DNA from: Photobacterium profundum SS9
Lineage (GTDB): Bacteria; Pseudomonadota; Gammaproteobacteria; Enterobacterales; Vibrionaceae
Reading direction: 5' to 3'
Length of the DNA: 64,000 nucleotides
NCBI RefSeq assembly: GCF_000196255.1
Contig: NC_006370.1
Coordinates: 2,431,411-2,495,410 of the forward strand
Shown here one piece after another: positions 1 through 64,000 of the stretch; position 1 is the first letter of the stretch, and each line of letters starts with the position of its first letter. Under the pieces are notes generated by a model. The model made no database searches. It saw nothing but the letters and a program-made list of their open reading frames with translations, and was not told the origin of the DNA. The position numbers and the translations under genes are program-made.

Positions 1-2
1 TG

Positions 3-722
3 TTAGCGTTAGGTCGTGTGGCAAATGTGCAAGGGTTTGGTCTTGAAGAACTTGGTATTACAACCACACAACGTGGCACTGTTGACGTTAATGATTACCT
101 ACAGACTAAATACCCAAACATTTACGCTGTAGGCGATGTAGCAGGCCCTTTCCAGCTAACGCATGCCGCAGCCCACCAAGCATGGTACGCTGCTGTTAAT
201 GGTTTATTTGGACAGTTTAAGAAATTTAAAGCCGATTATTCTGTACTGCCAGCCGCCACTTATACGGCACCTGAAGTCGCTCGGGTGGGTATTAATGAAA
301 AAGAAGCTGAAAACCTCAATATTGAATTTGATGTAACACGCTATGGTATCGATGATCTTGACCGTGCCATTACTGATGGTGAAGATTATGGTTTTGTAAA
401 AGTGATTACGCCTAAAGGTAAAGATAAGATTTTAGGCGTCACGATTGTAGGCAATAATGCGAGCGAACTATTAGCTGAATTTACCCTAGCCATGCGCCAC
501 GGATTAGGTTTGAACAAAATACTCGGTACTATTCACCCTTACCCTACGATGAGTGAAGCCAATAAATATACTGCTGGCGTTTGGAAACAAGCCAATGCGC
601 CACAGGCATTGCTCGCTTGGGTAAAGAAATACCATGCTGGGATGCGTAATGATAAAAGCCAAAAAATAACGCAACCGACAGCACCAAACACACAAGCTAA
701 GCTCGAAGAAGAGCAGCGTTAA
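3..722 (+). CDS. FAD-dependent pyridine nucleotide-disulfide oxidoreductase, C-terminal part (5' truncated)
   Basis: The reading frame is open from the first bases of the window (codons start at base 3), so the N-terminal FAD domain lies outside. The visible 239 residues hold the end of the FAD domain (the YAVGDVAG motif that binds the flavin pyrophosphate) and the complete dimerisation domain, ending in the family signature HPYPTMSEA. This is the mercuric reductase/dihydrolipoamide dehydrogenase-like family that transfers electrons from NAD(P)H through FAD. The substrate cannot be told without the redox-active cysteine region. It ends 22 bp before ynjB on the same strand and may be cotranscribed with it. 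The class assignment is firm; the exact role is unknown. Confidence 0.82.
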   Translation, partial: LALGRVANVQGFGLEELGITTTQRGTVDVNDYLQTKYPNIYAVGDVAGPFQLTHAAAHQAWYAAVNGLFGQFKKFKADYSVLPAATYTAPEVARVGINEKEAENLNIEFDVTRYGIDDLDRAITDGEDYGFVKVITPKGKDKILGVTIVGNNASELLAEFTLAMRHGLGLNKILGTIHPYPTMSEANKYTAGVWKQANAPQALLAWVKKYHAGMRNDKSQKITQPTAPNTQAKLEEEQR

Positions 723-744
723 GCGAATAAGGATATTCTGAAAA

Positions 745-1953
745 ATGAAAAAACTAACAACAGCTTTGGGGTTAACGTTCGCGTTAGCCTCTGGCTTTTT
801 TGCATCAAACTTTGCACATGCTGAACAACAAACAAGTTCTTACTCATCAGAAATGGTAAAAAAGTGGCAACAAATAGAAAGTAAAGCCGACGGACAAACA
901 GTCTATTTTAACGCGTGGGGTGGAAGCCAAGAAATAAATGCCTACTTGCGCTGGGCAGCCAAAGGACTAAAATCGCGTTACAACGTCACGTTAAAACACG
1001 TCAAAGTCGCTGATATTGCAGAAACAACACAACGTTTAGTCGCTGAAAAAACAGCAGGCAAAAATAGTGACGGCAGCGTCGATATGGTATGGATTAACGG
1101 TGAAAATTTCCGCTCAATGAAGCTCGGCAATCTACTTTATGGTCCTTTCGTAGATCAACTTCCTAACTGGGAGCATGTTGATAAACGACTTCCCGTTTTT
1201 GAAGACTTTACTGAATCGACTGATGGGCTTGAAGCCCCGTGGGGTGTTGGGCAGCTTGTCTTTATTCACGACAAGCAAACGTTAAATAATCCACCGCAAA
1301 ATTTTTCTGAACTATTAAGCCTTGCTAAAGCCTTTCCCGGTAAGGTGAGTTACCCTCAGCCACCAGAATTTCATGGTAGTAGTTTCTTAAAAGCCGCTTT
1401 AATTGAACTAACAAACAACAAAAAAGCACTGTATCAACCGTTGGATGCTCAGAAAGATAAAGTACTTTTTGATAATGTTACAGCCCCTTTATGGCAATAC
1501 CTTGATCAACTTCACCCTGTTGCATGGCAGCAAGGTAAACGTTTCCCATCAGGTACAACTGAAACGATTCAATTGCTTGATGATAGACAATTATTGCTCG
1601 CACTCACATTCAACCCTAATGCGGCAAATGCAGCCATTGAACACGGAACACTCACAGAAACCGCTCAAGCTTATGCTTTCAAGCAAGGAGCATTGTCTAA
1701 TATTCACTTTTTAGCGATACCTTGGAATTCATCAGCTAAAGAAGGTGCACAAGTTGCCATTAACTTTTTATTAAGCCCAGAAGCTCAAACGCGTAAAGCT
1801 GAAACCAGAATATGGGGCGATCCATCGGTATTAAAAGTAGAGTCGCTTGAAAACGGAAGCCATGGGTTTTCACTGTTTCAACCCATTGCTGAACCCCACC
1901 CAAGTTGGTTAACAGCCATAGAGCAAGAATGGCAACGCCGTTACGGTCACTAA
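745..1953 (+). CDS. ynjB: ABC transporter periplasmic substrate-binding protein, YnjB type
   Basis: A 402-residue protein with a Sec signal peptide (hydrophobic segment about residues 8-25, likely cleavage after AHA) followed by an extracellular solute-binding fold of the size seen in E. coli YnjB. It is followed by a fused permease (YnjC), an ATPase (YnjD) and a CDP-alcohol phosphotransferase (YnjF), the same set as the E. coli ynj cluster, which supports the assignment. The substrate is not established for this family. The ATG is preceded by an AAGGATATT-like ribosome site. The 125-bp gap to ynjC, with an intervening hairpin, suggests the binding protein may be made in excess over the membrane components. 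Confidence 0.85.
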   Translation: MKKLTTALGLTFALASGFFASNFAHAEQQTSSYSSEMVKKWQQIESKADGQTVYFNAWGGSQEINAYLRWAAKGLKSRYNVTLKHVKVADIAETTQRLVAEKTAGKNSDGSVDMVWINGENFRSMKLGNLLYGPFVDQLPNWEHVDKRLPVFEDFTESTDGLEAPWGVGQLVFIHDKQTLNNPPQNFSELLSLAKAFPGKVSYPQPPEFHGSSFLKAALIELTNNKKALYQPLDAQKDKVLFDNVTAPLWQYLDQLHPVAWQQGKRFPSGTTETIQLLDDRQLLLALTFNPNAANAAIEHGTLTETAQAYAFKQGALSNIHFLAIPWNSSAKEGAQVAINFLLSPEAQTRKAETRIWGDPSVLKVESLENGSHGFSLFQPIAEPHPSWLTAIEQEWQRRYGH

Positions 1954-1960
1954 TAAAATC

Positions 1961-1990
1961 GAGGTGTCAGAACATAACGTTAGGCACCTC
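1961..1990 (+). other. Intergenic mRNA hairpin between ynjB and ynjC
   Basis: An 8-bp inverted repeat (GAGGTGTC at 1961-1968 and GGCACCTC at 1983-1990, one G-U pair) lies just after the ynjB stop. There is no T-run, so it looks more like an mRNA-stabilising or attenuating hairpin than a strong terminator. A perfect TATAAT occurs at 2044-2049 and could be a separate promoter for ynjC, but its -35 region is poor. Confidence 0.35.
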
Positions 1991-2078
1991 AAACTCACTA
2001 TAATGAAAGGGTAATAAATCGGTTTATGCTGTCTTTTTCTCTGTATAATATTGTCGCTGGTAAGGCTTCGGAAAACAC

Positions 2079-3836
2079 ATGATTCGCTTGCTGTACTTAG
2101 TGACAATACTCATTTGTGCTTTACCTTTAATACCCGGTGTATTGGGTATTGTGCTACCTGCTCTTTCTTGGTTACCAGCCCTTGGTTTATACACACCAAA
2201 CTTTTCAGCTTTTAATATAGCCTTTCAATGGTCGGGGCTTTCTCAGTCAATTTTCCTAACACTGTTTACGGGAATTGGCAGCACTGTACTCGCGATAACG
2301 CTTTGCTTTTTTATTCTTCGGGCTAATTGGAATAGCCCTCGCTGGCAACGTATCGAGCACTTAATTGCCCCTATGCTGGCATTACCTCATGTCGCATTTG
2401 CTATTGGCTTTGCTTTTACCTTTGCGCCTACAGGCTGGCTATTCAGATTACTCGAAAGTATCGGTATAGATACATCGTCGGCTTTTACCCTTATTCAAGA
2501 TCCTTACGGCATAGGGCTATTATTCGCGCTCGCGATAAAAGAGACCCCTTTTTTACTCTTAATGAGTGTGTCTGTTTTACACCAAATACGTGTTAATCAA
2601 TTGCAAGCCGTCGCAGCAAGCTTAGGTTATAACCATAATGAAACCTGGTTAAAAGTCGTATTACCGCAATGGCTTCCTAAGATGCGTATGCCTATTTACG
2701 CCGTATTGGCGTACGGCTTATCAGTTGTCGATATTGCGTTAATTCTTGGCCCTACACGCCCCCCTACACTCGCAGTTTTAGTTTGGCAGTGGTTTAACGA
2801 ACCTGATTTACTTTTAATTACCCGAGCAGCCGTCGGTGCGTTACTGCTTCTTACTGTTTCTTTCAGTGTTTTAGCACTTGCACGTACTATTGAGTGGTTT
2901 GCATTTGATATAAAACGTGAATGGCAGATTTCTGGCGCTTTTCGCCCTCAGGCTACAACTCCCCTCACGACCAAAAGCAATAAAAGAAAGAGACACACAG
3001 GCATAAGTGGACGACTGCATTGGCCATTTTTCATTGTACCTATTGTGGTTGTTCCCGTTTTACTGCTTTGGTCTTTTGCTCAACGCTGGCGTTTTCCTGA
3101 TGCACTACCAAGTCGGTACAGTGCACGCTTTTGGCTACAAGAAAGTAATACACTGATTGAACTCGCCACCAGCAGTGCAATGCTGGCTTGTATTAGTGCT
3201 TGTCTGGCTTTGATTTTAGCCATTGGTTGTCTTGAATACCGTCAAAAGTATCAACGTGGGCTACCTACGTGGTTAATTGCTTTACCAATGGTTATTCCTC
3301 AACTCTCTATTTTATTTGGTATGCAAATATCGACCTATTTCATTTCAGGTCAATACTATTGGTTTTGGGTAATATGGAGCCACGTGCTATTTGCTTTCCC
3401 GTATTTATACCTGTCTTTAGATGGCCCATGGCGCAGCTATGATATCCGGCTCGATCAATCAGCCCGTAGTTTAGGCATGAATGCATGGGCGACGTGGTGG
3501 AAAGTAAAGCGCCCTCTCATGATGCCTGCTATTTGGTTAGCTATCGCTGTCGGCATGAGCGTAAGTCTTGCGCAATACCTGCCAACACAAATTTTAGGTG
3601 CTGGACGTATTTCAACCTTAACCACTGAAGCTGTCGCTTTAGCCAGTGGGCAAGATCGTCGCGTCAGTGCTGTTTACGGTTTACTTCAAGGGTTGTTACC
3701 TTTGATTTTCTTCACTTTGGCACTGATTGCCAGTCGTTATTCGGGTAACTTTTCCCGTCGTAAAAAATCGATTCAACGACAAACACGGAGTACCAACACG
3801 GATGACCTTATCTGTGGAAAACCTCACTATAAATAA
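2079..3836 (+). CDS. ynjC: ABC transporter fused permease, YnjC type
   Basis: A 585-residue integral membrane protein with two homologous permease halves in one chain, as in YnjC and ThiP. The EAA-like cytoplasmic loops that contact the ATPase are visible near residues 185-205 (AASLGYNHNETWLKVVLPQ) and in the second half (SARSLGMNAWATWWKVKRP). At least ten hydrophobic segments are apparent. It is longer than E. coli YnjC, mainly through a basic linker between the halves around residues 290-310. The 3' end overlaps the start of ynjD by 35 bp, which points to translational coupling. It forms the inner-membrane channel of the YnjBCD importer. Confidence 0.87.
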   Translation: MIRLLYLVTILICALPLIPGVLGIVLPALSWLPALGLYTPNFSAFNIAFQWSGLSQSIFLTLFTGIGSTVLAITLCFFILRANWNSPRWQRIEHLIAPMLALPHVAFAIGFAFTFAPTGWLFRLLESIGIDTSSAFTLIQDPYGIGLLFALAIKETPFLLLMSVSVLHQIRVNQLQAVAASLGYNHNETWLKVVLPQWLPKMRMPIYAVLAYGLSVVDIALILGPTRPPTLAVLVWQWFNEPDLLLITRAAVGALLLLTVSFSVLALARTIEWFAFDIKREWQISGAFRPQATTPLTTKSNKRKRHTGISGRLHWPFFIVPIVVVPVLLLWSFAQRWRFPDALPSRYSARFWLQESNTLIELATSSAMLACISACLALILAIGCLEYRQKYQRGLPTWLIALPMVIPQLSILFGMQISTYFISGQYYWFWVIWSHVLFAFPYLYLSLDGPWRSYDIRLDQSARSLGMNAWATWWKVKRPLMMPAIWLAIAVGMSVSLAQYLPTQILGAGRISTLTTEAVALASGQDRRVSAVYGLLQGLLPLIFFTLALIASRYSGNFSRRKKSIQRQTRSTNTDDLICGKPHYK

Positions 3837-4461
3837 CGCTAATATACCGCTTATTTCTTCTATCAACTTCAGTATTAATAATGGTGAAGTGATGACATTA
3901 ATGGGACCAAGCGGCTGCGGTAAATCTAGCTTATTAAGTGCTATTGCTGGTCATTTAAGCCCAGTATTCACCTTAGAAGGTAAAATACAGCTTAATAATA
4001 CGATCATGAATGATCTTGAACCCGACCAACGTCAAATTGGGATCTTATTTCAAGATGATTTGTTATTTCCTCATCTCAACGTGTGGGAAAATTTAGCCTT
4101 TGGATTACCCCGAACGATCACAGGGGCAAACAGAAAGAACGAAGCGATTCAGACACTGACACAAGTAGGATTACACGATATCGCCTTTAACATGCCTAAT
4201 GAAATATCGGGAGGACAACGCGCTAGAGTCAGTTTAATGCGAACATTATTAGCAAAACCAAAAGCGGTTTTATTAGATGAACCCTTTAGTAAACTCGATA
4301 AAGCCTTACGGGTTGAATTTAGACACTTTGTTTTTGAGCAAATCAAGACACAAGATATTCCCGCATTAATGGTGACACATGACGATGACGATATTCCTGA
4401 AAATGGACTGGTTTTACGCTGGCCATGGAACGACAATGATCGAGGGTTAGCCAATGCTTGA
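3802..4461 (+). CDS. ynjD: ABC transporter ATP-binding protein, YnjD type
   Basis: A 219-residue ATPase with Walker A GPSGCGKSS, Q-loop FQDDLLFPH, signature ISGGQRARVS, Walker B AVLLDEPFSKLD and a switch histidine in VTHDDDD. I chose the ATG at 3802 because MTLSVENLTI is the expected beginning of the nucleotide-binding domain; a longer frame from 3727 lies wholly within ynjC and adds residues unrelated to the family. It is short for an ABC ATPase and has no regulatory C-terminal domain, typical of YnjD. It overlaps ynjC upstream and ynjF downstream (8 bp). Confidence 0.88.
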   Translation: MTLSVENLTINNANIPLISSINFSINNGEVMTLMGPSGCGKSSLLSAIAGHLSPVFTLEGKIQLNNTIMNDLEPDQRQIGILFQDDLLFPHLNVWENLAFGLPRTITGANRKNEAIQTLTQVGLHDIAFNMPNEISGGQRARVSLMRTLLAKPKAVLLDEPFSKLDKALRVEFRHFVFEQIKTQDIPALMVTHDDDDIPENGLVLRWPWNDNDRGLANA

Positions 4462-5083
4462 TCGCTATGCAGTTAAAGTTATTCGTTGGCCGCTAAAAAC
4501 ACTGGCAGCCCTACCCGATAAACTCGGCATTACGGCTAACCAAGTAACGTTAGCTGGCTTTTTAATTGGCTTACTTGCCTTACCATCCCTTATGCTGCAA
4601 GAGTATGATTGGGCACTTACATTCATCGTTATTAATCGAATATTTGATGGCTTAGACGGCGCTATTGCACGTCGACAAGGCATTACAGATTGCGGTGGTT
4701 TTCTCGATATCACACTGGATTTTCTATTTTATTCGATGGTGCCATTTGGCTTTGTATTGGCAGACCCAAGTGCAAACGCCGTTGCCGGTGCGTTCTTGAT
4801 ATTTTCGTTTATTGGTACTGGCTCAAGTTTTCTATCTTTTGCCATAATGGCAGGAAAACGAAATATCGAAAGCCCTGTTTATAAGCAAAAATCTTTGTAC
4901 TACATCGGAGGATTAACGGAAGGCACAGAAACCATTGCCTGCTTTGTACTGTTCTGCTTATTTCCACAATACTTTGCAATCATCGCATGGGTGTACGGCA
5001 CCTTATGCTGGATTACAACGGCTACACGTATCTGGGCGGGTTATCACACCTTGAAAGATACACCTGAAATAGAGGTTAATTGA
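4454..5083 (+). CDS. ynjF: CDP-alcohol phosphatidyltransferase family protein, YnjF type
   Basis: A 209-residue membrane protein with the CDP-alcohol phosphotransferase motif: DGLDGAIAR followed by GGFLDITLD, which supplies the metal-binding aspartates. Several transmembrane helices follow. The motif spacing and the LDFLFY continuation resemble E. coli YnjF. The family joins a CDP-linked lipid to an alcohol acceptor; the acceptor for YnjF is unknown. The gene overlaps ynjD by 8 bp, so it belongs to the transporter operon. The rhodanese gene ynjE, found between ynjD and ynjF in E. coli, is missing here. Confidence 0.82.
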   Translation: MLDRYAVKVIRWPLKTLAALPDKLGITANQVTLAGFLIGLLALPSLMLQEYDWALTFIVINRIFDGLDGAIARRQGITDCGGFLDITLDFLFYSMVPFGFVLADPSANAVAGAFLIFSFIGTGSSFLSFAIMAGKRNIESPVYKQKSLYYIGGLTEGTETIACFVLFCLFPQYFAIIAWVYGTLCWITTATRIWAGYHTLKDTPEIEVN

Positions 5084-5111
5084 TAACAATTTGATCGATT
5101 AATGACTGAAT

Positions 5112-5170
5112 AAAAACGGCAAGGAAAAATAATTACTCACTAGAGTAAAAATCCCTCACCTTGCCGTTTT
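5112..5170. terminator. Bidirectional terminator between convergent ynjF and reductase gene
   Basis: A 12-bp perfect inverted repeat (AAAACGGCAAGG ending at 5124 and CCTTGCCGTTTT at 5159-5170) with A-rich and T-rich edges on both strands and a loop of about 34 nt. It lies between two converging genes. Confidence 0.7.
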
Positions 5171-5228
5171 ATAATTATGTATTCTTTCAATGCTGCAAGC
5201 GTATAGACCAAATAAGAAACAAAGTAGA

Positions 5229-6296
5229 TTAGAAGCCTTCTAGAACCACTTTACCGATCGACTTACCTGATTCAATGTAAGCATGCGCTTTTATAAGGTT
5301 TTCAGCATTTATCTTGCCAAAATTCTGCCCTAGTGTTGTGACTAACTCACCATCATCAATCAATGAAGATACTGCGTTTAATAACTGGCGCTGCTTATCC
5401 ATATCAGCCGTTTGGAACATTGAACGTGTAAACATTAATTCCCAATGAAGTGATAACGACTTACGCTTCAACTTCATAATGTCTATCGGTTCTTGGGGAT
5501 CATCAATCAATGCCAATTGCCCTTGAGGTGCAAGAGCTTCGACAATCTCATCAAAATGTTTATCTGTGTGTGTAAGACTAATGACATGCGTAACATCACT
5601 GATTCCGATGCGTGTCAGCTCTTCTGTGAGTGATTTCGAATGATCGATTACATAATCAGCACCTAGGCTTGTTACCCATGCTTGGCTTTCTTTACGTGAA
5701 GCAGTACCAATCACTGTCGCATTCGTTAACTTAACCGCTAATTGGGTTAAAATTGAACCCACACCACCAGATGCACCCACGATCAGTAAGCGGGTGTCTG
5801 TCGGCTTATTTGCTTCGTTGGCTTCTTGATCTGAAGATACATGGCTGGTCACGTTAAATCCAAGGCGATCAAACCCAAGTCGATCAAACAGTAGCTCCCA
5901 AGCCGTAATTGCCGTTAACGGTAAGGCTGCGGCTTCTGTATTAGATAATGTTAATGGCTGCTTACCTACAATGCGTTCATCCACAAGATGGTATTCAGCA
6001 TTGGTACCTTGACGCGTAATATCACCGGCATACCATACTTTATCACCCACCTTATAGTGCTCTACATCACCACCAATCGCGACAATTTCACCGACTGCAT
6101 CCCAACCTAGAATTTTATGTTCACCTTCATTCGGTTGAGCATTACGACGAATTTTAGTATCGACAGGGTTAACCGAAATTGCATTAACGTTAACCAATAC
6201 ATCTCGCCCTGTTGCCGTCGGCATCGGTAACTCGATATCTAATAGTGCATCTGGTTGATCAATGGCTTTCGCTTCTAAGTATCCGATGGCTTTCAT
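5229..6296 (-). CDS. Zinc-independent alcohol dehydrogenase-like NADPH quinone oxidoreductase
   Basis: A 355-residue medium-chain dehydrogenase/reductase. The N-terminal catalytic domain contains NAISVNPVDTKIR and GWDAVGEIVAIG, typical of the zinc-free quinone oxidoreductase branch. The Rossmann motif GASGGVGSI lies near residue 175. The structural and catalytic zinc cysteines are absent. Just before the Rossmann fold is a linker with a small internal repeat (FDRLG twice) followed by a polar stretch, somewhat longer than usual for the family. The gene is divergent from a LysR regulator at 6485, which probably controls it. The substrate is unknown; quinones or reactive carbonyls are likely. 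Confidence 0.82.
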   Translation of the reverse strand: MKAIGYLEAKAIDQPDALLDIELPMPTATGRDVLVNVNAISVNPVDTKIRRNAQPNEGEHKILGWDAVGEIVAIGGDVEHYKVGDKVWYAGDITRQGTNAEYHLVDERIVGKQPLTLSNTEAAALPLTAITAWELLFDRLGFDRLGFNVTSHVSSDQEANEANKPTDTRLLIVGASGGVGSILTQLAVKLTNATVIGTASRKESQAWVTSLGADYVIDHSKSLTEELTRIGISDVTHVISLTHTDKHFDEIVEALAPQGQLALIDDPQEPIDIMKLKRKSLSLHWELMFTRSMFQTADMDKQRQLLNAVSSLIDDGELVTTLGQNFGKINAENLIKAHAYIESGKSIGKVVLEGF

Positions 6297-6322
6297 GGTT
6301 ATTCTCTTTAATGTTTGAGGGC

Positions 6323-6387
6323 TATACCCAAGTTACCTCAAGATGCTCGTTTCTCTGAATCCTGCATCTTGAGGTGACTTGGGTATA
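6323..6387. repeat. Palindromic MITE-like repeat, copy 1 (65 bp)
   Basis: A nearly perfect palindrome starting TATACCCAAGTTACCTCAAG and ending CTTGAGGTGACTTGGGTATA. The same ends occur at 20208, 21747 and 60661. It lies in the divergent promoter region between the reductase and LysR genes, close to the reductase start. Confidence 0.85.
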
Positions 6388-6484
6388 TATTATTGTTAAA
6401 GCAATAATAGAAGAGAATGAGCCAATTAAAAACAGTATAATGATTTAAACTTTTTCAAAATAATATTGATAATAAGTATCTACC

Positions 6485-7426
6485 ATGAATACAACAGACC
6501 TCGAACTTTTTGTCAGAACCGCTGATATCGGCAACATTACGGCTGCTGCTGTGCAGCTCGACATTAGTCCTGCAGCCGCAAGTGCAGCACTGAAGCGGCT
6601 TGAAAAACAATTAGGCACCGAGTTGTTTATTCGTTCTACACGTCAGTTACGTATTACTGCTGAAGGTGAGCGTTTTTTACTTCATTGCCGTCAAGCACTG
6701 AGCTCTCTGGATGATGCTAAAGCATCCATTACGGAAATGAAGGGAGAAATAGCCGGAGAAGTGCGTTTATCTGTTTCTTCAGACTTAGGGCGTAACCTTA
6801 TTTTGCCGTGGTTAGACGAAGTCATGGATAACAACCCTAAACTCAGTTTTCAACTCAGTATTGGCGATTCGCTGGCTGACTTCTACATGGATAAAGTCGA
6901 TGTTGCCCTACGTTATGGGCAACCTGAAGATTCAACAATGATAGCGTTTAAATTGGCCACAGTAGATCGCGTAATTTGCGCATCACCAGCCTATATTGCG
7001 ACATATGGTTCACCGCAAAAACCTGAAGATTTGCTTCACCATAACTGTTTGCTATATCAGCTGGGTAACAAAACATATAACCAGTGGGATCTGTTCAGTA
7101 AAAACAGTGACGATACGATCTCGAACACTGATGACAGCATTAAATCCAAATATAAAATCAAAGTGAGCAGTAATCGCATGTGTAACGATGGCGATATTGT
7201 TAGACGCTGGGCCGTTGCAGGTAAAGGCATAGCGCTAAAATCACGTTTAGATTTAAGCCATGATCTAAATGCAGGTCGAGTTGTCGAGCTAATGCCCGAT
7301 TACTATGTTAAACCAACAAGTTTATGGCTAATTTGTCCAAGCCGGAAACAAGTCACCCCCGCCATTTTACTATTGCGTGATTTGCTAAGAAAAAAATGCC
7401 AAGCGCTGCTCGCCTCTAAAAAGTAA
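6485..7426 (+). CDS. LysR-family transcriptional regulator
   Basis: A 313-residue protein with an N-terminal winged helix-turn-helix (residues about 1-60, containing GNITAAAVQLDISPAAASAALKRLEK-type sequence) and a LysR substrate-binding domain from about residue 90. It is transcribed away from the reductase gene at 5229-6296, the usual arrangement for a LysR regulator and its target. The effector is unknown. The palindromic repeat at 6323-6387 sits in their shared intergenic region. Confidence 0.88.
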   Translation: MNTTDLELFVRTADIGNITAAAVQLDISPAAASAALKRLEKQLGTELFIRSTRQLRITAEGERFLLHCRQALSSLDDAKASITEMKGEIAGEVRLSVSSDLGRNLILPWLDEVMDNNPKLSFQLSIGDSLADFYMDKVDVALRYGQPEDSTMIAFKLATVDRVICASPAYIATYGSPQKPEDLLHHNCLLYQLGNKTYNQWDLFSKNSDDTISNTDDSIKSKYKIKVSSNRMCNDGDIVRRWAVAGKGIALKSRLDLSHDLNAGRVVELMPDYYVKPTSLWLICPSRKQVTPAILLLRDLLRKKCQALLASKK

Positions 7427-7472
7427 GTATATTGAATCGAGCACGTGTGTATGACGCTTATCTATACCTCTT

Positions 7473-8375
7473 TTAGCGCATCCATTCACGGTGAAGCTGC
7501 TCACTATCACCTAGGTATGCTAATAGCCATTCAAGCGCAGGGTTTACGCATTCGGTATTCCATGCAAGGCAACATGGGCTAACCGCAGGTTTATTCACTA
7601 ACTGCTTTTCGACTAATTCACCCGATTCAATCCGAGGAATTGCCATATGCGTAGGTACAACACTGATCCCCAACCCTGCTTTTAAACACTGTAGCGCACT
7701 GTACCAATTAGGCACCATGATTCGGCGCTGGTTATCCATTATCCAGGTAACACGTTTAGGCAATGTACGCGCCGTATCTTCAAGGCAAATAGCCGGGTAC
7801 TGAACTAACTCTTCTGCGGTAAGTTTATGTTCTACGTTTGCTAGTGGGTGATCTTTACTCACCACAAATTTCCACGTGAGTGTTCCCATATCGCGATAAT
7901 CAAATGCACCACCCACAGGAACAGCTGCAGTAGCGCCAATAGCTAAATCTGCTCTGCCATCAGCGAGGGCATCCCAGACACCATTAAACACTTCCATGCT
8001 CAAATGCAACTCCACATCAGGGAAGGCGCAGTAAAAATCACGTACTAAGGTATTGACTCGGCTTTCTCTTACCACTGTATCTAAAGCAACAGAGACACTT
8101 TGCGACCAACCATTCGCTACACGCTGCGTTTGCAAGCGCATCAATTCCATTTGCTTAATTAATTTGCGCGCTTCTTCGACAAAATACTCGCCAGCTGGCG
8201 TTAATTTAACCTGCCTATGCAAGCGAACAAATAATTCGACAGCTAAACGCTCTTCGATTAATCGAACGGTGTAACTAATTGCACTAGGTACTTTATGTAA
8301 TTCTTCTGCCGCAGCGGAAAAGCTGCCACGCCTAGCAACAACATCAATAACTTGCAGATCATTGTATGAAAACAT
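7473..8375 (-). CDS. punR: LysR-family regulator of purine transport, PunR-like
   Basis: A 300-residue LysR protein. The N-terminal HTH (GSFSAAAEELHKVPSAISYTV) and conserved blocks such as EVFNGVWDALADGRADLAIGAT and DTARTLPKRVTWIMDNQ closely resemble E. coli YdhB (PunR). It is divergent from a YdhC (PunC)-like transporter, exactly as in E. coli, where PunR responds to adenine and activates punC. The gene pair conservation makes the assignment good; the ligand in this organism is inferred. Confidence 0.82.
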   Translation of the reverse strand: MFSYNDLQVIDVVARRGSFSAAAEELHKVPSAISYTVRLIEERLAVELFVRLHRQVKLTPAGEYFVEEARKLIKQMELMRLQTQRVANGWSQSVSVALDTVVRESRVNTLVRDFYCAFPDVELHLSMEVFNGVWDALADGRADLAIGATAAVPVGGAFDYRDMGTLTWKFVVSKDHPLANVEHKLTAEELVQYPAICLEDTARTLPKRVTWIMDNQRRIMVPNWYSALQCLKAGLGISVVPTHMAIPRIESGELVEKQLVNKPAVSPCCLAWNTECVNPALEWLLAYLGDSEQLHREWMR

Positions 8376-8481
8376 ATCACATCAAATTTTTTGAAAGCAG
8401 TGTTGAAATATTACCGTTTCACAGCCAGTAAAACCACCATTAAACTTGCCGCAATGTTATTTGATTAAAAGAAAAAGCGTA

Positions 8482-9690
8482 ATGAAAAACCAACCATCAA
8501 AAATCACCCTAGCCTGGTTTGCATGCCTTAGTATGTTAGGGTTTCTCGCAACAGACATGTATTTACCTGCATTTGCAACAATTCAAGAAGAATTTGGTAC
8601 AACACAATCACTTATTGGTATCTCTTTAAGTATCTTCCTTCTTGGTATGGCGTTAGGGCAGTTAATCTACGGACCGCTTTCAGACCGCATTGGGCGTATT
8701 AAAGTCTTAATTGCCGGCATGACGTTATTCAGTGTCGCTTCGGTATTATGTGCTTTTGCACCGAACGTAGAAATGTTTCTTGTAGCACGTTTTGCACAGG
8801 CTTTAGGTGCATGTAGTGCTACCGTTATTTGGCAAGCAGTTGTTGTTGACCGTTACGAAGGTAAAGTATCTGAACGCGTGTTTGCGACAATCATGCCGCT
8901 AGTCGCCTTATCTCCGGCACTTGCTCCTCTTGCAGGTGCGATGCTTGAAGGTCAATTCGGCTGGCGTAGTATTTTTGTCTCTCTTGTTGGTTTTGGTGCT
9001 GTTTTAGCGATTATGTCACTGAAAGAGACTGAAAGTGCACCAACGGCGAAAAACCATGAAAAAGTATTCGTTCAGCTAAAGAAAGATTATAAACAAATTT
9101 TAAGTTCAAAAAAATTCATCGGCAATATGCTAATTTTTGCAGCATGTTCTGCGGCATTCTTTGCTTACTTAACAGGCTCACCGTTCATTATGGGCGCAAT
9201 GGGTTATTCAGGCGCTGATATCGGCTTGAGCTATGCCCCACAAACTGTTGGCTTCATTATTGGTGGTTACGGTTGCCGTACACTATTAGCTAAATATGAA
9301 AGCAAGAAAATTTTGCCATGGTTACTAACGCTATTCGTTACCACGGTAGTGATGATGTTCTTTATTTCACTTAGCACATCACCAACATCAATTTGGCCGA
9401 TCTTGCTTCCATTCTGCTTCCTAGCGGTTGCAAATGGTGCGATTTACCCAATCGTAGTTAGCCAAGCACTATCAGAATTCAGGAACTGTAGTGCGACAGC
9501 AGCAGGCTTACTTAACTTTATGCAAACAATGGTTTGTGTGGCAGCAAGTGCATTAGTATCAGCATTTACTGCAAATGGTCTAATTACGGTAACAACAGCC
9601 ATGTTCGTGACAGGTTTTATCGCTCTGATTGGTTTTAGCCTTGTTGTACAAGCACGTCGTGAAATACCACAAGATGCACAAACAGCTTAA
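8482..9690 (+). CDS. punC: MFS transporter, PunC (YdhC)-like purine transporter
   Basis: A 402-residue major facilitator of the Bcr/CflA-like drug:H+ antiporter group with about twelve hydrophobic segments. It contains LGFLATDMYLPAFATIQ, the motif-A loop GPLSDRIGRIKVL and PFCFLAVANGAIYPIVVSQAL, all close to E. coli YdhC. I chose the ATG at 8482 because the sequence before it (from 8446) is not part of the family. In E. coli this protein transports purine nucleosides and is controlled by the divergent punR. A terminator follows. Confidence 0.83.
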   Translation: MKNQPSKITLAWFACLSMLGFLATDMYLPAFATIQEEFGTTQSLIGISLSIFLLGMALGQLIYGPLSDRIGRIKVLIAGMTLFSVASVLCAFAPNVEMFLVARFAQALGACSATVIWQAVVVDRYEGKVSERVFATIMPLVALSPALAPLAGAMLEGQFGWRSIFVSLVGFGAVLAIMSLKETESAPTAKNHEKVFVQLKKDYKQILSSKKFIGNMLIFAACSAAFFAYLTGSPFIMGAMGYSGADIGLSYAPQTVGFIIGGYGCRTLLAKYESKKILPWLLTLFVTTVVMMFFISLSTSPTSIWPILLPFCFLAVANGAIYPIVVSQALSEFRNCSATAAGLLNFMQTMVCVAASALVSAFTANGLITVTTAMFVTGFIALIGFSLVVQARREIPQDAQTA

Positions 9691-9750
9691 CGTTACATAA
9701 CGTTATCGTCATTGATATTAAGTTGATGTGTAAACGCAAATTTATATAAA

Positions 9751-9779
9751 AAAAGCCGCTAAATAATAGCGGCTTTTTT
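9751..9779 (+). terminator. Rho-independent terminator of punC
   Basis: Stem AAGCCGCT / AGCGGCTT with a 7-nt loop followed by TTTTTT, beginning about 60 bp after the punC stop. The upstream A-run gives it activity on the other strand too. Confidence 0.9.
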
Positions 9780-9876
9780 CTCACCCAAATTAGAGGTGAG
9801 CTGTTTCTTCCTGAAACGATTAATTTTCTACATTCTATTTTTATTATTTACCAGGCTTTACGCCATGGCATTAGCA

Positions 9877-10680
9877 CTAACGCTCTAAGTGCACCAGTCC
9901 CCATTTTTTGGCAATACGTTCGAAAAAACCCTGCGTCTTTTTTAACTCAACCCAGTGGTTGATATAATTTATCCATACTTGGTCATCGCGTGGTAACAAC
10001 ATCGCGATGGGTGTTGGTCTACGCATTCCTTTTACATCTGCAATTTTGAGTTGAGAGAACTTACGCGTTATTGTTGCCGCTTCTACATTAGACGTCACAA
10101 TAACCGTTGCTCTGTTCGCTAAGAGCTCCTGATAGTCTCGAACCTCTGAATCAATCATATTATGTTTTGCTTTAGGAAAGAATTCTTTAACCATACTTTC
10201 TTGTACTGTGCCAAGTGAAGAAGCAACAGTTACTGAAACATTATTGAAATCATTCCATTTATTAAAACGCGTCATGTTCTTTTTTTGAATAACAGGAACA
10301 AATGCCAAATAAAAATAGGGCTGACTATAACCTGCCACTCTAGCTCGATGCATATTCAGCGAGGCACTGCCCGTCATATCATATTTATCTGTCACTACAC
10401 CATTAACGAGATTTTTCCATTCAGCAGCAACATACTCAACCGTTACACCAAGATCTTTAGCAAGCTCGGTTGTAATATCTATATCGTATCCTTTATAAAA
10501 ATTTGTTGCGGGATCTCGGATAGTCATCGGGTTCCAATCCCCCGTTGTCCCAACTTTTAATACACCACGATCGATGATTTGTTGCAGGCGACTTGAAGCA
10601 GCATCAACTTGTTGTGAAAGCATTAATGCTGGAATAGCGACCAGCAATGCACATACTTTACTGATGGACCAAGTCTTCAT
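9877..10680 (-). CDS. Periplasmic solute-binding protein, PheC (cyclohexadienyl dehydratase)-like
   Basis: A 267-residue type-3 solute-binding fold with a signal peptide (cleavage likely after VDA at about residue 27). The start SRLQQIIDRGVLKVGTTGDWNP and later blocks resemble periplasmic cyclohexadienyl dehydratases and amino-acid binding proteins. I chose the ATG at 10680, preceded by a strong GAGGTGAT ribosome site, instead of a longer frame from 10719. No transporter genes are adjacent, which fits a stand-alone periplasmic enzyme or orphan receptor. Whether it has dehydratase activity cannot be read from the sequence. Confidence 0.75.
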   Translation of the reverse strand: MKTWSISKVCALLVAIPALMLSQQVDAASSRLQQIIDRGVLKVGTTGDWNPMTIRDPATNFYKGYDIDITTELAKDLGVTVEYVAAEWKNLVNGVVTDKYDMTGSASLNMHRARVAGYSQPYFYLAFVPVIQKKNMTRFNKWNDFNNVSVTVASSLGTVQESMVKEFFPKAKHNMIDSEVRDYQELLANRATVIVTSNVEAATITRKFSQLKIADVKGMRRPTPIAMLLPRDDQVWINYINHWVELKKTQGFFERIAKKWGLVHLER

Positions 10681-11062
10681 GATCACCTCGTAATTTATAT
10701 TGATGATGTTGAAACACACAAAATAAACATAGCAGTAAAATGTGATCTGAAAGGCAAAAAAATGCTCAATAGTATGCTAGGCAGCTCTATTTTTCATTTA
10801 TCTTAAAAGTAAGAATTTTTAGGCATTATTCTCAAAAATGACTCAAAATAATGCTCACTATGATTAGATAAGCTGACAGCTAATTAACCACCGTTATGAA
10901 TATTATTGGTAACTGTGTAGCGCTGTTGATTAATTAACTAATCATCAAACTATTCATAATTCATGACTTACAATTACAAAAAATAAAACAAAATCCCACA
11001 TTTTCTTCGTTATCGAAATAAGAAAATGCAGGAAATATAAACAAAACTGCCGTGTTCGCTAA
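10681..11062. other. AT-rich intergenic region
   Basis: Probably holds the promoter of the PheC-like gene. The only clear structure is an inverted repeat, CATTTTCTT at 10999-11007 and AAGAAAATG at 11020-11028, which on the minus strand is followed by a T-rich stretch and may terminate the lipoprotein transcript. No gene was found. Confidence 0.4.
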
Positions 11063-11461
11063 TTAATCATCACGCTTATCTAGAACGGTATACCCTTTTT
11101 TCTCTAAACAATTACGAACAACGTAATCAGCATCATTCAAATCTTTACTTCGACCAGCAAGACCACCACTTACGGCACCAGTTGCACCACCAATGGCTGC
11201 ACCTTTAACAATACCTTCACCCGTAGCAGCTCCTGCTACCGCGCCTAAGCCAACACCTAGCAGAGCACCATTACGACGGGCTGCAACTTTACTACCTGTC
11301 GCTTCATCGGCAAAACCAAGGCACTCTTGATATGCCGTATCATAATTTTCATCTTTATCCATCACAACAGGCTTCGTGTTATACGACAAGGCACCATAAC
11401 CAGAGCACCCCATAAAACCGAGAGAAATAACTATTATTGCTGCAATCGTTAGCTTTTTCAT
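11063..11461 (-). CDS. Glycine-zipper outer-membrane lipoprotein
   Basis: A 132-residue protein with a lipoprotein signal (lipobox LGFMGC, lipidated Cys about residue 19). Residues about 64-104 are a glycine/alanine-rich zipper with repeated GxxxG spacing (GVGLGAVAGAATGEG, GAAIGGATGAVSGG), typical of SlyB/OmpA-like membrane-embedded glycine-zipper proteins. The C-terminus is charged with one cysteine pair candidate. An IS4 element sits 20 bp upstream of the ATG, leaving the AAGGG ribosome site intact but separating the gene from its native promoter. Function is unknown; a cell-envelope role is likely. Confidence 0.75.
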   Translation of the reverse strand: MKKLTIAAIIVISLGFMGCSGYGALSYNTKPVVMDKDENYDTAYQECLGFADEATGSKVAARRNGALLGVGLGAVAGAATGEGIVKGAAIGGATGAVSGGLAGRSKDLNDADYVVRNCLEKKGYTVLDKRDD

Positions 11462-11481
11462 ACCGTATAACCCTTATGCTG

Positions 11482-12881
11482 CATAGGTATCTACACAAAA
11501 TGGTTACAAATTAACCAATCGGCCAAGAGAAGGGAACTGATCTAAGGATCAACGATCAAGAGAGTTAACTTTCATTTCATTAGTATTGACGATGACTCTT
11601 TTTGAACAACATCAATTACCCTGTATCCTTGAATCAAGATTATCTAAGCGTTATCAGACCCTTATAATGGAACACATGACAGTTAATTCTAGCAATGCAC
11701 CAGGTGTAAAATCTCTTCGCCACCACACACAATCATGGGCATCGACACAAGCAACATGGCGTTTTTATCATAATGAGGATGTGACTTTTCCTATGCTAAG
11801 TGGCCCGATGCTGGGTCTTGCTCGTTCTGGTGTGAAAGAAAGTCAAAGTCGATATGTATTAATGGCTCATGATTGGTGCCATATCAATTTCGCTAAACAT
11901 CATAGTAAGTTAGATAAAACTAAGATGTCACACGCTCTCGATGTTGGCTACGAACTGCAAGCGTCTTTATTGGTAGACGCAAATACCGGCGCACCCATTG
12001 CTCCAGCAGGCCTTAACTTACTGACAAGCAACGGTATTTATCAATGCCGAAGCCAAGAGTTACAACCCAAGCAAAGTCACCTAGATTCACTCTTTGACAG
12101 CATTCATTGGCAAGAACAATTACATTTAGACAAGCCCCTGGTGCATGTTGTTGATAGAGAAGCAGATTCAGCGAAAGACTTAAGACGTTTAGGCTCAGTT
12201 CACTGGCTAACTCGAACTAAAAAAGGCTCAACGTTCCGTCACGAAGGTCAGTTTAAAACGGCTGAAATCATCAGTCGAACAATCTCCCCAGACTTGAAAG
12301 GTGTTATTTCTCTTCGAGGTAAAGAGGGCTATTTGTTTGTTGGTGAAACGACTGTTGAGTTACACCGGAAATCAGAAAAGCTCGCGTCAGCGGCGCCCAC
12401 CTGTCGCTTTGTTATGAGCCTGGTCACGGATGATGAAGGTAAAGAGCTAGCAAGATGGTATCTGCTGTCTAACGTGTTGGATGTTGATGCAACAGAGATT
12501 GCAACGTGGTATTGCCATCGCTGGAATATTGAATCTTGGTTTAAGTTATTGAAGTCAGATGGTCATCAGTTAGAAAAATGGCAGCAAACTACTGCGGAGT
12601 CAATATTAAAGCGTCTGATCACAGCCAGTGTTGCAACGACGTTGATATTTAAGCTTTATTCGGACAGCTCGGATGAAGCTAATGAATTTAAAGGTTTTTT
12701 GGTTAAGCTGAGTGGTCGTTTAACTAAGCGAACAAAGCCTGTCACTCAGCCATCACTGCTTGCGGGACTATGGGTTTTCCTACAAATGTGTGAAGTACTA
12801 GATACCTACACCATGGATGAGATAAACGCGATGAGGCAAATAGCCAGTTCGTTTTTTGCTCAATCTGTGTAGATACCTATG
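11482..12881 (+). mobile_element. IS4-family insertion sequence, 1400 bp, complete
   Basis: Perfect 16-bp terminal inverted repeats (CATAGGTATCTACACA at 11482-11497, its complement at 12866-12881) flank one transposase gene. The element is bracketed by the 9-bp direct repeat CTTATGCTG at 11473-11481 and 12882-12890, the duplication length usual for Tn5/Tn10-type IS4 members. The transposase stop codon lies within the right repeat. Intact ends, intact gene and perfect target duplication suggest a recent insertion. Confidence 0.93.
11586..12872 (+). CDS. IS4-family DDE transposase
   Basis: A 428-residue transposase. The catalytic triad can be placed at D96 (MAHDWCH), D190 (VVDREADS) and E316 within the family's Y-(2)-R-(3)-E-(6)-K signature (Y309, R312, E316, K323). 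Length and organisation match Tn5-like IS4 transposases. It catalyses cut-and-paste transposition of the surrounding 1400-bp element. No frameshift or stop is seen, so it is probably functional. Confidence 0.92.
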   Translation: MTMTLFEQHQLPCILESRLSKRYQTLIMEHMTVNSSNAPGVKSLRHHTQSWASTQATWRFYHNEDVTFPMLSGPMLGLARSGVKESQSRYVLMAHDWCHINFAKHHSKLDKTKMSHALDVGYELQASLLVDANTGAPIAPAGLNLLTSNGIYQCRSQELQPKQSHLDSLFDSIHWQEQLHLDKPLVHVVDREADSAKDLRRLGSVHWLTRTKKGSTFRHEGQFKTAEIISRTISPDLKGVISLRGKEGYLFVGETTVELHRKSEKLASAAPTCRFVMSLVTDDEGKELARWYLLSNVLDVDATEIATWYCHRWNIESWFKLLKSDGHQLEKWQQTTAESILKRLITASVATTLIFKLYSDSSDEANEFKGFLVKLSGRLTKRTKPVTQPSLLAGLWVFLQMCEVLDTYTMDEINAMRQIASSFFAQSV

Positions 12882-12890
12882 CTTATGCTG

Positions 12891-13062
12891 AGCAGATGAA
12901 ATAATTAGAGAGTCTCCGTGTCTCGTGGCCAATATTCGTTGAAAACATTGACGTCCTTGGTATGCGGGTAATTTAATCAACTGGAGCATTTCTGGCTAAT
13001 CATCAGTTCTTAAATGATTGATAAGCATTACTTATGACTTGACGCATTTATAGGGCATAACG
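12891..13062. other. Displaced upstream region of the lipoprotein gene
   Basis: Before the IS4 insertion this sequence was directly upstream of the minus-strand lipoprotein gene, so its original promoter should be here. No clear gene or strong promoter was recognised. Confidence 0.35.
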
Positions 13063-13110
13063 CAAAAAAGCCCATTATCTCTTTTACTGACTGTAAGAGA
13101 TGATGAGCCT
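13063..13110 (-). terminator. Terminator downstream of the tetR-type gene
   Basis: Read on the minus strand, an imperfect stem (arms near 13070-13086 and 13095-13110) is followed by TTTTTT. It lies about 45 bp beyond the stop of the TetR gene. Confidence 0.6.
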
Positions 13111-13154
13111 TAACGTTTGCTACACAGCTAACACGAAGGAGGAAATTGAAAAAT

Positions 13155-13775
13155 CTATGGTTTGACTTTATAACCCGCTAAAAACAGATCTACACAGCTA
13201 TTTAAATAGGTTCTGCGTTCTTCTTCTGTTTCTCCATTGACCTCACCTAAGTAAGACCAATAAACGATTCTGCCATGCCACATTAGTAATAGCTGCATCG
13301 CAGCTTCATGAACCGGTATAGGCACATTCAGTACACCTTTATCGACAAAATATTGAATATAATCAGCCAACATATCGGCTGTCGCTTTAGGTCCAGCGCT
13401 AAGATATACCTTCGCGAGTTGTGGGTGGCTATCTCGTTGGCTAATAGCCGTTTTGTACGTATGCTGGGCTTCTTTCGTTAACAACATGCTTTGAAAAGAA
13501 AAAGCAAAATCACACAAGACTTCACGAATCGGTCTTGGGTCATCGACCAACCTTCCATCTAACTGATTTTCTGAACATTTTGCTTTTATGCACGTCTCAA
13601 AAAGTTCATCTTTCGTTTTAAAGTGTGAATACACTGTTTGTTTCGATACTTGCGCTTTTACTGCTATCGCATCCATGCTGATCGCATAGCCTTGCTCACA
13701 GAACAGTTCTCCTGCTGCTTGTAAAATTTGCTGTCGTTTTTGCTCACTTCTTGGACTCAACACTACGGTCACCAT
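13155..13775 (-). CDS. TetR-family repressor of the adjacent RND efflux operon
   Basis: A 206-residue TetR/AcrR protein. The N-terminal HTH (KRQQILQAAGELFCEQGY, then MDAIAVKAQVSKQTVYSHF) is canonical. The C-terminal ligand domain has the AefR-like form found with efflux pumps. It is divergent from a membrane fusion protein/RND pump operon, and two near-identical palindromes lie in the 189-bp intergenic region, one near each start, so autoregulation and repression of the pump are inferred. The inducing ligand is unknown. Confidence 0.87.
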   Translation of the reverse strand: MVTVVLSPRSEQKRQQILQAAGELFCEQGYAISMDAIAVKAQVSKQTVYSHFKTKDELFETCIKAKCSENQLDGRLVDDPRPIREVLCDFAFSFQSMLLTKEAQHTYKTAISQRDSHPQLAKVYLSAGPKATADMLADYIQYFVDKGVLNVPIPVHEAAMQLLLMWHGRIVYWSYLGEVNGETEEERRTYLNSCVDLFLAGYKVKP

Positions 13776-13811
13776 TAATAAAACAACTTATTATCACTTT
13801 TAGTACAATCA

Positions 13812-13828
13812 AACTGGACAGTCCAGTT
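13812..13828. promoter_or_regulatory. Candidate TetR operator, tetR-proximal
   Basis: A perfect 17-bp palindrome AACTGGACAGTCCAGTT (8-bp arms, one central base) 36 bp upstream of the TetR start. It resembles the site at 13919-13933. Confidence 0.65.
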
Positions 13829-13918
13829 CCGGTCGTATATTTTTTACTCATGTGGACTGAGAAGTCTAGTTTGATTCAAATGCTCTGTGATCGAAACCTG
13901 AATCAAATATGTATATAG

Positions 13919-13933
13919 ACTAGACCGTCTAGT
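13919..13933. promoter_or_regulatory. Candidate TetR operator, pump-proximal
   Basis: A perfect 15-bp palindrome ACTAGACCGTCTAGT (7-bp arms), 31 bp upstream of the membrane fusion protein start. It shares the pattern ACTRGACNGTCYAGT with the first site. A weaker half-site GTCTAGTTT lies between them at about 13864. Confidence 0.65.
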
Positions 13934-13964
13934 TTTAGAGTAATCCCAATTAGGAAAAATTACC

Positions 13965-15206
13965 ATGCCACGGATATCATCGCGATATACATTACACGTA
14001 CTGATACTTGCTGCATTTCTGGGTGGCTGTAACAGTTCGAACTCTGAGCCAACAGCACAAGCAGAGCAACTACATATCGTCAGTGTCAATGCAATGACCT
14101 TAGTGCCATCAAATCATTATATGGTTACTCGTGAATACGTGGGCATTGTTCAGGCAGGTCAGCAATCCAATTTAGGTTTTGAACTCGGTGGGAAAATAGC
14201 GCAGATTTTTGTTGATGTCGGCGACAAAATTCAAGAAGGTGATCCACTCATAGTATTAGATACTCAGCTGTTAAAAACCTCTGCAGATCAGTTAACTGCA
14301 CAGCAAGCGCAGATTACCGCCCAACTAGAATTAGTTAATGCAAACCTAAAACGCCAAAATACATTAAAGAAAAAAGGCTTCAGTGCTGAATCTGAAATCG
14401 ATAACTTGAACAGCCAACGTAATGCTTTGCGGGCAAATTATCGTCAAGTGGGGGCTACCTTGGCGGCGAATCGATTACAACAAGAGAAATCAACGATTTA
14501 CGCTCCTTATAGCGGCACCATTGGTGCACGTTACATCTCTAAAGGTGATGTTGTGAATACGGGTTCACCTACCCTAACGCTGCTTTCAAGTAATCGTAAA
14601 GAGGCACATGTTGGTATTCCCGCCAAGCAACTTGCACGTATTAACCAACTATCTCAACCCTCGTTTATAAATACTAAAAACCGCGATAATACAAAGACGA
14701 ATAGCGATGGTAAGAAGCAATGGATTCTACGTATTGGTGATAAGAGTTACACAACAACACTATTAAACTCTGGTGCCAGTGTAAATCTGAATTCTCGCTC
14801 TATTACCCTGCGTTTCGAACTGCCTGATTCAATTACTGCTATCGATGGTGAATTAGCGTATTTACAATTAGACGACAAACACGCTGATAATGGGTACTGG
14901 GTGCCGCTTTCAGCGATGACCGATGGGCTTAGGGGCGTATGGAATGTGTATGTTCTCAGTGAAAAGTCAGCAGATGAAAACAATGCATTAGAAGGTTCGA
15001 AAAAAACGCTTCGCGTTGAGCGCCGTTCAGTACAAGTTTTATATGCAAATGGCAAACAAGCGTATATCAGCGGCGCGGTTAATGCTGGCGAAAAATTAGT
15101 GTCTAATGGACTACACCGTTTAGTACCGGGGCAAACTGTCGTTATATCTGAAAAGAGCTGGCTGCCAAAAAAGCTGCCACTCCCACTGATTGATAGCGAG
15201 GTTTAA
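13965..15206 (+). CDS. RND efflux periplasmic adaptor (membrane fusion) lipoprotein
   Basis: A 413-residue HlyD/AcrA-type adaptor with a lipoprotein signal (LAAFLGGC, Cys about residue 19). The lipoyl/biotinyl-like halves flank a helical hairpin (about residues 100-160, DQLTAQQAQITAQLELVNANLKRQ-like), followed by a beta-barrel domain. It links the inner-membrane pump to an outer-membrane channel. It begins 31 bp after a palindromic operator and ends 2 bp before the pump gene. Because the pump is interrupted, the adaptor may currently lack its partner. No outer-membrane TolC-like gene is nearby. Confidence 0.88.
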   Translation: MPRISSRYTLHVLILAAFLGGCNSSNSEPTAQAEQLHIVSVNAMTLVPSNHYMVTREYVGIVQAGQQSNLGFELGGKIAQIFVDVGDKIQEGDPLIVLDTQLLKTSADQLTAQQAQITAQLELVNANLKRQNTLKKKGFSAESEIDNLNSQRNALRANYRQVGATLAANRLQQEKSTIYAPYSGTIGARYISKGDVVNTGSPTLTLLSSNRKEAHVGIPAKQLARINQLSQPSFINTKNRDNTKTNSDGKKQWILRIGDKSYTTTLLNSGASVNLNSRSITLRFELPDSITAIDGELAYLQLDDKHADNGYWVPLSAMTDGLRGVWNVYVLSEKSADENNALEGSKKTLRVERRSVQVLYANGKQAYISGAVNAGEKLVSNGLHRLVPGQTVVISEKSWLPKKLPLPLIDSEV

Positions 15207-15208
15207 GA

Positions 15209-15430
15209 ATGAAACATATTCTTGGTAATACTCGGCTGCTCATTCTCGCTGTTGCATTACTGATTGTGAGTGGTCTTTCAGCATTAAGTGCACTACCTCG
15301 TGCTGAAGATCCTATCATCAAAAATAGAATTGGCAGTGTTGTTACACATTATCCCGGCGCAACAGCTGAGCGTGTGGAAGCATTGGTGACAGAGAAAATT
15401 GAAACCAGCTTACGCCAACTTAATGAACTA
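15209..15430 (+). pseudogene. RND efflux pump, 5' fragment (split by IS200-type element)
   Basis: The first 74 codons of an AcrB/MexB-type inner-membrane pump: transmembrane helix 1 (LLILAVALLIVSGLSALSAL) and the start of the porter domain (VTHYPGATAERVEALVTEKIE). Translation then runs into the inserted element and stops at 15451. The rest of the gene resumes in the same frame at 16027. Together the two parts would give about 1028 residues, a normal size for the family. Confidence 0.88.
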
Positions 15431-16026
15431 AACAACCACCTACTAAAGTAGGTGGGTTAGTATTAAGGACTGAAAGTCCGGATACGGGTCAAAGACCCGT
15501 TTTCGTTAGCCTTCTGTCCTGAAGTTATCTTCAGCCTTGGGCTCAAAGTGATGATCAAGGTATTCCTTTATCATTTCTTCCGTTAGGTCACCAGATGTCA
15601 CACAAAAGTAGCCTCTAGCCCAAAAATGACGTCCCCAGTATTTCTTCTTTAAATCAGGATAACTCTCGAACAACTTAGCCGATGTACGGCCTTTAATCCT
15701 TCGCATTATTTCGCTAGGTGCCATATTGGGTGGTGCAGAAACTAACAAGTGAACATGATCTTTACTGATTACCCCCTTCAAAATATCAATCTCAAAAGCA
15801 TGACATGTTTGCCTGATTAGCTCTCGAGCTTTCAAGCCAACATCACCAGTCAAAACTTGATAACGATACTTCGTTACAAAAACGAAATGGTACTGAATTT
15901 TGAAGACTGTATGACTTCCATATCTATAATCCATAATCATGCTCCAACATCATCGATGACCGTAAAATATCATAGCTGAAGCTGACCGACTAAAGTCGGT
16001 GGTTTTAACCTTTTAGGTGACGAATA
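15431..16026 (-). mobile_element. IS200/IS605-family element (tnpA only), inserted in the RND pump gene
   Basis: A 596-bp insertion (junctions accurate to a few bases) carrying one Y1 transposase on the minus strand. Subterminal hairpins are present at both ends: CCACCTAC/GTAGGTGG at 15436-15455 and ACCGAC/GTCGGT at 15985-16000, both with a TAAA-type loop. There are no terminal inverted repeats and no target duplication, as expected for this family. An internal hairpin ACGGGTC/GACCCGT (15484-15500) followed by TTTT may block read-through. Confidence 0.88.
15506..15940 (-). CDS. tnpA: IS200-type Y1 HUH transposase TnpA
   Basis: A 144-residue transposase of the IS200/IS605 family. The HUH motif is HVH within KDHVHLLVSAPP, and the candidate catalytic tyrosine is in the C-terminal helix EEMIKEYLDHH. 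It acts on single-stranded DNA through the terminal hairpins and can excise precisely. No accessory tnpB gene is present, so this is the IS200 subgroup. The frame is intact. Confidence 0.93.
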   Translation of the reverse strand: MIMDYRYGSHTVFKIQYHFVFVTKYRYQVLTGDVGLKARELIRQTCHAFEIDILKGVISKDHVHLLVSAPPNMAPSEIMRRIKGRTSAKLFESYPDLKKKYWGRHFWARGYFCVTSGDLTEEMIKEYLDHHFEPKAEDNFRTEG

Positions 16027-18891
16027 AAAACATTATCATCAGTGTCTCGTCCTGGTATATCAGTTATTACAATAGAGCTGAAAGACGAGGTGATGGATTC
16101 TGACCCCGTTTGGTCGCGAGCGCGAGATCAGCTCTCTGACGTTGTACCTGTCCTACCTCAAGGTACTTCAGCCCCTGATTTAGATACCGATCATGCTTAT
16201 GCCTTCACCATTATTACTGCACTCACTTGGCAAGGTAATACTGAACCCGATCTTCTTACTTTACGACGTTATGGTATTGAATTAGGTAATCGCTTACGCA
16301 CGCTTAGCGGCACAGAGTTTGTCGATGAGTACGGTTTACCTGATGAAGAAGTTCTTGTGAGTATGGATCCTATTATCGCGAGTGCATTAGGTCGTTCAGC
16401 AATATCAATTGCTGAAGCAATCAGCGGGGCTGACGCAAAAAACTCAGCAGGAGAATTGGTAAATGGCAGTAACAGATTCGCACTAGAAGTCTCTGATTCT
16501 CTCGATTCCTTAGATCGTATTCGCCGTGTACCTGTCGCAATCGATGATAGTGGGCATGTTACTCGCTTAGAAGATATTGCTGATGTAGAACGCCGCCAAG
16601 CCTCTCCTCCTGCAGAGATGGCAATCGTACAAGGTCAGCCAGCCGTTATTATAGCAACACGTATGCAACCGCATTTACGTGTTGATCTCTGGTCTAACCG
16701 TGTGCATACCTTCTTAGATGCTTTCCAGCAAGAGCTACCAAGTAACGTTAAAATCAACATCCTGTTTGAACAACAAAGTTACACAGAAACCCGCTTATCA
16801 GATCTGTCTCGAAGTCTATTAATGGGTTTCACGATCATCTTAATTGTTTTGCTGCTAACGTTAGGTGTTCGTTCAGCCATTATTGTGGCTCTTTCATTAC
16901 CACTAACGAGCTTACTCACCTTAGCAATGATGAATTTTACAGGGCTGCCCATCAATCAAATGTCGGTAACAGGCTTGATTGTTGCCCTTGGTATTATGGT
17001 CGATAATGCAATTGTGATGGTCGACACCATTCAGCATTACCGTCAACAAGGCATCGATAAAATCAATGCAGCGATGAATGCACTGAATCATTTATGGGTA
17101 CCACTGCTAGGCTCAACCTTAACCACTGTTTTAGCTTTCACCCCTATTATTTTAATGCCAGGACCAGCAGGCGAGTTTGTTGGCGCCATTGCGATTACCG
17201 TATCGTTCTCGTTAGTGGGTTCTTATCTTGTCTCTCACACCATTGTGGCGGGATTTGCATCACGTTGGTTACCATCTGGAGAAAATAGCCATCATTGGTA
17301 TCACAGCGGTGTCACTCTACCTAGGTTAAGTAATGGATTTGAAAAAAGTGTCCGTATTGCAATTAAACACCCGCTAATCACTGCATTGTTAGTGTGTATC
17401 TTACCGCTTACTGGCTTTTGGAGTGCCTCACAATTAACGGAGCAATTCTTTCCACCGTCAGACCGTGATATGTTTGAAATTAAGTTATATCTTCCCCCGC
17501 AAGCGAGCATTTTTGCCACAGCAGAAGCAACAAAATCGGTTGATCATATTCTGGCGCAATATAACGACATCGAAAATGCTAATTGGCTTGTTGGTGGCAA
17601 CTTTCCTTCGTTCTATTACAACATGGCTGCACGTGAAAAAGGCGCGCCCTATTTTGCGCAGGCCATGGTAAAAGCAAAAGATTTTTCAGCCGCCAATGCC
17701 ATGATTCCTGACTTACAAGCCAAATTAGATATAGAACTACCTCAAGCACAAATCTTAGTCAGAAAACTAGAGCAAGGCCCTCCGTTTAATGCGCCACTCG
17801 AGGTGCGCTTATACGGTGCTAATCTCGACACATTAAAATCAATCGGTGAAGATATTCGCTTGATTATGACAGAAACGCCCTATGTCACTCACACCCGTGA
17901 AACCCTGCAGCCCGGCACACCCAAAGTTTGGGTAAACGTTAATGAAGAAGCGAGCCAATTAAGTGGCTTAACATTGAGTAAATTCGCTAATTTACTGCAA
18001 GCCTCTTTAACAGGTAAAGTCAGTGGAAATATTATTGAAGCATCTGAATCAATTCCAATAAGAGTGCGTGTTAAAGATGAAAACCGTGAGAATATGTCTC
18101 ACCTCAGTAACCTTCGTTTACCCGTTATCTCTGAAGATGTGTTTACTGGATTACCCGTTTCAGCGCTTGCTGAACTCTCTTTAACACCCAGTAGAGGCGC
18201 AATACCACGCCGTAACGGTCAGCGGGTGAATGTTATTGAAGGTTACCTTCGTGCAGGGGTACTACCACAAACAGCACTTGATCATTTTCAAGCCAATATC
18301 ACTGAATATCAAAAAACAATTCCAGCAGGTTATCGGATCGAATTTGGTGGTGAATCAGCCGAGCGAAATGAGTCGGTTAGTAACTTGCTTGCTAACTTAT
18401 CAATGGTCATAACACTACTTGTTATGGTGGTTGTGATTTCGTTTAACTCATTCCGATTAAGTCTTATTATCTTTACTGTTGGGTTGCTTGCCGCTGGGCT
18501 AGGCCTGTTATCTGTCTGGACATTCAGCTACCCCTTTGGGTTTACCGTTATTATTGGTTTACTTGGTTTAGTCGGCCTTGCCATTAATGCCGCTATCGTC
18601 ATCTTGGCTGAACTTAAAGCCGATGCAGATGCGATAAACGGTGATAGCGACGCAATTCTTGCAGCTGTAATGAGTTGTACGCGTCATATAACCTCTACAA
18701 CGATCACAACGATAGGTGGGTTCATGCCATTAATCTTAGCGGGAGGTGGCTTCTGGCCGCCGTTTGCGGTCGCTATTGCTGGCGGTACACTGTTAACAAC
18801 GATGATCTCGTTTTACTTTGTACCCGCAGTGTTTAGATTGGCGGTATATAAAAAGCCACTGTATAAAAACCAATCTGTCGCAGTCAGTTAG
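16027..18891 (+). pseudogene. RND efflux pump, 3' fragment (most of the protein)
   Basis: About 954 codons continuing the pump after the insertion, beginning KTLSSVSRPGISVITIELKDEV. It retains the porter and docking domains and transmembrane helices 2-12, including the GLIVALGIMVDNAIVMVD segment in TM4 that carries the proton-relay aspartates of this family. An internal GTG at 16042 could start a 949-residue product, but this would lack TM1 and the first part of the porter domain, and there is no good ribosome site. It is not expected to work unless the IS200 element excises. Substrate class cannot be read from the sequence; multidrug HAE1-type is most likely. Confidence 0.86.
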
Positions 18892-18920
18892 ACATAAATA
18901 ACGTTAGCTGCACACAATCA

Positions 18921-18975
18921 GGAGAATGAGAGATTATACTGCACTATTGCGGTGACAAAACATCTCTTATTCTCC
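18921..18975. terminator. Inverted repeat between convergent RND and J-domain genes
   Basis: 14-bp arms (GGAGAATGAGAGAT at 18921-18934, ATCTCTTATTCTCC at 18962-18975, one G-U pair). It lies 30 bp after the pump stop and before the end of the converging gene. No strong T-run, so it may be a weak bidirectional terminator. Confidence 0.5.
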
Positions 18976-18988
18976 CCTTCAGTGGTCG

Positions 18989-20131
18989 TCAGATTAAAGA
19001 AACACACGCATTATTTAGCCTTGCGAATGATTCAGAAAAGCCAGTATTTGAAAAATATTCTTCATTGAGGAGCAAACTTTTACTATCAGACCAATTCACC
19101 GCAGAAGACCCTTTGCCATAAGGAATGTCATAGACAATAAAGTGGCGCTCTTGTCGATCAAAAATCATGTTTGCAGACAAACGTCGCGATCTAACCGTTT
19201 CATTTAAATAATATTCAAAGCCTGAGTCACAACTTTTCACAATATAAGAACCTTTATCACTGCGCACAGCAATATAAGGTTTCTGACTATTCTCGTAAAA
19301 CTTTAGCTGCCACAGACCAATAACCTTGTCTATTTGAATACGTGCGATAGGCGCTGGATCTATAGCCAAAACAACCGTTGTATCGACTTGATTAGCAATA
19401 GGGTTATTAACTACATCTAACGGATTCACATCCACGATGGTAGCAATAGCATTAGGTTCTATATCTTGATGATTAAACCATGCGAATACTGCCTGCCAAG
19501 GGGCTTTACCTGCACTTAGCAGCAACACAGCAAGCATAACTGGTACCAATAGCACTAACCCCACTCGCTTAGCGTTGAAGTAGCCTAATGACTTAATTTG
19601 AGAGGCGACTTTTTGTGTCAGTACCGTTGGATCAACCGTGTTATTTCCGGTGGTAGACACGGCATGAGATTGATTATTCACTGCTAACTCTCGCCTTGCT
19701 TCCGCTAATAATTGGGCTAACCTAATGTTCTCTTCTTGAAGTTTACCTACATCATTACTGGCAGTATTTTTCATATTATTAATGTGCATAGAGCTATCAG
19801 CAAAAGCTTGCTGAGCTTCCTTTTGAGCGCTAGCTAATTTCTTAACGAGCGTATCTCTTTCCTCTTTCAGATGCCGGTAATCATTTTGAAGGCGGTGAAT
19901 CTGGCTCAAGTACTTCTCAACAGATTTCGTTTGAACATAATCAGTATTAAACGCTTCTTGTTGTCCCTTTCCTTCACTAACATATTTATAGGCTTCAGAA
20001 ATAAGCTGCATCAATGCTTTAGAGCCACCTTTATCAGGGTGAGAGCGATTAGATAGGTGTTTATAGCGACGTTTTATATCACTTTGAGGGCTATCTTGAT
20101 TTGTACCTAAAATATCATGAAATGAAGTCAT
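18989..20131 (-). CDS. Membrane-anchored J-domain (DnaJ-like) protein with coiled coil
   Basis: A 380-residue protein. Residues 1-55 form a J domain with the HPD tripeptide at 31-33. Residues about 72-155 are a charged, heptad-like coiled coil. A single hydrophobic helix at about 190-207 (VGLVLLVPVMLAVLLLSAG) would anchor it, placing the J domain and coiled coil in the cytoplasm and a C-terminal domain of about 170 residues with two cysteines in the periplasm. It lacks the Gly/Phe and zinc-finger regions of DnaJ. J proteins recruit and stimulate Hsp70. The client is unknown and no Hsp70 gene is adjacent. Confidence 0.8.
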   Translation of the reverse strand: MTSFHDILGTNQDSPQSDIKRRYKHLSNRSHPDKGGSKALMQLISEAYKYVSEGKGQQEAFNTDYVQTKSVEKYLSQIHRLQNDYRHLKEERDTLVKKLASAQKEAQQAFADSSMHINNMKNTASNDVGKLQEENIRLAQLLAEARRELAVNNQSHAVSTTGNNTVDPTVLTQKVASQIKSLGYFNAKRVGLVLLVPVMLAVLLLSAGKAPWQAVFAWFNHQDIEPNAIATIVDVNPLDVVNNPIANQVDTTVVLAIDPAPIARIQIDKVIGLWQLKFYENSQKPYIAVRSDKGSYIVKSCDSGFEYYLNETVRSRRLSANMIFDRQERHFIVYDIPYGKGSSAVNWSDSKSLLLNEEYFSNTGFSESFARLNNACVSLI

Positions 20132-20207
20132 TAACGGATGCTATTCCTGAATGCAATGAGAAACCCAATCACAGTTATTATCTAATAATTTGGCATAACC
20201 AATCATA

Positions 20208-20259
20208 TATACCCAAGTTACCTCAAGATAATCCTGCATCTTGAGGTGACTTGGGTATA
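20208..20259. repeat. Palindromic MITE-like repeat, copy 2 (52 bp)
   Basis: Ends TATACCCAAGTTACCTCAAG and CTTGAGGTGACTTGGGTATA, with a shorter centre than copy 1. It lies 77 bp upstream of the J-domain gene. Confidence 0.85.
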
Positions 20260-20350
20260 AAGCTAACTGTATTTATTGTGATGAAAATAAATGCAATTAT
20301 TTACGCTACGTATAATTATAATATGCGCTTCGTTTTATATATAGGAAAAA

Positions 20351-20479
20351 ATGAAGAATAACCCCACCTGCTCAAAAAACAAACAGAAAGATTTCTATCC
20401 CTACATTGGGGTTATATATCGGCTAAGGAAAAGCAAACTTTATAACATTGAGCTTATTTTTAATAAAAAAATGACGTAA
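20351..20479 (+). CDS. Possible small ORF, 42 residues
   Basis: An ATG with an AGGAAAA sequence 5 nt upstream opens a lysine-rich 42-codon frame (MKNNPTCSKNKQK...). No family is recognised. It sits in the otherwise empty 440-bp region between the J-domain and AraC-type genes and could be chance. Confidence 0.2.
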   Translation: MKNNPTCSKNKQKDFYPYIGVIYRLRKSKLYNIELIFNKKMT

Positions 20480-20572
20480 GAGGTATGATATTGAAAGATA
20501 ATTCTACGTTATATGAAGATTAAATATCTATTGAATAATGATAATGAATGAAACGGTATCATTGCAATACCG

Positions 20573-21274
20573 TTAATTCACATCATGTTTTTTTAATCTA
20601 AATTCGCCCGGAGAACAACCAATGTGTTTTTTAAATACACGAGAGAAATAGGAAACATCTTTAAAACCCGCAGACGTTGCGACCGAAGATATTTTCTCTC
20701 GATCAGAGATTAACAAACCACAAGCTAAATCCAATCGTTTTTTAATGATGTACTGTTTAAGGGTTACACCCATGACATTATGAAATAAACGTGAAAAATA
20801 GGTCGGTGAATATTGACAGGCATTAGCAAGATCTTCTTCACGCAAAGGCGCACTTATATTTTGATCGATGATGATCAAAGCAGGTTTAATGGATAATTCA
20901 CGCTGTTCATATGCACCACTTTCAACATTGACAGTATGGGTATGAAGACGGGTAAAACACTCATCTAATTGTTGCCGATTTGAATTTACGCTGATGACAT
21001 CATCACCACCAGCACGTAACACATTCAGTGCTAAATCTGCATCAAGTTCATGGTATACAATAACGACTTTCGTTGCTGCATGGCGTTGTTTAACAGCTCT
21101 TAGTAATTCAAACCCTTCTGAACTAGAGTTTTTTACTTCAAGGAAGATCAACTCATGCCCTGTCATTGTCGACAGAAGTTCAAAAGGAGAGACATCAACA
21201 ACGTTATGAAAATGCTTTAGATTTTCTTTCGCTTCAATGTGTTTATTATGATGATTGCAGCTAACCCAAATCAC
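20573..21274 (-). CDS. AraC-family regulator with degenerate receiver-like N-terminal domain
   Basis: A 233-residue protein. Residues about 125-230 form an AraC-type double helix-turn-helix (REEDLANACQYSPTYFSRLFHNVMG, then SSVATSAGFKDVSYFSRVFKKHIGCSPGEFR). Residues 1-115 resemble a CheY-like receiver fold (GHELIFLEVKNSSSEGFELLRAVKQRHAATKVVIVY), but the phospho-acceptor aspartate position reads as Glu or Lys. It may therefore act without phosphorylation. The start is GTG at 21274 with GGTGG upstream. No histidine kinase is nearby and the target is unknown. Confidence 0.75.
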   Translation of the reverse strand: MIWVSCNHHNKHIEAKENLKHFHNVVDVSPFELLSTMTGHELIFLEVKNSSSEGFELLRAVKQRHAATKVVIVYHELDADLALNVLRAGGDDVISVNSNRQQLDECFTRLHTHTVNVESGAYEQRELSIKPALIIIDQNISAPLREEDLANACQYSPTYFSRLFHNVMGVTLKQYIIKKRLDLACGLLISDREKISSVATSAGFKDVSYFSRVFKKHIGCSPGEFRLKKHDVN

Positions 21275-21746
21275 ATTTCCACCTTATTGCTAGGGTTATA
21301 ACGTCATGTATTTCAGCTCAAACTTAGAGCATAAACATGCCAAATTATACATAACGACTCATATATAAATGACTTATGAATACGCTTTGTACCGACGCTC
21401 CCTGTCAATGATGTATAAATATTGATACAAATCTATCGCTATATTTTTTCTTATTTATAAATAATTAACGCTTAAATAATCAAATAAATCCAGTTTTATA
21501 ACCTTGTCTCATTTCTAAAAAGTAATTATTTAAATTTCTGCTATTGATTAAATTACCAACTAATTTCAACATTAAATTAGTTAAAACACGTGCCTTTGAT
21601 ATTCAAAAATAGAATATCAATGCTTACTATTATTCCTAAAGCATCTATTTGTTTTTTTTCGCGTATACAAGGAAATTAAATTTATAACGACAAAATAATG
21701 ATATTGGCTACTTTCATAAGATAGTAAACTTCATGCTTATAACAAG

Positions 21747-21804
21747 TATACCCAAGCCACCTCAAGATGCAGGATTCAGAGCATCTTGAGGTAACTTGGG
21801 TATA
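21747..21804. repeat. Palindromic MITE-like repeat, copy 3 (58 bp)
   Basis: Starts TATACCCAAGCCACCTCAAG and ends CTTGAGGTAACTTGGGTATA. It lies in the 630-bp region between the AraC-type gene and the glycine riboswitch. The rest of 21275-21904 is AT-rich and shows no gene. Confidence 0.85.
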
Positions 21805-21904
21805 TGTGTATTAATCTTACATCGCATTTTTTTGATTATTTACGCCATTTTTTTGCAGACAATCACATTTTTATCAATTAATATTGCGGCTGAAAAATTG
21901 AGTT

Positions 21905-22200
21905 CCGATGAAGATAGCAGGAGAGTGGCATATTATTCGCTAGCAGAATCATTCTGATACGAGTATAAGCCCGCCGAAGAAGTAAGCGTTCTTAAACCGT
22001 TTGTTACTGTTCAAACACAAGACGTTAATCTTTCAGGCACTGGATTACATACCTTTTAACAAGGTATCCGGTATGGACTGTTATTGGAGGAGCCTCTGGA
22101 GAGACCCGTTAAATCGGGCGCCGAAGGAGCAAGCTTTCCTTTTTGCTGTTTTAACATGCATGGAAAGTGAAACTCTCAGGCAAAAGGACAGAGGAGATAA
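21905..22200 (+). promoter_or_regulatory. Tandem glycine riboswitch (two aptamers)
   Basis: Aptamer 1 spans about 21915-22045 with the conserved elements GGAGAG, GCCGAAGAAG and CTTTCAGGCA. Aptamer 2 has closing stem CCTCTG (22093-22098) with CAGAGG (22189-22194), and between them GGAGAGACCCG, GCGCCGAAGGAGCAAG and AAACTCTCAGGCAAAAGGACAG. These are the signature sequences of the gcvT-type glycine aptamer, arranged in tandem as in Vibrio cholerae VC1422. It is followed by a Na+/amino-acid symporter, so glycine-responsive control of uptake is inferred. A stem CAGAAAC/GTTTCTG downstream may belong to the expression platform. Confidence 0.93.
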
Positions 22201-22283
22201 GATCAACAGCCCAGAAACTATTTCTGTACACACTTGTTTCTGTTGTTCTATGTCTCTTCCTTTGAAGTTTAAAAGGAGGAATA

Positions 22284-23675
22284 ATGAATCCGCTACATGA
22301 TACGCTACAAAATACACTTCAAGTTATTGATAACCTTGTTTGGGGACCGCCACTACTAATCTTATTAGTCGGTACTGGTCTTTACCTAACAATACGTCTT
22401 GGTTTTATCCAAATTCGTTACTTACCTCTTGCGCTAAGCTATGTATTTACAAGTAAACATCGTACGAAAGGTGATGGCGATATCTCTAGCTTTGCCGCAC
22501 TCTGCACTGCCCTTTCTGCCACTATTGGTACTGGTAATATAGTTGGCGTAGCGACAGCAATCAAAATGGGAGGGCCCGGCGCACTATTCTGGATGTGGCT
22601 AGCAGCCCTATTTGGTATGGCGACCAAATATGCAGAATGCCTGTTGGCTGTGAAATATCGCGAGCAAGATGCTAACGGTCAAATGATCGGTGGCCCAATG
22701 TATTACCTAGAAAAAGGCGTCGGCAGTAAAACACTGGCTAAACTTTTTGCCTTTTTCGCCCTCGGTGTTGCGTGTTTTGGTATTGGTACATTCCCACAAG
22801 CTAATGCGATTGTTGATGCTGCTTACCTTTCTTTTGAAGTACCCAAAGAATACACCATTGTAATTTTAACGTTGCTAGTAGCAACGGTAACGCTTGGTGG
22901 AATAAAATCGATTGCGAGTGTAGCCAGTAAGATTGTACCTGTAATGGCCGGCTTCTATATTTTGGCTTGCCTACTGGTATTAACGACTCAAATGCACGCT
23001 CTACCTGAAGCCGTCGCTTTAGTGATTAGCTCGGCATTTACTGGTCATGCTGCAGCAGGTGGTTTTACCGGTGCAGGTATCATGCTTGCGATACAATCTG
23101 GTATTGCTCGCGGTGTATTTTCAAATGAATCGGGTCTTGGTAGTGCACCTATTGCAGCCGCGGCTGCGAAAACAGATTCATGTGTTCGTCAGGGGTTAAC
23201 ATCAATGACGGGCACATTTTTTGATACAATCATTATATGTACCATGACAGGGCTTACACTTATTGTTACGGGTGCATGGCAGAGTGAGTATGCTGGTGCA
23301 GCAATGACAACCTATGCGTTTGCTTCTGGTTTAGATTCATCGTATTGGGGGCCGCTAATGGTATCGATAGGGCTGATGTTCTTCGCGTTTACCACCATCA
23401 TTGGTTGGAACTATTATGGCGAACGCTGCATTACTTACCTTTTTGGTGTTAAAGCAATTCTACCTTATAAAATTGTCTTTTTGGTATTAGTGGCAAGTGG
23501 CGCGTTCTTAAAGCTGGATATGATTTGGCTAATTGCAGATATTGTAAATGGCTTGATGGCTGTACCTAACTTGATTGGTTTAGTCTTGTTACGTGGTGTT
23601 GTTATTTCAGAAAGTAATATTTACTTTGAGCAGCTAAAAGCACTAACCGCCAAAAAAACACAACGCGCCTTATAA
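22284..23675 (+). CDS. Na+:glycine/alanine symporter (AGCS family)
   Basis: A 463-residue membrane protein of the alanine-or-glycine:cation symporter family. Typical blocks are LCTALSATIGTGNIVGVATAI, GGPGALFWMW, GGPMYYLEKG and SNESGLGSAPIAAAAAKT. The AAGGAGG ribosome site is strong. The upstream tandem glycine riboswitch indicates glycine as the main regulated substrate, with sodium as the expected coupling ion in a marine organism. Confidence 0.93.
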   Translation: MNPLHDTLQNTLQVIDNLVWGPPLLILLVGTGLYLTIRLGFIQIRYLPLALSYVFTSKHRTKGDGDISSFAALCTALSATIGTGNIVGVATAIKMGGPGALFWMWLAALFGMATKYAECLLAVKYREQDANGQMIGGPMYYLEKGVGSKTLAKLFAFFALGVACFGIGTFPQANAIVDAAYLSFEVPKEYTIVILTLLVATVTLGGIKSIASVASKIVPVMAGFYILACLLVLTTQMHALPEAVALVISSAFTGHAAAGGFTGAGIMLAIQSGIARGVFSNESGLGSAPIAAAAAKTDSCVRQGLTSMTGTFFDTIIICTMTGLTLIVTGAWQSEYAGAAMTTYAFASGLDSSYWGPLMVSIGLMFFAFTTIIGWNYYGERCITYLFGVKAILPYKIVFLVLVASGAFLKLDMIWLIADIVNGLMAVPNLIGLVLLRGVVISESNIYFEQLKALTAKKTQRAL

Positions 23676-23688
23676 CATTACGCATTAT

Positions 23689-23754
23689 CATGAAGGTAAG
23701 CCGAGAGATTTTCTTGTACTCACCCGTTCGAAGTTCTTGTGCTTCACCTTCATG
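23689..23754 (+). terminator. Possible hairpin after the symporter gene
   Basis: Inverted repeat CATGAAGGT (23689-23697) and ACCTTCATG (23746-23754) with a long loop and no T-run. Weak candidate. Confidence 0.3.
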
Positions 23755-23773
23755 TTAATCGCTAATAGCTAAT

Positions 23774-24184
23774 TTATTCCAAATAGCGCGTCAGCTGTTG
23801 GTATAAATCAAAGCTACTGTCTTCTAACCAGCAATCTGTCATTAGCTCATCTTTCATTTGAAATAGCACCATTCCTGTCATTTTCACACTCTGGTTCTTT
23901 CCCGGTATTTTAATCCAACCACCATGATATGTGGCTTCACACTGGTACAGTGCCACCGTTTTATGTTCTTCAGTAATAATTTGTGTAATCGTGAAGCGGA
24001 CATTATTGAAACGTTGCTGCCAAATATTGACAAAGGAAAGATAATCTTCATGTGTCAGTGAAAAGCTTCGTCCTCCTGAAGTATAAAAATTAAAAGGATT
24101 TGTCGCACATTCAGCCAGCAACTGAGCGTTTCCCTTCCCCCATACTTCATGAAACCAAGCTTTTATCCATTCTTCTTTATTCAT
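23774..24184 (-). CDS. NTF2-like/SnoaL-fold protein
   Basis: A 136-residue protein. The pattern WFHEVWGKGNAQLLAECATNPFNFYTSGG followed by beta-rich segments with paired tryptophans fits the SnoaL/NTF2-like cone fold used by small cyclases, isomerases and ligand-binding proteins. No catalytic residues can be assigned. It stands alone between converging and diverging genes. Confidence 0.65.
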   Translation of the reverse strand: MNKEEWIKAWFHEVWGKGNAQLLAECATNPFNFYTSGGRSFSLTHEDYLSFVNIWQQRFNNVRFTITQIITEEHKTVALYQCEATYHGGWIKIPGKNQSVKMTGMVLFQMKDELMTDCWLEDSSFDLYQQLTRYLE

Positions 24185-24496
24185 CTACAGCCTCCAATGC
24201 AAAAATCTCGAAGTGCCCTCCCCTCACGAAAAAATAAGCGAGGTTTATTGCATTTTTATATGTTAATAATTTGTCTTACTAACACCATTACAAGATTAGA
24301 CTCAAAATCACAAAAATGCTGCAAGGTTGCTCATAAGTTTCATCAGAGGTTAATACGGAATAGAAAACTTAATGCAGGAGGGTTAGAGGCGGGCTACCAT
24401 CATCACTTATACGTAAACATCCAATGATGATGGTCAATTATTACACTTACTTAGATAAAATAAGCATCGTTCCGAATATCGTTCGGTAATAACGTT
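24185..24496. other. Intergenic region without recognised features
   Basis: AT-rich 312-bp region between two minus-strand genes. No convincing ORF, hairpin or repeat was seen; it probably contains the promoter of the NTF2-like gene. Confidence 0.3.
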
Positions 24497-25150
24497 TTAC
24501 AGCGATAATTGTGAGAAAACGGATTGGTAATGCGTAAAGTTAGGTATCTGAGTATGGTGTTTAACACCTGTACCCACCGCTACAAAATCATACCCGAGCT
24601 CTTGGGTGGCATTTTTATTCCATTCACCATCGCCAAAAAACACACGGCGATCAAATGTTTCACCAGTATCTTGCTTTGCTCGAAACGCAGCAAGTGCCAT
24701 AATTTCGGTACGGCTCGTGGCATCAGAAGATGATGTAAATGTAATATTTGATGTATCAATGCCAACTGCTTGTAATTTCAATTTAGCCGCAGACTCCCAA
24801 GCCCCCGTCGCAATCGCAATATGTGTATCTTCACGATCTTGCATTTGATCAATAAACTTCTTTGCACCTTTAATTTCATGCATTTCTGACGGATTGTTAT
24901 TTAAGTATTCACGAATACGTTCTAAATAACGGGCTTCAACTTTACGATGAATAATCGAACGACTTTCACTGATATTATTCTTTAATAATATTTCATCAAT
25001 AATGCCAGAATCAGTGACTTTCTGATATTGGCTCCAATTACCATCAGTAGAGATACCCAGAACATCTTCAATTGCCAGCGTTAAACAATGTTGATCAATT
25101 TCATCAGAATCAACCAAAGTGCCATCTATATCTAAAAGAAATAAGTTCAT
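24497..25150 (-). CDS. HAD-superfamily phosphatase
   Basis: A 217-residue hydrolase with motif I DIDGTLVDS (nucleophile D7, acid D9), motif II in IAIATGAWESAAK, and motif IV GDGEWNKNA near residue 172. The cap is helical, as in the phosphoglycolate phosphatase/beta-phosphoglucomutase group. The substrate is unknown. Motif IV is slightly atypical: GDGEWN in place of the usual GDsxxD. Confidence 0.82.
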   Translation of the reverse strand: MNLFLLDIDGTLVDSDEIDQHCLTLAIEDVLGISTDGNWSQYQKVTDSGIIDEILLKNNISESRSIIHRKVEARYLERIREYLNNNPSEMHEIKGAKKFIDQMQDREDTHIAIATGAWESAAKLKLQAVGIDTSNITFTSSSDATSRTEIMALAAFRAKQDTGETFDRRVFFGDGEWNKNATQELGYDFVAVGTGVKHHTQIPNFTHYQSVFSQLSL

Positions 25151-25529
25151 TTTCTCTACCTTTATTGTTTTGTCTAATGGTATAGCGGGGACAGCATGCG
25201 CTTGTAAATAAAATGTTGCAAGTTAAGAATTGATACAATCTGTGTATTCTCATAAAATGATCAACCCCTGTTTAGTCAAATGCTTACTGTTAACAAATAG
25301 CGTTCTTCTGGTCTAATAAAATGAAATCCATTACACAAACTACGTGATCATGTGAACAATTTGGAAATACAACGTTGCTAGATCGCATATTCCATTCCAA
25401 ACTTATGAACTGATATCCCTACTAGCTCGTATTAATGTTTGAATCACAGAGCGTTAAAGTAACATTAGAAAAAATAGAAAATCACAATAAATATTATTAG
25501 ATAAGTAATGTCGTTAAAAAGGATAACCC
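25151..25529. other. Divergent promoter region
   Basis: 379 bp between the HAD gene (minus) and the HiPIP gene (plus). Promoters for both should lie here. No palindrome or ORF stands out. Confidence 0.3.
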
Positions 25530-25838
25530 ATGAAGAATCACCCTACACGTAGACGTTTTCTAAAACTTGGACTTGGTAGCGTAATCGGTGTCACCCTTGG
25601 TGGTACGGATTTAATCAAACCAGCACATGCAGCAGATATTCCTCACCTCGCTGAAGATGATCCACAAGCCGCTGCATTAAAATATGTTCATCAATCGCCA
25701 GACGACAGTAAGCTTTGTTCTGGCTGTTTACTGATTCAAGGTACTGACGGCGATGAATGGCGCCCTTGTGGTGTATTCCCTGGCAAGCTAGTTTCAGCTA
25801 CAGGCTGGTGTTCTGCGTTTGCACCTAAACCTGCGTAG
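25530..25838 (+). CDS. High-potential iron-sulfur protein (HiPIP)
   Basis: A 102-residue protein with a Tat signal peptide (TRRRFLKLGLG, cleavage likely after AHA at 34). The mature domain has the four HiPIP cysteines at positions 63, 66, 80 and 94 (CSGC, RPCG, GWCSAF) that bind one [4Fe-4S]2+/3+ cluster. HiPIPs are periplasmic one-electron carriers. The Tat signal fits export of the folded cluster protein. It stands as a single gene, so its redox partners are unknown. Confidence 0.92.
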   Translation: MKNHPTRRRFLKLGLGSVIGVTLGGTDLIKPAHAADIPHLAEDDPQAAALKYVHQSPDDSKLCSGCLLIQGTDGDEWRPCGVFPGKLVSATGWCSAFAPKPA

Positions 25839-25915
25839 CGATAGTTAATCACCCAAATAAGAAAGCCGATAGCCTATTTCTAATAAAAAGCTATCGCTTC
25901 ATTCTATATTCACTT

Positions 25916-27268
25916 CTAGCGGAAACAATGTTCTGCCCAGCGTGCTAAACCTGCAGTTACAGAACCAAAATAGCTGCCACTAACAACGGGGACATTGGGT
26001 AATTGTTGCTCAATACAAGCACGTAATATAGGTGAACGCGCTGTACCGCCAGTCATATAGATTAGATCTGGCTTTTTACCCGATTGGCTTACGGCTTCTG
26101 TCACCAATTCACTCATCTTAGCTTTTGGCGTTTCAATGGCTTCTGCCATCTGACTTTGAGAAATAGAGACTTCTAGTAGCTCAGATAAAATATGCATTTT
26201 TACCTGACTGCTTTTTGCTTCAGATAAGGCAATCTTACTTTCTTCTGCTTTTCTTACGATATGGTAGCCTAGTGTATCGTGATAAGCATGAATCAGGCGT
26301 TTCAGTTTTTCAGGTTCTGATGCATCACGTCGAAGTTGATCTAACGTACGTATATTTGCAGAGCTATAGAAATCTGTTTGGGCGATAACGTTATTAATGG
26401 CAATAGGGTTCCAAAATTGGCTAATCGGCATATCTATACCGCGTAACGTTTTACTGCCTAATCCAAATAATGGCATTAATTGATTAAAGGCTAAATGGAT
26501 ATCCAAATCATTGCCACCAACACGTTGACCACTGTGTGCAAGTAAACTAGCAGTACGGTCAGCTTTACCGCACCAATCTGGACCCATCTCGATCAATGAA
26601 CAGTCCGTTGTACCACCACCGATATCAACCACCAGCACAGTTTTATTTTCCGTTAGCGTACTTTCAAACTCTAAACCTGCGGCGACAGGTTCAAATTGAA
26701 ATTCAATATTATTGAATCCAGCCCGTTTTGCCGCTTGCGTTAAAATAGATTCTGCTTGCTCATTGGCTCGTTCGCCGCCAGTACCCTGAAAATTCACAGG
26801 ACGCCCAATAACGGTATCTGTAATTATTTGCTGAGTTGCCTCTTCAGCTTTGGTTTTAATGTTAGTCATCATGGCGCAGACAAGATCTTCAAAAAAGCTT
26901 ATCTGTACATCACGTAGCCCATTAGCACCAAGAAAAGATTTGGGAGATTTTACGTAATACACTTCTTCAGGATCTTCAAGATACAAATCCAATGCTGCCT
27001 GACCGAACTGTAAATCCCCTTTTTCAACACGAATATCTTCTTCGCGGTTCATTGCAATGGCGCGACGAAGTACTTGCTCACCGACAGTGTTAAGCGGAGA
27101 TATACCCATGTGACGGTATAAGTGCTCACTAACGGCTTCACGAGTTGGTGCACATAAAGTAGATGGTATGTACTGATTGCCATTTTCTAACGGCAACATA
27201 CGTGGCTTCCCTTGCTCCATCATTGCAACTGAGCAATTCGCTGTCCCGTAATCAAATCCGATGTACAT
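25916..27268 (-). CDS. yegD: Hsp70-family protein YegD
   Basis: A 450-residue actin/Hsp70-like ATPase, the same length as E. coli YegD. Phosphate 1 motif GFDYGTANCSVA, phosphate 2 VVDIGGGTTDCSL and adenosine motif MTGGTARSPIL are present. It has only the nucleotide-binding domain with a short C-terminus; there is no DnaK-type substrate-binding domain. Its cellular role is unclear. The membrane J-domain protein at 18989-20131 is not adjacent, and any link between them is speculative. Confidence 0.9.
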   Translation of the reverse strand: MYIGFDYGTANCSVAMMEQGKPRMLPLENGNQYIPSTLCAPTREAVSEHLYRHMGISPLNTVGEQVLRRAIAMNREEDIRVEKGDLQFGQAALDLYLEDPEEVYYVKSPKSFLGANGLRDVQISFFEDLVCAMMTNIKTKAEEATQQIITDTVIGRPVNFQGTGGERANEQAESILTQAAKRAGFNNIEFQFEPVAAGLEFESTLTENKTVLVVDIGGGTTDCSLIEMGPDWCGKADRTASLLAHSGQRVGGNDLDIHLAFNQLMPLFGLGSKTLRGIDMPISQFWNPIAINNVIAQTDFYSSANIRTLDQLRRDASEPEKLKRLIHAYHDTLGYHIVRKAEESKIALSEAKSSQVKMHILSELLEVSISQSQMAEAIETPKAKMSELVTEAVSQSGKKPDLIYMTGGTARSPILRACIEQQLPNVPVVSGSYFGSVTAGLARWAEHCFR

Positions 27269-27444
27269 CCCGAGTCTCCACTTAGAAAAAGGTCGGCGAT
27301 TTTATACTGATTTACCTATAATACCAAGAGACTTTGACTGAATATCTCTACGAGATAATGCTCAAATTTGATTTAAAATCAGTTATTTTTTGCATGAACA
27401 GGCATAATATTCCCTTCATAAATAACCAGACAGACAGATTAACT

Positions 27445-28068
27445 ATGAAACAGTATTTAAAACCCGCTTTAGCTTTACTATTTACCATGGTCGCTTTAGT
27501 GGGTTGCAACGACACTAACAGCCCTAAAGAAGGTGATAAGTACACGCAAATATCAACGCCGATCTCCGATATGCCGATGGTTGTCGAAGTATTTTCTCTT
27601 TCATGCGGGCATTGCCGTAGCATGGAAACCATGTTGCCAGAGATAAAGAAAATGGCAGGCGTAAATATAGATAAAGTACATGTGACGTTTAATGAAAGCG
27701 CACAGCTCGCAGCTTATATTTTTTATACCGCCTCTATTCAGACAGATGGTAAGCCTAGTGATAAGCTGATGGAACAATTATTCGCTTACACGCAAGACAC
27801 ACCAGAAGCGGCAACCGAAGCAGAAAAGAAAGTAATCTTAGAAGAAATCTTTACGTCAAATAATCTGCTTAGTCCTTATGGCTTAAGTGAAGAGCAACAC
27901 AAACAAGTGTATAAAAAAATGACGGAAGCTGAGTCTATCGTTGCAAACTCACAATTATCGTCTGTACCAGCGTTTATTGTGAATGGTAAATACATGGTAC
28001 AAAGCGATGCACACCAAAGTTTGGATGATATGGCAAATACCATCAAGTACCTAACAACGCTAAACTAA
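27445..28068 (+). CDS. DsbA-like thiol:disulfide oxidoreductase lipoprotein
   Basis: A 207-residue protein starting MKQYLKPALAL, with lipobox MVALVGC (lipidated Cys21). The thioredoxin-fold active site CGHC is at residues 54-57 (SLSCGHCRSME) and a cis-proline loop SVPAF lies near residue 176. I chose the ATG at 27445 because the longer frame from 27334 places residues before a proper signal peptide. It probably acts on periplasmic thiols while anchored in a membrane. It precedes a strong terminator and is monocistronic. Confidence 0.85.
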   Translation: MKQYLKPALALLFTMVALVGCNDTNSPKEGDKYTQISTPISDMPMVVEVFSLSCGHCRSMETMLPEIKKMAGVNIDKVHVTFNESAQLAAYIFYTASIQTDGKPSDKLMEQLFAYTQDTPEAATEAEKKVILEEIFTSNNLLSPYGLSEEQHKQVYKKMTEAESIVANSQLSSVPAFIVNGKYMVQSDAHQSLDDMANTIKYLTTLN

Positions 28069-28081
28069 TACTGTTATACCT

Positions 28082-28109
28082 AAGCCAGCATATTGATGCT
28101 GGCTTTTTT
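28082..28109 (+). terminator. Rho-independent terminator
   Basis: Perfect 9-bp stem AGCCAGCAT/ATGCTGGCT with a 4-nt loop and TTTTTT tail, 15 bp after the DsbA-like gene. Confidence 0.92.
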
Positions 28110-28583
28110 ACACCTATCAAATTTGAAAAAGAACGTTTAATCGCCTTATCACTCCTCATTCATATACTGCTTTATACCCTACAAAACCAGCCAGCATAAA
28201 TTTAACAACTTAATGCACTTTAGGTACGTTACAAAAACGCAACCACTACACAGTAAACACGAGAGAGCTACATCACACTAACTTCACTAGTGATTTAATC
28301 ATCAATAAATTCAACTTAAGCCTTTATTTTCAAATGATTATTTTTATATTTTCATCTAAATGATTCTTTAAATTTAGAAGAATTAATAACTATAAAACAA
28401 AGCGCATAACAGACTTAACTTGTTGAATCTCTTTCAATTAATTTTTTCTAAAACTCATGAAACCTAAAACTTACATTTTCTTTACAAGATTTTACTTACG
28501 CGTGTTGTTTTTTACGCTTTAAATAGTTTTACGCATTTGGAGTAAATGCCGTAACAACATGAATATTTAAAGGAATTATAATA
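28110..28583. other. Long AT-rich leader/promoter region of the first porin
   Basis: 474 bp without an ORF. Long upstream regions are usual for osmoregulated or ToxR-regulated porins, but I could not assign OmpR or ToxR sites by eye. Confidence 0.35.
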
Positions 28584-29666
28584 ATGAATAAGAAAATTAT
28601 CGCATTAGCGGTGGCAGCAGCAGTAGTTTCAACAGCAACATCCGTTTCAGCAGCAACAGTGTACCAAGATGGCGCCTCTAAAGTGACCATCGGTGGTCGT
28701 TTAGCTGTTCGTGCTGAATATACTGAAAGTGTGAATGACCAAGACAGCACAACCAAGCTGGAAAACAACAGTTCGCGTATTAACTTTGGCTTTGAGCATG
28801 AAATGGTTCCAGGCTGGATAGCCGGAGCTAAAGCAGAATGGGGCTACGATGCACTCGCAAGTGGCAGCCAAGACTTCAGCAACCGTTTAGGCAATGTGTA
28901 CTTCCTTAACGAGCAAGTGGGTACAATTACACTGGGTAAACAATGGTCAACGTACTACGACATCACCGCTTGGACGGATGTGTTCTGGATCTATGGTGGT
29001 GAAGCGTCTGGTACGTACGATGGTCGTGCAGAAACAGACGGTCACGGTGATTCAGGTACAGGTCGTGCAAATGAGGCATTATCTTACCGTCAATCCATTA
29101 ATGGCCTGAATATTGGTGTGCAATACCAATTTGAAGGCGATGATATTAAAACAGGGGCTAGCACAACTCACCGTGAATACGGTCTACAAAGTGCCCTATC
29201 GTACGACTTTGATTTCGGTATTAGTCTAGGTGGTGCATACAGCCTTACAAAGTATGAAGGCCAAGCCGACGATAAAACATGGTCACTAGGTGCTTTATAC
29301 CAGTCAGATATGCTTTATGTTGCGGGCCAGTACGGTCAGTACGAAAACCACACTAGTGTAAATGGCAACCTGAAAAATGTGACGAATAAAGCGGGTGTAA
29401 GTGGCGTTGCTGAAAATGCAACTGGTTACGAATTCATTGCAGCTTATCTTGTTAGCGGTGGTGAGTACCAAGTATACGGTGGTTACAACGGTCTAGAAGA
29501 TGATGACACTAAAGCAGAATACTCATATGGCCTAATTGGTGCAGCATGGACACCAGGTAGCATGATTTTCTCTGCTGAATATAAGTTAGGCGTAACAGAT
29601 AAAGATAACTTAGGTAACGATTCAGGTGCTGATCAATTCGCAGTGCTAGCACGTTACAACTTCTAA
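28584..29666 (+). CDS. Outer-membrane general porin (OmpU/OmpC type)
   Basis: A 360-residue Gram-negative porin. A Sec signal (cleavage after VSA, mature start ATVYQD) is followed by alternating amphipathic strands with aromatic girdles and the terminal strand VLARYNF, whose C-terminal Phe is the outer-membrane insertion signal. The loop containing ITAWTDVFWIYGGEASG may be the constriction loop L3. The ribosome site is AAAGGAATTAT. A strong terminator follows, so it is transcribed alone. Confidence 0.9.
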   Translation: MNKKIIALAVAAAVVSTATSVSAATVYQDGASKVTIGGRLAVRAEYTESVNDQDSTTKLENNSSRINFGFEHEMVPGWIAGAKAEWGYDALASGSQDFSNRLGNVYFLNEQVGTITLGKQWSTYYDITAWTDVFWIYGGEASGTYDGRAETDGHGDSGTGRANEALSYRQSINGLNIGVQYQFEGDDIKTGASTTHREYGLQSALSYDFDFGISLGGAYSLTKYEGQADDKTWSLGALYQSDMLYVAGQYGQYENHTSVNGNLKNVTNKAGVSGVAENATGYEFIAAYLVSGGEYQVYGGYNGLEDDDTKAEYSYGLIGAAWTPGSMIFSAEYKLGVTDKDNLGNDSGADQFAVLARYNF

Positions 29667-29709
29667 GCAATACCGAACCGAATCCACTTTTATTTTTTTG
29701 CTTTATTTT

Positions 29710-29734
29710 GGCACTCTTTTGAGTGCCTTTTTTT
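29710..29734 (+). terminator. Rho-independent terminator of first porin
   Basis: Perfect 7-bp stem GGCACTC/GAGTGCC with a 4-nt loop and T7 tail. Confidence 0.93.
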
Positions 29735-29877
29735 ATTGCCAATCTTTTACAATAGCTCATCAAACCATTACTTCAAGTTATATATACACAAACCAATCAT
29801 CACGCACGATAATGCTTATTTATTAAATATTTACGTGAGTCTGGTTACCTTTTTATAAATATCCGGACTAGAGTTTA

Positions 29878-29910
29878 TTTCACGAAGTTAGTAGCTTGTT
29901 TTTCGTGAAA
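29878..29910 (+). promoter_or_regulatory. Inverted repeat in the leader of the second porin
   Basis: Perfect 9-bp arms TTTCACGAA (29878-29886) and TTCGTGAAA (29902-29910), 45 bp before the start codon. It could be a regulator site or a 5' UTR hairpin. Confidence 0.4.
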
Positions 29911-29954
29911 GCTTCGAGGAGTAACAAAATTATTCTAGTTAAGGGATGACAAAA

Positions 29955-30959
29955 ATGAATATGAAATTCATTGCCATCGCAGTGGCAGCGGCAACCGTTT
30001 CAATTCCAGTTTCAGCAGCAACAGTATATCAAGATGACAACACAGTCTTTAATATCGGAGGTCGAGCAGAAGTTCGCGGTAATATTTCAGATGCAAATAA
30101 AACAGCTACCAATGACAGTAGCTATAAAGATAAATCTCGTGTTCGTTTAACTGTCGATGGTAAACAAACATATAATTCAGACATTACTTTCGTCGGTAAA
30201 TATGAATTTGAGCTGACAGAAAAAACTGATGGCGGCTCTGATGATGTAGAAATGAATACTCGTCACTTATATGCTGGTGCCGAAACCAGTTTTGGTGATG
30301 TTTTTTATGGTCACCAAGTAAATGCCGTTACCTATATTACCGACTGGACAGATGTCGCCGAAACATTCAGTGGTTACACTAACGAATATAACGTCGCGAC
30401 AGCTGATCGGGCGAAAAATATGCTCCGTTACGCGACAACCACCAGCTATGGTTTAACATTCCAAGTTGACGGTAATTTTAATTCTGATAGCCAAAGTGAT
30501 GGTTATGGTACGATTGTTGCCTATGAACTACCTATCGGATTAGAACTCGGTGCTGGCTATGCCGCAAGTGATCAAACTTATGGTAATCAGTTTGATACTG
30601 ACTCATCAGACACTTACCTGCTAGCCGCTAAATATGCCAATGATGGGATCTGGCTGTCAGCCATGTATCAAGGTGGTGATATTTCGTTCGATGGCACCAG
30701 TGATTCTGATTTCAGTGCCGTAGACCTGTATGCAGGTTACTCATTTGGCGATAACACCGTCAACATGACATATAACTACTACTCAGCTGATGACATTGGA
30801 GCGTTAGATATCGACTTCATCGGTATTGAATATGCGCGCTACATGGGCAGTGTTGCTCTCTTTGGCAGCTACAAGTTCAATTTACTTGATGAAGGTGAAG
30901 GTGGCGAAGGTGATAATGATGAAGATGAATTACAGCTTGGTTTACGCTACGGCTTCTAA
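29955..30959 (+). CDS. Outer-membrane porin-like protein
   Basis: A 334-residue beta-barrel protein with a signal peptide ending VSA and a mature start ATVYQDDNTVFNIGGRAEVRG, similar to the preceding porin. The last strand ends LQLGLRYGF with the terminal Phe. An acidic stretch (EGEGGEGDNDEDE) just before the final strand is unusual and probably lies in the last external loop. I chose the ATG at 29955 because AAGGG abuts the alternative ATG at 29946 but is properly spaced from this one. It is likely a diverged paralogue of the 28584 porin. Confidence 0.85.
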   Translation: MNMKFIAIAVAAATVSIPVSAATVYQDDNTVFNIGGRAEVRGNISDANKTATNDSSYKDKSRVRLTVDGKQTYNSDITFVGKYEFELTEKTDGGSDDVEMNTRHLYAGAETSFGDVFYGHQVNAVTYITDWTDVAETFSGYTNEYNVATADRAKNMLRYATTTSYGLTFQVDGNFNSDSQSDGYGTIVAYELPIGLELGAGYAASDQTYGNQFDTDSSDTYLLAAKYANDGIWLSAMYQGGDISFDGTSDSDFSAVDLYAGYSFGDNTVNMTYNYYSADDIGALDIDFIGIEYARYMGSVALFGSYKFNLLDEGEGGEGDNDEDELQLGLRYGF

Positions 30960-31020
30960 GCTGCTTTATTTAAATCCTGCTGCATTTAAGCTCTATTGCA
31001 TTTAATCATATGCCACAATA

Positions 31021-31046
31021 AAAGCACTCACAGTGAGTGCTTTTTT
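31021..31046 (+). terminator. Rho-independent terminator of second porin
   Basis: Stem AAGCACTCA/TGAGTGCTT with a short loop and TTTTTT tail. Confidence 0.92.
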
Positions 31047-31181
31047 GTTTCAAAAAACTATTCTAATCACACCTTTTCCTCTCGACATTCTGTATTATTC
31101 CCTCTGCCATTTATCGGCAAGGTACAGTTATCAAACAATGAAAAAACAAGGCCGATCGTTTCATGTAACACTATACTTACA

Positions 31182-31230
31182 ATCGCAGATATAGTGGCTG
31201 TCAAGACTAGAAGAACATCATATATTGTGT
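31182..31230 (+). promoter_or_regulatory. Candidate NrdR box pair upstream of nrdJa
   Basis: ACATCATATATTGTGT at 31215-31230 matches 14 of 16 positions of the NrdR consensus ACACWATATATWGTGT. A much weaker match (10 of 16) occurs 33 bp upstream at 31182-31197, close to the three-turn spacing usual for NrdR pairs. The location, about 130-180 bp before a ribonucleotide reductase gene, is appropriate. The remaining sequence from 31047 to 31359 shows no cobalamin riboswitch. Confidence 0.45.
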
Positions 31231-31359
31231 TTTCATCTGTCGCCTCAACAGAAGAGACAACCATGAATTGGCTCTTAAACACACATAATGCAGTCTGGAT
31301 GACGCATTAAACTGTGTCTGTTGTGCTTGAATTACAACAAACATAAAGGTGCATTCATA

Positions 31360-33510
31360 ATGGCGAAAACCTCAACAGCTTCTGAAGTATCTCAAGTAAT
31401 CGATATTGCATACCAATCTACCTCTATGGAGATCTGGGACAGTAAATATCGTCTCAAGACTAAGCATGGAATCGCTATTGATGAGACTGTGGATGATACC
31501 TTCAAACGTGTTGCTCGCGCGTTAGCTGATTTAGAAAAAGATAAAGTCAAAGAACATTGGTACAACGAATTCTTGTGGGCACTGCGTAACGGTGCTATCC
31601 CTGCTGGTCGTATCACCTCTAATGCAGGTGCTTTTGAACACAAGCCTGCTACCTCGACCATTAACTGTACAGTATCAGGTACTATCGAAGATTCGATGGA
31701 TGATATTTTAGGTAAGGTTCACGAAGCGGGTCTTACCTTAAAAGCAGGTTGTGGCATTGGATATGATTTCTCGACACTTCGCCCACGTGGTGCTTTTGTA
31801 GCTGGTGCAGGTGCTTATACGTCTGGTCCACTGTCTTTCATGGATATCTATGACAAGATGTGTTTCACCGTGTCTTCGGCAGGTGGTCGTCGTGGTGCGC
31901 AAATGGGCACCATGGATATCCGCCATCCAGACATTATCGATTTCATTCGTGCTAAGCGCGAAGATGGTCGCCTACGCCAATTCAACTTATCACTTTTAAT
32001 TTCTGAAGAATTTGTTCAAGCCGTTAAGAACGATAAAGACTGGAGCCTTGTCTTCCCTGTAACCGCAAAAGAAGCGAAACAAGATAACCTCGATCTACAT
32101 ACTGATTCTTCAGTCATGTGGACAGATTGGCCGCTGACTGAAGGTTTAGTGGAAGACAAAGACGGTCGCGTCGCATGTAAAATTTACCGTACCTTGCCTG
32201 CGCGTAAGTTATGGAACGTTATTATGACATCAACCTATGACTATGCTGAACCAGGCTTTATTCTGATTGATAAAGTAAACCAGATGAACAACAACTGGTT
32301 CTGTGAAGAGATCCGTGCCACTAACCCTTGCGGTGAACAGCCTCTTCCACCTTATGGCGCGTGTCTTTTAGGTTCTATTAACCTCACAAAATTTGTCCGT
32401 GACCCATTTACGAATACCGCTGCATTTGATTGGGATGGTTTCCGTCGTGTCGTGGCTACTTTCACACGCATGCTAGACAACGTTGTAGAAATCAATCAGC
32501 TACCACTTGAAAAGCAACGTCATGAAATTATGCATAAACGTCGCCACGGTATGGGTTTCTTAGGGCTTGGATCTACAACAACCATGCTAAAGCATAAGTA
32601 CGGTAGCGCAGCATCGATTGCCTTTACAGAGCAAGTGGCACAAGAGCTTGCGATAACGGGTTGGAAAGAAGCCCTAAGCCTTGCCAAAGAAAAAGGCGCA
32701 GCGCCAGTCATGGAGCAAGAATTTACCATTACCGCCAAAATGATACGTCAGCGCCCAGAAATGGCAGATGATGGCATCAAGGTAGGTGATAAAATAAAAG
32801 GTAAAGTACTGCATGCCAAGTACAGCCGCTACATGCAGCAAGTTGCTGAAATTGAACCTGAGCTGATAGAAGCATTATCAACAGTTGGGGCACGTTTCAC
32901 CCACCATAGTTCCATTGCGCCAACGGGTACTATTTCATTATCGTTAGCGAATAACGCAAGTAACGGTATTGAACCAAGCTTTGCACATCACTACACGCGT
33001 AACGTCATCGTTACAGGTAAGAAAACAAAAGAAAATGTTAATGTATATAGCTTTGAATTACTGGCCTATCGCGAGCTAGTGAATAGCAAAGCAATGCCAT
33101 ACAGCACAGATGAAGAAACTCAACTGCCAGAATACTTCATTACCGCAGATGATATTACACCAAGCCAGCATGTCGATGTTCAAGCAGCAGCTCAACGCTG
33201 GATTGATTCTTCAATTTCCAAAACCGCCAATATACCAACAGACTTCCCTTTCGAAGACTTTCAAGACATTTATATGAATGCCTACGATAAAGGTTTGAAG
33301 GGTTGTACTACTTTCCGCTTTAATCCAGAAGTATTCCAAGGTGTACTCGTAAAAGAGAGTGACCTTGAAAATACAACGTACGTTTTCAACTTAGAAGACG
33401 GCTCAACAATTGAAGCTAAGGGCAACGAAGAGATTGAATATGACGGTGAAACACACACCGCAGCCAATCTTTACGATGCGCTTAAAGAAGGTTACTACGG
33501 TAAGTATTAA
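31360..33510 (+). CDS. nrdJa: Adenosylcobalamin-dependent class II ribonucleotide reductase, large part
   Basis: A 716-residue catalytic protein. The barrel contains the redox cysteine C103 (STINCTVSGT) and the thiyl-radical site NPCGEQ with C324 and E326, followed by PYGACLLGSINL. A tyrosine radical partner or glycyl-radical motif is absent. The C-terminal part with the reducing cysteines is supplied by the next gene, nrdJb, the split arrangement known from Pseudomonas. I chose the ATG at 31360 (AAAGGTG upstream). The enzyme works with or without oxygen but needs vitamin B12; btuC and btuD are found 13 kb away. Confidence 0.92.
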   Translation: MAKTSTASEVSQVIDIAYQSTSMEIWDSKYRLKTKHGIAIDETVDDTFKRVARALADLEKDKVKEHWYNEFLWALRNGAIPAGRITSNAGAFEHKPATSTINCTVSGTIEDSMDDILGKVHEAGLTLKAGCGIGYDFSTLRPRGAFVAGAGAYTSGPLSFMDIYDKMCFTVSSAGGRRGAQMGTMDIRHPDIIDFIRAKREDGRLRQFNLSLLISEEFVQAVKNDKDWSLVFPVTAKEAKQDNLDLHTDSSVMWTDWPLTEGLVEDKDGRVACKIYRTLPARKLWNVIMTSTYDYAEPGFILIDKVNQMNNNWFCEEIRATNPCGEQPLPPYGACLLGSINLTKFVRDPFTNTAAFDWDGFRRVVATFTRMLDNVVEINQLPLEKQRHEIMHKRRHGMGFLGLGSTTTMLKHKYGSAASIAFTEQVAQELAITGWKEALSLAKEKGAAPVMEQEFTITAKMIRQRPEMADDGIKVGDKIKGKVLHAKYSRYMQQVAEIEPELIEALSTVGARFTHHSSIAPTGTISLSLANNASNGIEPSFAHHYTRNVIVTGKKTKENVNVYSFELLAYRELVNSKAMPYSTDEETQLPEYFITADDITPSQHVDVQAAAQRWIDSSISKTANIPTDFPFEDFQDIYMNAYDKGLKGCTTFRFNPEVFQGVLVKESDLENTTYVFNLEDGSTIEAKGNEEIEYDGETHTAANLYDALKEGYYGKY

Positions 33511-33530
33511 GTTAGAAAGGTTATACATTC

Positions 33531-34238
33531 ATGGTTCAGAAAATTAGCAGTAAAATCGTGGGCTTTAAAGTAAAAAGCCAAGAGACTGAAGTACAGGCAG
33601 AGCCAGTACAACCTGAAGTGATTGTTGAGCACATGCATGAAAACATGCCTCGTCCTGACATTCTTTTAGGCACAACATACAAGCTGAAAACGCCCGAGCA
33701 CATCTCTGAGCATTCTTTGTTTATTACCATCAATGATGTGGTTTTAAATGAAGGTACAGTGCATGAAGTACGTTGCCCATTCGAGGTTTTCATTAACTCA
33801 AAAAGCTTAGAGCACTATCAGTGGATTGTTGCCCTAACCCGTATTATGTCTGCTGTATTCCGTAAAGGTGGAGACTGTACGTTCTTAGTAGAAGAATTAC
33901 GTTCAGTGTTCGATCCAAAAGGCGGTTACTGGAATAAAGGCAAATATGTACCTTCTTTAATTGCTGAAATCGGTAATATTATCGAACAGCACTTAACGAA
34001 AATTGGCATGATGGGTGTGCCTGAAGTGGATGTACACCAAAAAGCATTTTTAGACGCTAAAAAAGCAGAGCTTGCAGGCAAAGTAGTTGAAGAGAAAATT
34101 GCTGAAAACGCTGAATCTGAAAGCAACAGCAGTTTTCCACCAAGTGCCACCTTATGCTACAAGTGCCACACTAAAGCGATGATAATCAAGGATGGTTGCC
34201 AGACGTGCTTAAATTGTGGCGACTCTAAATGCGGTTAA
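33531..34238 (+). CDS. nrdJb: Class II ribonucleotide reductase, small C-terminal part
   Basis: A 235-residue protein 20 bp after nrdJa. A TSCPD-type domain lies at about residues 60-150 (HEVRCPFEVFINSKSLEHYQWIVALTRIMSAVFR). The C-terminus has four to six cysteines (LCYKCHTKAMIIKDGCQTCLNCGDSKC) forming a probable zinc site and the mobile redox pair that re-reduces the active site. It is required with nrdJa for deoxynucleotide synthesis. Confidence 0.9.
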   Translation: MVQKISSKIVGFKVKSQETEVQAEPVQPEVIVEHMHENMPRPDILLGTTYKLKTPEHISEHSLFITINDVVLNEGTVHEVRCPFEVFINSKSLEHYQWIVALTRIMSAVFRKGGDCTFLVEELRSVFDPKGGYWNKGKYVPSLIAEIGNIIEQHLTKIGMMGVPEVDVHQKAFLDAKKAELAGKVVEEKIAENAESESNSSFPPSATLCYKCHTKAMIIKDGCQTCLNCGDSKCG

Positions 34239-34278
34239 TATACTTAACCGTATTATAAGAAATAATCACCACCACACT

Positions 34279-34303
34279 AAAGGGGCTTACGCCCCTTTTT
34301 TTA
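34279..34303 (+). terminator. Rho-independent terminator of nrdJab
   Basis: Stem AAGGGGC/GCCCCTT with a 4-nt loop and a T7 tail, 40 bp after nrdJb. Confidence 0.92.
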
Positions 34304-34662
34304 TCCATCATTATTATTCATCCCTTTCAACGCTAATCCCCAACCAACCGCCATAACGCAACACAAATAAAACAGAGATGCAACACCGCCATAACCATCA
34401 CCGTCTTTATCTTGGTTAACTGCACAGTTATCAGTCTAGACACTTAAATGTATGATAAATATGCGCTATTAATATGAACCATAGATACACAAAAGCCGAT
34501 ACACCAGCTGTAGGCATCAACTCCCTATTCACTCCTTTCACTAAAGTGGAATCTGTCCTTACCGAGTTCCTCTTCACTACCCCTGGCGCAGACTTTTTTA
34601 CCGATTTTTTCGGAGAATAACTATCGCAACGATTTTGTTTCATAAAAGCTAGGAGACTCACT
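34304..34662. other. Promoter region of yidE
   Basis: 359 bp with no convincing gene. A minus-strand frame here runs far into yidE and looks like a shadow. Confidence 0.3.
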
Positions 34663-36321
34663 ATGAGTGATATTGCACTATCTATCAGCATATTAGCGCT
34701 GGTTGCGGTGCTGGGCTTATGGATTGGGAATTGGCGTATTTGTGGTGTTGGATTAGGGATTGGCGGGGTGCTGTTTGGCGGCATTTTTGTTGGTCACTTT
34801 ACTGACTCATGGGGCGTTGCTCTCGATTCACATACCCTGCACTTTATACAAGAATTCGGGTTAATACTGTTTGTGTATACAATTGGTATTCAAGTAGGAC
34901 CCGGATTCTTTGCTTCACTACGAAGTTCCGGTCTTAAACTCAACGCCTTTGCTGCATTGGTCGTTTTACTAGGCTGCATTGTTGCTATCGGTTTGTATAA
35001 AATATTTGATGTTCCATTACCTGTTATTCTCGGTATTTTCTCGGGTGCTGTCACTAATACCCCGTCACTTGGTGCTGGTCAGCAGATACTCACTGAACTT
35101 GGTGCACAAGAAGGTATGCTTGACCTAACAGGCATGGGCTATGCTGTTGCGTACCCTTTTGGTATTTGTGGAATTTTATTAACCATGTGGATTTTACGTC
35201 TGGCTTTTCGTGTCAATGTTGACAAAGAAGCGGAAGAGTTTGAAGTTCAGAACGGTCATAAAAAACAAAACTTACACACCCTTAACGTTGCTATTCGTAA
35301 TCCCAACTTAAACGGTTTGCAGCTTAAAGATGTACCAGCATTAGCTGAGGGTGACATTGTTTGTTCACGCTTAAAACGAGGCGAGAAATTGCATGTTCCC
35401 CGCCCTGATACGCGAATTGAAACAAATGACTTGCTCCACTTAGTCGGCGCTAAACACGCCCTCGAAAAAGCACGATTAGTGATTGGTGAAGTTGTAGATG
35501 CATCACTATCAACCCGAGGTACAGATCTAAGGGTTCAGCGATTAGTGGTAACCAATGAAATCGTTTTGGGCAAAAAAATTAGCCACCTTGATCTCAAAGA
35601 AAAATATGACGTTGTGGTATCACGCTTAAACCGAGCAGGTGTTGAATTAGTACCGACAAGCCAAACGACATTACAATTTGGTGATATTTTAAACCTTGTT
35701 GGGCGCCAAGAAGCCATCGAATCTGTTAGTGGTATTGTGGGTAATGCCCATCAAAAATTACAACAGGTACAAATGCTGCCAGTATTTGTGGGTATTGGTT
35801 TAGGGGTTTTATTGGGGTCGATTCCTTTCTATTTACCGGGGTTTCCAGCCGCAATTAAACTTGGCTTAGCAGGTGGACCGTTACTTGTCGCACTCATACT
35901 TGCTCGTATAGGCAGTATTGGTAAGTTATATTGGTTTATGCCACCCAGTGCTAACTTGGCATTACGAGAAATAGGGATAGTGCTATTTCTTGCCGTTGTT
36001 GGGTTAAAATCTGGTGGTGGCTTTGTTGATACACTGGTAAACGGTGACGGTTTAAGTTGGATGGGCTACGGTATTGTTATCACCTTAGTGCCTCTTCTTA
36101 CTGTCGGCTTTTTAGCACGTATTGTGGGGCAGCTTAATTACCTTACTATCTGTGGCATGCTGGCGGGTTCGATGACCGATCCACCAGCTCTTGCTTTTGC
36201 CAATGGCTTACATCCAACAAGTGGGGCTTCAGCGCTATCGTACGCAACAGTCTATCCATTAGTGATGTGTTTACGAATATTATCACCACAAATACTCGCC
36301 TTATTATTATGGGCTGTTTAA
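34663..36321 (+). CDS. yidE: AspT/YidE-family membrane transporter with RCK_C domains
   Basis: A 552-residue protein almost the same length as E. coli YidE. It has two duplicated membrane halves (each starting with a [17 protein letters not shown] segment and containing [19 protein letters not shown] and [16 protein letters not shown]) with two cytoplasmic TrkA-C/RCK_C domains between them (about residues 190-375). Motifs [14 protein letters not shown] and [13 protein letters not shown] are the paired discontinuous helices of the aspartate:alanine exchanger family. The physiological substrate of YidE is not established. Confidence 0.92.
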
Positions 36322-36347
36322 TGCATATTAAATAAATAGGTAAACAT

Positions 36348-36387
36348 AAGTATAAAAGTCACAATGCGTGGCTTTTATACTTTTATT
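36348..36387 (+). terminator. Terminator of yidE
   Basis: 15-bp stem (AAGTATAAAAGTCAC / GTGGCTTTTATACTT, one G-U) with a short loop, then TTTTA. Confidence 0.72.
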
Positions 36388-36719
36388 GCAATGCAGAAGC
36401 TAAATCGGATAATTATTTAATATTTATTTGTATTTTAATTCAAACATCAACCTACCTGTAATTTTTTTATAAGCAGAAGCAGAATCACGCTTTTAATAGA
36501 AAGTAAATCTTAGCGAAGAGACATGACGTATTGACTGCCTAATTAAGTACATATAAAAGCTCGAGTTTATAGACGCCAGAATAACTATATATATAAAGTG
36601 GTTATTGTAAAAACAGTATTAAACAGTAAACTTTCAACACGCCCTGCCGATATAGATTAAAGATATAGAAGAGAGTAAAAACATTATAAATATAAATATG
36701 AAACAGGATCCATATTATT
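36388..36719. other. AT-rich promoter region of the chemoreceptor gene
   Basis: About 330 bp, very AT-rich, with no ORF or hairpin of note. Confidence 0.3.
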
Positions 36720-38405
36720 ATGAACAAACTCAATTTAAAGAGCAAATTATTGCTGCTCAGCTTACTACCAGTGTTTATTATCATGAGTGTCGCGATTGGC
36801 ATTGTTCTTAATTTAGAAAGCAAAGCATTAGATGAACAAGTCGAACACTTCAATAACAAATTAATTAGCGAACGAAAAAGTCAGCTTAAAGATGCAGTTA
36901 ACATCAACAAACATGCTGTTGAGAATATCCTCGCCGCCAATAGTGATAAAAAGCTGGCTATTCAACAAATTCGGAAGCTGCTGCTTCCGCTGAGATTTGC
37001 GATTAACAATACCGGCTACATTTTTATCTACGACAAGAATGGCAACAACATTGTTCATGCCGCAAGCCCGGAGAAACAAGATAAAAACCATCGGGGTATG
37101 ACAGATCCGAACGGCGTCAAAATTCTTGAGAAACTGTACCAAGCCGCGCAACAAGGTGGGGGTTTCGTCGACTATGTTCATCCGAAAGACGGCAATCCTA
37201 CCCCACAGCCTAAACTCAGTTACGCCGCTTCAATCAAAAACACAGACTGGTTTATCGGTACGGGTGTATATATTGATGATATTAATAACGAAGTTTCTGA
37301 ATACCAGTTAGCGGCTCAAAATGAAATGAATGAGCGTTTTAATATTGTTCTACTCACTTCTGGCATTTTAAGTCTATTGACGATTTTTACGATCATTTTC
37401 ACTGCGAATCGTATTATACGACCTGTACAGAATATGGTTGAAACATTGAATGATATTGCCGACGGTGAAGGTGATTTAACCCGCCGCCTTGATATCAATG
37501 GTCATGATGAAATTGCGCAGCTGGGCAACGCATTCAACCGTTTTGCCACTAAATTACAAAACATCATCCGACAAGTCTCCACAGTAACGGATCAAGTATC
37601 CGGTGCTGCGAGTAATATTCATAATCAAACAGCCAGTCTTACTCGTCAGCTCCAAGAGCATAACAACGAAACTGAACAAGTTGTCACCGCGGTCACTGAG
37701 ATGAGCTCAGCAGCAAGTGAAGTGGCAATGAATGCGAATGAAGTTTCAAGCGCAACCAGTGATGCAAGCCAAGATTCCATCGTCGCCCAACAACGTGTCG
37801 ATACATCTGTTATTTCAATCTCTGCATTAGTTGAAGAAGTCGATCAGGCAGCACAACATATTCATTCGTTAAACCAGCAATCTCAAAAAATCGATAATGT
37901 ATTAAAAGTGATCGGTGAAATTGCAGAGCAAACTAACCTACTCGCTTTAAATGCAGCAATTGAAGCTGCACGGGCTGGCGAGCAAGGTCGTGGGTTTGCT
38001 GTCGTTGCAGATGAAGTGCGTGGGTTAGCAAGCCGTACTCAATCAAGTACCAAAGAAATTAAAGAAATGTTAGATGAACTGCATCGATTAGTGTCGCAGG
38101 CAGTAACTTCGATGGATCATAGTCAATCAACCTGTACTGAAGCGGTGGATGCTGCAAATTTAATTACAGATAGCCTTTCTTCTGTTACGGGCGCAGTTGA
38201 ATCAATTAATGATATGACAAGTCAAATCGCGACGGCTGCAACAGAACAAAGTTCGGTCACCGATGAAATCAATCGTAATATGGTTTCTATACAAGATATC
38301 GTGACCGATTTAATTCATTCGAGCAGCGACTCTGAAAAAATAGTTAATGAGCTTAACCAGGCTGGTAGTGAGCTGAAAAGTTTGGTTGGGCAGTTTAAAG
38401 TATAA
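36720..38405 (+). CDS. Methyl-accepting chemotaxis protein with single-Cache sensor
   Basis: A 561-residue chemoreceptor. TM1 is at about residues 11-31, a periplasmic single Cache (Cache_2) domain follows with [21 protein letters not shown] and the [11 protein letters not shown] end, TM2 is at about 207-230, then a HAMP domain ([29 protein letters not shown]). The highly conserved signalling tip [21 protein letters not shown] and [12 protein letters not shown] lies near residues 400-440. It signals to CheA/CheW. Ligands of related Cache_2 receptors are small organic acids, but the ligand here is unknown. No CheB/CheR tether pentapeptide is seen. Confidence 0.92.
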
Positions 38406-38436
38406 ATACATCAAATATTTATATTCCATTCACATT

Positions 38437-38464
38437 AAATGGCAGCCCTTAGGTTGCCATTTTT
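38437..38464 (+). terminator. Rho-independent terminator of the chemoreceptor gene
   Basis: Stem AATGGCA/TGCCATT with a 10-nt loop and TTTT tail. Confidence 0.78.
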
Positions 38465-38589
38465 GTATTCAAGCCTGCCAAAATCAACATCTGCCCTCTC
38501 TTCGAGCTTTTGATACAACTAACATTTTTGCACTGATAATCTATGTAAACTGCCGCACACTTTTAGTATCACAATAAATGAACAACTTT

Positions 38590-39597
38590 ATGGCAACGAT
38601 TAAAGATGTGGCAAAACTGGCGGGCGTCTCGACTGCGACAGTCTCCCGAGTAATTAATAACACCACATATGTTGAACCCGTCACCCAAGAGCGCGTTCAA
38701 AAAGCAATGAAAGAACTGAATTACCACCGTAATGCTAGAGCTGCAGCATTAGCCAGTCGTTCTAACAACACCCTAGGTTTATTAACCGGCAATCTTGCCG
38801 ACCCATTTTTTGCATTAATCGCCAAAAGTGTCGAAGCAGTGGCACGTTCACAAAATTGTCAGCTTGTTGTGGTTAGCGGTGGTCATAATGCTCAGCGAGA
38901 AAAAGAAGGCTTAGACTTTCTGATCAGCCAAGGCTGTGAAGCCATGGTAGTACACTCAAAAATGCTTGATGATGCGACGCTGCTTCGTTACAGCGCTCAA
39001 CTACCCGCGATGGTATTGATCAACCGTACTATTCCTCAGCTTGCTCATCGGGCAGTTTGGGTCGATAACCGTGCAGGAGCAACTAAATCAGTCGACCATT
39101 TGATCGCATCGGGTCACCGTAAAATTGCGTGCGTTACTAGTGACCTTCCTATTGAAGATCGAACAGAACGACTTGAAGGCTATCGCCAAGCAATGGTATC
39201 AGCCAATCTCACCATTCAACCCAATTGGATTATCAACCAACCCTTTAGTGAGGAAGGCGGAGAAGCCGCAGGTAAGCTTCTGATCAAGCAATGCCCAGAA
39301 GTAACAGCCGTTGTCACATTTAATGATGTAATGGCGGCAGGCTTAATGGCAAGTTTGTATGAACAAGGCTACAAAATCCCGAGTGACTATTCCATTATCG
39401 GCTTTGATGATGTGTTATTAGCACGCTACCTTTACCCTCGCCTTTCAACTATGCACAACCCTATCGATTTAATGTCGACTCATGCCGCAACATTAGCATT
39501 ACAACTACGAGAACAGAGTGAAGTTTTACCCTCGACCAACCGATTTGATGCCAATTTAGTATGCCGCCAAAGCGTTTCTATACCCCGACAAGCTTAA
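38590..39597 (+). CDS. LacI/GalR-family repressor
   Basis: A 335-residue regulator with the N-terminal LacI HTH (MATIKDVAKLAGVSTATVSRVINN) and a periplasmic-binding-protein-like effector domain close to GalR/GalS (VVHSKMLDDATL, MVLINRTIP, IIGFDDVLLARYLYPRLSTM). I start at 38590 on homology; an ATG at 38578 adds four residues and neither has a good ribosome site. It is followed by an NhaC-type antiporter and a MalY/PatB-type lyase, with a palindromic operator of LacI type between, so it probably controls them. Despite GalR similarity, no sugar genes are nearby, so the effector may not be a sugar. Confidence 0.87.
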   Translation: MATIKDVAKLAGVSTATVSRVINNTTYVEPVTQERVQKAMKELNYHRNARAAALASRSNNTLGLLTGNLADPFFALIAKSVEAVARSQNCQLVVVSGGHNAQREKEGLDFLISQGCEAMVVHSKMLDDATLLRYSAQLPAMVLINRTIPQLAHRAVWVDNRAGATKSVDHLIASGHRKIACVTSDLPIEDRTERLEGYRQAMVSANLTIQPNWIINQPFSEEGGEAAGKLLIKQCPEVTAVVTFNDVMAAGLMASLYEQGYKIPSDYSIIGFDDVLLARYLYPRLSTMHNPIDLMSTHAATLALQLREQSEVLPSTNRFDANLVCRQSVSIPRQA

Positions 39598-39628
39598 AAC
39601 CGTGATCAGGTTCAAATGTGAAGATCTC

Positions 39629-39644
39629 ATGTAACCGCTTACAT
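39629..39644. promoter_or_regulatory. LacI/GalR-type operator upstream of nhaC-like gene
   Basis: ATGTAACCGCTTACAT is a 16-bp palindrome with the central CG typical of LacI-family sites and fits the GalR pattern (TG-AA-CG-TT-CA). It is 115 bp upstream of the antiporter start. Confidence 0.7.
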
Positions 39645-39759
39645 GAAACAGATACATGAGTCTCATTTTACCCAGTCTGTACCTCTTATTATGGCGACGT
39701 TGAAACAACCTACGATTATAAAAAATTCTGTACGACTTTACTTTTAAGAGGACAAATCA

Positions 39760-41223
39760 ATGACGAATAATAAGCCTCTGCCATCTTTAGCATTAGCGAT
39801 TGCACCTATCGCGGTTATGTTTGGCTTACTCGTGATCGGCTACGGCATGCTGGGTTTACGCATCGAAGCACTATTACTTATTTCTGCCGTTTTTACGGGG
39901 GTTATAGCCTATAAAATGGGATATAACTGGGATGACATCATGGGGGCTATCGTTGAGAAATTAGCTAAAGCCATGCCTGTTATTTTGATTCTCGTTTCAG
40001 TCGGCGGCTTAATTGCTAGCTGGATGGTGAGTGGTACGATTCCTTTCATGGTGTATTGGGGCTTAAAAGTCATCAGTCCTGAATATATTTTGATTGCGGC
40101 GTTCTTCGTGACTTCCGTGGTATCTGTATGTACGGGTACATCTTGGGGATCTGCGGGTACAGTCGGCGTTGCCTTAATGGGTGTGGCTGCTGGGCTTGAT
40201 GTCTCGCTAGCAGCGGCGGCTGGTGCAGTTGTATCTGGCGCCTACTTCGGTGACAAACTCTCACCTCTTTCTGATTCAACCAACTTCGCGCCAGTTGTGT
40301 CAGGCACGACCCTTTACGAACATATTCAACACATGCTTTACACCACGATTCCAGGTTTTATTATTGCCTCAATCGTGTTCTTTATTGCTGGTCAACATGG
40401 TGATGTCGCCAATGTCAGCGAACCTCAAAAAGTTGTTGATATTCTTACGGGTATTGAAAGCCTTTATAACCTGAACATTATATTAGCCCTTCCTCCTGTT
40501 CTTATTCTTTGGGGTGCTGTAACTAAAAAACCCGTTCTTCCTCTTATGCTAACGGCATCTGCATTAGGACTTGGTTTGGGTATGGCTGTACAGGGGTTTA
40601 GCTTACAGCAAGGCTTTCAAGCATACGTTGATGGCTTTAACATCAGCATGCTAAGTGATAATGGTCATACTATCGATGGTCTAGTACCAGACATTGCAAA
40701 GCTGCTTAATCGTGGTGGTTTATTCTCGATGATGAGCACTATCTTACTGGTATTTTGTGCTTTCGCTTTTGCAGGTATTTTGAGTCTTACAGGCGCACTT
40801 AATGTTGTACTTGGTCGCTTCTTACACCTCATTCGCACCACAAGTCAGCTAATTTTATCTACCGTTATTGCAACCATTACAGTGGTGTTCACCACATCTG
40901 ACGGCAAGCTTGCACTGTTAATTCCTGGGGAATTATTCCAAGACGCATATCGCAAGATGGGCTTAGATACCAAAAACCTTTCTCGTACATTAGAAGATGC
41001 AGGCACGATCATCGAACCATTGGTTCCATGGACTGCTGCTGGTATCTATATGGCTAGTACATTAGATGTACCAACACTTGATTACTTACCGTGGGCAGTT
41101 CAGTGCTACACCGGTGTTATCTTCGCGATTATTTACGGTTTCACTGGTTTTGGTATCGCTAAAGCGAAGCCTATCGGTGCAGAAGAACAAACAGTCAATA
41201 TGTCTCCTGCTGACGTTAAATAA
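39760..41223 (+). CDS. NhaC-family Na+/H+ (or organic ion) antiporter
   Basis: A 487-residue protein with about twelve hydrophobic helices and NhaC-type motifs: TSVVSVCTGTSWGSAGTVGVALMG, GAYFGDKLSPLSDSTN and LEDAGTIIEPLVPWTAAGIYMASTLDVPT. The family exchanges Na+ for H+ or, in some members, organic substrates. Its placement 27 bp before a PLP-dependent C-S lyase suggests a coupled job, such as uptake of a sulfur-containing amino acid or export of a product. That link is inference. Confidence 0.87.
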   Translation: MTNNKPLPSLALAIAPIAVMFGLLVIGYGMLGLRIEALLLISAVFTGVIAYKMGYNWDDIMGAIVEKLAKAMPVILILVSVGGLIASWMVSGTIPFMVYWGLKVISPEYILIAAFFVTSVVSVCTGTSWGSAGTVGVALMGVAAGLDVSLAAAAGAVVSGAYFGDKLSPLSDSTNFAPVVSGTTLYEHIQHMLYTTIPGFIIASIVFFIAGQHGDVANVSEPQKVVDILTGIESLYNLNIILALPPVLILWGAVTKKPVLPLMLTASALGLGLGMAVQGFSLQQGFQAYVDGFNISMLSDNGHTIDGLVPDIAKLLNRGGLFSMMSTILLVFCAFAFAGILSLTGALNVVLGRFLHLIRTTSQLILSTVIATITVVFTTSDGKLALLIPGELFQDAYRKMGLDTKNLSRTLEDAGTIIEPLVPWTAAGIYMASTLDVPTLDYLPWAVQCYTGVIFAIIYGFTGFGIAKAKPIGAEEQTVNMSPADVK

Positions 41224-41250
41224 ATTAAAAAGCAAAATAAGGTAAACGCA

Positions 41251-42420
41251 ATGACTACACATTTTGATCAAGTAAACGATCGCCATAATAGTGGTTCATT
41301 GAAATGGGATTTCATGGAACAAAAGCTCGGATTACATGAAGACGGGCTACTACCAATGTGGGTTTCAGACTACGATTTCAAAGCGCCACCAGCGGTGCTA
41401 GAAGCATTAAACACCCGCATTGAACACGGTATATTTGGCTACGCTGAACGCAATAATGAATACTACCAAGCCATCATTAGTTGGTACAAGACACGACACA
41501 ACATCACGCTACCGCAATCTTGGATTACCACCGTGCACGGCGTGTTACCTGGGTTGTCTATCGTTATTCAGATGCTCACCAATATTGGTGATGGCGTCGT
41601 AATGCAAACACCGGGCTATGGTTCATTTCGTAAAATCACAGAGCTTAATGATCGCCATATAATTGAAAATCCATTACTCGAAAATAATGGTTATTACACC
41701 ATGGATTTAGACCATCTCGAGTCATGCTTTAGCGCTGGTGCTAAAGTAATGATTTTGTGTAATCCGCATAATCCCGTTGGGCGAGCTTGGTCAGAAGGAG
41801 AAATGCTGGCGGTTGCTGAGCTATGCAAAAAATACAATGTATGGCTATTAAATGATGAGATCTGGGGCGATTTAACGATGCCAAATCATTGTTACTTCTC
41901 TGCCCTATCTTTACCGAATGAATTACAGCAGCAATTAGTGGTAGCGACAGCCGCAAGTAAAACATTTGGCTTATCATCAATGCGAATATCTAATTTCATG
42001 ATTCCAAATGAAGCATTACGCAGCCAGTTTACACGCCGTTTAGACTCACATGGCATGGATGTATATAACAGCATGGCAATGTGCGCGGCAACGACAGCTT
42101 ATCAAACATCGGCGCAATGGTTAGACGAATTAAAGAGCTACTTACAAAGCAATATTGAGTACCTTGATACCTTTATTGCCACTCAATTGCCGATGCTAAA
42201 ACTTCAACAGCCGGAAGCCGGTTATTTAGCATGGGTTGATTGTCGTCAATTAGGTTTAGATGATAAACAATTAGAAAAGCAGATGGTCAGCGCTGGTATT
42301 GTACCAAGCATGGGCATTGCATTTGGAGAAGACGGTAAAGGCTTTATACGCCTTAACCTTGGCTGCCCAAGATCTACGCTCATTGAAGCCTGTCAACGAA
42401 TGAAGCAAGCACTGAGCTAA
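41251..42420 (+). CDS. MalY/PatB-family PLP-dependent aminotransferase (cystathionine beta-lyase type)
   Basis: A 389-residue fold-type I PLP enzyme. WVSDYDFKAPPAVLEAL is the family start motif, NPHNPVGRAWS binds substrate, NDEIWGDL stacks the cofactor and TAASKTFGL carries the PLP lysine. Members with this sequence type cleave C-S bonds in cystathionine or cysteine-like compounds; MalY also interferes with MalT, but no maltose genes are seen. It is cotranscribed with the NhaC-like transporter and ends at a strong terminator. Confidence 0.88.
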   Translation: MTTHFDQVNDRHNSGSLKWDFMEQKLGLHEDGLLPMWVSDYDFKAPPAVLEALNTRIEHGIFGYAERNNEYYQAIISWYKTRHNITLPQSWITTVHGVLPGLSIVIQMLTNIGDGVVMQTPGYGSFRKITELNDRHIIENPLLENNGYYTMDLDHLESCFSAGAKVMILCNPHNPVGRAWSEGEMLAVAELCKKYNVWLLNDEIWGDLTMPNHCYFSALSLPNELQQQLVVATAASKTFGLSSMRISNFMIPNEALRSQFTRRLDSHGMDVYNSMAMCAATTAYQTSAQWLDELKSYLQSNIEYLDTFIATQLPMLKLQQPEAGYLAWVDCRQLGLDDKQLEKQMVSAGIVPSMGIAFGEDGKGFIRLNLGCPRSTLIEACQRMKQALS

Positions 42421-42458
42421 TAGAGTCGAGTCTGTTCAAGTAAGTAAGACCGTTATAG

Positions 42459-42503
42459 ATGGCAGCTAAAGACTGTAAATTATTCTGCTTAGCTGCCATT
42501 TTT
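42459..42503 (+). terminator. Rho-independent terminator
   Basis: Perfect 11-bp stem ATGGCAGCTAA/TTAGCTGCCAT with a TTTTT tail, after the C-S lyase gene. Confidence 0.85.
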
Positions 42504-42530
42504 CATTTCGTTCGAGACAGAATTTGAAAC

Positions 42531-42560
42531 AAAAAAGGTCTGAAATTCATTTCAGACCTT
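42531..42560 (-). terminator. Rho-independent terminator of the DsbA-like gene
   Basis: Perfect 12-bp stem AAGGTCTGAAAT/ATTTCAGACCTT followed, on the minus strand, by a T-run. Confidence 0.85.
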
Positions 42561-42635
42561 AAATCGATCAGGCTTAACTTATGATAAAGACACACTCACT
42601 AGCTGAGTATTGAGTGGTTTTATTAGCCAGCTTTA

Positions 42636-43379
42636 TTAGCTAAGTTTCTTAAGTGCTTCTTCTACAATCGGCTTTAGCTGATCGTAAGGTAAATAACCTG
42701 GTAAGATTTGATCACCGATCAGCATTGCTGGTGTGCCATTTAAACCCAACTCACTGAATACTTGATAGCTCTTATCAACGGTTGGCTTCAATGTATTCGA
42801 TGCATCGAGCAACATTTTTGTATTCGTTACCTGTGCAACACGCTCTAATGATGACTTATCATGACGACCATTTTTTCGAATTAAATAATCATGCACTTTC
42901 ATGTAGCCATCTGGATCATTCTTCCAAACATTCAATGCATATTGGGCTGAATTAGTATCAATACCCGCAACCTCACGTTGTTGCAGAGGAACAAAAACAT
43001 TCACGACCCGTACCTCTTGGTTTTCCTCTGTTAAGCGCTGCAAAACAGGATCTAAACGCTTGCAGTACGGGCAGTTAAAATCAGTAAAGTTAATAATGGT
43101 TAATTTCGGATTTTCTGAGCCAAACGCTGCTAAATCGGGGTTGTTGTATAGCCAATCATGATACTTCTTCAACGTCACTGCTGTTTTGTTTTCTTGGTCA
43201 ATATACATATTCAAGCTGGTTAATAAACCATCAATCAATTCTGGCTTTTGTTCCAAAATGGTTTGAATCTTAACTAAGTTATCTTGCTGTTCTGAAGTTA
43301 AAGGTGCAGCTTTTGCTGGTATAGCTGCCACAAATAATACAGCAGAAACAGCTGCTGCAATTAAAGAAAGTTTTTTCAC
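42636..43379 (-). CDS. Secreted DsbA-family thiol:disulfide oxidoreductase (Com1/ScsC-like)
   Basis: A 247-residue protein with a Sec signal (cleavage after AKA, residue 24). A helical N-terminal region (about 28-85), as in oligomerising ScsC/Com1 proteins, precedes a thioredoxin fold with active site CPYC at 103-106 (FTDFNCPYCKRLD) and cis-Pro loop GLNGTPAML. It would oxidise or isomerise periplasmic disulfides. A membrane DsbD/ScsB partner is not in this window. Confidence 0.88.
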   Translation of the reverse strand: MKKLSLIAAAVSAVLFVAAIPAKAAPLTSEQQDNLVKIQTILEQKPELIDGLLTSLNMYIDQENKTAVTLKKYHDWLYNNPDLAAFGSENPKLTIINFTDFNCPYCKRLDPVLQRLTEENQEVRVVNVFVPLQQREVAGIDTNSAQYALNVWKNDPDGYMKVHDYLIRKNGRHDKSSLERVAQVTNTKMLLDASNTLKPTVDKSYQVFSELGLNGTPAMLIGDQILPGYLPYDQLKPIVEEALKKLS

Positions 43380-43509
43380 AATAAAATCCTGTAGTAATAA
43401 TAAAGAACGTTTTAATTCATTTTTTATACCAATCTGGATAAGTAGATATTCATAAATTTGCGCAGCAAAAATAAACAGATACTTATTTAGGTTGCTATTA
43501 CTTCAGGGC

Positions 43510-43965
43510 TTATTCCAGAAAAACACAATTATGTAAGTGGGTGCGATATTGAGGTAATGCAGGAGAACATGGCTGCCAATGCAAGTAGAAACGGCACGCC
43601 ATACATAACGTAAGCAACAGGGAAAATGAGAGTAAAATTACGGCTAAATAGTTGTCTGTTTTTACTTCAGAGCAGCTTCTAACAAGGTGACCAAGTAATT
43701 GACATGTCCCTGTGGGTACGGGTGCCGTATTTTTTAGCTTCGTGGTTTTATCTATAGAAGAAAAGTCGGCTATCGCGTCAAAATCTTCAGTAATTAATGA
43801 CGCTTTCAGATCAAATACAGGTACAGCCGAAAAAGTATCATTGGTTTGATTAATCGAAGATGATGGCACAGATCTCATGCACACTAAAAGCATCATCACA
43901 AGCAAGATGACAAAACTTGTCACGCGTTGCTTAAGCGCATTATGTGTGAGAGAAAAAGAAACCAT
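43510..43965 (-). CDS. Hypothetical small membrane protein
   Basis: A 151-residue frame with hydrophobic segments near residues 17-32 (SFVILLVMMLLVCM) and 106-124 (YLAVILLSFSLLLTLCMACRFYL), separated by a polar region with a TGTCQLLGHLVRSC segment holding two cysteines. No family was recognised. Position between the thiol oxidoreductase and btuD and the signal-like start favour a real gene, but ribosome-site support is weak. Confidence 0.5.
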   Translation of the reverse strand: MVSFSLTHNALKQRVTSFVILLVMMLLVCMRSVPSSSINQTNDTFSAVPVFDLKASLITEDFDAIADFSSIDKTTKLKNTAPVPTGTCQLLGHLVRSCSEVKTDNYLAVILLSFSLLLTLCMACRFYLHWQPCSPALPQYRTHLHNCVFLE

Positions 43966-44088
43966 GACTAATTAATTTAACCTTAAATTTTGACTAACTT
44001 GGATATAGTTAGAATGGCACTCTCCCCTTTAGTTCATTTTATTCGTGAAACGACTTGATTAATGAAACAATTATATTCGACATGTCGC

Positions 44089-44850
44089 TTAGTCATTAAA
44101 AATCAGGCAACTCCGCCCTTCATGCTCAATACGTTGAACTTGCGTCGCAAACGTTGATTCAAGCTGCTCTACTGTCATTACATCAGATGGGCTCCCTTTC
44201 ACCACGCACGACCCATTATTCAATAACAGCACTTTATCTGCTTCTCGCAGCGTACGATTCAGATCATGGTTCGCCATCACAACGGCAATACCTTGTTCAG
44301 CCATGCGTCGAATCAGCTTATACATCGCGGCTTCTTGACCAATGTCTAATGCTGCTGCAGGTTCATCTAATATTAACAATGTAGCTTCGGGGTTTATTGC
44401 GGGCCATACCTGTAAACAAGCAGCAGCAAGACGAACACGTTGCCATTCACCGCCAGAAAGCGTTTGGATATTTCGATTTAATTTATCGGTAATATTCAAT
44501 GCTTGGCAGATTTCATCTAGCGCGTGTTGAACGTGGTCTACCCGAGGGTTATTCAAAGCAGATAACGATAACGCTAAATAATGGTAAACCGCTACCGAAA
44601 ACGCTGGGCGATCTTGCTGAGAAAGGTAACAACGCATTCGAGCTAACGATGGTAAATCATAGTCAGACAATAGCTGCCCCATGAAAGTAATCTCACCCTG
44701 ACCTTCAAATAAGCCCGATAACATCGAAATAGCGGTACTTTTACCACTTCCGTTAGGCCCAATGAAATGTACAATTTCACCCGCATCAATGGTAAATGAA
44801 ACAGGTAATAACCGAGGTGGCATTGCTAAATTTTTCGCATCAAGAATCAT
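44089..44850 (-). CDS. btuD: Vitamin B12 ABC transporter ATPase BtuD
   Basis: A 253-residue ATPase with Walker A GPNGSGKSTA, signature LSGGEWQRVRLAAA, Walker B TLLILDEPAAALD and switch His in VVMANHDLN. The GGEWQRVRLAAACLQ stretch is typical of BtuD. It lies 26 bp after btuC on the same strand and completes the inner-membrane cobalamin importer. The periplasmic BtuF and outer-membrane BtuB are not in this window. Confidence 0.9.
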   Translation of the reverse strand: MILDAKNLAMPPRLLPVSFTIDAGEIVHFIGPNGSGKSTAISMLSGLFEGQGEITFMGQLLSDYDLPSLARMRCYLSQQDRPAFSVAVYHYLALSLSALNNPRVDHVQHALDEICQALNITDKLNRNIQTLSGGEWQRVRLAAACLQVWPAINPEATLLILDEPAAALDIGQEAAMYKLIRRMAEQGIAVVMANHDLNRTLREADKVLLLNNGSCVVKGSPSDVMTVEQLESTFATQVQRIEHEGRSCLIFND

Positions 44851-44876
44851 CGTATTAATCTTGGTTATCTATCTTG

Positions 44877-45869
44877 TTAATCAATATGTGAACGCAGTAG
44901 CATCCACACAAAAATGGGGGCACCAATCGTCGTTGTAACCACCCCAACGGGCAATTCAGCAGACGGTAGAATGACACGAGATAAAGTATCGGCTAATGCT
45001 AATAACAATCCACCGCATAAAGCAGATAATGGTAATAAGTAGCGATTTTCAGCGCCCAAGCTCATACGTAATAGATGTGGAATAACCAAACCAACAAAAC
45101 CGATCACACCGCCTAGCGCAACAGACGCTCCCACTAACAGCGATACAATTAAAATAAATCGCCAGCGTAACGCTGCTACATCTAAACCAAGTTGTTTGGC
45201 TTGAATTTCACCCAGCATCAGTAGGTCGAGTTTCTTACCTTGTAAACATAACCAGACTAAAACAGGTACAACAAAAAGTAAGACTGAAAGCTGCTGCCAG
45301 CTTACCCCACCCACGCTACCCATTAACCAGTACATTAACTGGCGCAAGTTTAAATCATCACTAAAGTAAAATGCCCACGTGACGACTGAACCCGATAAAA
45401 TGCCCAACGCCACACCAATAAGTAATAGGCGTGCAGTCGATACTTTTCTACGCCGAGAAAGTCCGACTAATATCAGAGTGAAAATAAGGGCGCCTAACAT
45501 AGCCGCTAACATTGTGAGCAACGGTGTAGGAACAAAAGGTAATGCAAACAGTAGAATGACTAACGCTAGACTGGCCCCCCCCGAAATACCCAATACACCG
45601 GGTTCAGCCAAAGGGTTGCCCAACAGTACCTGCAATACCGCACCAGACGCCGCCAAAGAAGCACCAATAGCCAATGCCGCGATTAAGCGTGGCATACGAA
45701 GCTGGGTAAGCAGTTGCTGCTCTAATGCGCCATCTGGTGACCATGGCAATATCCACATCTCACCAATGGAGAGTGATAAAATACACGTTGCCACCATTAA
45801 AATGGAAACAACCAAGAAACTGGCTTTCCAGCGAGTTTGTTGACGTTGAATTAGGTCGTTTAAAAGCAT
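44877..45869 (-). CDS. btuC: Vitamin B12 ABC transporter permease BtuC
   Basis: A FecCD/BtuC-type permease of 330 residues with about ten membrane helices and motifs [49 protein letters not shown] and [13 protein letters not shown] prefer the ATG at 45869, which aligns with the E. coli N-terminus; a TTG at 45902 with AAAGG upstream is an alternative that adds eleven residues. It forms the channel for cobalamin with BtuD. Imported B12 could serve the NrdJ reductase encoded at 31-34 kb. Confidence 0.88.
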
Positions 45870-46025
45870 CGGCTGAATGGGTAGAAAATTCTGCGCTAAC
45901 AATACCTTTTCAGTTCCGAAATAGAAAGAAGACCGTGATTAAATAGTCTCCTTTAAGTCAAATTACACTCATTTTTCGTTATCTTTCATCAAGAAAAACC
46001 AAATAACCCAAAAGGCTGAATTGAT

Positions 46026-47093
46026 TCACTTAGCAATAGTCACTTGCTCGCCAAAAATCACGCCCGTTTGTTGTACCAATAAACAAGCTCGCTGCCCGAT
46101 AGCCACATTGGGATTCGGAAATACAACGGCTTCGCCACCTTCTAATGAATAATATTCGACACCGTTGTCTTGTGCCAATAGCTTGCCATGCTCGAAGAAA
46201 GTGAAGTTCGCCTGATTAGAAGGAAAAGTAAACGAGAAATCGTCTGACTTTTTCGCCAAGCTACGTGTTACGCGATAGACACTTGTCGCTGAATCATCCC
46301 AACTAACCGGCAACGTATCACAGCAGACAAGTTGCTGCATCACGTCAGCAAAAGGCGCTAGGCGAGTTAAATCATTCTCACCTAAGCGTGCCACCTTACC
46401 CAGTTCCATCGTTAAACCTTGAGCGCCATAATTTTCAGCACTGTACCAACTGAATGTTGGCGATGGTGCGCTAGACAACAAAATGGCTTCTATATCTGCT
46501 TGTTGTAAGAATGAAAACAAAGCACCGCTTCGAGTGGATTTTTCGCTATACGGACTTACAGCAAAGGTATAATGAACTGAATCACGAATTGCGCAATGAA
46601 GGTCTAAATGCCAACGATCGGGTAATGCCCGATCATGATGAAGGGTTAACAGAGGCGATTTTTGATAAAAATCATCGACGGCATACTGCAACTGGTTCGC
46701 ATTAATACGGTCAATATTCGTCTCATCATTCCTTTCAGCAAAAAGACGATTCATATTTTCATCGATGAAACGCGTATGCGCATTAATAGCTTGAGGATGC
46801 CCAATAATAAGCAGTAACCGATGAGCAGGCACTAACTTACCCTGCAGCATGCTTTGAGTCATTTCCTGAACTAATTCTATAGGCCCAGTCTCATCACCGT
46901 GAACACCAGCAGAAATGATAATGTCTTTCGTTAATGCACTCACTTTTGGCGGAGTGATCGTTAAAATACCACGGTGAGATAAGTCAAATGCCACCCCAGA
47001 TTCCAGCACCCATTTACCAGCCTCGAAGGGTAACGTTAAATCCAATGTAGCCGTTAAGAAGCCGCCCTCTTTTACTGATTGTAGCGATGCCAT
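46026..47093 (-). CDS. astE: Succinylglutamate desuccinylase
   Basis: A 355-residue zinc hydrolase of the AstE/AspA family. The zinc ligands are visible in GVHGDETGPIEL (His and Glu) and in the later LDLHCAIRDS (His); MELGKVARLGEND is near the catalytic glutamate. It catalyses the last step of the arginine succinyltransferase (AST) pathway, releasing glutamate and succinate. The other ast genes are not here, which is common for astE in vibrios. Confidence 0.9.
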   Translation of the reverse strand: MASLQSVKEGGFLTATLDLTLPFEAGKWVLESGVAFDLSHRGILTITPPKVSALTKDIIISAGVHGDETGPIELVQEMTQSMLQGKLVPAHRLLLIIGHPQAINAHTRFIDENMNRLFAERNDETNIDRINANQLQYAVDDFYQKSPLLTLHHDRALPDRWHLDLHCAIRDSVHYTFAVSPYSEKSTRSGALFSFLQQADIEAILLSSAPSPTFSWYSAENYGAQGLTMELGKVARLGENDLTRLAPFADVMQQLVCCDTLPVSWDDSATSVYRVTRSLAKKSDDFSFTFPSNQANFTFFEHGKLLAQDNGVEYYSLEGGEAVVFPNPNVAIGQRACLLVQQTGVIFGEQVTIAK

Positions 47094-47310
47094 TTATAAC
47101 CTCCGTGTTTATGTATAACTGGCGTACATCCACGGTGCTTTTATAAGCATTAATTAACGCTAAACACAGTGAAAGAAACTGCATTTACTATACAATCTAG
47201 CTACATCCTTGCAACTTAAATCTTTTGACAATATATCGCAAAATGAAATAAAAGTAATCATTCGATGACGAGGCAGGAATCTTGGTTATAGATTGGAGGG
47301 TTTAGATAAA

Positions 47311-47347
47311 AGAAAACCCAAGCGAATCTTCACATTCCGCTTGGGTT
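47311..47347 (-). terminator. Rho-independent terminator of ihfA
   Basis: Perfect 10-bp stem AACCCAAGCG/CGCTTGGGTT with a T-rich tail on the minus strand, about 35 bp beyond the ihfA stop. Confidence 0.87.
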
Positions 47348-47382
47348 CATTATTATGTATTAAGCAGTAAAACTAAAAACTC

Positions 47383-47679
47383 TTATTTTTCGATTTCTAT
47401 GCTTTCAACGCGAGCTTTTAATTTTTGACCTGGACGAAAAGTAACGACACGACGTGCAGAGATAGGAATATCTTCACCCGTTTTTGGATTTCGGCCGGGG
47501 CGTTCATTTTTGTCGCGCAAATCAAAATTACCGAAACCTGATAATTTTACTTGCTCGCCATTTTCTAGAGCCTTTCTGATTTCTTCAAAAAAGACTTCCA
47601 CCGTATCCTTGGCGTCCCGCTTGCTTAATCCAACATTCTCAAACAGGTCCTCAGCCAAATCGGCTTTTGTGAGCGCCAT
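47383..47679 (-). CDS. ihfA: Integration host factor subunit alpha
   Basis: A 98-residue DNA-bending protein nearly identical in pattern to E. coli IHF-alpha: [50 protein letters not shown] with the DNA-intercalating proline, and [18 protein letters not shown] chose the ATG at 47679; a longer frame from 47793 is not family sequence. It follows pheT but is separated by a terminator, so it has its own promoter. Confidence 0.95.
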
Positions 47680-48087
47680 AGATAACTCCCTCAAGACTAT
47701 GCTGAATGGGTAGTGCACACAATTCAAAGTTAAAGATTCTAACGATGAATCACTTGTGTCACTGCGAATAAGTTTTGCTAAGGGAGCGTTCATACCAATG
47801 AATCAATATGTAATTCAAGTGGCGTTTCAAGCGCTCTCCTCAACTAGAGTCAAGTTTAAGCCAACTTGCTGATTTTCGCCAACTTTTTTAAGTTAACTTC
47901 ATGTCAATTTATTGATTGTTCGCTCTGTAAAGCAGGCATTTAAATGCACCTTGTTGTGTGTCACATTTAATACTACCAACAATAAACCCTACAAAAACAA
48001 CCAGATATAGAATAAAAAACCAAAATGGCAATGCCTAATAGAAAATATCACTATCAATCAAAATGTTAGAAAGTTTTCTATTTAGAC
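47680..48087. other. Promoter region of ihfA
   Basis: About 400 bp between the pheT terminator and ihfA with no gene seen. The open frame upstream of ihfA is not supported by homology. Confidence 0.35.
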
Positions 48088-48117
48088 AAAAAAAAAGCAG
48101 CCTTTTGGGGCTGCTTT
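48088..48117 (-). terminator. Rho-independent terminator of pheST
   Basis: Perfect 9-bp stem AAAGCAGCC/GGCTGCTTT followed by a long T-run on the minus strand. Confidence 0.93.
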
Positions 48118-48197
48118 CTTAAAACAGTGACTTAAATGTGCACTGTCTCTCACTTTTTTGTTCAGGTTAAAAGCCAGTAGTTCATAGAGTGTTAACT

Positions 48198-50636
48198 CTA
48201 GTCGCGTAGGCTAGCACCGAAACGTTCAGCAAGCACAGCAACAATACTGTCTACTGCACCTGAAATATCTGCATCTTCAAGCGTACGTTCAACTGACTGA
48301 AGACTTAGTGCGATAGCAAGGCTCTTCTTGCCTTCCTCAACGCCTTTACCAACGTAAACGTCAAACAGTTTAGCGTCAGTTAAGAATTCACCGCCCGCAG
48401 CAATACATGCTTTTACGATGTCACCAGAAGCCGCAGCCTCATCAACAACAACCGCGATATCACGACGGTTAGCAGGGAACTTAGATACAGCTACTGCTTC
48501 TGGAAGAACGCGAGTATTGATTGCTGCCCACTCGATTTCGAATACGATAGTGCGGCCATTTAGACCAAACTTACGCTCTAATTCTGGGTGAACAGTACCA
48601 ATGACACCTACCTCTTTCTCTGTTTCAAGACCGGCATCAACAACAATCACTGCTGATTGGCCAGGGTGAAGTACTGGGTTCTGTTTTTTGTTCTCAGAAG
48701 AAAGGGCTTTAAAGCTATATGCCTTTTCGTTCGCAGTCAGCTCTAGAATCGCTTCTAAATCACCTTTAAGGTCGAAGAAATCAACAGTATTCGTGTCGAT
48801 ATCCCAGTGTTCTTCACCACGAGTACCGGCAATAACACCCGCTAGCATCATTTCTTGACGCATGCCATTTTCAGCACTCGCCTCAGGAATGAAACGTAAG
48901 CCAGATTCGAATAAACGAACACGAGATTGCTGACGCTTTTGGTTGTGAACAACCGTATTTAGTAGACCTTGGATTAGGCCAAGACGCATTGCTGACATAT
49001 CCGCAGAAATCGGGAATGGCAGGATTAGCGGCTCAACACCTGGAACAACCAATTTCTGTTGTTCTGGCTCTACGAAGCTGTACGTAATTGCTTCGTGGTA
49101 ACCACGGTCAACAAGAAGATCACGAACACGCTTAAGCGGTTGGTTTGCTTCCTTGTGATCATTCATCTTAAGTGCAGCTACTGGCGCTTGATTAGGAATG
49201 TTATCGTAACCGTAGATGCGGCCTACTTCTTCGATTAGGTCTTGCTCGATTGCGATATCAAAACGCCATGCTGGAGATGTTGCTGTCCAACCTGCATCTG
49301 TTGTCTCCGAATCATCTACAACAGAAACGTTACAACCTAGACGAGTTAGGATCTCAACCACATCTTCAGATGGGATTTCGTGGCCTAGCAAGCTATCTAG
49401 CTTAGTGCGACGTAATGCAACAACGTTTGCTTTAGGCAGATCAGCTTCAGACTCGCTACCGTTAACAGGTGCTACTTCACCACCGCAGATTTCAACTAGA
49501 AGCTGCGTAGCACGCTCCATTGCTGCTGCTTGTAGCGTTGAATCTACACCACGCTCGAAACGTAGAGAAGAATCAGTATGAAGACCGTATGCACGAGCGC
49601 GACCACGAATGTGATCAGGTGCGAAGAATGCAGCTTCAAGAAGCACGTCTGTTGTTTCAGTCGTTACACCTGAGTCTTTACCACCAAAGATACCAGCAAT
49701 TGCAAGTGCTTTAGTGTGGTCAGAAATAACTAATGTATTGCTGTTTAGCTCAGTTTCGTTGCCATCTAGAAGTGTCAGTTTTTCGCCTTGCTCAGCTAGA
49801 CGAACCACAATGCCACCGTCAATCTTAGAAAGATCAAATGCGTGCATTGGTTGGCCTTGCTCTAGCATCACGTAGTTTGTGATGTCTACAACAGCGTCAA
49901 TTGAACGGATACCACAACGACGCAATTTTTCTTGCATCCAGATTGGTGACTCTGCTTTCACGTTTATGTTCTTAACTACACGGCCAAGGTAACGTGGACA
50001 AGCATCAGTCGCTTTAATTTCAACTGATACTGTATCGTCAATGCTTGGCGCAACCGCGTCGATAACAGGCTCTGTTACGTCAGCACGGTTTAGAACACCA
50101 ACTTCACGAGCTAAACCACGAATGCTGAAACAGTCAGCACGGTTAGCTGTTAGGTCAACATCGATAGCAACATCGTTAAGCTCTAAAAGCTCACGAACGT
50201 CCATACCTAAAGCTGTACCTTCTGGTAGCTCAAGAATGCCGTCAGACTCAACATCGATACCTAGCTCAGAGAAAGAACAAAGCATACCGTGAGAAGGAAC
50301 ACCACGTAGTTTTGCTTTCTTGATTTTAAAGTTACCAGGAAGAACCGCACCTACCGTTGCAACAGCAACAGTAAGGCCAAGACGACAGTTAGATGCACCA
50401 CATACGATGTCTAAAAGCGCTTCTTCACCGATATCAATTTTTGTTACTTGAAGTTTGTCTGCATCTGGGTGCTGACCGCACTCAACAACTTTACCCACTT
50501 TAACGCCGGTAAACTCACCGGCAACGGGAGCAACTTCATCAACTTCCAAACCAGCCATTGTGATTTGGTGAGCTAGTTCTTCGCTGTTAATAGCAGGTTT
50601 AACCCACTCGCGTAGCCAAGATTCACTGAATTTCAT
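48198..50636 (-). CDS. pheT: Phenylalanyl-tRNA synthetase beta subunit
   Basis: An 812-residue protein with an N-terminal EMAP/tRNA-binding domain (about residues 40-150, [23 protein letters not shown]), B3/B4 editing domain, B5 domain and the C-terminal FDX anticodon-binding domain ([16 protein letters not shown]). It forms the alpha2-beta2 enzyme with PheS, 17 bp upstream. No lesions are seen, in contrast to thrS in the same cluster. Confidence 0.95.
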
Positions 50637-50653
50637 ATTGTACTTCTCCTGAC

Positions 50654-52043
<1,390 letters not shown>

Positions 52044-52069
52044 AAAAAAGGAGAGCCGAGGCTCTCCTT
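52044..52069 (-). terminator. Rho-independent terminator of the infC-rpmI-rplT transcript
   Basis: Stem AAGGAGAGCC/GGCTCTCCTT with a tight loop and a T6 tail on the minus strand. Confidence 0.93.
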
Positions 52070-52091
52070 TTCACTTATAAACTAAACTGTA

Positions 52092-52445
52092 TTACAGTGC
52101 AGCTTTTGCTTTTTCAACAAGTACTGTGAAAGTAGCTTTGTCGAATACAGCGATATCAGCAAGGATCTTACGATCGATTTCGATAGACGCTTTCTTAAGG
52201 CCGTTGATTAGACGGCTGTAAGACAAACCATTTTGACGTGCAGCAGCGTTGATACGAGCAATCCAAAGAGCACGGAAAGTACGTTTCTTCTGACGACGGT
52301 CACGGTAAGCATATTGACCAGCTTTAGTAACAGCTTGGAAAGCTACGCGGTAAACACGTGAACGTGCTCCGTAATAACCTTTAGCTTGTTTAAGAACTTT
52401 CTTGTGACGTGCACGCGCTTGTACACCACGTTTTACGCGAGGCAT
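52092..52445 (-). CDS. rplT: 50S ribosomal protein L20
   Basis: A 117-residue basic protein starting [34 protein letters not shown], typical of L20, which nucleates 50S assembly on 23S rRNA. In E. coli L20 represses translation of rpmI-rplT. It lies 43 bp after rpmI. Confidence 0.97.
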
Positions 52446-52488
52446 AGGAGACTCCTAACTAATTAATAAAAAATAAAACTAAAAACGA

Positions 52489-52683
52489 TTAAGCGAACGG
52501 AAGCATACGAGCAACTGCAGCCACTTCACACTTAGGAAGGATTGCATTTGGACGAAGCTGACGTTTGTTCTTAGTAGTACGTTTAGTCAGGATGTGACGT
52601 TTTGTAGCGTGCTTAAACTTAAAGCCACCAGCAGTTTTCTTAAAGCGCTTAGAAGCGCCCTTGTTGGATTTCATCTTAGGCAT
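52489..52683 (-). CDS. rpmI: 50S ribosomal protein L35
   Basis: A 64-residue basic protein ([20 protein letters not shown], then [19 protein letters not shown]). The ATG at 52683 is the family start; five extra codons from 52698 are not. It is between infC and rplT as usual. Confidence 0.97.
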
Positions 52684-52778
52684 GATGAGACTCCGCATTG
52701 TTGATAGTTAATAATCATAGTAATCAGGCGAACAAAAGCCCTGCCGGAGCAGCGCTTTTAGCTACTTTAATGCCGTAA

Positions 52779-53330
52779 TTACTTCTTTTTTGGAGCAAGC
52801 ATCATAGTCATTTGGCGACCTTCAACTCGATGTGGGAAGCTCTCGCAGACCGCTAGGTCTTCAAGTTCTGCCTTAATACGATTCAGAAGATCAATACCAA
52901 GATTCTGATGGGCCATTTCACGACCACGGAAACGTAGTGTGACTTTACCCTTGTTGCCCTCTTCTAAAAAGCGAATCAGGTTGCGTAGTTTTACCTGATA
53001 GTCGCCTTCGTCTGTACCAGGTCGGAATTTAACTTCTTTGATCTGGATTTGTTTCTGCTTTTTCTTTTGCTCTTTAGCAGCCTTGCTCTTTTCGAACAGG
53101 TACTTGCCATAGTCCATCACGCGACAAACTGGTGGCTCGGCATTTGGGCTGATTTCAACTAAATCCACACCTGCATCATTAGCAATGCGAGTTGCTTCTT
53201 CAAAAGATACAACACCGATGGACTCGCCATCTATACCTGTTAAACGAACTTCACTAACGCCGTGAATTTCACCGTTTAAACGGTGTGCATTTTGTTTAAC
53301 TGGTGCTTGAGTTCTTTTTCCGCCTTTAAT
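52779..53330 (-). CDS. infC: Translation initiation factor IF-3
   Basis: A 183-residue factor with the N-domain ([31 protein letters not shown]), lysine-rich linker ([29 protein letters not shown]) and C-domain. The frame extends upstream of any ATG to an ATT codon at 53328-53330, reading (M)[11 protein letters not shown], preceded by GGAGGACTAAGG. The ATT start is the conserved device through which IF-3 represses its own synthesis. The thrS stop at 53334 is only 3 bp upstream, so the genes are coupled. Confidence 0.95.
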
Positions 53331-53333
53331 ACC

Positions 53334-55264
53334 TTAGTCCTCCAAAACATTGAGCTTGCGACTGCTAATTTCTTGCTGCAAAAATGCAACAAGTTCATCA
53401 ATCTTAAGTTTACCCAAATCTTTACCCTTGCGAGTACGAACTGCTATTTCGCCTGCTTCGACTTCTTTGTCGCCACAGACAAGCATGTAAGGCACTCGCT
53501 TCAAAGTATGTTCGCGGATTTTAAAGCCAATCTTCTCATTTCTCAAGTCCGCATTGACTCTAATTCCACATTTTTGTAATTTTTTTACTATTTCTTGTAC
53601 ATATTCTGACTGACTGTCAGTAATGTTCATCACTACAGCTTGCTGAGGCGACAACCAAGTAGGGAAGAAGCCCGCATATTCTTCGATAAGAATACCGATG
53701 AAACGCTCTAGTGAACCAAGGATAGCACGGTGAATCATAACTGGGGTATGACGTTCGTTGTCTTCACCCACATATGTTGCACCTAAACACTATGGTAATG
53801 CAAAATCTAGACTGAACAGTACCACACTGCCATGCACGATCTAGACAGTCATGGAGTGTGAACTCGATCTTAGGACCGTAGAATGCACCTTCACCTTCTT
53901 GAATTTCATATGGAATGTCCATTGATTCAAGTGCGACTGTTAGGTCAGATTCAGCTTTATCCCACATTTCATCAGAGCCTACACGTTTTCAGGACGTGTA
54001 GAAAGCTTAACAACAATGTTGTCGAAGCCAAATGTCTGATAAGTATCATACACCATTTTAATACAAGAAGTAACTTCTTGTTGCACTTGGTTTTCAGTAC
54101 AAAAAACGTGCGCATCATCTTGAGTGAATCCACGAACACGCATTAAGCCATGAAGAGCACCTGATGGCTCGTTACGGTGACATGCTCCAAACTCAGCCAT
54201 ATAGTAATGGTAAGTCACGGTATGATTTCAAACCGTGGTTAAAGATTTGTACGTGACTTGGGCAGTTCATTGGCTTGAGAGCGTATTCACGGTTGCTCTG
54301 AACATGTTGTGAACATTGCATGAGCGTATTTGTCCCAGTGACTAGATCGTTCCCAAAGAACGCGATCCATCATTAATGGACCTTTCACTTCTTGGTACTC
54401 ATATTTTGTTAGCTTTTCACGAATAAACAGTTGTAGCTCACGGAAGATTGTCCAGCCATTGTGGTGCCAGAAAACCATACCCGGCGATTCGTGCTGCATG
54501 TGGAACAGATCAAGATGCTCACCAATCGTACGGTGATCACGCTTTGATGCTTCTTCTAGACGAGTAAGGTGCGCTTTTAGCAACTTCTTATCTTGGAAAG
54601 CCGTACCGTAGATACGTTGCAGCATCTTATTGTCACTGTCACCACGCCAGTAAGCACCAGCAACACTTAGCAGTTTAAAGTGCTGACAGAAGCCCATGTT
54701 AGGAACGTGAGGACCACGACACATATCGATGTATTCTTCGTGGTGGTATAAACCTGGACGATCATCGCGAGAAACGTTCTCGTCTAGGATTTCAATTTTG
54801 TAAGTCTCGCCACGCGCTTCAAATGCATCACGCGCTTCCTGCCAGCTTACTTTCTTCTTAACAACGGCATACTTTGTTTTCACAAGCTCTTTCATGCGCT
54901 TTTCAATCGCATCAACGTCGTCTTGTGTTAAAGATTGCTCAAGGTCGATATCGTAATAGAAGCCATTGTCGATCGTTGGACCAATCGCCATTTTAGCTTC
55001 AGGATAAAGTTGCTTGATTGCATGACCTAGTAGGTGCGCACAAGAGTGACGGATGATTTCCAGACCGTCTTCGTCTTTAGCTGTGATGATTGCTAGGCTT
55101 GCATCGTTTTCAATTAAATCGCACGCATCAACACGTTCGCCATTAACACGGCCAGCGATACATGCTTTCGCAAGACCAGGACCGATGTCAGCAGCAACAT
55201 CCATCGTTGAAACAGCGTTATCGAATTGACGTTGACTACCGTCAGGAAGAGTAATTACAGGCAT
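53334..55264 (-). pseudogene. thrS: Threonyl-tRNA synthetase with four frameshifts and one stop
   Basis: Homology to ThrRS runs over the whole length. Intact frame from the ATG at 55264 ([18 protein letters not shown], with AAGGAC upstream) covers TGS, the editing domain and the start of the catalytic core to about 54296. Then lesions follow: an extra base near 54295, an extra base near 54202, a missing A in an A-run near 53987, an extra base at about 53811, and an in-frame TAG at 53790-53792. From 53789 the frame is clean through motif 3 and the anticodon-binding domain to the stop. The zinc-site MNCP segment and motif 2 fall in the disturbed part. Either the sequence is locally poor or the gene is inactive and a second ThrRS exists. 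Confidence 0.9.
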
Positions 55265-55352
55265 TAAAATGTCCTTCACAGTGGTGCCACATACCAAGTA
55301 GCACATGTTGAATTAAATAAAGCTTAGAGAAGCTTTGATGAAAATTTCGAAA

Positions 55353-55400
55353 GTTTGTAAGCCGGCTCCGCAATACTGAGCAGCTCTCGGGGTTACAAAC
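55353..55400 (-). promoter_or_regulatory. Candidate structured leader upstream of thrS
   Basis: Inverted repeat GTTTGTAA (55353-55360) and TTACAAAC (55393-55400) closing a 32-nt GC-rich interior, about 90-140 nt before the thrS start. E. coli thrS has a structured autoregulatory leader; whether this one mimics tRNA-Thr cannot be judged by eye. Confidence 0.35.
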
Positions 55401-55506
55401 GAAGGCGAACTATAACAAACGCCTACGGGATAATGCAAAGCTACGAACAGATTTATTATTTAATATGTTTAATTAGTAACTAATTGAACATATCTTGTGT
55501 AGTTAT

Positions 55507-55734
55507 CTCGGCTTCTTCCCTTTTCCTTTTATTCAAACTTTCTTGTAAACTATTGGGTTGTTTTGTATCACTCTCATCATGGATTCATCATTTTGCATAC
55601 ACTTTCTCAGCTAAAATCTGGCGAACTAGCCGGTATTCAGCGCTCAAAATTGTCAGAAAACTTAACGTCATTTCCACTAGAAATTTTATCTCTGGCTGAT
55701 AGCTTAGAAATCCTTGATTTATCCACAACCAATT
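55507..55734 (+). repeat. Duplicated promoter and 5' end of the LRR-kinase gene (truncated copy)
   Basis: 228 bp matching 58880-59108 with about five substitutions and one missing base (near 55724). It includes the TTG start and the first roughly 48 codons of the LRR-kinase gene, then breaks off after CCAATT. The missing base would shift the frame near the end. It is a pseudogene fragment and one half of a direct repeat. Confidence 0.92.
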
Positions 55735-55753
55735 GAGCGCTTACATTTACACT

Positions 55754-56451
55754 CTATGCGTTTAGCCTATGAATACATCTTTTGAAACCATGCTCTTCAA
55801 TTTCAATAAGTTCGTAACCAGTAACACCATCTAAAACTTCAGATAAAGCATAATCAACAATATTTCCTTCTTCAATTACTCCAGCAGTATTCAACGATTC
55901 CTTTCTTTTCAATTGAATAATTTCACCAATGTAATCTTGATCAATAGCTGTCCTATCTGTTACATTCCCATGATAATTTCAAACACTTCTAGTTCATTAA
56001 ACGGCTTTTTAAAACCGCCTATAGAATCAATAAAATTCTTATCTTTATTATTTAACGTTTTATATAATTGCAACCCTTCAAAATCTCTTATGAAAATAAG
56101 TTTCCCTGTCGAAATAACTAGCTTCTTTGTATACAAAGAAACATCCACATAATTATATGATAATAAAAGCTCAGCCAACTCACTTCGCTCTGGTTGTAAG
56201 CATTCATTATAAGACTTAATGCTAAAATATGATAACACAGGCGCTTTTTTACTGACTATTTCTTTAAGAGATGCTAATTCAACTATTGAAAATACAGGTG
56301 TTACTTTTGTGTCGTCACAAAAATTTATTTTATCTGAATACGCTACAATTTTTTCATTTAGATACTTAAAATAAAAACCATCAGAAGCCAATGTGGATAA
56401 TGATATAAATACAGATGATAACATTGTGATTTTCAACATTAATTTAATCAT
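55754..56451 (-). pseudogene. Secreted protein of unknown function, apparently frameshifted
   Basis: The first frame (56451 to 55960) encodes 163 residues with a Sec signal peptide (LMLKITMLSSVFISLSTLASDG, cleavage about residue 23) and a polar mature part with two cysteines. It stops at 55960, but a neighbouring frame continues without a start codon for about 70 codons to a stop at 55754 (NVTDRTAIDQDYIGEIIQLKRKE, later GYELIEIEEHGFKRC). A one-base shift near 55970 would join them into about 231 residues. Its ATG overlaps the stop of the upstream gene (ATGA), indicating translational coupling. No family is recognised. It could also be a genuine shorter protein. Confidence 0.5.
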
Positions 56452-56630
56452 ATTTTACACCCCATATATATTGCCTTCCAAAAAGCATATTCCTTAGGGC
56501 TAGACTGATGCTTTACTGCTTGTCTGTAGGCTAATTCCTCCATTTTCTTTCGTTTAATAACATTAATACCGACATACGATTGAAAATAACACTCCCAGTT
56601 TACTTGATATATTGAGTATGCCGTTTGATT
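56448..56630 (-). pseudogene. Unknown gene, 3' part (split by the IS66 element)
   Basis: The last about 59 codons of the interrupted gene: NQTAYSIYQVNWECYFQSYV..., ending KAIYMGCKI. Upstream it continues in frame from the segment at 58199-58464, through the shared target codons Asn-Gln-Thr. The stop TGA overlaps the ATG of the secreted protein. Open sequence inside the element (to 56690) would add a spurious N-terminus. Confidence 0.75.
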
Positions 56631-56722
56631 GTAACCGTTCACCAGCCCCCTATTGACACAAAAAAATGTGATGGAGCGCACTTGATCCACATTTGGCTAT
56701 TGAGTGATCCTCCCCACACGTC

Positions 56723-58170
56723 ATGCTTACCAGTATGAAAAAGAAATTATCATTTAAAGAAGAACCACCGACGGTAAATAGCCTCAATGAAGCTCAAGCT
56801 CTTATCCAGGAGCTATGGGAGAAATTGCGGCACTACGAAGACAAGCTCTCGACGAGTTCTAAAAACTCATCAAAGTCGCCATCATCTGATGGCCCAAAAG
56901 AGAGGGCTGAGCGAAAAAAGCTGAAAGCCCTCGTAGCGGCAATAAGATTGGAGCTCAACAAGGTCACGAGGGCAAACGGCGAAAACTGAGCAAACTCAAA
57001 AAGACAGATACTGTTGTACCCTGTGTGCCCAGTTCACTGTGCCCTTGTTGTGGCGATAGTCATATCGCGATTAATCAAAAACCATCCTATCGGCATCAAG
57101 TGCATGAAATCCCTGAGCCAATTGTAAATATTACTGAATATCAAGTCTTTCATGGCCGGTGTCAAAATTGCCAGACTTCCGTTAAGGGGAAGCGGCCTCA
57201 AGATACCCCACAGGGAATAATGGGCCCTAACCTCATGAGCTACATTGCCCTGCTGGCTGGACAGTTTCATCTCAGCGTTCGTAAAATACAAGAATTACTC
57301 AAGCTGCAGTTAGGCACCTCCTTTTCCACGGGCGCTATCTCCGAGGCTCAAGGAAAAGTATCATCGATGCTTACGCCTTTACATCAAGCCGTTCGAGACG
57401 CCATTCAAAAAGCGCCAATGGTTCATATTGATGAGACTTCTCACATCAGAAATGGTGAAAGCAGCCTACGCTGGTGTTGGCTGATGTCGAGTGATGATTG
57501 GGTCTATGAACGTGTTTTGTTTTCACGCTCAACCCACTCGGCAAAAGTGATGCTGAATGAAAAATTTGCTGGGGTTGTTATCTCCGATCAATGTGCCAGC
57601 TATAATTGGCTCAATCCTGAAAAACATCAATTTTGCTTAGGCCACCTAAAGCGAAATCTCCAACAAATGGCCGATTACAGTGGGGGTGGGTTAACCGCTT
57701 TTATTGGCAAACGACTGACTCTGCTTATCAATATGATTTTTCGCACTCAACATTGTTATGAAGAAGAAAACATTTCAGCGGAGATATACTTTCGGAGAAT
57801 GAAGCGATTGAGAAAGAGCTTAACGCGCTGGTTACACAAAGGCGCGGATGTCACAACATCTAGATATAGCGGTCGATGTAAATTCATTCTTAAGCACGAA
57901 GTCAGTTTGTGGGTATTTCTGACGGCTCCCTTAACAATCCCATTAACCAACAATGAAGCCGAGCGCCGGTTACGTGGAAGCGTGATCATGCGAAAAATCA
58001 GTTTTGGTACAAGCTCCGATCGCGGTGATAAGTTTCGAGGCCGAATACACACTCTTGTTGAAACCTGCAAGAAACGAAGTATGTCACCATTTATCGCTCT
58101 TCAACAGATTGTCAATGCTGTCGTGAAAAAACAGCCATATCCTGACATCTTCAATCTTTGTTCAGGGTAG
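56723..58170 (+). CDS. tnpC: IS66-family transposase TnpC, two frames joined by a probable -1 frameshift
   Basis: Frame 1 (56723-56989) encodes the leucine-zipper-like N-terminus (NEAQALIQELWEKLRHYEDKL, NSSKSPSSDGPKERAERKK) and would end after 88 residues. Frame 2, in the -1 frame, is open from the A-run onward and encodes the zinc-binding C-P-C-C region, then the DDE core (MVHIDETSHIRNG, VVISDQCASYNWL, NNEAERRLRGSVIMRKISFG) to 58170. Slippage at the A_AAA_AAG heptamer at 56914-56920 reads ...KK-AESPRSGNKIGAQQGHEGK and gives one TnpC of about 482 residues. A missing A in the run (A6 in place of A7) would be the alternative explanation. Confidence 0.85.
56901..56973 (+). promoter_or_regulatory. 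Candidate programmed -1 ribosomal frameshift signal
   Basis: Three elements occur in order: AGAGGG at 56901-56906 (Shine-Dalgarno-like), the heptamer A_AAA_AAG at 56914-56920 in the correct phase (CGA AAA AAG), and a perfect 8-bp stem GCCCTCGT (56927-56934) with ACGAGGGC (56966-56973) starting 6 nt after the heptamer. This is the arrangement of the dnaX frameshift signal. Confidence 0.65.
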
Positions 58171-58198
58171 CAGTCAAGCTACTCTGGTGAACGCTTAC

Positions 58199-58464
58199 GT
58201 TTGATTAGCTTCTGATGCGAAGCCTTTTGCAGTAACTTTCGCCACAGTTTGAAGAGTATCACTTGGTATCAATTTAAATACTTCTTTTACATTTCCGGCT
58301 GTAGCCCCTCTAAACGAGGAACCGCCAAAAATACTAAAGAGGTTACCTATTGTTAACCAAATTCGTCCATGTTTTTCCAAGTCATGTAATTCCTTTATTT
58401 GTTCGATCCCTTTAATACTTTCTTCATCGAAGGTTATATTTACTATTGCTGGACATTTTTTCAT
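58199..58464 (-). pseudogene. Unknown gene, 5' part (split by the IS66 element)
   Basis: The first about 88 codons, starting MKKCPAIVNITFDEESIKGIEQ and ending SEANQT at the insertion. A short Gly/Ser-rich hydrophobic stretch (IGNLFSIFGGSSFRGATAG) lies in the middle. Joined to 56448-56630 it gives about 146 residues. The ATG overlaps the stop of a small upstream frame (ATGA). No family is recognised; it is part of a minus-strand operon with the secreted protein. Confidence 0.72.
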
Positions 58465-58571
58465 TTTTTTATCATTAGCCTAATATAATTAACGTTACCT
58501 TTTATACTGTAATAGACTTCAATCATTGTAAATTTTCGATATAGTGTGTTTTTATATTCCTCGGCTGTCAT
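58461..58571 (-). CDS. Possible small gene upstream of the interrupted unknown gene
   Basis: Thirty-six codons from an internal ATG (MTAEEYKNTLYRKFTMIEVYYS...) ending in a 4-bp ATGA overlap with the next gene. The open frame extends to 58676 but the upstream part looks like noise. The overlap is the only real support. Confidence 0.35.
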   Translation of the reverse strand: MTAEEYKNTLYRKFTMIEVYYSIKGNVNYIRLMIKK

Positions 58572-58701
58572 CATGAAAAGAACAGAAATAAAGCAATAAA
58601 GTTTCGATTTTATGAGAAGCATGTAACACCGAACACTTACGAATCCCCATATACCTTTATCGTTCAACACACACACTACCTTCTGTTCGAACTAACCATA
58701 A

Positions 58702-58860
58702 ACACAAAAGAGACTCAGAACACTACCGATCGTAAAAGTTCTCAGGTTTATATTGCAACATGTATTGCCGAAAGGATTAAAACATTTGCATGATTACGGT
58801 TTGAATACGCGAATAAACCCGTTAACTGCGGTGTCTGGCCATACCGACAAATCGTTAATT
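58702..58860 (+). pseudogene. Probable IS91-family transposase remnant
   Basis: A frame with no proper start reads TLPIVKVLRFILQHVLPKGLKHLHDYG, which resembles the C-terminal RRFLQHVLPKGFxxIRYYG signature of IS91/ISCR-type Y2 transposases. The similarity ends soon after. It lies directly before the downstream copy of the 228-bp repeat. Confidence 0.6.
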
Positions 58861-58879
58861 TTTATAAAACGAACTATTT

Positions 58880-59108
58880 CTCAGCTTCTTCCCTTTTCCT
58901 TTTATTCAAACTTTCTTGTAAACTATTGGGCTGTTTTGTATCACTCTCATCATGGATTCATCATTTTGCATACACTTTCTCAGCTAAAATCTGGCGAACT
59001 AGCCGGTACTCAGCGCTTAAAATTGTCAGAAAATTTAACGTCATTTCCACTAGAAATTTTATCTCTGGCTGATAGCTTAGAAATCCTTGATTTATCCAAC
59101 AACCAATT
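58880..59108 (+). repeat. Direct repeat, downstream copy (intact LRR-kinase 5' region)
   Basis: Counterpart of 55507-55734, differing by about five substitutions and one indel. It carries the start of the full-length LRR-kinase gene. Confidence 0.92.
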
Positions 59109-60210
59109 AACGTCTTTACCGCAAGAATTAGTACAACTTAAGAAGCTTAAAATTATCTTTGCCTCAAATAACCAATTTGAAGTACTGCCTGAAGTGCTCG
59201 GTCAACTACCGCATTTAGAAATGGTCGGCTTTAAGGCAAATAAGATACATTCAGTACCAGAGCATTCTTTACCGGCTCAGCTACGCTGGCTCATTTTGAC
59301 TGATAACCAAATCAAAACGTTACCCAATTCGTTAGGTGAACGCCCACGTCTACAGAAATTGGCGTTAGCAGGTAACGGTTTAACACACCTACCTCAGTCA
59401 ATGTCGCAATTAGACAACCTAGAGTTAGTACGTATTTCTGCCAATCAGTTAACAGAATGTCCAGAGCAACTGCTTTCACTGCCTAAGCTCGCTTGGTTTG
59501 CCTTTGCAGGTAACCCGTTTAGCCAAACAAAAAGCGCAATTCAATCAGTACCTGTATTGCCATCTTCCAGTTTCTCCTTACAAGATGTTTTAGGGCAAGG
59601 CGCATCAGGCGTTATTTCTAAAGCGACGTGGAATAATAAATATCAAACAGACTTCCCCGAAGATATTGCCGTTAAAGTGTTTAAAGGCGAAGTAACAAGC
59701 GATGGGTATCCTGATGATGAATTACAAGCCTGCTTAAAAGTCGGTAACCACCCCAATGTCGTGCAGTCTTTAGCACAAGTGAACGAAGACGGTTATTTAG
59801 CCTTAATCATGAATTTAATCCCTTCTCACTTCCGCAATTTAGGGTTACCACCCTGCTTTAATAGCTGTACCCGAGATACTTTTTCACCAGACTTCACCTT
59901 GTCGGTTGAACACATAGATAAAATCGTTAAGCAGATGGAAGAGGTTTTTGTTCATTTGCATTCAAATCAGGTCTGTCATGGCGACTTATACGCACACAAC
60001 ACCCTTTATGATGAAGAAGCGAATATCATTTTTGGCGATTTCGGGGCTGCGAGCATGTATCACATGCTAACTGAAGCGCAACAAGCATGTATCAAGCAGA
60101 TTGAACACCGTGCACTGTGTCATTTCATTGATGATCTGTTAAGTGTTTGTGCTGAAGGAAATAGAGACGAGAAAACGTTTGATTTACTAAAACAAAAATT
60201 AAGTCACTAA
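58966..60210 (+). CDS. Leucine-rich repeat protein with C-terminal protein-kinase domain
   Basis: A 414-residue protein. Residues about 15-190 hold seven to eight LRR units (LEILDLSNNQLTSLPQEL and repeats). Residues about 205-400 form a eukaryotic-like kinase: Gly loop LGQGASG (210-215), Lys237 in IAVKVFK, catalytic loop CHGDLYAHN with Asp340, and GDFG with Asp358. All core catalytic residues are present. I chose the TTG at 58966 because MHTLSQLKSGELAG matches the start of related bacterial LRR-kinases; the open frame to 58753 is IS-derived. The promoter and first codons are duplicated at 55507-55734. Targets are unknown; it appears cytoplasmic, with no signal peptide. Confidence 0.85.
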   Translation: MHTLSQLKSGELAGTQRLKLSENLTSFPLEILSLADSLEILDLSNNQLTSLPQELVQLKKLKIIFASNNQFEVLPEVLGQLPHLEMVGFKANKIHSVPEHSLPAQLRWLILTDNQIKTLPNSLGERPRLQKLALAGNGLTHLPQSMSQLDNLELVRISANQLTECPEQLLSLPKLAWFAFAGNPFSQTKSAIQSVPVLPSSSFSLQDVLGQGASGVISKATWNNKYQTDFPEDIAVKVFKGEVTSDGYPDDELQACLKVGNHPNVVQSLAQVNEDGYLALIMNLIPSHFRNLGLPPCFNSCTRDTFSPDFTLSVEHIDKIVKQMEEVFVHLHSNQVCHGDLYAHNTLYDEEANIIFGDFGAASMYHMLTEAQQACIKQIEHRALCHFIDDLLSVCAEGNRDEKTFDLLKQKLSH

Positions 60211-60223
60211 AAGTAAAGATAGT

Positions 60224-60257
60224 ATAAGGAAGTAAGTCTACGTGCTTACTTCCTTAT
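60224..60257. terminator. Bidirectional hairpin after the LRR-kinase gene
   Basis: Perfect 13-bp stem ATAAGGAAGTAAG/CTTACTTCCTTAT with an 8-nt loop, between converging genes. No T-run. Confidence 0.6.
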
Positions 60258-60281
60258 GCCTATACCGAAATTTGTTCAGAA

Positions 60282-60617
60282 CTAAGCAACTAGCTTATAA
60301 GACACGACATAAAGCTGTGTGATGCCAGGATAGATATCTTGAATCACATCTTTTAGAACTGGTAGCGTCATATTTTCTTGATCTGCATGATATTGAGTCA
60401 GTTCATCAAACAAGATTGGCTCAACCGATACAATTTCTAAATTACAAAATTCACGCCCTTCTTCAAGTGTTGATACTTTTACCGTTGTGCCCGGTACGTA
60501 GTAACGTTCAGATTCGTCACGAATTGTTATTGTTTTCTTACTTGATAAAATATCGTGTTCAAAACGGGCGAAAAATGTCATTTCAGTTGGGATAGTCGTT
60601 GTCATTCTTTTACTCAT
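60282..60617 (-). CDS. yqfB: N4-acetylcytidine amidohydrolase, ASCH-domain protein YqfB
   Basis: A 111-residue ASCH-fold protein. MTFFARFEHDILSSKKTITIRDESE and HADQENMTLPVLKDVIQDIYPG match E. coli YqfB, which hydrolyses N4-acetylcytidine; the Lys and Glu of KKTITIRDESE and the late Glu are consistent with its catalytic residues. A few extra N-terminal residues precede the family start, and an ATG at 60605 is possible. Confidence 0.87.
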   Translation of the reverse strand: MSKRMTTTIPTEMTFFARFEHDILSSKKTITIRDESERYYVPGTTVKVSTLEEGREFCNLEIVSVEPILFDELTQYHADQENMTLPVLKDVIQDIYPGITQLYVVSYKLVA

Positions 60618-60660
60618 TATTACGTATCACCGTTAAGGGCATTGCAAGCAACACACATTA

Positions 60661-60926
60661 TATACCCAAGCTACCTCAAGATGCAGGATTCAGAGTGATC
60701 TCAGCGTATTTAATTCAAGGAAAATGTGTGTAGGAATAGCATTCCATTTCAAATACATTTGACACAGGAGTAGATACGCTGAATCATTCCCAAAGGGCGA
60801 GTTTTGTTGGGCTCTATGCGGTGTTACTTATTTTCAACGTAGAACGACTAGGTTTATAAATAAGTGCCTTGCCTAGAGCCCAACAAATTCTCGCTGAAAC
60901 GAGCATCTTGAGGTAACTTGGGTATA
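60661..60926. repeat. MITE-like element, long copy (266 bp)
   Basis: Outer ends TATACCCAAGCTACCTCAAG and CTTGAGGTAACTTGGGTATA are those of the three short copies. Inside are nested inverted repeats: CAGCGTAT near 60703 with ATACGCTG near 60774, and GTTGGGCTCT near 60830 with AGAGCCCAAC near 60877. There is no transposase ORF. The short copies look like internally deleted forms. Confidence 0.83.
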
Positions 60927-61063
60927 CAGCTACTCTTCTTTGATACTTATTCTACGCATTCTTATCTGTAGTCCTACATATAAAATGACCAATACAAAAT
61001 ATTTACTTGAAATACCGCGATAAAATTGCTTTTATTTGTATAGGCAATTATGGAATTACAGTC

Positions 61064-61768
61064 ATGGCTCAATCACCGCGTTATTTACAAATAAAACAGT
61101 ATTTAAATGATAAAATCCAAACAAGAACTTGGCCGCCGGGTTTTAAAATTCCGACTGAAATTGAGCTGTCAGAACAATTTTCAGTGAGCCGGATGACAGC
61201 AAATAAAGCGATCCGTGATCTAGTGGGCGATGGTTTATTAAAACGGACCCCTAGATTAGGTACGTTTGTTTGTCATAAAAAAGCTGAATCCCCATTGATG
61301 GAAATTCGAAATATTGCCAATGAGGTGCGTAACCGTGGTCATGACTATTCAAGCCAGGTAATAAGCCAACATAGTGTAGAAGCAAAAGATGATATTGCTT
61401 TACGTATAGGCGTAAGAAACGGCACCATGATTTACTTTACCCAAATAGTACATTATGAAAATGGTTTGCCTATTCAGCTAGAAGAACGCTGGGTTAACCC
61501 CGATTTTGCCCCTCAATATCTCGATCAAGATTTTACGGCACAAACACCCAATGAATATTTGGTTCAAACCTGCCCTCTTAGTGATATAGAACATACCGTT
61601 GAAGCTATTATTCCCATTGGTCGTATTATATCTTTACTTGAAATGAACGAAGGTGAACCTTGTTTATTGCTTAATCGTCGTACGTGGAGCGACAAAAATT
61701 TGATTAGCACTGCATTGTTATATCACCCAGGTAATAAATATAAGTTGAGTTCTCGCACTAAGGTGTAA
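61064..61768 (+). CDS. hutC: Histidine utilization repressor HutC (GntR family)
   Basis: A 234-residue GntR/HutC protein. The winged HTH (SPRYLQIKQYLNDKIQTRTWPPG, SEQFSVSRMTANKAIRDLVGDGLLKR) is followed by a UTRA effector domain (VHYENGLPIQLEERWVNPDFAPQYL). I chose the ATG at 61064; the extra 19 residues from 61007 are not family sequence. HutC represses hut genes and is induced by urocanate. It lies directly upstream of hutI. Confidence 0.92.
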   Translation: MAQSPRYLQIKQYLNDKIQTRTWPPGFKIPTEIELSEQFSVSRMTANKAIRDLVGDGLLKRTPRLGTFVCHKKAESPLMEIRNIANEVRNRGHDYSSQVISQHSVEAKDDIALRIGVRNGTMIYFTQIVHYENGLPIQLEERWVNPDFAPQYLDQDFTAQTPNEYLVQTCPLSDIEHTVEAIIPIGRIISLLEMNEGEPCLLLNRRTWSDKNLISTALLYHPGNKYKLSSRTKV

Positions 61769-61954
61769 TCTGTATTAGCTCTAACTTGTGACAAGGTAAA
61801 ATGGTCGCTGTTGGAGCTATTTACTTCTACTGTTAAGCCGCTTTCCCAATCGATCACTCTCTAACTTTTCAGTTACTGTCAGCTAATAATTACAACATTG
61901 ATCACAACTCCTTTACATTGCATCTTGAGTTTCACCTCAAAATCGCCTATTTAT

Positions 61955-61966
61955 TTGTATATACAT
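61955..61966. promoter_or_regulatory. Candidate HutC operator
   Basis: TGTATATACA (61956-61965) is a perfect palindrome, 44 bp before the hutI start, and resembles the TGTATA-type HutC sites of other bacteria. A related TTGTACA occurs at about 61980. The rest of 61769-61954 shows nothing distinct. Confidence 0.5.
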
Positions 61967-62009
61967 ATTGCTTTTGTATCTTGTACACAATCAAAGAAGC
62001 GGATTATAA

Positions 62010-63254
62010 ATGGAACGAGTGCTTACCAATCTTAGATTAGTCACCCTGTCGTCAGAGACATCAGCCGATAATAACGGCTATCAGATCATCGAAGATGGCA
62101 TGGTTGGAATAACAAACGGCAAGATCATGTTTGTCGGCTCTGTATCTGATAGTCCTCTGGCATGTCATAACGACCTGCATGGCCATCCTGACGTAATTGA
62201 TTGTGGTAATGCATTAGTAACCCCTGGCTTAATTGATTGCCACACCCATCTTGTCTTTGCAGGTAATCGAGCAAACGAGTTTGAACAACGCCTAAACGGT
62301 ATGCCTTACGAAGAAATGGCCAAACGAGGTGGCGGTATTATCTCTACCGTTCAAGCGACCCGTGAAGCAACAGAAGATGAACTCTACCAACTCGCGATCA
62401 AGCGCTTGAATGGATTGAAACGTGACGGCGTCACAACCATTGAAATCAAATCAGGTTATGGCTTAACGCTGGACGATGAGTTAAAAATGCTTCGTGTGGC
62501 TCGACGCATTGGAGATATGCCAGATATTAAGGTTTCGACTACGCTTTTAGCCGCTCACGCTGTGCCTCCTGAATATAAAAACCGTGCTGATGATTATATT
62601 GAGTATGTTTGCCAACACATTATTCCTGCGGCAGTAGAACAAGGGCTCGCAGATTATGTTGATGTATTCTGCGAAGGAATTGGGTTCTCTACACAGCAAT
62701 GCCAGCGTGTATTTGAAACAGCCAAACACTACGGACTGGGTATTAAAGGTCATACCGAACAGTTATCCAATTTAGGCGGCAGTGCACTTGCAGCAAGAAT
62801 GGGGGCCACCTCTGTCGATCATATTGAACACCTCGACCACGATGGTGTGGCTGCACTTGCTGCGAATAATACTGTCGCAACCTTATTACCTGGGGCTTAT
62901 TATTTCTTGCGTGAAACGCAACGTCCACCCATCGAACATTTACGTAAACTGCAGGTTCCTATGGCAATTTCAACCGATTTTAATCCGGGAACATCCCCTA
63001 TCGCTTCGCTCCGTACCATGATGAATATGGCATGTACATTCTTCCGACTTACACCCGAAGAATGTTTACGAGGTGTAACCTGCAACGCTGCTCAAGCGTT
63101 AGGGCTGGAAGCATCACGCGGGAAAATCAGTGTCGGCATGGAAGCAGATCTCGCACTTTGGGACATTGATACGCCCGCTGAATTATCTTACCGACTAGGT
63201 GTGCCCGATCTTGTTGCACGCATTGTGGATGGAGAGCTTTTCTATGCCAAATAA
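62010..63254 (+). CDS. hutI: Imidazolonepropionase
   Basis: A 414-residue amidohydrolase. The metal-binding HTH motif is in [23 protein letters not shown], with later histidines in AAHAVPPE and KGHTEQLSN and the catalytic Asp in [10 protein letters not shown]. It hydrolyses 4-imidazolone-5-propanoate to N-formimino-L-glutamate, the third step of histidine breakdown. It overlaps hutG by 11 bp. Confidence 0.95.
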
Positions 63255-64000
63255 CCAATTATCAAACGCAACTATTTCAAACACAATCAACATGAGCGCT
63301 TGGCAAGGGCGCACCGATCCTGAAGATGGCGAACTGGGCATGCGATGGCACCAAAAAGTGCTACCTGCCGATCAAGCCAATGAAGAAGGCATTATGTTGC
63401 TGGGCTTCGCCTGTGATGCTGGTGTCGCTCGCAATAAAGGTCGTACAGGTGCTTACGGTGCCCCTATTGCAATCCGCCGCGCACTGGCAAATTTAGCTTG
63501 GCACCATCAAGAGCCAGTTTATGACGGCGGCGATATCAGCTGTGATGACGGTAACTTAGAGCTAGCTCAGCATCGCTTAGGTGAAGATGTCTGCCTTGCT
63601 TTGCGCCAAAAACATAAAGTGATTGTCTTTGGTGGTGGCCATGAAATGGCATGGGGAACATTCCAGGGTATTGGCGCTTATTTACTGCAAAAACAAGAAG
63701 CCACTGAAAGCATTAAAGCACCGCTTAATTTGAGTGAAGAAAAGACTGCGGAACCAAACGTGAAAGGCACGGCTATACCCACACCTCGTGTTGGCATTAT
63801 CAACTTTGATGCACATTTTGATTTACGTAATCCACCATCTGGTCCACAAGCGAGTGCAGGCAGCTCAGGCACACCATTCCATCAAATCGCTCGTTTTTGC
63901 GAATTACAACACTGGCCATTTAATTATGCTTGTCTTGGTTTAAACCGCGGCAGTAACACACAGGCATTATATGAAAAAGCCGATCGACTTGGGGTTTTAT
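63244..64000 (+). CDS. hutG: Formimidoylglutamase, 5' part (runs off the window)
   Basis: An arginase-fold protein from the ATG at 63244 ([10 protein letters not shown]) through the window end, 252 codons visible. Mn-binding residues appear in [10 protein letters not shown] (His) and [10 protein letters not shown] (Asp-x-His-x-Asp). It splits N-formimino-L-glutamate to glutamate and formamide. Between these motifs is a polar insertion of about 30 residues ([20 protein letters not shown] and following) that I do not recall from typical HutG. The start overlaps hut[15 protein letters not shown] at 63292 is a possible alternative start. Confidence 0.9.

Follow-up and report, generated by a model that had tools for sequence, protein, structure and literature searches.

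A probable programmed -1 ribosomal frameshift in the transposase gene of an IS66-family insertion sequence from Photobacterium profundum SS9

In a stretch of 64,000 nucleotides from Photobacterium profundum SS9 (NC_006370.1, positions 2,431,411 to 2,495,410; the window hereafter), the transposase gene of an insertion sequence is divided over two reading frames. This raises the question whether the gene is broken or whether ribosomes change frame within it. An original prediction, made from the letters of the window, described the break as a dnaX-like frameshift cassette. As judged from the comparison of sequences set out below, this mobile IS66-family element with a single transposase cistron very probably makes its transposase by programmed -1 ribosomal frameshifting. 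The features concerned are listed in Table 1.

Table 1. Positions in the window of the insertion sequence, its reading frames and its putative frameshift signals
Feature	Position	Strand	Basis or remark
Left copy of 8-bp target-site duplication, GTTTGATT	56623-56630		Identical to 58199-58206
Complete IS66-family insertion sequence, 1568 bp	56631-58198	+	Genomic copies, ends, target-site duplications, inverted repeat
IRL, GTAACCGTTCACCAG	56631-56645		End of the 1568-bp element
ORF1, frame 0, 88 aa (84 aa from ATG 56735), DUF6444	56723-56989	+	Pfam PF20042, E=1.1e-25
Shine-Dalgarno (SD)-like AGAGGG, 7 nt upstream of the heptamer	56901-56906	+	Present here; not conserved in relatives
TGA closing the -1 frame upstream of the heptamer	56908-56910	+	-1 frame opens at 56911
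ORF2, -1 frame, 419 codons, IS66 DDE transposase	56911-58170	+	PF03050 on the part from 57025; NCBIfam NF033517, 325 bits
Slippery heptamer A_AAA_AAG, in phase with ORF1	56914-56920	+	Sequence; A6 in 12/12 genomic copies holding the site
Dual-coded overlap: frame-0 tail of ORF1 and first post-shift codons of ORF2	56921-56989	+	Apparent selection on both frames
5' arm of presumed stimulator stem, GCCCTCGT	56927-56934	+	6 nt (56921-56926) past the heptamer; arm-swap test
3' arm of stem, ACGAGGGC	56966-56973	+	Perfect pairing with GCCCTCGT, 31-nt loop; arm-swap test
IRR, CTGGTGAACGCTTAC	58184-58198		End of the 1568-bp element
Right copy of 8-bp target-site duplication, GTTTGATT	58199-58206		Identical to 56623-56630

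Both the protein and the ends place the element in the IS66 family. The DDE_Tnp_IS66 catalytic domain is present (PF03050, E=8e-34; NF033517 against a cut-off of 180 bits). IS66 elements normally have an 8-bp target-site duplication and terminal inverted repeats beginning with GTAA. The same is found here, where the repeats start with GTAA and the copies end in GTAACCG / CGCTTAC. Elements of this family with an 8-bp duplication are also listed in two published studies (PMC3281130, PMC3056050). The zf-IS66 domain (PF13005) is unreported by Pfam for the piece of the window from 57025, a piece that does not contain the start of that region; it is recognised in a relative with a fused gene, L045 (28.5 bits, cut-off 27.3), and the Cys positions of the region are conserved in eight aligned sequences. 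A single uninterrupted transposase frame, which is usual for IS66 without being definitional, is absent: the gene is in two frames here and throughout the split clade described below, except in the L045 type. Around the element, short minus-strand ORFs at 58195-58464 and 56448-56690 reach into both of its ends, and the insertion may interrupt a minus-strand hypothetical gene. A direct repeat of 220 nt (98%), at 55506-55725 and 58879-59098, brackets the region, its right copy lying within the 5' part of a leucine-rich-repeat/kinase-like ORF (58753-60210).

The reading frames and signals within the gene are as the original prediction had them. The transposase gene occupies two frames, A_AAA_AAG stands in exact phase with ORF1, a spacer of 6 nt separates it from a perfect 8-bp stem, and the -1 frame stays open from the heptamer to the end of the transposase (stop at 58168-58170). 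ORF1 runs from ATG 56723 to a stop at 56987-56989, although a comparison with its relatives favours the in-frame ATG at 56735 as the start. The NCBIfam name for the frame 56911-58167 is IS66 family transposase. The earliest ATG, GTG or TTG in the ORF2 frame is GTG 57025, and the 38 codons ahead of it include residues that are invariant in eight aligned relatives, one of them a Cys. The arrangement is thus one of overlapping ORFs, the second in -1, with a heptamer of the type X_XXY_YYZ in phase within the overlap. Its six As (A6) occupy 56914-56919. On both strands of the window there are 34 AAAAAAG heptamers, and this one alone is followed at 4-9 nt by a perfect 8-bp stem, a feature that about 1% of all window positions possess. 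As for the AGAGGG that completed the proposed dnaX-like cassette, it is present in this copy and absent from most relatives, so that this optional upstream stimulator is not a conserved part of the signal. The pattern used for tRNA-Lys genes gave anticodon UUU in all six matches, and for a CUU tRNA-Lys one match that was not called tRNA-Lys; a divergent gene of the latter kind could have escaped the search. Elsewhere in the genome, ARAGORN reports a tRNA of no assigned identity with the four-base anticodon 'taag' (L153, G000:C2:2064972).

Downstream of the heptamer, the segment 56914-56990 folds with -23.5 kcal/mol (z = -3.42 against dinucleotide shuffles), and 56921-56985 alone gives z = -2.36. 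Among 27 folded sites from the element and its relatives, the same two arms are paired in the minimum-energy fold of 24, beginning about 6 nt past the heptamer; the exceptions are L074, L101 and L131. Generally, the arms vary by lineage: GCCCTCGT/ACGAGGGC in the window corresponds to GCTCTGGTGG/CCAC-A-CAGGGC in Vibrio and to GCCTCGT/ACGAGGC in Moritella. The position of the helix is kept, while its register moves by 1-2 nt between lineages, and for this reason the arms were tested by swapping them between lineages, with other placements as controls. Native arms pair at -17.1 kcal/mol vs -15.1 for swapped arms (permutation p=0.0011 for 14 sequences, 0.011 for 7 lineages). With the alignment corrected (Moritella L088 realigned by one base), the native advantage is -2.9 kcal/mol over the 7 lineages. 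None of 145 other arm placements matches this advantage, the closest control having -2.77 vs -2.91, and none attains the native arm energy; in the series with the same spacing (35 placements), the site alone reaches that energy. Column-by-column pair counts in 7 Vibrionaceae rows gave two-sided changes in 0/10 pairs, and the covariation of the stem therefore rests on the comparison between lineages; 91% of the cells in this set are paired, as compared to 24-53% for slid versions. Of the individual sites, 19/27 fold better than dinucleotide shuffles at p<0.05. Synonymous recoding, by comparison, is beaten in only 5/27 sites when the -1 frame is recoded with the codon usage of the window and in 13/27 when frame 0 is recoded. 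A search of Rfam gave no match. Across these comparisons, the predicted downstream structure is a conserved one, as is looked for in programmed -1 frameshifting.

Relatives of the element occur in a range of bacteria. In a protein search, 28/329 Vibrionaceae genomes match at E<=1e-60, a scan of genome contigs gave 47 loci, and in an order-wide sample 8/394 genomes match at E<=1e-70, the own genome included. Among plasmids, 49 records match, 8 when the search is done with ORF1, and 8 plasmid stretches were taken into the comparison. No relative was found in viral contigs, PDB gave no match by sequence to L045 as query, in the complete E. coli genomes, matches to the L144 element are confined to 34 bases (9/5426 genomes), and further family searches added no relative. 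The split architecture and the heptamer are retained at about 55-64% amino-acid identity. In these relatives, 37-38 codons of open C frame precede the position that corresponds to the ORF2 GTG of the window, and ORF1 needs a -1 shift to enter this frame. Hosts of the split frame with A_AAA_AAG are Vibrio and Photobacterium and, outside the Vibrionaceae, among others Psychromonas (L085), Proteus terrae (L155), an Aeromonas caviae plasmid (L145) and an E. coli plasmid (L144).

The site list comprises 37 distinct site sequences; the pattern behind it missed some loci, e.g., L051, L058, L078 and L141. Without the fused L045, the distant L126 and six sites that belong to a remote group with fused genes, 29 remain, some of them decayed. 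An in-phase A_AAA_AAG is present in 25 of these (for L131 and L133, where an earlier motif was caught first, the phase was checked separately). The other four are L041 (G_AAA_AAG), L088 (A_AAA_AGG), and L090 and L096 (both GCAAAAG), and in L088, L090 and L096 the departure sits in a copy with a broken ORF2. A strict set was restricted to sites followed by an ORF2 of at least 380 open codons, i.e., 13 from the site list and L141, two of the 14 being variants from this genome. The alignment of relatives that had been suggested as a check bears the prediction out: in this set, the heptamer is conserved in 13/14 distinct sites, in each with the six As and their phase, and among the folded sites the stem persists as a helix whose arms fit each other. 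The exception is L041, in which the ORF1 frame is cut short. Close relatives with seven As (A7) and one uninterrupted frame had been named as the contrary case; in the split clade A7 is seen only in L051 and L058, which are decayed copies with 6 and 4 stops. In a distant fused group of Vibrionaceae IS66 elements (L052, L055, L056, L059, L061), A_AAA_AAG lies in phase within an uninterrupted transposase frame, and a -1 shift would lead to termination 9 codons later.

Within the genome itself, a DNA search finds 17 matching places, some of which belong together as fragments of a single copy. The shift site is present in twelve copies (L001-L012), each time with six As. Perfect 8-bp duplications, every one different in sequence, flank 9 of the 11 two-ended copies; L004 has a duplication of 9 bp and L011 has none. 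There is no difference among L001-L004 across the 1568 bp; L006 deviates from them by 4 substitutions and L007 by 5. These distinct, perfect duplications and near-identical copies indicate that the A6 form has moved recently, and no A7 copy able to move it in trans was found in this genome. One copy, L010 (G000:C2:2357999-2362452), has 2779 bp between its ends and seems to carry about 1.2 kb inserted in it.

The overlap shows signs of selection in both frames. Over the 21 codons past the heptamer, 15 sequences differ by 0.18, 0.25 and 0.36 at frame-0 positions 1-3, i.e., least at the first two. Selection ratios were obtained from a count of site classes modelled on methods for overlapping genes and uncorrected for multiple hits. 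With 10 sequences, dNN/dSN is 0.36 for the ORF1 tail (bootstrap 0.20-0.64) and dNN/dNS 0.52 for ORF2 in the overlap (0.31-0.90); with 17 sequences, the dN/dS proxies are 0.35 and 0.55. Ratios that use doubly synonymous sites are 0.91 and 1.3, resting on just 5.5 differences. Thus both frames of the overlap appear to be under purifying selection, as the low proxies make both the frame-0 tail, which is made only without a shift, and the -1 codons ahead of any ORF2 start appear constrained.

In a tree of 24 transposases, 13 split rows and the fused L045 form one clade (support 99/99), and the split/fused label requires two changes. Since several deep rows have long branches, it is uncertain where in IS66 the clade belongs. 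L045 is 98% identical over ORF2 to the split L143 and lacks 11 nt directly upstream of the heptamer, which puts its ORF1 directly in the ORF2 frame. The same fusion has thus been hard-wired by nature at least once.

Other explanations of the split have to be weighed against this evidence. The loss of one A from a run of seven, by mutation or by an error in sequencing, would leave a broken gene, and the window gives some ground for such a suspicion. The gene thrS (threonyl-tRNA synthetase, 53334-55306, minus strand), which adjoins infC-rpmI-rplT-pheS, reads as four pieces of 339, 79, 67 and 145 aa, the first of which has one place only in the genome; that an essential gene should be divided over several frames hints at indel errors in the assembly, and A7 copies do exist among the decayed relatives mentioned above. 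However, the six As recur in every genomic copy that holds the site, including copies that differ by substitutions, the frame-0 tail appears constrained past the shift site, and the same split with A6 is found in other species. These were sequenced separately, which for practical purposes refutes a sequencing error or pseudogene and leaves this explanation with next to no probability. Slippage could also take place during transcription, giving a mixed mRNA pool in which part of the molecules have seven As and a continuous frame. Some insertion sequences do use this mechanism, although on runs of 9 As, 8 in some elements, according to PMC1088944, while the run here is 6 As in the 14 open-ORF2 sites except L041, with 5. 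An exact phase, with a stem 6 nt further on, is required for slippage of ribosomes, whereas RNA polymerase could slip without regard to the phase. On account of the short run, the phase and the stem, transcriptional slippage is rejected as extremely unlikely.

Another possibility is that no fusion is needed and ORF2, translated from an internal start, works with a separate ORF1 protein. GTG 57025 is a formal start, and the NCBI annotation names ORF2 alone a transposase in some records, e.g., L141 (564-1709). The codons ahead of the first ATG, GTG or TTG of this frame are nevertheless conserved and appear to be under selection, initiation there would lose an invariant Cys, and in L045 and the ISKpn15-type L146 a single chain contains both parts. 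Internal initiation, rejected on these three grounds, is therefore very unlikely. Lastly, the fusion may be made by frameshifting while the ORF1 protein is a mere by-product without a function of its own. This is a refinement of the preferred explanation and is compatible with frameshifting. Pfam sees neither a zinc finger nor a DDE domain in the ORF1 protein, which speaks for this view, but in the nucleotides shared by both, the constraint on the post-shift frame-0 tail is similar to that on ORF2, and the tail is conserved in most of the aligned standalone ORF1 proteins. A pure by-product is therefore a doubtful, if serious, option.

Programmed -1 frameshifting hence remains the preferred reading. 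What the comparison brings out is a two-frame gene, a conserved heptamer, a conserved stem with mutually fitting arms, constraint on both frames and recent mobility of the A6 form; that the frameshift event itself is translational is what we infer from these. In the proposed mechanism, most ribosomes would stay in frame 0 on ORF1 and yield a DUF6444 protein of 84-88 aa with a zipper-like helix. A fraction would slip back one base on A_AAA_AAG with two tRNA-Lys, the site being decoded by tRNA-Lys(UUU) and the slip helped by the stem 6 nt past the heptamer. Reading on through ORF2 in the -1 frame, the shifted ribosomes would produce one transposase composed of the ORF1 part, a Cys-rich region and the DDE domain. 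The ORF1 protein would regulate transposition, as products of first ORFs are said to do in other insertion sequences.

Among candidates restricted to 48-154 aa, 65/74 are homologous to ORF1 at E<=0.001 (entries from the P. profundum genome included). Many are labelled DUF6444 in Vibrio, and others come from Aeromonas and Shewanella. The 22-aa tail gave no match when used alone as a query. Fused IS66 transposases are also recognised by the DUF6444 model in their N-terminal part, so that DUF6444 is not solely a frame-0 product. Pfam recognises no DNA-binding domain in ORF1. Its predicted structure, a low-confidence model (mean pLDDT 64.7), consists of helices at 21-48 and 58-86, the first of which is zipper-like and the second of which spans the shift site. 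By analogy, the protein is probably a regulator of transposition, and it may pair with the transposase and damp it. It is moderately probable that, in a subgroup of IS66, standalone DUF6444 arises as the product of frame 0 at a programmed frameshift and is a small regulator, the final ~20 residues of which are made only without a slip. The nucleotides that encode these residues would at the same time specify the linker of the transposase and form the stimulator stem, which has been kept while its register drifted. As part of this reading, about 65 nt would carry three selected messages: ORF1 tail, transposase linker and stem.

Compared to known systems, the element combines features of several. 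In E. coli dnaX, A_AAA_AAG has a stem downstream and an SD-like run upstream, and the shift leads into an early stop and a shorter product. The IS copy in the window shares the heptamer in phase, the downstream stem and the upstream SD-like purine run; it differs in that the shift gives a longer fusion and in that the SD-like run is not conserved. With the IS3 and IS1 families it has in common overlapping ORFs of the orfA/orfB type, although its transposase is an IS66 DDE transposase (PF03050) and its ORF1 is DUF6444, with no Pfam DNA-binding domain. The ISKpn15-like uninterrupted IS66 elements, of the tnpC-only or ISBst12-like group, likewise have an IS66 DDE domain, one transposase cistron and DUF6444 at the N-terminal part. 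In L146 (the ISKpn15 type), L132, L091 and L052, however, this is one uninterrupted frame, whereas it is split here.

The original prediction had not known frameshifting as an established feature of such IS66 elements, and for papers this still holds. A 2016 review lists IS1, IS3, IS5 and IS630 among the families that use frameshifting (PMC5009743), a 2012 Paracoccus study states that reports of trans-frame products were confined to IS1 and IS3 (PMC3281130), and the term IS66 is absent from the main text of PMC4066793, in which IS1 and IS3 elements were analysed. The open-access literature that was searched yielded no paper on frameshifting in IS66 elements, nor one naming 'DUF6444'; an earlier mention may exist beyond it. 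For the deposited proteins, the statement does not hold. The Vibrio IS66 transposases P0067, P0070, P0074 and P0079 at NCBI and the coding regions in L143 and L144 (1457 and 1430 nt, remainder 2) are one product across the same -1 shift. The deposited junction fits a re-reading of the base that directly follows the heptamer. This lies one nt 3' of where the slip is expected, and one residue differs as a result: KKN for KKD in P0070 (compared with the DNA of L038) and, by analogy with it, KKP for KKA in P0067, P0074 and P0079. For the IS66 frameshift, the databases are ahead of the papers, as deposited proteins already read across the shift.

Altogether, these comparisons make a case for adding IS66 to the families whose transposase is made by -1 frameshifting, and they offer a likely identity for the standalone form of DUF6444. 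The region concerned is compact, with two proteins and an RNA stem all seemingly under selection. They also call for caution in annotation, as split pairs annotated as 'DUF6444 + IS66 transposase' can be one gene and not a pseudogene.
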